DNA from: Archaeoglobales archaeon
GTDB lineage: Archaea > Halobacteriota > Archaeoglobi > Archaeoglobales > Archaeoglobaceae
NCBI GenBank assembly: GCA_003662985.1
Contig: QMZD01000032.1
Location: 1 to 10,351, forward strand
DNA: 10,351 nt
Direction: 5' to 3'
This document shows, piece after piece, positions 1 to 10,351 of this stretch; the first letter of the stretch is position 1, and every line of letters starts with the position of its first letter. Under the pieces are notes generated by a model. The model saw nothing but the letters and a program-made list of their open reading frames with translations. It was not told the DNA's origin and ran no database searches. Position numbers and translations under genes: made by a program.

Positions 1-198
1 GAATTCCGAAATGTTTTCGATGTTATTTTCAAACCATTCGTGATTTTCAGGCTTGAACCAGACCGTAATATTCAGAAATGTCATCAAGCGTTACGGTCTC
101 TGGGTGTCAAGATAGAAATGAGCTCTCAACAGATCTCTCACCCTCAAAGGGCTTTCAAACTCATCATAAATTGCATACCCCACAGAGTCGGATATCAT
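1..198 (-). pseudogene. Unrecognised ORF, interrupted by an in-frame stop and cut by the window edge
   Basis: Reading leftwards from an ATG at 198, the frame encodes 35 residues beginning MISDSVGYAIYDEF and then meets TAA at 93-91. The same frame is open again to the window edge and ends with residues WFKPENHEWFENN and beyond. Between about 94 and 58 another frame reads VTLDDISEYYG, which looks more protein-like than the in-frame stop region. Two compensating single-base shifts would therefore give a continuous protein. I do not recognise the family. The gene lies downstream of, and on the same strand as, the phosphoribosyltransferase, so it could be a third member of that cassette, although it has its own TATA box. 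An 8-codon upstream ORF (ATG at 221, stop at 197-195, preceded by GGAGG at 238-234) overlaps the start as ATGA. It may be the true N-terminus shifted out of frame. The coding call is moderate and the function is unknown. Confidence 0.45.
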
Positions 199-217
199 TG
201 ATGTTCCTTAATAAATC

Positions 218-230
218 TCATTTATAAAAC
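218..230 (-). promoter_or_regulatory. TATA box for the leftmost minus-strand ORF
   Basis: On the minus strand GTTTTATAAATGA lies 20-32 bases upstream of the ATG at 198. This is the right distance for an archaeal TATA box driving a leaderless or nearly leaderless transcript. It would let this ORF be transcribed apart from the dprA/phosphoribosyltransferase pair. It is a pattern match only. Confidence 0.45.
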
Positions 231-283
231 TTGCCTCCTGAAAGTTGTGTACGTAGAGACTCTAGGAACGTGAGCGTATTTTT

Positions 284-948
284 TCAAGGTCTCCTTAGAC
301 AATCATTATACTGTGATCTGTATGTGACCCGACCTATAACTGGGTCAATAAGCCCTCTAAACTCAGTCTCATTGCTTACCGTTCGCATTGCTGCAAACGC
401 TTTTATTTTGACGTCTGGAAATATTCTTTGAAGGCGCCACGCAGCACCCATAAACGTGTGCCCTCTCGTTATGATATCTCAACCAATAGTAAGTTTAATG
501 AGGGGAGTTTGAATTTTTCAACTTCCATAGAATTGTAGTGATCTGTTGGGCGGGGTCTCCAAATTGATGGAGATGTAGAAGATCTTTGAATACACTTCAC
601 TCTTTTAAGTGCAGGCCTAACTGTACCTAACCCTTCCTGCTCCATTGCCTTAGATATTTGAAGTGATGGCCAGAGTGTACCTTTTCTGATTGGCGACGAT
701 CTAGGAACAGGAACAAGAACAACATCTTCACCGAAAAAATCTGTAAAAAGATCCATTCTACTGGCTTCTATCTTTAATCTTTTTGCAACAAACTCGGATG
801 CAAATAACTCCCCCAGTTGTGAATGATGTACGGACGATTCATTTTTGATTGCTCGCATAACGCTTTTAGCGATTAATCCCCCTTCAGAAGTACTAGTGGG
901 GCAATAAGAAAGGAGAGAACCAAATACTAGCTCGGATAACATTTCCAT
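284..948 (-). pseudogene. ComF-type phosphoribosyltransferase (ShosT-like), frameshifted in the PRPP loop
   Basis: Type I phosphoribosyltransferase of the kind encoded beside DprA/Smf genes; in ShosTA systems this partner is the toxic effector. The N-terminal frame (948 to 469, 159 residues) has VLVPVPRSSP at residues 77-86, KGTLWP at 89-94 and a RPTDHYNS stretch at 133-140, all typical of this family. The frame then reads LLLV and stops after three more residues. One base later, the other frame continues with DIITRGHT and an intact C-terminal part to a TGA at 286-284. Restoring one base near 478-480 rebuilds the canonical PRPP-binding motif VDDIITRGHT and a protein of about 221 residues, a normal length. 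The ATG at 948 is 10 bases after the dprA stop, with AAGGATC as a weak ribosome binding site, so the pair is probably one transcript. The break could be real inactivation, programmed frameshifting or a sequence error. Confidence 0.85.
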
Positions 949-958
949 TTACGATCCT

Positions 959-1708
959 TCAAACTTCACTTTCCATCTCTTCAATTTGAATTGTCCCTTC
1001 AAGCGGGGGAAATAGCTCCTCTATTACGTAATCTAGCTCGTAGATTTCCTCTAAAATTATTGCGCCGTAGTTGACCATTTTCTCTACCCACTCTAAACCT
1101 CTATCTAGGAGTAACTTCCAAAGTAAGAGGGGTCTGCCCAATCTCAAAGTTTCCCAGCCTTGAGAGACAACACCACTCGTTTCTCCAGCTTCCACTATTA
1201 TACTTGCATCGGAGAGCAAGGCCATTGTTCTGTTGCGAAAGATAAAATGTTTTGGTTTTGTAATACTGCCAATTTTATACTGGCTCACTGCTAAATGCTC
1301 TTTCATTATTAACTCCTGCAGAGGTCTATTTTCAGCTGGGTAGAATTTGTTAAGCGGAGTACCAAGAACTGCAATCGTTTTCCCTCCGTGGTTTATTGCA
1401 GTTTTATGTACAACAGTGTCAATCCCTTTAGCAAGCCCACTCACGACTATGATTTTGTGATCACCGAGTTTTTTTGTTATCTTTTCGGCATATTTTATCC
1501 CTTCTGGTGATGGTTTTCTAGTTCCAATAACAGCAACACGTGGTCCCATAAGTGGTGGTTTTATAGAACCAGCGACATATAGCTCCTTAGGAGCGTATTT
1601 TTTCTCAATCTCGTTGAGAGGTCGACCCAAGAGTTCAGAAGGTGTCAATCGTCTGATTTCTATGTTTGGCTTTCTTTCTTTTGCTTTCCACCTTTGCCTA
1701 GCATCCAT
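959..1708 (-). CDS. dprA: DprA/Smf-family Rossmann protein (ShosA-like)
   Basis: A 249-residue protein of the DprA/Smf (SLOG) superfamily. Visible hallmarks are IGTRKPSPEG at 61-70, SGLAKGID at 90-97, a conserved His at 101, LGTPLNKFYPAEN at 115-127, FRNR at 157-160 and EAGETSG at 173-179. It consists essentially of the Rossmann core with short flanks. I see neither the N-terminal SAM-like domain nor a C-terminal winged helix of full bacterial DprA. In bacteria DprA loads RecA onto incoming single-stranded DNA. When paired with a ComF-like phosphoribosyltransferase, as here, the DprA homologue acts as the antitoxin/regulator of ShosTA systems. That role is inferred from context. It is the first gene of the pair; the start at 1708 is the first ATG and is preceded by a TATA-like box about 23-32 bases upstream, with no clear Shine-Dalgarno, so a leaderless mRNA is likely. 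Confidence 0.9.
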   Translation of the reverse strand: MDARQRWKAKERKPNIEIRRLTPSELLGRPLNEIEKKYAPKELYVAGSIKPPLMGPRVAVIGTRKPSPEGIKYAEKITKKLGDHKIIVVSGLAKGIDTVVHKTAINHGGKTIAVLGTPLNKFYPAENRPLQELIMKEHLAVSQYKIGSITKPKHFIFRNRTMALLSDASIIVEAGETSGVVSQGWETLRLGRPLLLWKLLLDRGLEWVEKMVNYGAIILEEIYELDYVIEELFPPLEGTIQIEEMESEV

Positions 1709-1730
1709 TCTAACTTTCTTATACTATAAT

Positions 1731-1740
1731 CTTTTTTAAA
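1731..1740 (-). promoter_or_regulatory. TATA-like box for the dprA-phosphoribosyltransferase pair
   Basis: The minus strand reads TTTAAAAAAG 23-32 bases upstream of the dprA ATG, followed by a second AT-rich stretch, ATTATAGTAT. The distance fits an archaeal TATA box with transcription starting at or near the start codon. Confidence 0.4.
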
Positions 1741-2039
1741 TTTTGTGATTATTCTTTTTCGGATATGGTCTTAAAGGATATTACCAAAACATCTTAAATA
1801 ATACTCGATAGATTTGTCTAAACAAGTTGATTAATCTTTTTTATATTCTTTAATATTTTGACTCATCGATTTCTTGGTGTTCTCCTCCTTAATTTTCCTA
1901 TTTTCTTTTAAAAAACGTCACATGATCTAAAATCAAAATAGGTTTTGAAAACAATTAAGTCATATTTTTTTATAATTGAATATTTGGTTCGTAGATATTG
2001 AGAAAATCAAACTGAATTTTTAAAACCAGTCAGAAATTG

Positions 2040-2052
2040 GAAAAATATAAAT
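2040..2052 (+). promoter_or_regulatory. TATA box of the PAS-GAF sensor gene
   Basis: GAAAAATATAAATGC-type sequence lies 26-38 bases upstream of the ATG at 2078. No Shine-Dalgarno is visible before the ATG, which fits a leaderless transcript. Confidence 0.5.
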
Positions 2053-2077
2053 GCAGTACTAAATAATCATAAACGAA

Positions 2078-3250
2078 ATGAATTACAATTCTAATACTTC
2101 TAAATTAAAGGACGATCTTATTAAAGAATTGAACGAATGTAAGAGAAGAGTCTCCGAATTGGAAAAAATTGAGGTTGAAAGGAAAAAGATCGAAAAGGAA
2201 TTAAAAGAGAGTGAAGAAAGATTTAGGAAGATGTTTGAGATTTCCCCCGATCTTCTCGCCTTAGTTGATAAAGATGGAGTATTTATAGAAGCCAATCCTG
2301 CTATGCGAAGGAGTTTAGGTAAAAATCCTGTAGGAAAATCCATTTTTGAAGTTTTACCTAAGGAGGTTGCAGAAAAAAGGATGAAGAGAATAAAAGGGGT
2401 TATTGAAAATAATGAGGTTGTAACCTTTGAAGACTCACGAGATGGTAGAGAATTTGTAAACACCCTTTTGCCCATTATCCTAAAAGGGAAAAGATACTGT
2501 ATGGTTATTGCAAGAGAAATAACCGAAATAAGGAAGATGAACAAGCTCTTAAATACTATAAATGAGATAAACAGCCTTATAGTTTACGAAAAAGATTCTA
2601 AAAGATTGTTTGAAAAAGCCTCAAAGTTGCTTGCAAATCTTAGGGATTGCTACTCAGTCTGGATCGGTTTAAGGGAGAATGATGATGTTTTTCAGATAGC
2701 ATATTATGGTGAATTGAAACCCCATTTGGAGAAAATGGCGATAAAAGACTTGGCATGTTTTAGTGAAGCGATAAATGAAAGAAGAGCTATAATAAGGAAA
2801 AAGGAGGAGAGAGTAAAAACATGCCCGTTTTATGACCCCTTCAAAAACCATTCCTGTTTAATCCTACCAATGAATGTCGATAACGAAACTCTGGGTTTTC
2901 TTGTGATTTATTCAACCTATATTTTGCCGGCTTCAGATGAAATCGGTCTCCTCCAAACTCTCGCTAACGATCTTGCATTTGCAAATAGGGCTATAGAGCT
3001 TGATGAGGCAAAAAGAAAGGCTTACAGGCAGATTGAAAAGAATATAGAAGAGTTTGCGATTCTTGTAGATCAAATAAGGAATCCTCTAAGCATCATCTCT
3101 GGGACTGCTGAACTGGAGGTCAAGGATGAAGAGGTTAGAAGGATTTTACTCGAAGGTGTTGGAAGGATAAATGAGGTTGTTAAAAGGTTAGATAAAGGAT
3201 GGCTTGACTCGGAGGAAGTGAGAAGGTTTTTGAGAAAATATCTAACTTAA
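2078..3250 (+). CDS. PAS-GAF sensor protein with a degenerate kinase-type dimerisation domain
   Basis: A cytoplasmic signalling protein of 390 residues with no membrane segment. Residues 8-48 form a charged coiled coil. Residues about 45-152 are a PAS domain, recognisable by the FRKMFEISPDLLALVDKDG start and the ANPA motif at 72-75. Residues about 160-308 look like a GAF domain with cysteines at 191, 227, 249 and 260. Residues 315-390 resemble the HisKA dimerisation helices. The H-box position reads DQIRNPL (331-337), so the phosphorylatable His of HEIRNPL is replaced by Asp, and the protein ends without any HATPase domain. It therefore cannot be an ordinary autophosphorylating kinase. It could bind a partner kinase, regulator or transcription factor through the four-helix bundle. 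Similar PAS-rich sensors are abundant in Archaeoglobales. The ligand and output are unknown. Nothing in the neighbourhood is an obvious response regulator. Confidence 0.88.
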   Translation: MNYNSNTSKLKDDLIKELNECKRRVSELEKIEVERKKIEKELKESEERFRKMFEISPDLLALVDKDGVFIEANPAMRRSLGKNPVGKSIFEVLPKEVAEKRMKRIKGVIENNEVVTFEDSRDGREFVNTLLPIILKGKRYCMVIAREITEIRKMNKLLNTINEINSLIVYEKDSKRLFEKASKLLANLRDCYSVWIGLRENDDVFQIAYYGELKPHLEKMAIKDLACFSEAINERRAIIRKKEERVKTCPFYDPFKNHSCLILPMNVDNETLGFLVIYSTYILPASDEIGLLQTLANDLAFANRAIELDEAKRKAYRQIEKNIEEFAILVDQIRNPLSIISGTAELEVKDEEVRRILLEGVGRINEVVKRLDKGWLDSEEVRRFLRKYLT

Positions 3251-3292
3251 TTTTATTGGAGAGCATTAAGGTCCTTTATCGAGGATGATCCC

Positions 3293-3328
3293 ATTAGGCT
3301 ATTTTAAAGCATTAGGCTATTTTAAAGA
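3293..3328 (+). repeat. 18-bp tandem duplication
   Basis: Two adjacent copies of ATTAGGCTATTTTAAAG plus one base lie at 3293-3310 and 3311-3328, identical except for the last base (C versus A). This looks like a recent local duplication in non-coding or decayed sequence. It does not continue as a longer array. Confidence 0.95.
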
Positions 3329-3527
3329 GATGCCCTAACTTATAGGGAGAAGGAAGCAATAACAGATGGTGGAAAGACCGTTGAACTTGTGAAGAAATTC
3401 TACTGATGTTATTTTAGATGTTTACGGGGGAACTCCTGCAGAAGACATCGTGAAAAATGGATTGGTAAAGAGCTGGTTGAAGGAAATGGATAGAATCTTA
3501 CGAGCAATCTACTGTCTACTGAATTAA
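3326..3527 (+). pseudogene. Frameshifted ORF remnant of unknown family
   Basis: One frame from 3326 encodes 26 residues ending TVELVKKFY before TGA at 3404-3406. The next frame, from 3405, continues with DVILDVYGGTPAEDIVKNG and closes with TAA at 3525-3527. Joined by a one-base shift they make a plausible soluble stretch of about 65 residues, with no start codon in frame. I do not recognise the family. The piece sits between the sensor gene and the ribosomal operon and, with the tandem repeat before it, accounts for most of the 410-base gap 3251-3660. Confidence 0.4.
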
Positions 3528-3541
3528 AAGAATTTAAAGAT

Positions 3542-3588
3542 AAATTTAAATAACCTTGGTATTACTGCTTGGAGATACCTTTAAATAA
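3542..3588 (+). promoter_or_regulatory. Tandem TATA boxes for the ribosomal protein operon
   Basis: Two archaeal TATA-like elements lie upstream of rpl18e: AAATTTAAATAA at 3542-3553 and CTTTAAATAA at 3579-3588. The second is preceded by GATAC, a possible BRE. Start sites about 25 bases downstream would give leaders of roughly 90 and 50 bases before the ATG at 3661. The downstream box is the stronger match. Confidence 0.55.
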
Positions 3589-3628
3589 CGTTCAGGTAGA
3601 CTGCTCTTTCACAAGATTAAGGCTTAAC

Positions 3629-3657
3629 GATCTGTAAAGATCAGTGGGATGTGATCT
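3629..3657 (+). promoter_or_regulatory. Two mutually exclusive hairpins in the rpl18e leader
   Basis: GATCT (3629-3633) can pair with AGATC (3638-3642), closing a GUAA loop of the GNRA type. The same AGATC, extended to AGATCA (3638-3643), can instead pair with TGATCT (3652-3657) around an 8-base loop. The second stem covers the 3' half of the Shine-Dalgarno GGATGTGATC (3647-3656), which ends 4 bases before the start codon. The geometry is that of a translational on/off switch for the operon. Regulation, for instance by one of its own ribosomal proteins, is inference; the stems are only 5-6 bp. Confidence 0.4.
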
Positions 3658-3660
3658 GAA

Positions 3661-4038
3661 ATGGGGAAAATAAGGAAGCTTCAGGTAAGAAAAACGAATC
3701 CGAATCTCATAGGTTTAATCGATAGGCTCCTCGAAATTAGTGCCAAAAATGAGGCTAAAATCTGGAGAGATATAGCAGAAATGCTTTCGAAGCCAAGAAG
3801 GAACCGGGCGGAGGTTAACGTGTCTAAGTTACAGAGATATCTAAAAAATGGAGAGATTGCTATCGTGCCCGGGAAAGTTCTTGGGACGGGGAGAGTTGAG
3901 AAGCCCTTGAAAGTAGCGGCTTTTGCCTTTTCAGGCAGAGCTAGAGAGAAAATAGAGGCTGCTGGAGGCAAGTGCATGGATATCCTCCAACTGGCGAACG
4001 AAAATCCAAAGGGAACTGGTGTAAGAATAATCAGGTAA
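3661..4038 (+). CDS. rpl18e: Large ribosomal subunit protein eL18 (L18e)
   Basis: Archaeal/eukaryotic-type L18e, 125 residues, a component of the 50S subunit. The N-terminus [16 protein letters not shown], the central [14 protein letters not shown] and the [10 protein letters not shown] segment (about 69-78) are characteristic, and the protein ends in GTGVRIIR as expected. The length is normal. The ATG at 3661 follows GGATGTGATC, a nine-of-ten match to the 16S 3' end, at 4 bases. It is the first gene of the long ribosomal/RNA polymerase operon and has its own promoters and a structured leader. The spacing to rpl13 is 46 bases. Confidence 0.97.
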
Positions 4039-4084
4039 TCAGGAAGATCGTGAATTAATTGGTAATACAATCGAAGGTGATGAG

Positions 4085-4567
4085 ATGGTGGTTAACGTTA
4101 AACGCATTGTCGACTGTTTGGGGGAGTTCACGGTTATAGATGCAAGAGGTCACATACTTGGAAGACTAAGCAGCATCATAGCGAAAAGGCTGCTTAATGG
4201 AGAGAAGATAGTTGTGATCAACGCTGAGAAGGCTTTAATCACTGGGGAGAAATCGATAGTTTTTCACAGGTATAAGGAGAAGTATGAAAGAGGAAGTAAA
4301 GAGAAGGGCCCATACTATCCGAGACATCCAGAAAGAATATTCAAACGAACGGTCAGAGGTATGCTTCCCTGGAAGAGCAGGAGGGGAAGGTTAGCATACA
4401 GGAATCTGAAGGTATTCATTGGGGTTCCGGAGGAGCTTAAAGAACTGGAAGGAAGGGCTGAGGTTGTAGAAGAGGCGCTGCTTGAGAAAGTTTCTAAAAC
4501 CGAGAAATATGTGACAGTTGGTGAGGTAAGTGAATACCTCGGATACAGGCTTGAAGTGGAGGCTTGA
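4085..4567 (+). CDS. rpl13: Large ribosomal subunit protein uL13 (L13)
   Basis: uL13 of the 50S subunit, 160 residues, slightly long for an archaeal member because of an acidic C-terminal extension. Key features are VIDARGHILGRLSS near residues 18-31, the NAEKALITG segment near 45-53, and PRHPERIFKRTVRGMLPWK near 78-96. The ATG at 4085 is preceded by GGTGAT with a 3-base spacer. Its TGA (4565-4567) overlaps the GAGGTG ribosome binding site of rps9, which suggests translational coupling. Confidence 0.97.
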   Translation: MVVNVKRIVDCLGEFTVIDARGHILGRLSSIIAKRLLNGEKIVVINAEKALITGEKSIVFHRYKEKYERGSKEKGPYYPRHPERIFKRTVRGMLPWKSRRGRLAYRNLKVFIGVPEELKELEGRAEVVEEALLEKVSKTEKYVTVGEVSEYLGYRLEVEA

Positions 4568-4576
4568 GGTGTGGCC

Positions 4577-4975
4577 ATGAAGATCGTTCTGACAAGCGGG
4601 AAAAGAAAGAATGCGATAGCAAGGGCGACTATCAGGCCAGGAAAGGGTAGAGTCAGGTTCAACAAGATTCCGGTAGAACTTCTCAATCCGGAGATGGTGA
4701 GGAAAATCGTTATGGAACCGTTGGTAATGGCAAAAGAGCTTGCAAACAAGGTTGACATAGATGTGGATACGAGAGGGGGAGGCTTCATGGGTCAGGCAGA
4801 GGCTGCAAGGACAGCAATAGCCAGAGCGCTTGTGGAATGGAGTGGAGATGAGGAACTCAGAAAGGTTTATCTTGAGTACGACAGAACTCTGCTTGTCAAC
4901 GACATAAGGAGAAAGGAGCCAAAGAAGCAGATGGGCAGGGGAGCGAGAAAGAGGAGACAGACATCTTACAGGTAA
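4577..4975 (+). CDS. rps9: Small ribosomal subunit protein uS9 (S9)
   Basis: uS9 of the 30S subunit, 132 residues from the ATG at 4577. The N-terminal TSGKRKNAIARAT, the central GGGFMGQAEAARTAIARAL, and the C-terminal tail ending RRQTSYR, which reaches towards the P-site tRNA, are all conserved. A GTG two codons upstream is in frame, but the ATG lies 5 bases after GAGGTG, so it is preferred. Confidence 0.97.
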   Translation: MKIVLTSGKRKNAIARATIRPGKGRVRFNKIPVELLNPEMVRKIVMEPLVMAKELANKVDIDVDTRGGGFMGQAEAARTAIARALVEWSGDEELRKVYLEYDRTLLVNDIRRKEPKKQMGRGARKRRQTSYR

Positions 4976-4996
4976 TTTAATTTTTAAGGTGGATTT

Positions 4997-5197
4997 ATGT
5001 TTCCGGTGAGATGTTTTACTTGTGGCAAGGTGATTGGACACCTTTGGGAGGAATATCAGAAAAAACTTGAGGAAGGGAAAACTCCAAAGGAAGCTCTTGA
5101 CGAACTCGGGATTGAAAGATATTGCTGTAGAAGGATGTTTCTCACGTATAGGTCTGTGATTAAAGAAATATCAAAATTTAAGGGGGCCGTGGGGTAG
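4997..5197 (+). CDS. rpoN: RNA polymerase subunit RpoN (Rpb10 homologue)
   Basis: Zinc-binding RNA polymerase assembly subunit N, 66 residues. It shows the N-terminal MFPVRCFTCGK (CxxC at residues 6 and 9) and the RYCCRRMF motif, which together form the atypical zinc bundle. AAGGTGG is 4 bases before the ATG. The last four codons (GAVG) and the TAG lie inside the 5' acceptor and D-arm sequence of the following tRNA-Pro; the tRNA's first base starts codon 63. The subunit binds RpoD/RpoL-type partners during polymerase assembly, as known for the family. Confidence 0.96.
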   Translation: MFPVRCFTCGKVIGHLWEEYQKKLEEGKTPKEALDELGIERYCCRRMFLTYRSVIKEISKFKGAVG

Positions 5198-5256
5198 CCT
5201 GGTTATCCTGCGGCGTTCGGGACGCCGTTACCCGAGTTCAAATCTCGGCGGCCCCA
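5183..5256 (+). tRNA. tRNA-Pro (anticodon CGG)
   Basis: A complete cloverleaf. The acceptor GGGGCCG (5183-5189) pairs with CGGCCCC (5249-5255), with discriminator A5256. The D loop carries AGCCTGGTTA. The anticodon stem CGGCG/CGCCG (5211-5215/5223-5227) holds the loop TTCGGGA, giving anticodon CGG for codon CCG. The T arm is CCGAG TTCAAAT CTCGG (5232-5248). CCA is not encoded and no intron is present. The gene sits inside the operon between rpoN, which it overlaps by 15 bases, and rpoK, which starts 12 bases later, and has no obvious promoter of its own. It is probably cut out of the polycistronic transcript by RNase P and tRNase Z. Confidence 0.95.
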
Positions 5257-5268
5257 TCAGGATAAGGG

Positions 5269-5517
5269 GTGATTGGTACGGCATCTAAATCAAAAAAGGT
5301 GACATTTCCGTTTGAACATACACGTTTTGAGAGGGCCAGAATAATCGGTGCCCGGGCATTGCAGATCGCCATGGGCGCTCCAGTACTCATCAACACTGAT
5401 AAAACCGATCCCCTTGATATTGCAAGGGAGGAATATGAGAGGGGAGCGATTCCTATCACTGTAAAGAGAAAGTCTGAAAACTTCGTATGGCTGGAGAGGA
5501 ATGATTTGTTTAGTTAA
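5269..5517 (+). CDS. rpoK: RNA polymerase subunit RpoK (Rpb6/omega homologue)
   Basis: Archaeal RNA polymerase subunit K, which stabilises the clamp and assembly. The family signature is [21 protein letters not shown] (split here as [10 protein letters not shown] and [11 protein letters not shown]), followed by [17 protein letters not shown] and a TVKRK tail. The start is uncertain. GTG at 5269 gives 82 residues but lies within the sequence GGGGTGAT (5266-5273), which itself looks like the Shine-Dalgarno. The spacing used by the other genes of this operon (3-5 bases) would place the start at the in-frame ACG at 5278, giving 79 residues starting as ASKSKK. The ORF ends 10 bases before the enolase start. 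Confidence 0.93.
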
Positions 5518-5527
5518 GGGTGGTATG

Positions 5528-6736
5528 ATGGTAATCGAAGATCTGACATATAGGATCGTCTTCGACAGCAGAGGTAATAAAACGGTTGAATGTGAGGTTA
5601 GTTCTGCCGAATTTTTCGCATCAGCAATCGCTCCGGCTGGGGCTTCTACAGGAACTGATGAGGCGATCGTTAAGGATGTAGCCTTTATTGAGGAAATTCA
5701 AGACAAAGTCTCGAAGGCTCTTGTAGGCATGAGCGTTTTCGACCAGGTGAGCATCGATAAAACGCTTAGGGAAATTGATGGAACTCAAAATTTCTCAGAA
5801 ATAGGAGGGAACTTTGCGATAGCTGCGAGCTTGGCAGTAGCTAAACTTGCAAGCCAGATTCTTGGCATTCCGCTATACGTATACGTCGGTGGGTCTTTTG
5901 CTTTGGAACTGCCCTATCCTCTCGGAAACGTTATAGGCGGAGGTGCACATGCCAAGGGCTCTACGAGCATCCAAGAATTTCTTGTCATCCCTGTTGGTGC
6001 AAAGAATTTTCTTGATGCACAGGCTGCGAATGCATTGACACATAAAGAGATAAGGAAGGAGTTTGATAAGAGGGGAATCTTTGCTGCAAAGGGTGACGAA
6101 GGGGCGTGGGCCGCTCAGATAACCGACGAGGAGGCCTTTGAGATAATCAAGGCTGCAATCGAAAGGGTTGAGAGCGAAACTGGCATAAAAATGAGGATGG
6201 GAATCGATGTGGCTGCGACGGAGCTTTGGAATGGTAAGGAGTACGTTTATCGGGATAAAAAGCTTACAACAGACGGACAGATAGCCTATATGGCCGAGCT
6301 TGCCGATAGATACAACTTGCTTTTTATCGAAGATCCCCTGCATGAAAACGACTTCGAGGGATTTGCTGAGCTTACCAAAGCTGTAAGCTGCATGATCTGC
6401 GGAGATGACATTTTTGTAACGAACATCAACAGGATTAAAAAAGGAATTGAGCTCGGTTCTGCGAACACCGTTCTAATAAAACCCAATCAGATCGGCACGC
6501 TTACGGATACCTTCAGAGCGGTAAAGCTCTCGAAGGATAATGGATATGAGGTCGTTGTTTCGCACAGAAGTGGCGAGACGGAGGATGAAACCATCGCCCA
6601 TCTTGCAGTTGCTTTCAACGCAACATTAATAAAGACGGGCGTTGTGGGAGGCGAGAGAATAGCCAAACTCAACGAACTGATAAGAATTGAGAGTGAGATG
6701 GAACACGCTTCAATGGTTAAAATAAGGAGGCTTTAA
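5528..6736 (+). CDS. eno: Enolase (phosphopyruvate hydratase)
   Basis: Cytoplasmic Mg-dependent enzyme converting 2-phosphoglycerate to phosphoenolpyruvate in glycolysis/gluconeogenesis. From ATG 5528 it has 402 residues, a little shorter than the usual 410-430. Catalytic and metal residues are present: GAST at 38-41, Glu150 in the IQEF context, Glu191 in KGDEG, Asp227 in GIDVAATE, Glu268 in IEDPL, Asp293/294 in GDD, Lys318 in IKPNQ, His346 in SHRSGE and Lys369 in IKTG. Several flanking positions depart from consensus: DSRGNK for DSRGNP, DEGAWAA for DEGGFAP, and GVVGGER where most enolases have an SR-containing loop. GGTGGT directly precedes two ATGs (5525, 5528). The second has the operon's usual spacing. 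A longer reading from 5501 overlaps rpoK and lacks a ribosome binding site. Confidence 0.95.
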   Translation: MVIEDLTYRIVFDSRGNKTVECEVSSAEFFASAIAPAGASTGTDEAIVKDVAFIEEIQDKVSKALVGMSVFDQVSIDKTLREIDGTQNFSEIGGNFAIAASLAVAKLASQILGIPLYVYVGGSFALELPYPLGNVIGGGAHAKGSTSIQEFLVIPVGAKNFLDAQAANALTHKEIRKEFDKRGIFAAKGDEGAWAAQITDEEAFEIIKAAIERVESETGIKMRMGIDVAATELWNGKEYVYRDKKLTTDGQIAYMAELADRYNLLFIEDPLHENDFEGFAELTKAVSCMICGDDIFVTNINRIKKGIELGSANTVLIKPNQIGTLTDTFRAVKLSKDNGYEVVVSHRSGETEDETIAHLAVAFNATLIKTGVVGGERIAKLNELIRIESEMEHASMVKIRRL

Positions 6737-6737
6737 G

Positions 6738-6775
6738 GTTTAGAGTTTATAGGGTTTAAGTGTTTAAAGAGTTTA
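6738..6775 (+). repeat. Five spaced GTTTA repeats between eno and rps2
   Basis: GTTTA occurs at 6738, 6745, 6754, 6762 and 6771, spaced 7-9 bases, filling almost the whole 52-base spacer from the enolase stop to the S2 ribosome binding site. It looks like an imperfect short-unit repeat (GTTTAAAG-like). It may have expanded by slippage. The AT-rich cores could also serve as weak TATA elements for rps2. Confidence 0.6.
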
Positions 6776-6788
6776 AAGGGTGATCACG

Positions 6789-7406
6789 ATGATAAAAGAG
6801 AAAGAAGTAAGGGAGGATGAAACGTACGAGTATCTAATTCCTACGGATGAGTATCTGGCTGCTGGAGTTCACATCGGTACCCAGATAAAGAGCGGTGATA
6901 TGAGGAGGTTTATCTATAAGGTAAGGCCCGATGGACTCTACGTCCTCGACATAAGGCAGCTCGACGAAAGGCTAAAGGCGGCAGGGAGATTTTTGGCTAA
7001 ATTCGAGCCATCAAGGATTCTTGTTGTTTCCGCAAGGCAGTACGGCCAGAAACCCGCAAAGATGTTCGCCAAGATTTTGGGGGCAGAAGCAATAACGGGT
7101 AGATTTGTTCCTGGAACGCTAACGAATCCGGTGCTCTCAGAGTACAGGGAGCCGGATGTTGTGGTTGTGACAGATCCAGCCATCGATACTCAGGCGGTGA
7201 AGGAAGCGACGGATGTTGGCATTCCTGTTGTAGCACTATGCGATTCGAACAATCAGGCTGAAAATGTAGATCTCGTAATTCCAACCAACAACAAAGGTAG
7301 AAAAGCCTTAGCCTTGGTTTACTGGATTCTTACGAGAGAAGTGCTCAGAAACAGGGGAATAAGAGAGTTCCCATACAAGGTTGAGGATTTCGAGGCAGAA
7401 TTGTAG
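6789..7406 (+). CDS. rps2: Small ribosomal subunit protein uS2 (S2)
   Basis: uS2 of the 30S subunit, 205 residues from ATG 6789. Recognisable segments are [11 protein letters not shown] near 24-34, [15 protein letters not shown] near 42-56, [13 protein letters not shown] near 103-115, [15 protein letters not shown] near 127-141 and [11 protein letters not shown] near 146-156. The length is normal for archaea. The ribosome binding site GGGTGATC ends 3 bases before the ATG. A GTG three codons upstream is in frame but lies inside that site. In many archaea mevalonate kinase follows S2, but here the next gene is a flavin reductase. This is the last gene of the operon; the T-rich segment 7436-7456 could end transcription. 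Confidence 0.96.
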
Positions 7407-7433
7407 CTAGTTACTTAATCCAAAATTTCAAAT

Positions 7434-7445
7434 CTTATATTTTTC
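7434..7445 (+). promoter_or_regulatory. TATA-like box for the flavin reductase gene
   Basis: CTTATATTTTTC lies about 56-67 bases before the ATG at 7501. A start site about 25 bases downstream would leave a leader of some 30-40 bases that contains the strong GGAGGG ribosome binding site (7490-7495). The 94-base gap after rps2 supports a separate promoter. The same T run could instead be the rps2 terminator. Confidence 0.35.
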
Positions 7446-7500
7446 TGAGATTTTGTAAATTGTAAAGTAGGTTTCATATCTTGTTATTTGGAGGGATTGG

Positions 7501-8619
7501 ATGGGTTATGGGGATTTAGAATATGATTCGAACGATTCAGAATATGTAACCTACACTCCTTTTGAAACTGAAAATCTTCTGTTGAGGAATAGAATTGTCA
7601 AATCAGCTACCGCTGAAGCTATGGCAACAGATGAAGGATTTATTACTGAAAAGCTGATTGAATTCTACAGAAGACTTGCAGAGGGGGGAGCTGGAACCAT
7701 CATTACCGGATTCATGTTCATCAGCGAGAAGGGCAGAGCGATGAGAAACATGACCGGGATAAGCAGCGATGAGCATTTGAAGGGTCTTAAAGAACTCGTT
7801 AAAGAAGTCAAAAAAACAGGCAAAGATAAATGGGGTAGAATCAAGTTCATCGCTCAGCTCGTCCATGCGGGAAGGCAGAATTATCCATTTCCTGATCCGG
7901 TTGCTCCTTCGGCTGTTTTGGAAGCAACAACCAATGTAATGCCCAGAGAACTAACAAAGGAGGAAATCCATCAAATTATAGATGATTTTGCTGAGGCCGC
8001 GATTAGAGCTGGGAAAGCGGGATTTGATGCCGTACAGCTTCATGCAGCCCACGGATATCTGCTCAGCCAGTTCATCTCCCCCTACACGAATCGAAGAAAA
8101 GATGAATTCGGAGAGGAAAGAGCGAAAATTTTGTTGGACATAATGGAGAGGATAAGGGAGAGAAGCAGAATTCCCGTTTTGATAAAGATGAACGCATGTG
8201 ATTTCATTCCAGGAGGGCTTGAGATTGATGAGGCTGTGAGGATAGCAAAGCTTCTCAGTAAGGCAGGTTACGAGGCGATAGAGGTTAGCGGAGGCATGTG
8301 GGAATCCAGGCTTTACACGAAATACAACGTCGTGTGTCAGAACGTTGAGAAGAGTGGCGAGGCCTACTTCAGGGATTATGCGAAGAAAATTAAGGAAAAC
8401 GTTGACATCCCCGTCATTCTTGTGGGAGGCATAAGGAGCCTTGAGGTTGCTGAGAAGTTGCTGGACAGCTACTGTGACCTCGTGTCAATGGCAAGACCGC
8501 TTATAAGAGACCCCTATCTACCTTCAAAGTGGAAAGAGGTTAAGGTGAGTGACTGTAAATCGTGCAACAAATGTCTGAAAAACATATCAAAGGGACCTTT
8601 GGCCTGTTATCAGGACTAG
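7501..8619 (+). CDS. NADH:flavin oxidoreductase, Old Yellow Enzyme family, single-domain Fe-S form
   Basis: A 372-residue FMN-binding TIM barrel related to the N-terminal half of 2,4-dienoyl-CoA reductase and enoate reductase. The substrate-binding pair is HAAH (181-184). Other family motifs are QLVHAGRQ (119-126), SPYTNRRKDEFG (193-204), VGGIRS (308-313) and ARPLIRDP (331-338). The C-terminus carries Cys352, Cys355, Cys358 and Cys369, spaced as the [4Fe-4S] motif of this group. The protein stops right after it, so the flavodoxin-like FAD and NAD domains of full-length reductases are absent and electrons must come from a separate protein. A role in reducing an enoyl-CoA or other conjugated double bond is inferred from the family; the substrate is unknown. 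GGAGGG is 5 bases before the ATG. It may be transcribed alone. Confidence 0.9.
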   Translation: MGYGDLEYDSNDSEYVTYTPFETENLLLRNRIVKSATAEAMATDEGFITEKLIEFYRRLAEGGAGTIITGFMFISEKGRAMRNMTGISSDEHLKGLKELVKEVKKTGKDKWGRIKFIAQLVHAGRQNYPFPDPVAPSAVLEATTNVMPRELTKEEIHQIIDDFAEAAIRAGKAGFDAVQLHAAHGYLLSQFISPYTNRRKDEFGEERAKILLDIMERIRERSRIPVLIKMNACDFIPGGLEIDEAVRIAKLLSKAGYEAIEVSGGMWESRLYTKYNVVCQNVEKSGEAYFRDYAKKIKENVDIPVILVGGIRSLEVAEKLLDSYCDLVSMARPLIRDPYLPSKWKEVKVSDCKSCNKCLKNISKGPLACYQD

Positions 8620-8665
8620 AAGTTTGGGAATAAAAAATTCTAATCTAATGAGGGATAAAGGAAAA

Positions 8666-8688
8666 GGAGAAAGCCTTAAAAATTCTCC
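8666..8688 (+). promoter_or_regulatory. prs promoter with inverted repeat around the TATA box
   Basis: A TATA-like CTTAAAAATT at about 8675-8684 lies 20-29 bases before the ATG at 8704, with no Shine-Dalgarno, so the mRNA is probably leaderless. GGAGAA (8666-8671) and TTCTCC (8683-8688) form a perfect inverted repeat that brackets the TATA box. This is where a dimeric repressor could block TBP. The operator role is inference. Confidence 0.45.
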
Positions 8689-8703
8689 CCTAAATTTTGC
8701 TTT

Positions 8704-9579
8704 ATGAAGGTTATCGTACCAGCATCTCAGGGAATTCTAGCTTATCCGATTTCTAGGAAAACGGGTATACAACTTGGGTATGCAGAGCTGGAAAAGCTTC
8801 CTGATGGAGAGAAATATGTCAGGATTCCTGAGAATGTTGAGGGAAAGGAAATTTACATCGTTAACTCATTCGCTCACATTCCCGATGAGCTTATTATAGA
8901 AACACTTTTCCTTGTGGACACCTTCAAAGAACTTGGCGCGAAGAAGGTCATTGGAATATTTCCCTATTTCCCATATTCAAGGCTCATGAGGAGATTCATT
9001 CGAGGTGAGGCTGCAAAACTAAAGTCGGTTGCAAAGCTCTTCAAAGTTGCTGGGCTTGATAAGATGTACGTGGTTGATTTCCATCAGCGTAATTTCGATG
9101 AGATATTCGATTTTGAGGTTGTAGATATAACGGCCATGCATTTACTAGCCGAATATGCTAAAGAGAACTTCATACTCGAATCACCTTTCGTTGTCGGAGC
9201 CGATGAAGTTGCCGAATACTGGGCAAAAATAGTTGCAGAAGAGCTCAACGCTGAATACTCCCTTATGAGGAAGATAAGGATAGATGCTGAAAACGTTATT
9301 GTTGATTCTGTTCCCGATGAAGTCGTCGGTAAAGATGTGATGATCGTGGATGACATAATCTCAACCGGTGGAACCGTTGTTCAGGCGGTGAAGGCTTTGA
9401 AAGCTGCTGGAGCGAGAAGGATTTACGCAGCATGTACTCATCCTGCACTTTCGAACGCAGCCTTAAAAATGATTTGTCATGCTGGGATTGATGGAATAGT
9501 TGGGACGGATACGGTTTTGAGCCCTATAAGCCACGTGAGTGTGGCTGGTTTAATTTCGGATTCTATCATGCGTTCTTGA
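8704..9579 (+). CDS. prs: Ribose-phosphate pyrophosphokinase (PRPP synthetase) family, divergent
   Basis: PRPP synthetase family, 291 residues, an archaeal length. The enzyme makes PRPP from ribose 5-phosphate and ATP for purine, pyrimidine and other pathways. Conserved parts are the LPDGEKYVRIPE segment (32-43), FPYFPYSR (86-93) leading to GEA (101-103), DFHQ (125-128), a basic MRKIR stretch (188-192) and the PRPP loop IVDDIISTGGT (214-224). Several normally strict positions differ: the usual YARQD ATP-site motif is YSRLM (91-95), and the usual PDxGA motif reads ADEVA (166-170). A paralogue with altered kinetics or a different role is therefore possible. It is preceded by its own promoter and converges on the MFS gene 13 bases downstream. 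No other nucleotide-synthesis gene is adjacent. Confidence 0.87.
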   Translation: MKVIVPASQGILAYPISRKTGIQLGYAELEKLPDGEKYVRIPENVEGKEIYIVNSFAHIPDELIIETLFLVDTFKELGAKKVIGIFPYFPYSRLMRRFIRGEAAKLKSVAKLFKVAGLDKMYVVDFHQRNFDEIFDFEVVDITAMHLLAEYAKENFILESPFVVGADEVAEYWAKIVAEELNAEYSLMRKIRIDAENVIVDSVPDEVVGKDVMIVDDIISTGGTVVQAVKALKAAGARRIYAACTHPALSNAALKMICHAGIDGIVGTDTVLSPISHVSVAGLISDSIMRS

Positions 9580-9580
9580 G

Positions 9581-9607
9581 CTTTTTACCTAGTTACTTTA
9601 CTTTTTT
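9581..9607 (+). terminator. Oligo-T terminator after prs
   Basis: Two T runs, CTTTTTACC and ACTTTTTTACC, follow the prs stop at once. Archaeal RNA polymerase ends transcription at such U-rich tracts without needing a hairpin. They fall in the narrow convergent junction with the MFS gene. Confidence 0.4.
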
Positions 9608-10255
9608 ACCATTCTTTACCTCGGATACACTGAAAGTTGTAAAGATCCCAGAGAGTACTATCATTATCCCAAAAACATAGAAGGGAGCTGAGAATCCAAC
9701 AAATCCTCCTAAAACCCCTGCGATTATCGGGCCTGCGGCAAGCCCGAGAGTCAGCGATGAATTGGTAACACCCATTCCAACACCTAAACTCTTCTCGCTT
9801 TTATCGGCAATTAATGCGGTGGCCGGAGAGTAAACGAATGCTACGAGAACTCCTTGGATGCTCCTCAACAATAGTATTTGCCCGAAGTTTTTGCAAAACG
9901 GAATCAGAATGGTTGAAATTCCGAGTAGGATTATTCCAGCTACGAACACTTTCTTTCTACCAATTCTGTCGCTTAGCCTTCCAACGGGAGTATTGAAAAG
10001 GGTTCGGGTGAAAATGTAGGAGGAGTACGTTATTCCAAAGCTCAGAGGAGTAAGACCCATGTATTCGATGAATCCTTCTTCCAGCGGAACGATTGAGGCA
10101 AGGGCAGCAACCGTAAAAAACAAGGCAATGGAGATGTAAAAGATCTCCTTTGAAATCTCAATTTTCTCCTTGCTCGGTCTAGCATCTATTTCCGGAACGA
10201 GTTTGGAAACTAGTATAGCACTTAATAGGGAGAATTTTGAAAAACCACTCCATCT
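9593..10255 (-). pseudogene. MFS transporter, C-terminal half only, upstream frame broken
   Basis: The open frame runs from just after an in-frame TAG (10258-10256) to TAA at 9595-9593, about 220 residues. It begins with a hydrophobic piece ending SAILVSKLVPEID, which looks like the end of helix 6, then a charged central loop (RPSKEKIEISKE) and six further membrane helices. MFS signatures include GRLSDRIGRKK between two helices, RSIQG, and AGPIIAGVLGG. There is no ATG or GTG in frame before the first helix; the only canonical alternative is a TTG at 10123. Another frame between about 10310 and 10235 reads a hydrophobic WLSGYLIGLLIWW stretch, so a frameshift near 10230-10245 and loss of the upstream half are likely. 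A full 12-helix transporter would need about 190 more residues. The substrate is unknown. Some of the missing part may lie beyond the window. Confidence 0.75.
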
Positions 10256-10351
10256 CTAAACCCCACCAGATTAACAAACCAATTAAATAGCCGGACAACC
10301 AAAATAGAAACCTATATTAACCCCTTTTCAGCATAGAACCAATATGAAATC

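Follow-up and report, generated by a model that had tools for sequence, protein, structure and literature searches.

A likely archaeal member of the ShosTA-type DprA–phosphoribosyltransferase pairs, with a broken gene for the presumed toxin

Known DprA–phosphoribosyltransferase pairs

DprA and ComFC both act in bacterial transformation, and the DprA of transformation typically carries an extra C-terminal domain. The same two families, a DprA-like protein and a phosphoribosyltransferase (PRTase), are also partners in other described systems. In E. coli ShosTA (PDB 8zva, 8zvb, 8zvc, 8zvd), the DprA-like ShosA (chains of 308–331 residues) is paired with ShosT, a 424-residue PRTase that carries an additional N-terminal part. 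According to a passage of a review (PMC12593503, citing Pu et al. 2025), ShosT acts both as a PRTase and as a pyrophosphatase and disturbs purine metabolism, while ShosA binds DNA; a passage of PMC10732053 suggests that ShosTA may respond to protein-DNA intermediates in phage replication. In RqlHI, as stated in part of PMC4670107, the toxicity of the PRTase domain of RqlH is restrained by RqlI, a partner with homology to DprA. However, the PRTase of RqlHI and PsyrTA is fused to a RecQ-like helicase, whereas the archaeal PRTase described here stands alone.

A close match in organization is the compact pair that P2-like phages and plasmids carry (Rousset et al. 2022, PMC9122126); a DprA–PRTase pair from a P2-like hotspot is described in one passage as protective. 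Here, too, DprA precedes the PRTase with an overlap or a short gap, and the PRTase is of similar length to the archaeal ones (Burkholderia phage Mana, 282 aa for DprA and 225 aa for the PRTase; Paracoccus, 231 and 208 aa). This is probably the pair that the methods of a 2024 paper on Asgard archaea (PMC11291487) name DprA-PPRT; ShosTA appears in a passage of that paper among the systems commoner in Asgard archaea. Because the same passage already lists ShosTA calls from that group, the sequence-only reading's expectation that an archaeal case would extend the known range is unsupported: both the ShosTA-type pair as a kind and its calling in Asgard archaea had been described before, and what is new is a member of an archaeal branch. 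Among the matches listed in a literature search on ShosTA or DprA in archaea (titles and abstract starts, with subscription journals mostly outside it), we found no work on this archaeal clade, and no toxicity or antiviral assay for it. A term search of the main text of a 2026 survey of archaeal immunity (PMC12988326) showed that Shos, DprA, and Archaeoglob- are not named there.

The locus in an Archaeoglobales contig

The window, that is, the whole stretch of 10,351 nucleotides analysed, is an entire contig (G000:C32) of an assembly of 383 contigs that is 80.7% complete. As the sequence-only reading had it, a PRTase gene starts 10 bases past the end of a DprA gene on the same strand; however, the PRTase gene is not intact but lies in two reading frames (Table 1), being interrupted within the PRPP-binding motif.

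Table 1. Coordinates of the DprA–PRTase locus in the window
Feature	Position	Strand	Remarks
DprA-like Rossmann protein	1708-959	minus	249 aa, intact; presumed antitoxin/sensor (ShosA-like)
PRTase, N-terminal piece	948-469	minus	159 aa; presumed toxin gene, broken
PRTase, C-terminal piece	478-284	minus	64 aa; different frame, 10-base overlap with the N-terminal piece
Contig end 3' of the PRTase	1-283		short pieces, shifting frames, no identified gene

The only Pfam family that the DprA protein matches above cut-off is PF02481 (E 1.1e-46). Since PF18306 and PF18185 fell below their cut-offs, no accessory domain was found with Pfam, which agrees with the earlier impression of a DprA without visible additions. 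NCBIfam matched it with DprA models only below cut-off and gave no match to the PRTase piece. The AlphaFold2 model of the protein (pLDDT 89.6) has the DprA proteins of S. pneumoniae and H. pylori as its first fold matches and ShosA (8zva) at rank 14; by fold as by sequence, it is closer to the DprA proteins of transformation than to ShosA. It is also shorter than the ShosA chains; the solved structures of H. pylori DprA, too, consist of short chains.

Both PRTase pieces were recovered, as separate matches, by a PRTase profile of 17 rows that includes the N-terminal piece itself (E 5.9e-65 for the N-terminal and 2.4e-33 for the C-terminal piece), and the latter was also detected by phmmer (E 8e-30). 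A protein search with the N-terminal piece returned 17 proteins at E <= 0.001, itself included, the others being 191–232 aa long; relatives of this length keep the motif whole. The motif DD..TRG, in which the window gene is broken, is invariant across 35 intact aligned relatives, and the 20 intact archaeal PRTases are stand-alone proteins of 216–241 aa, typically about 220. The fold of one intact relative (P0122) has solved ShosT as its best Foldseek match, with ComFC equally close; ComFC (7p0h) is its top VIA-align match and the nearest by Z. The alignment with ShosT covers residues 175–397 only: the N-terminal part of ShosT is absent from the archaeal PRTases. Neither window piece reached any Pfam PRTase family, and when the PRTase profiles were searched against PDB sequences, nothing better than marginal matches came up (lowest E 0.03), ShosT not among them. 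The "ComF-type" label given to this protein at first sight is therefore only roughly right, holding for the fold of the relative but not for family membership.

Both PADLOC models for ShosTA match the locus: ShosA (PDLC03961) matches the DprA protein at E 5.9e-69 and ShosT (PDLC03962) the N-terminal PRTase piece at E 6.8e-9, with eight scanned PRTase relatives at E 1.1e-21 to 9.8e-28. However, these models are broad. They match 10/14 (ShosA) and 13/14 (ShosT) well-known control genomes, and the ShosT model also matches three differently arranged PRTases of Archaeoglobi and three from other families of the phylum (E 2.4e-25 to 1.8e-10). Thus, the profile check proposed earlier is weak by itself; we rejected the labels as proof of ShosTA, since they cannot on their own decide membership. 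Where adjacency is not demanded, automated ShosTA calls may run too high, in archaea as elsewhere.

Since the PRTase has lost its reading frame, the system is probably dead in this copy, with only the antitoxin surviving; the pair at this locus may be inactive, and a working pair in this genome is not supported. A less likely but real alternative is that the break stems from an assembly or sequencing error and the PRTase frame is open in the cell, as the sequence comes from one fragmented assembly and the break lies close to a contig end. On the other hand, eight conserved genes of the same contig are open (rpl18e, rpl13, rps9, rpoN, rpoK, enolase, rps2, and PRPP synthetase, all named by eye), and the N-terminal piece falls in a two-member sequence cluster. 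Moreover, no intact near-identical PRTase was present among the 17 hits (42 candidates, 5.8 billion proteins scanned), the next best being 68% identical. The DprA protein is known, with two residue differences, from a contig of 12,248 bases, longer than the window, and the PRTase of that second record is presumably broken too.

Past the PRTase, the 283 bases left to the contig end hold only short pieces, and a comparison of this segment with the related loci, in which the genes downstream of the pair vary from locus to locus, yielded no convincing relative (best E above 1); the adjacent third ORF suggested earlier was thus not borne out. Separately, we observed protein-like short pieces across frames on the minus strand of positions 1-230, possibly a second decayed gene. 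Elsewhere in the window, the pair has as neighbours a PAS-GAF histidine kinase and genes recognized by eye as a ribosomal-protein cluster; no defence island, nor any defence gene beside the pair, is visible on this contig. In an empty-site comparison with five congeners, rpl18e had no adjacent kinase match in four, and the contig of the nearest congener (G010) stops within the kinase gene.

Pairing, distribution and relationships in archaea

Named GTDB genomes were scanned with the PRTase profile, without use of DprA information. This yielded 25 loci, and DprA lies directly upstream on the same strand in 25/25 of them, with the genes overlapping or separated by a few dozen bases at most. Here the earlier expectation of conserved pairing held. 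By record title, the hosts belong to Archaeoglobi, Thermoplasmata, Bathyarchaeota, Nitrososphaeria or groups related to these, apart from a few archaea without placement and a single bin titled Gemmatimonadetes. The pair locus of the latter (L072, Gemmatimonadetes bacterium SB0661_bin_36) is 95–97% identical to that of Cenarchaeum sp. SB0662 (L071) and is probably an archaeal contig binned as bacterial.

Within Archaeoglobi, the distribution is patchy. The compact PRTase is present in 5/59 genomes (>100 bits); any PRTase match at E <= 0.001 was found in 13/59, the eight beyond these five being weak and partial. Full-length DprA is present in 9/59 genomes (>150 bits), and PF02481 gave any match in 34/59 but exceeded its cut-off in 22/59, the rest being short and weak. 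A PRTase-like ORF lies beside each of the nine full-length DprA genes, in five cases in the window arrangement and in four (G015, G016, G019, and G020) with the PRTase upstream. In a wider draw from the phylum, 49/392 genomes have a match to the ShosA model. A simple motif search in 29 fetched loci placed a PRTase-motif ORF near only 5/21 longer DprA genes; therefore, pairing is not general for archaeal DprA.

We also noted another pair in Archaeoglobi, in which a ComF-like PRTase lies upstream of, and overlaps, a short DprA (L049:8893-10255, L050:8743-10424, L051:5043-6367, and L052:9186-10528; ORFs called from the first start). Judged by eye, two of these PRTases have hydrophobic, membrane-like N-termini and two have N-termini that are Cys-rich and ComFC-like (a separate ORF in L051), the Cys-rich two being situated between NTPase-like and Trm1-like genes.

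In a tree of 50 DprA proteins, 26 archaeal pair members and six bacterial plasmid or phage DprAs that precede a PRTase form one group (98/95). The bacterial examples come from plasmids of Paracoccus, Pseudosulfitobacter, Allochromatium, and Sulfitobacter and from Burkholderia phage Mana (Peduoviridae) and Pseudomonas phage Riah. The 26 archaeal proteins form a group of their own at 94/95, just below the tool's star level, whereas the remaining 18 archaeal DprAs, among them the four from Archaeoglobi with the PRTase upstream, lie apart from the pair group. L071 was left out of the tree as a near-copy of L072, and 14/21 longer archaeal DprAs, chosen by hand, were used. The window DprA is placed beside one from Thermoplasmata (94/82), whereas a DprA titled Bathyarchaeota falls among those of Archaeoglobi (100/99); these placements are signs of transfer between archaea, or of mis-binning. 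Distances between DprAs correlate with those between the PRTases (r 0.81, 0/5000 permutations), although kinship of the organisms may contribute; this test covered 22 loci (20 archaeal and 2 plasmid), with L071, five broken-PRTase loci, and the window left out.

Thus, in gene order, size, and tree grouping, the archaeal pairs agree with the compact pair of phages and plasmids; they differ in having archaeal hosts, in the broken copy of the window, and in PRTase sequence (best archaeal identity of 32% and 40% to two plasmid pairs). Set against E. coli ShosTA, they share the adjacent DprA-like and PRTase genes, a DprA fold that matches 8zva, and the PRTase fold but not the N-terminal part of ShosT. 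In the broad sense of ShosTA, adjacent co-directional genes are present in the window and in 25/25 related loci, and the ShosT-like fold is seen in the intact relative. The proposed kinship with ShosTA is upheld by this adjacency, by the presence of ShosT among the top folds, and by the grouping of the DprAs with phage and plasmid pairs.

As to genomic context, 20 proteins from 11 loci were scanned with Pfam; they were chosen by hand, so no frequency can be drawn from them. Matches include an EcoO109I-type restriction enzyme (L075), a terminase (L074), a resolvase/recombinase (L056), a DUF1156 methylase-like protein (L046), and a DUF499 ATPase (L057), and 7/20 had no Pfam family. On a contig of a Nitrosopumilaceae archaeon (L064:488-1980), Cas4 and Cas1 genes lie ~0.5–1.5 kb upstream of the pair; several further loci seem, by eye, to be set among metabolic genes. 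None of 18 pattern-matching viral stretches encodes a relative.

Uneven decay and possible function

The two genes of the pair do not decay alike. The PRTase is broken in 6/27 loci (the window, L069, L074, L075, L076, and L077) and DprA in 0/27, which is what one would expect of a toxic PRTase (two-sided Fisher p 0.023; with the window left out, 5/26 against 0/26, p 0.051). Besides the window, the 27 comprise G022 and the 25 named loci, with L071 and L072 being near-copies; the L071 PRTase, re-checked because its match began late, has an open frame. This contrast fits a harmful PRTase and a harmless DprA. Some breaks may be errors, as most loci are metagenome-assembled, but DprA, being of similar length, serves as an internal control. 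Because four of the six breaks are at or shortly before the PRPP motif, programmed frameshifting was considered, and it was rejected: the break sites vary between loci, with no common site by eye.

These data have to be weighed against a non-toxic house-keeping role of the pair in nucleotide salvage or DNA repair. PRTases are common salvage enzymes, the PRPP motif is conserved, and, as noted, some loci appear to lie among metabolic genes. However, the patchy presence, the linkage to DprA in every locus, the tree group with plasmid and phage pairs (98/95), and the repeated breakage of the PRTase with DprA kept all argue against such a role, and we consider it improbable. Still weaker is the case for a competence or DNA-uptake module: the partners of transformation belong to the same two families and are the top fold matches on both sides (ComFC by VIA-align), but ComEC (PF03772) exceeded its cut-off in 0/59 Archaeoglobi genomes (G006 gave one match, weak and partial; 10/14 controls positive), the compact pair is confined to so few of these genomes, and the window DprA has no further Pfam domain and groups with phage and plasmid pairs, so a transformation role, doubted from the outset, is very unlikely. 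The window's own genome, at its stated completeness, gave no ComEC match.

We therefore regard the locus as a likely archaeal member of the compact DprA–PRTase (ShosTA-type) toxin-antitoxin or abortive-infection pairs, horizontally spread and with the toxin probably dead in this genome. This reading rests on pairing, gene order, the fold of a relative, tree grouping, patchy distribution, the absence of ComEC above cut-off, and preferential breakage of the PRTase. By kinship with the known systems, the archaeal pair may also share toxicity, its neutralization, a trigger, and an antiviral effect. In such a scheme, the PRTase would use PRPP and, once unleashed, would upset nucleotide metabolism and halt growth; DprA, probably made from the same transcript, would keep it in check and tie its activity to aberrant single-stranded DNA or DNA-protein complexes formed in virus replication, so that infected cells would stop before the virus multiplies. 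The pair would travel horizontally among archaea, and in the window genome the toxin gene would have lost its frame.

A further-reaching version, which we hold to be quite speculative, is that the archaeal pairs are an abortive-infection clade of their own that would need neither ComEC nor RecA and whose Rossmann-only DprA would monitor archaeal replication or recombination intermediates. Orphan DprAs would then be retained antitoxins that protect against an incoming intact mobile toxin, or would have a DNA-processing role of their own.

Our preferred reading, that of a ShosTA-type pair, delimits a phylogenetically coherent archaeal set of such pairs in Archaeoglobi, Thermoplasmata, Bathyarchaeota, and Nitrososphaeria. 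The proteins are small, and some derive from thermophiles, which makes them suited to structure work. The uneven decay of the two genes gives support at the sequence level to the assignment of toxin and antitoxin, and the reading as a whole offers a testable account of the role that this DprA may have in archaea where ComEC was not found.
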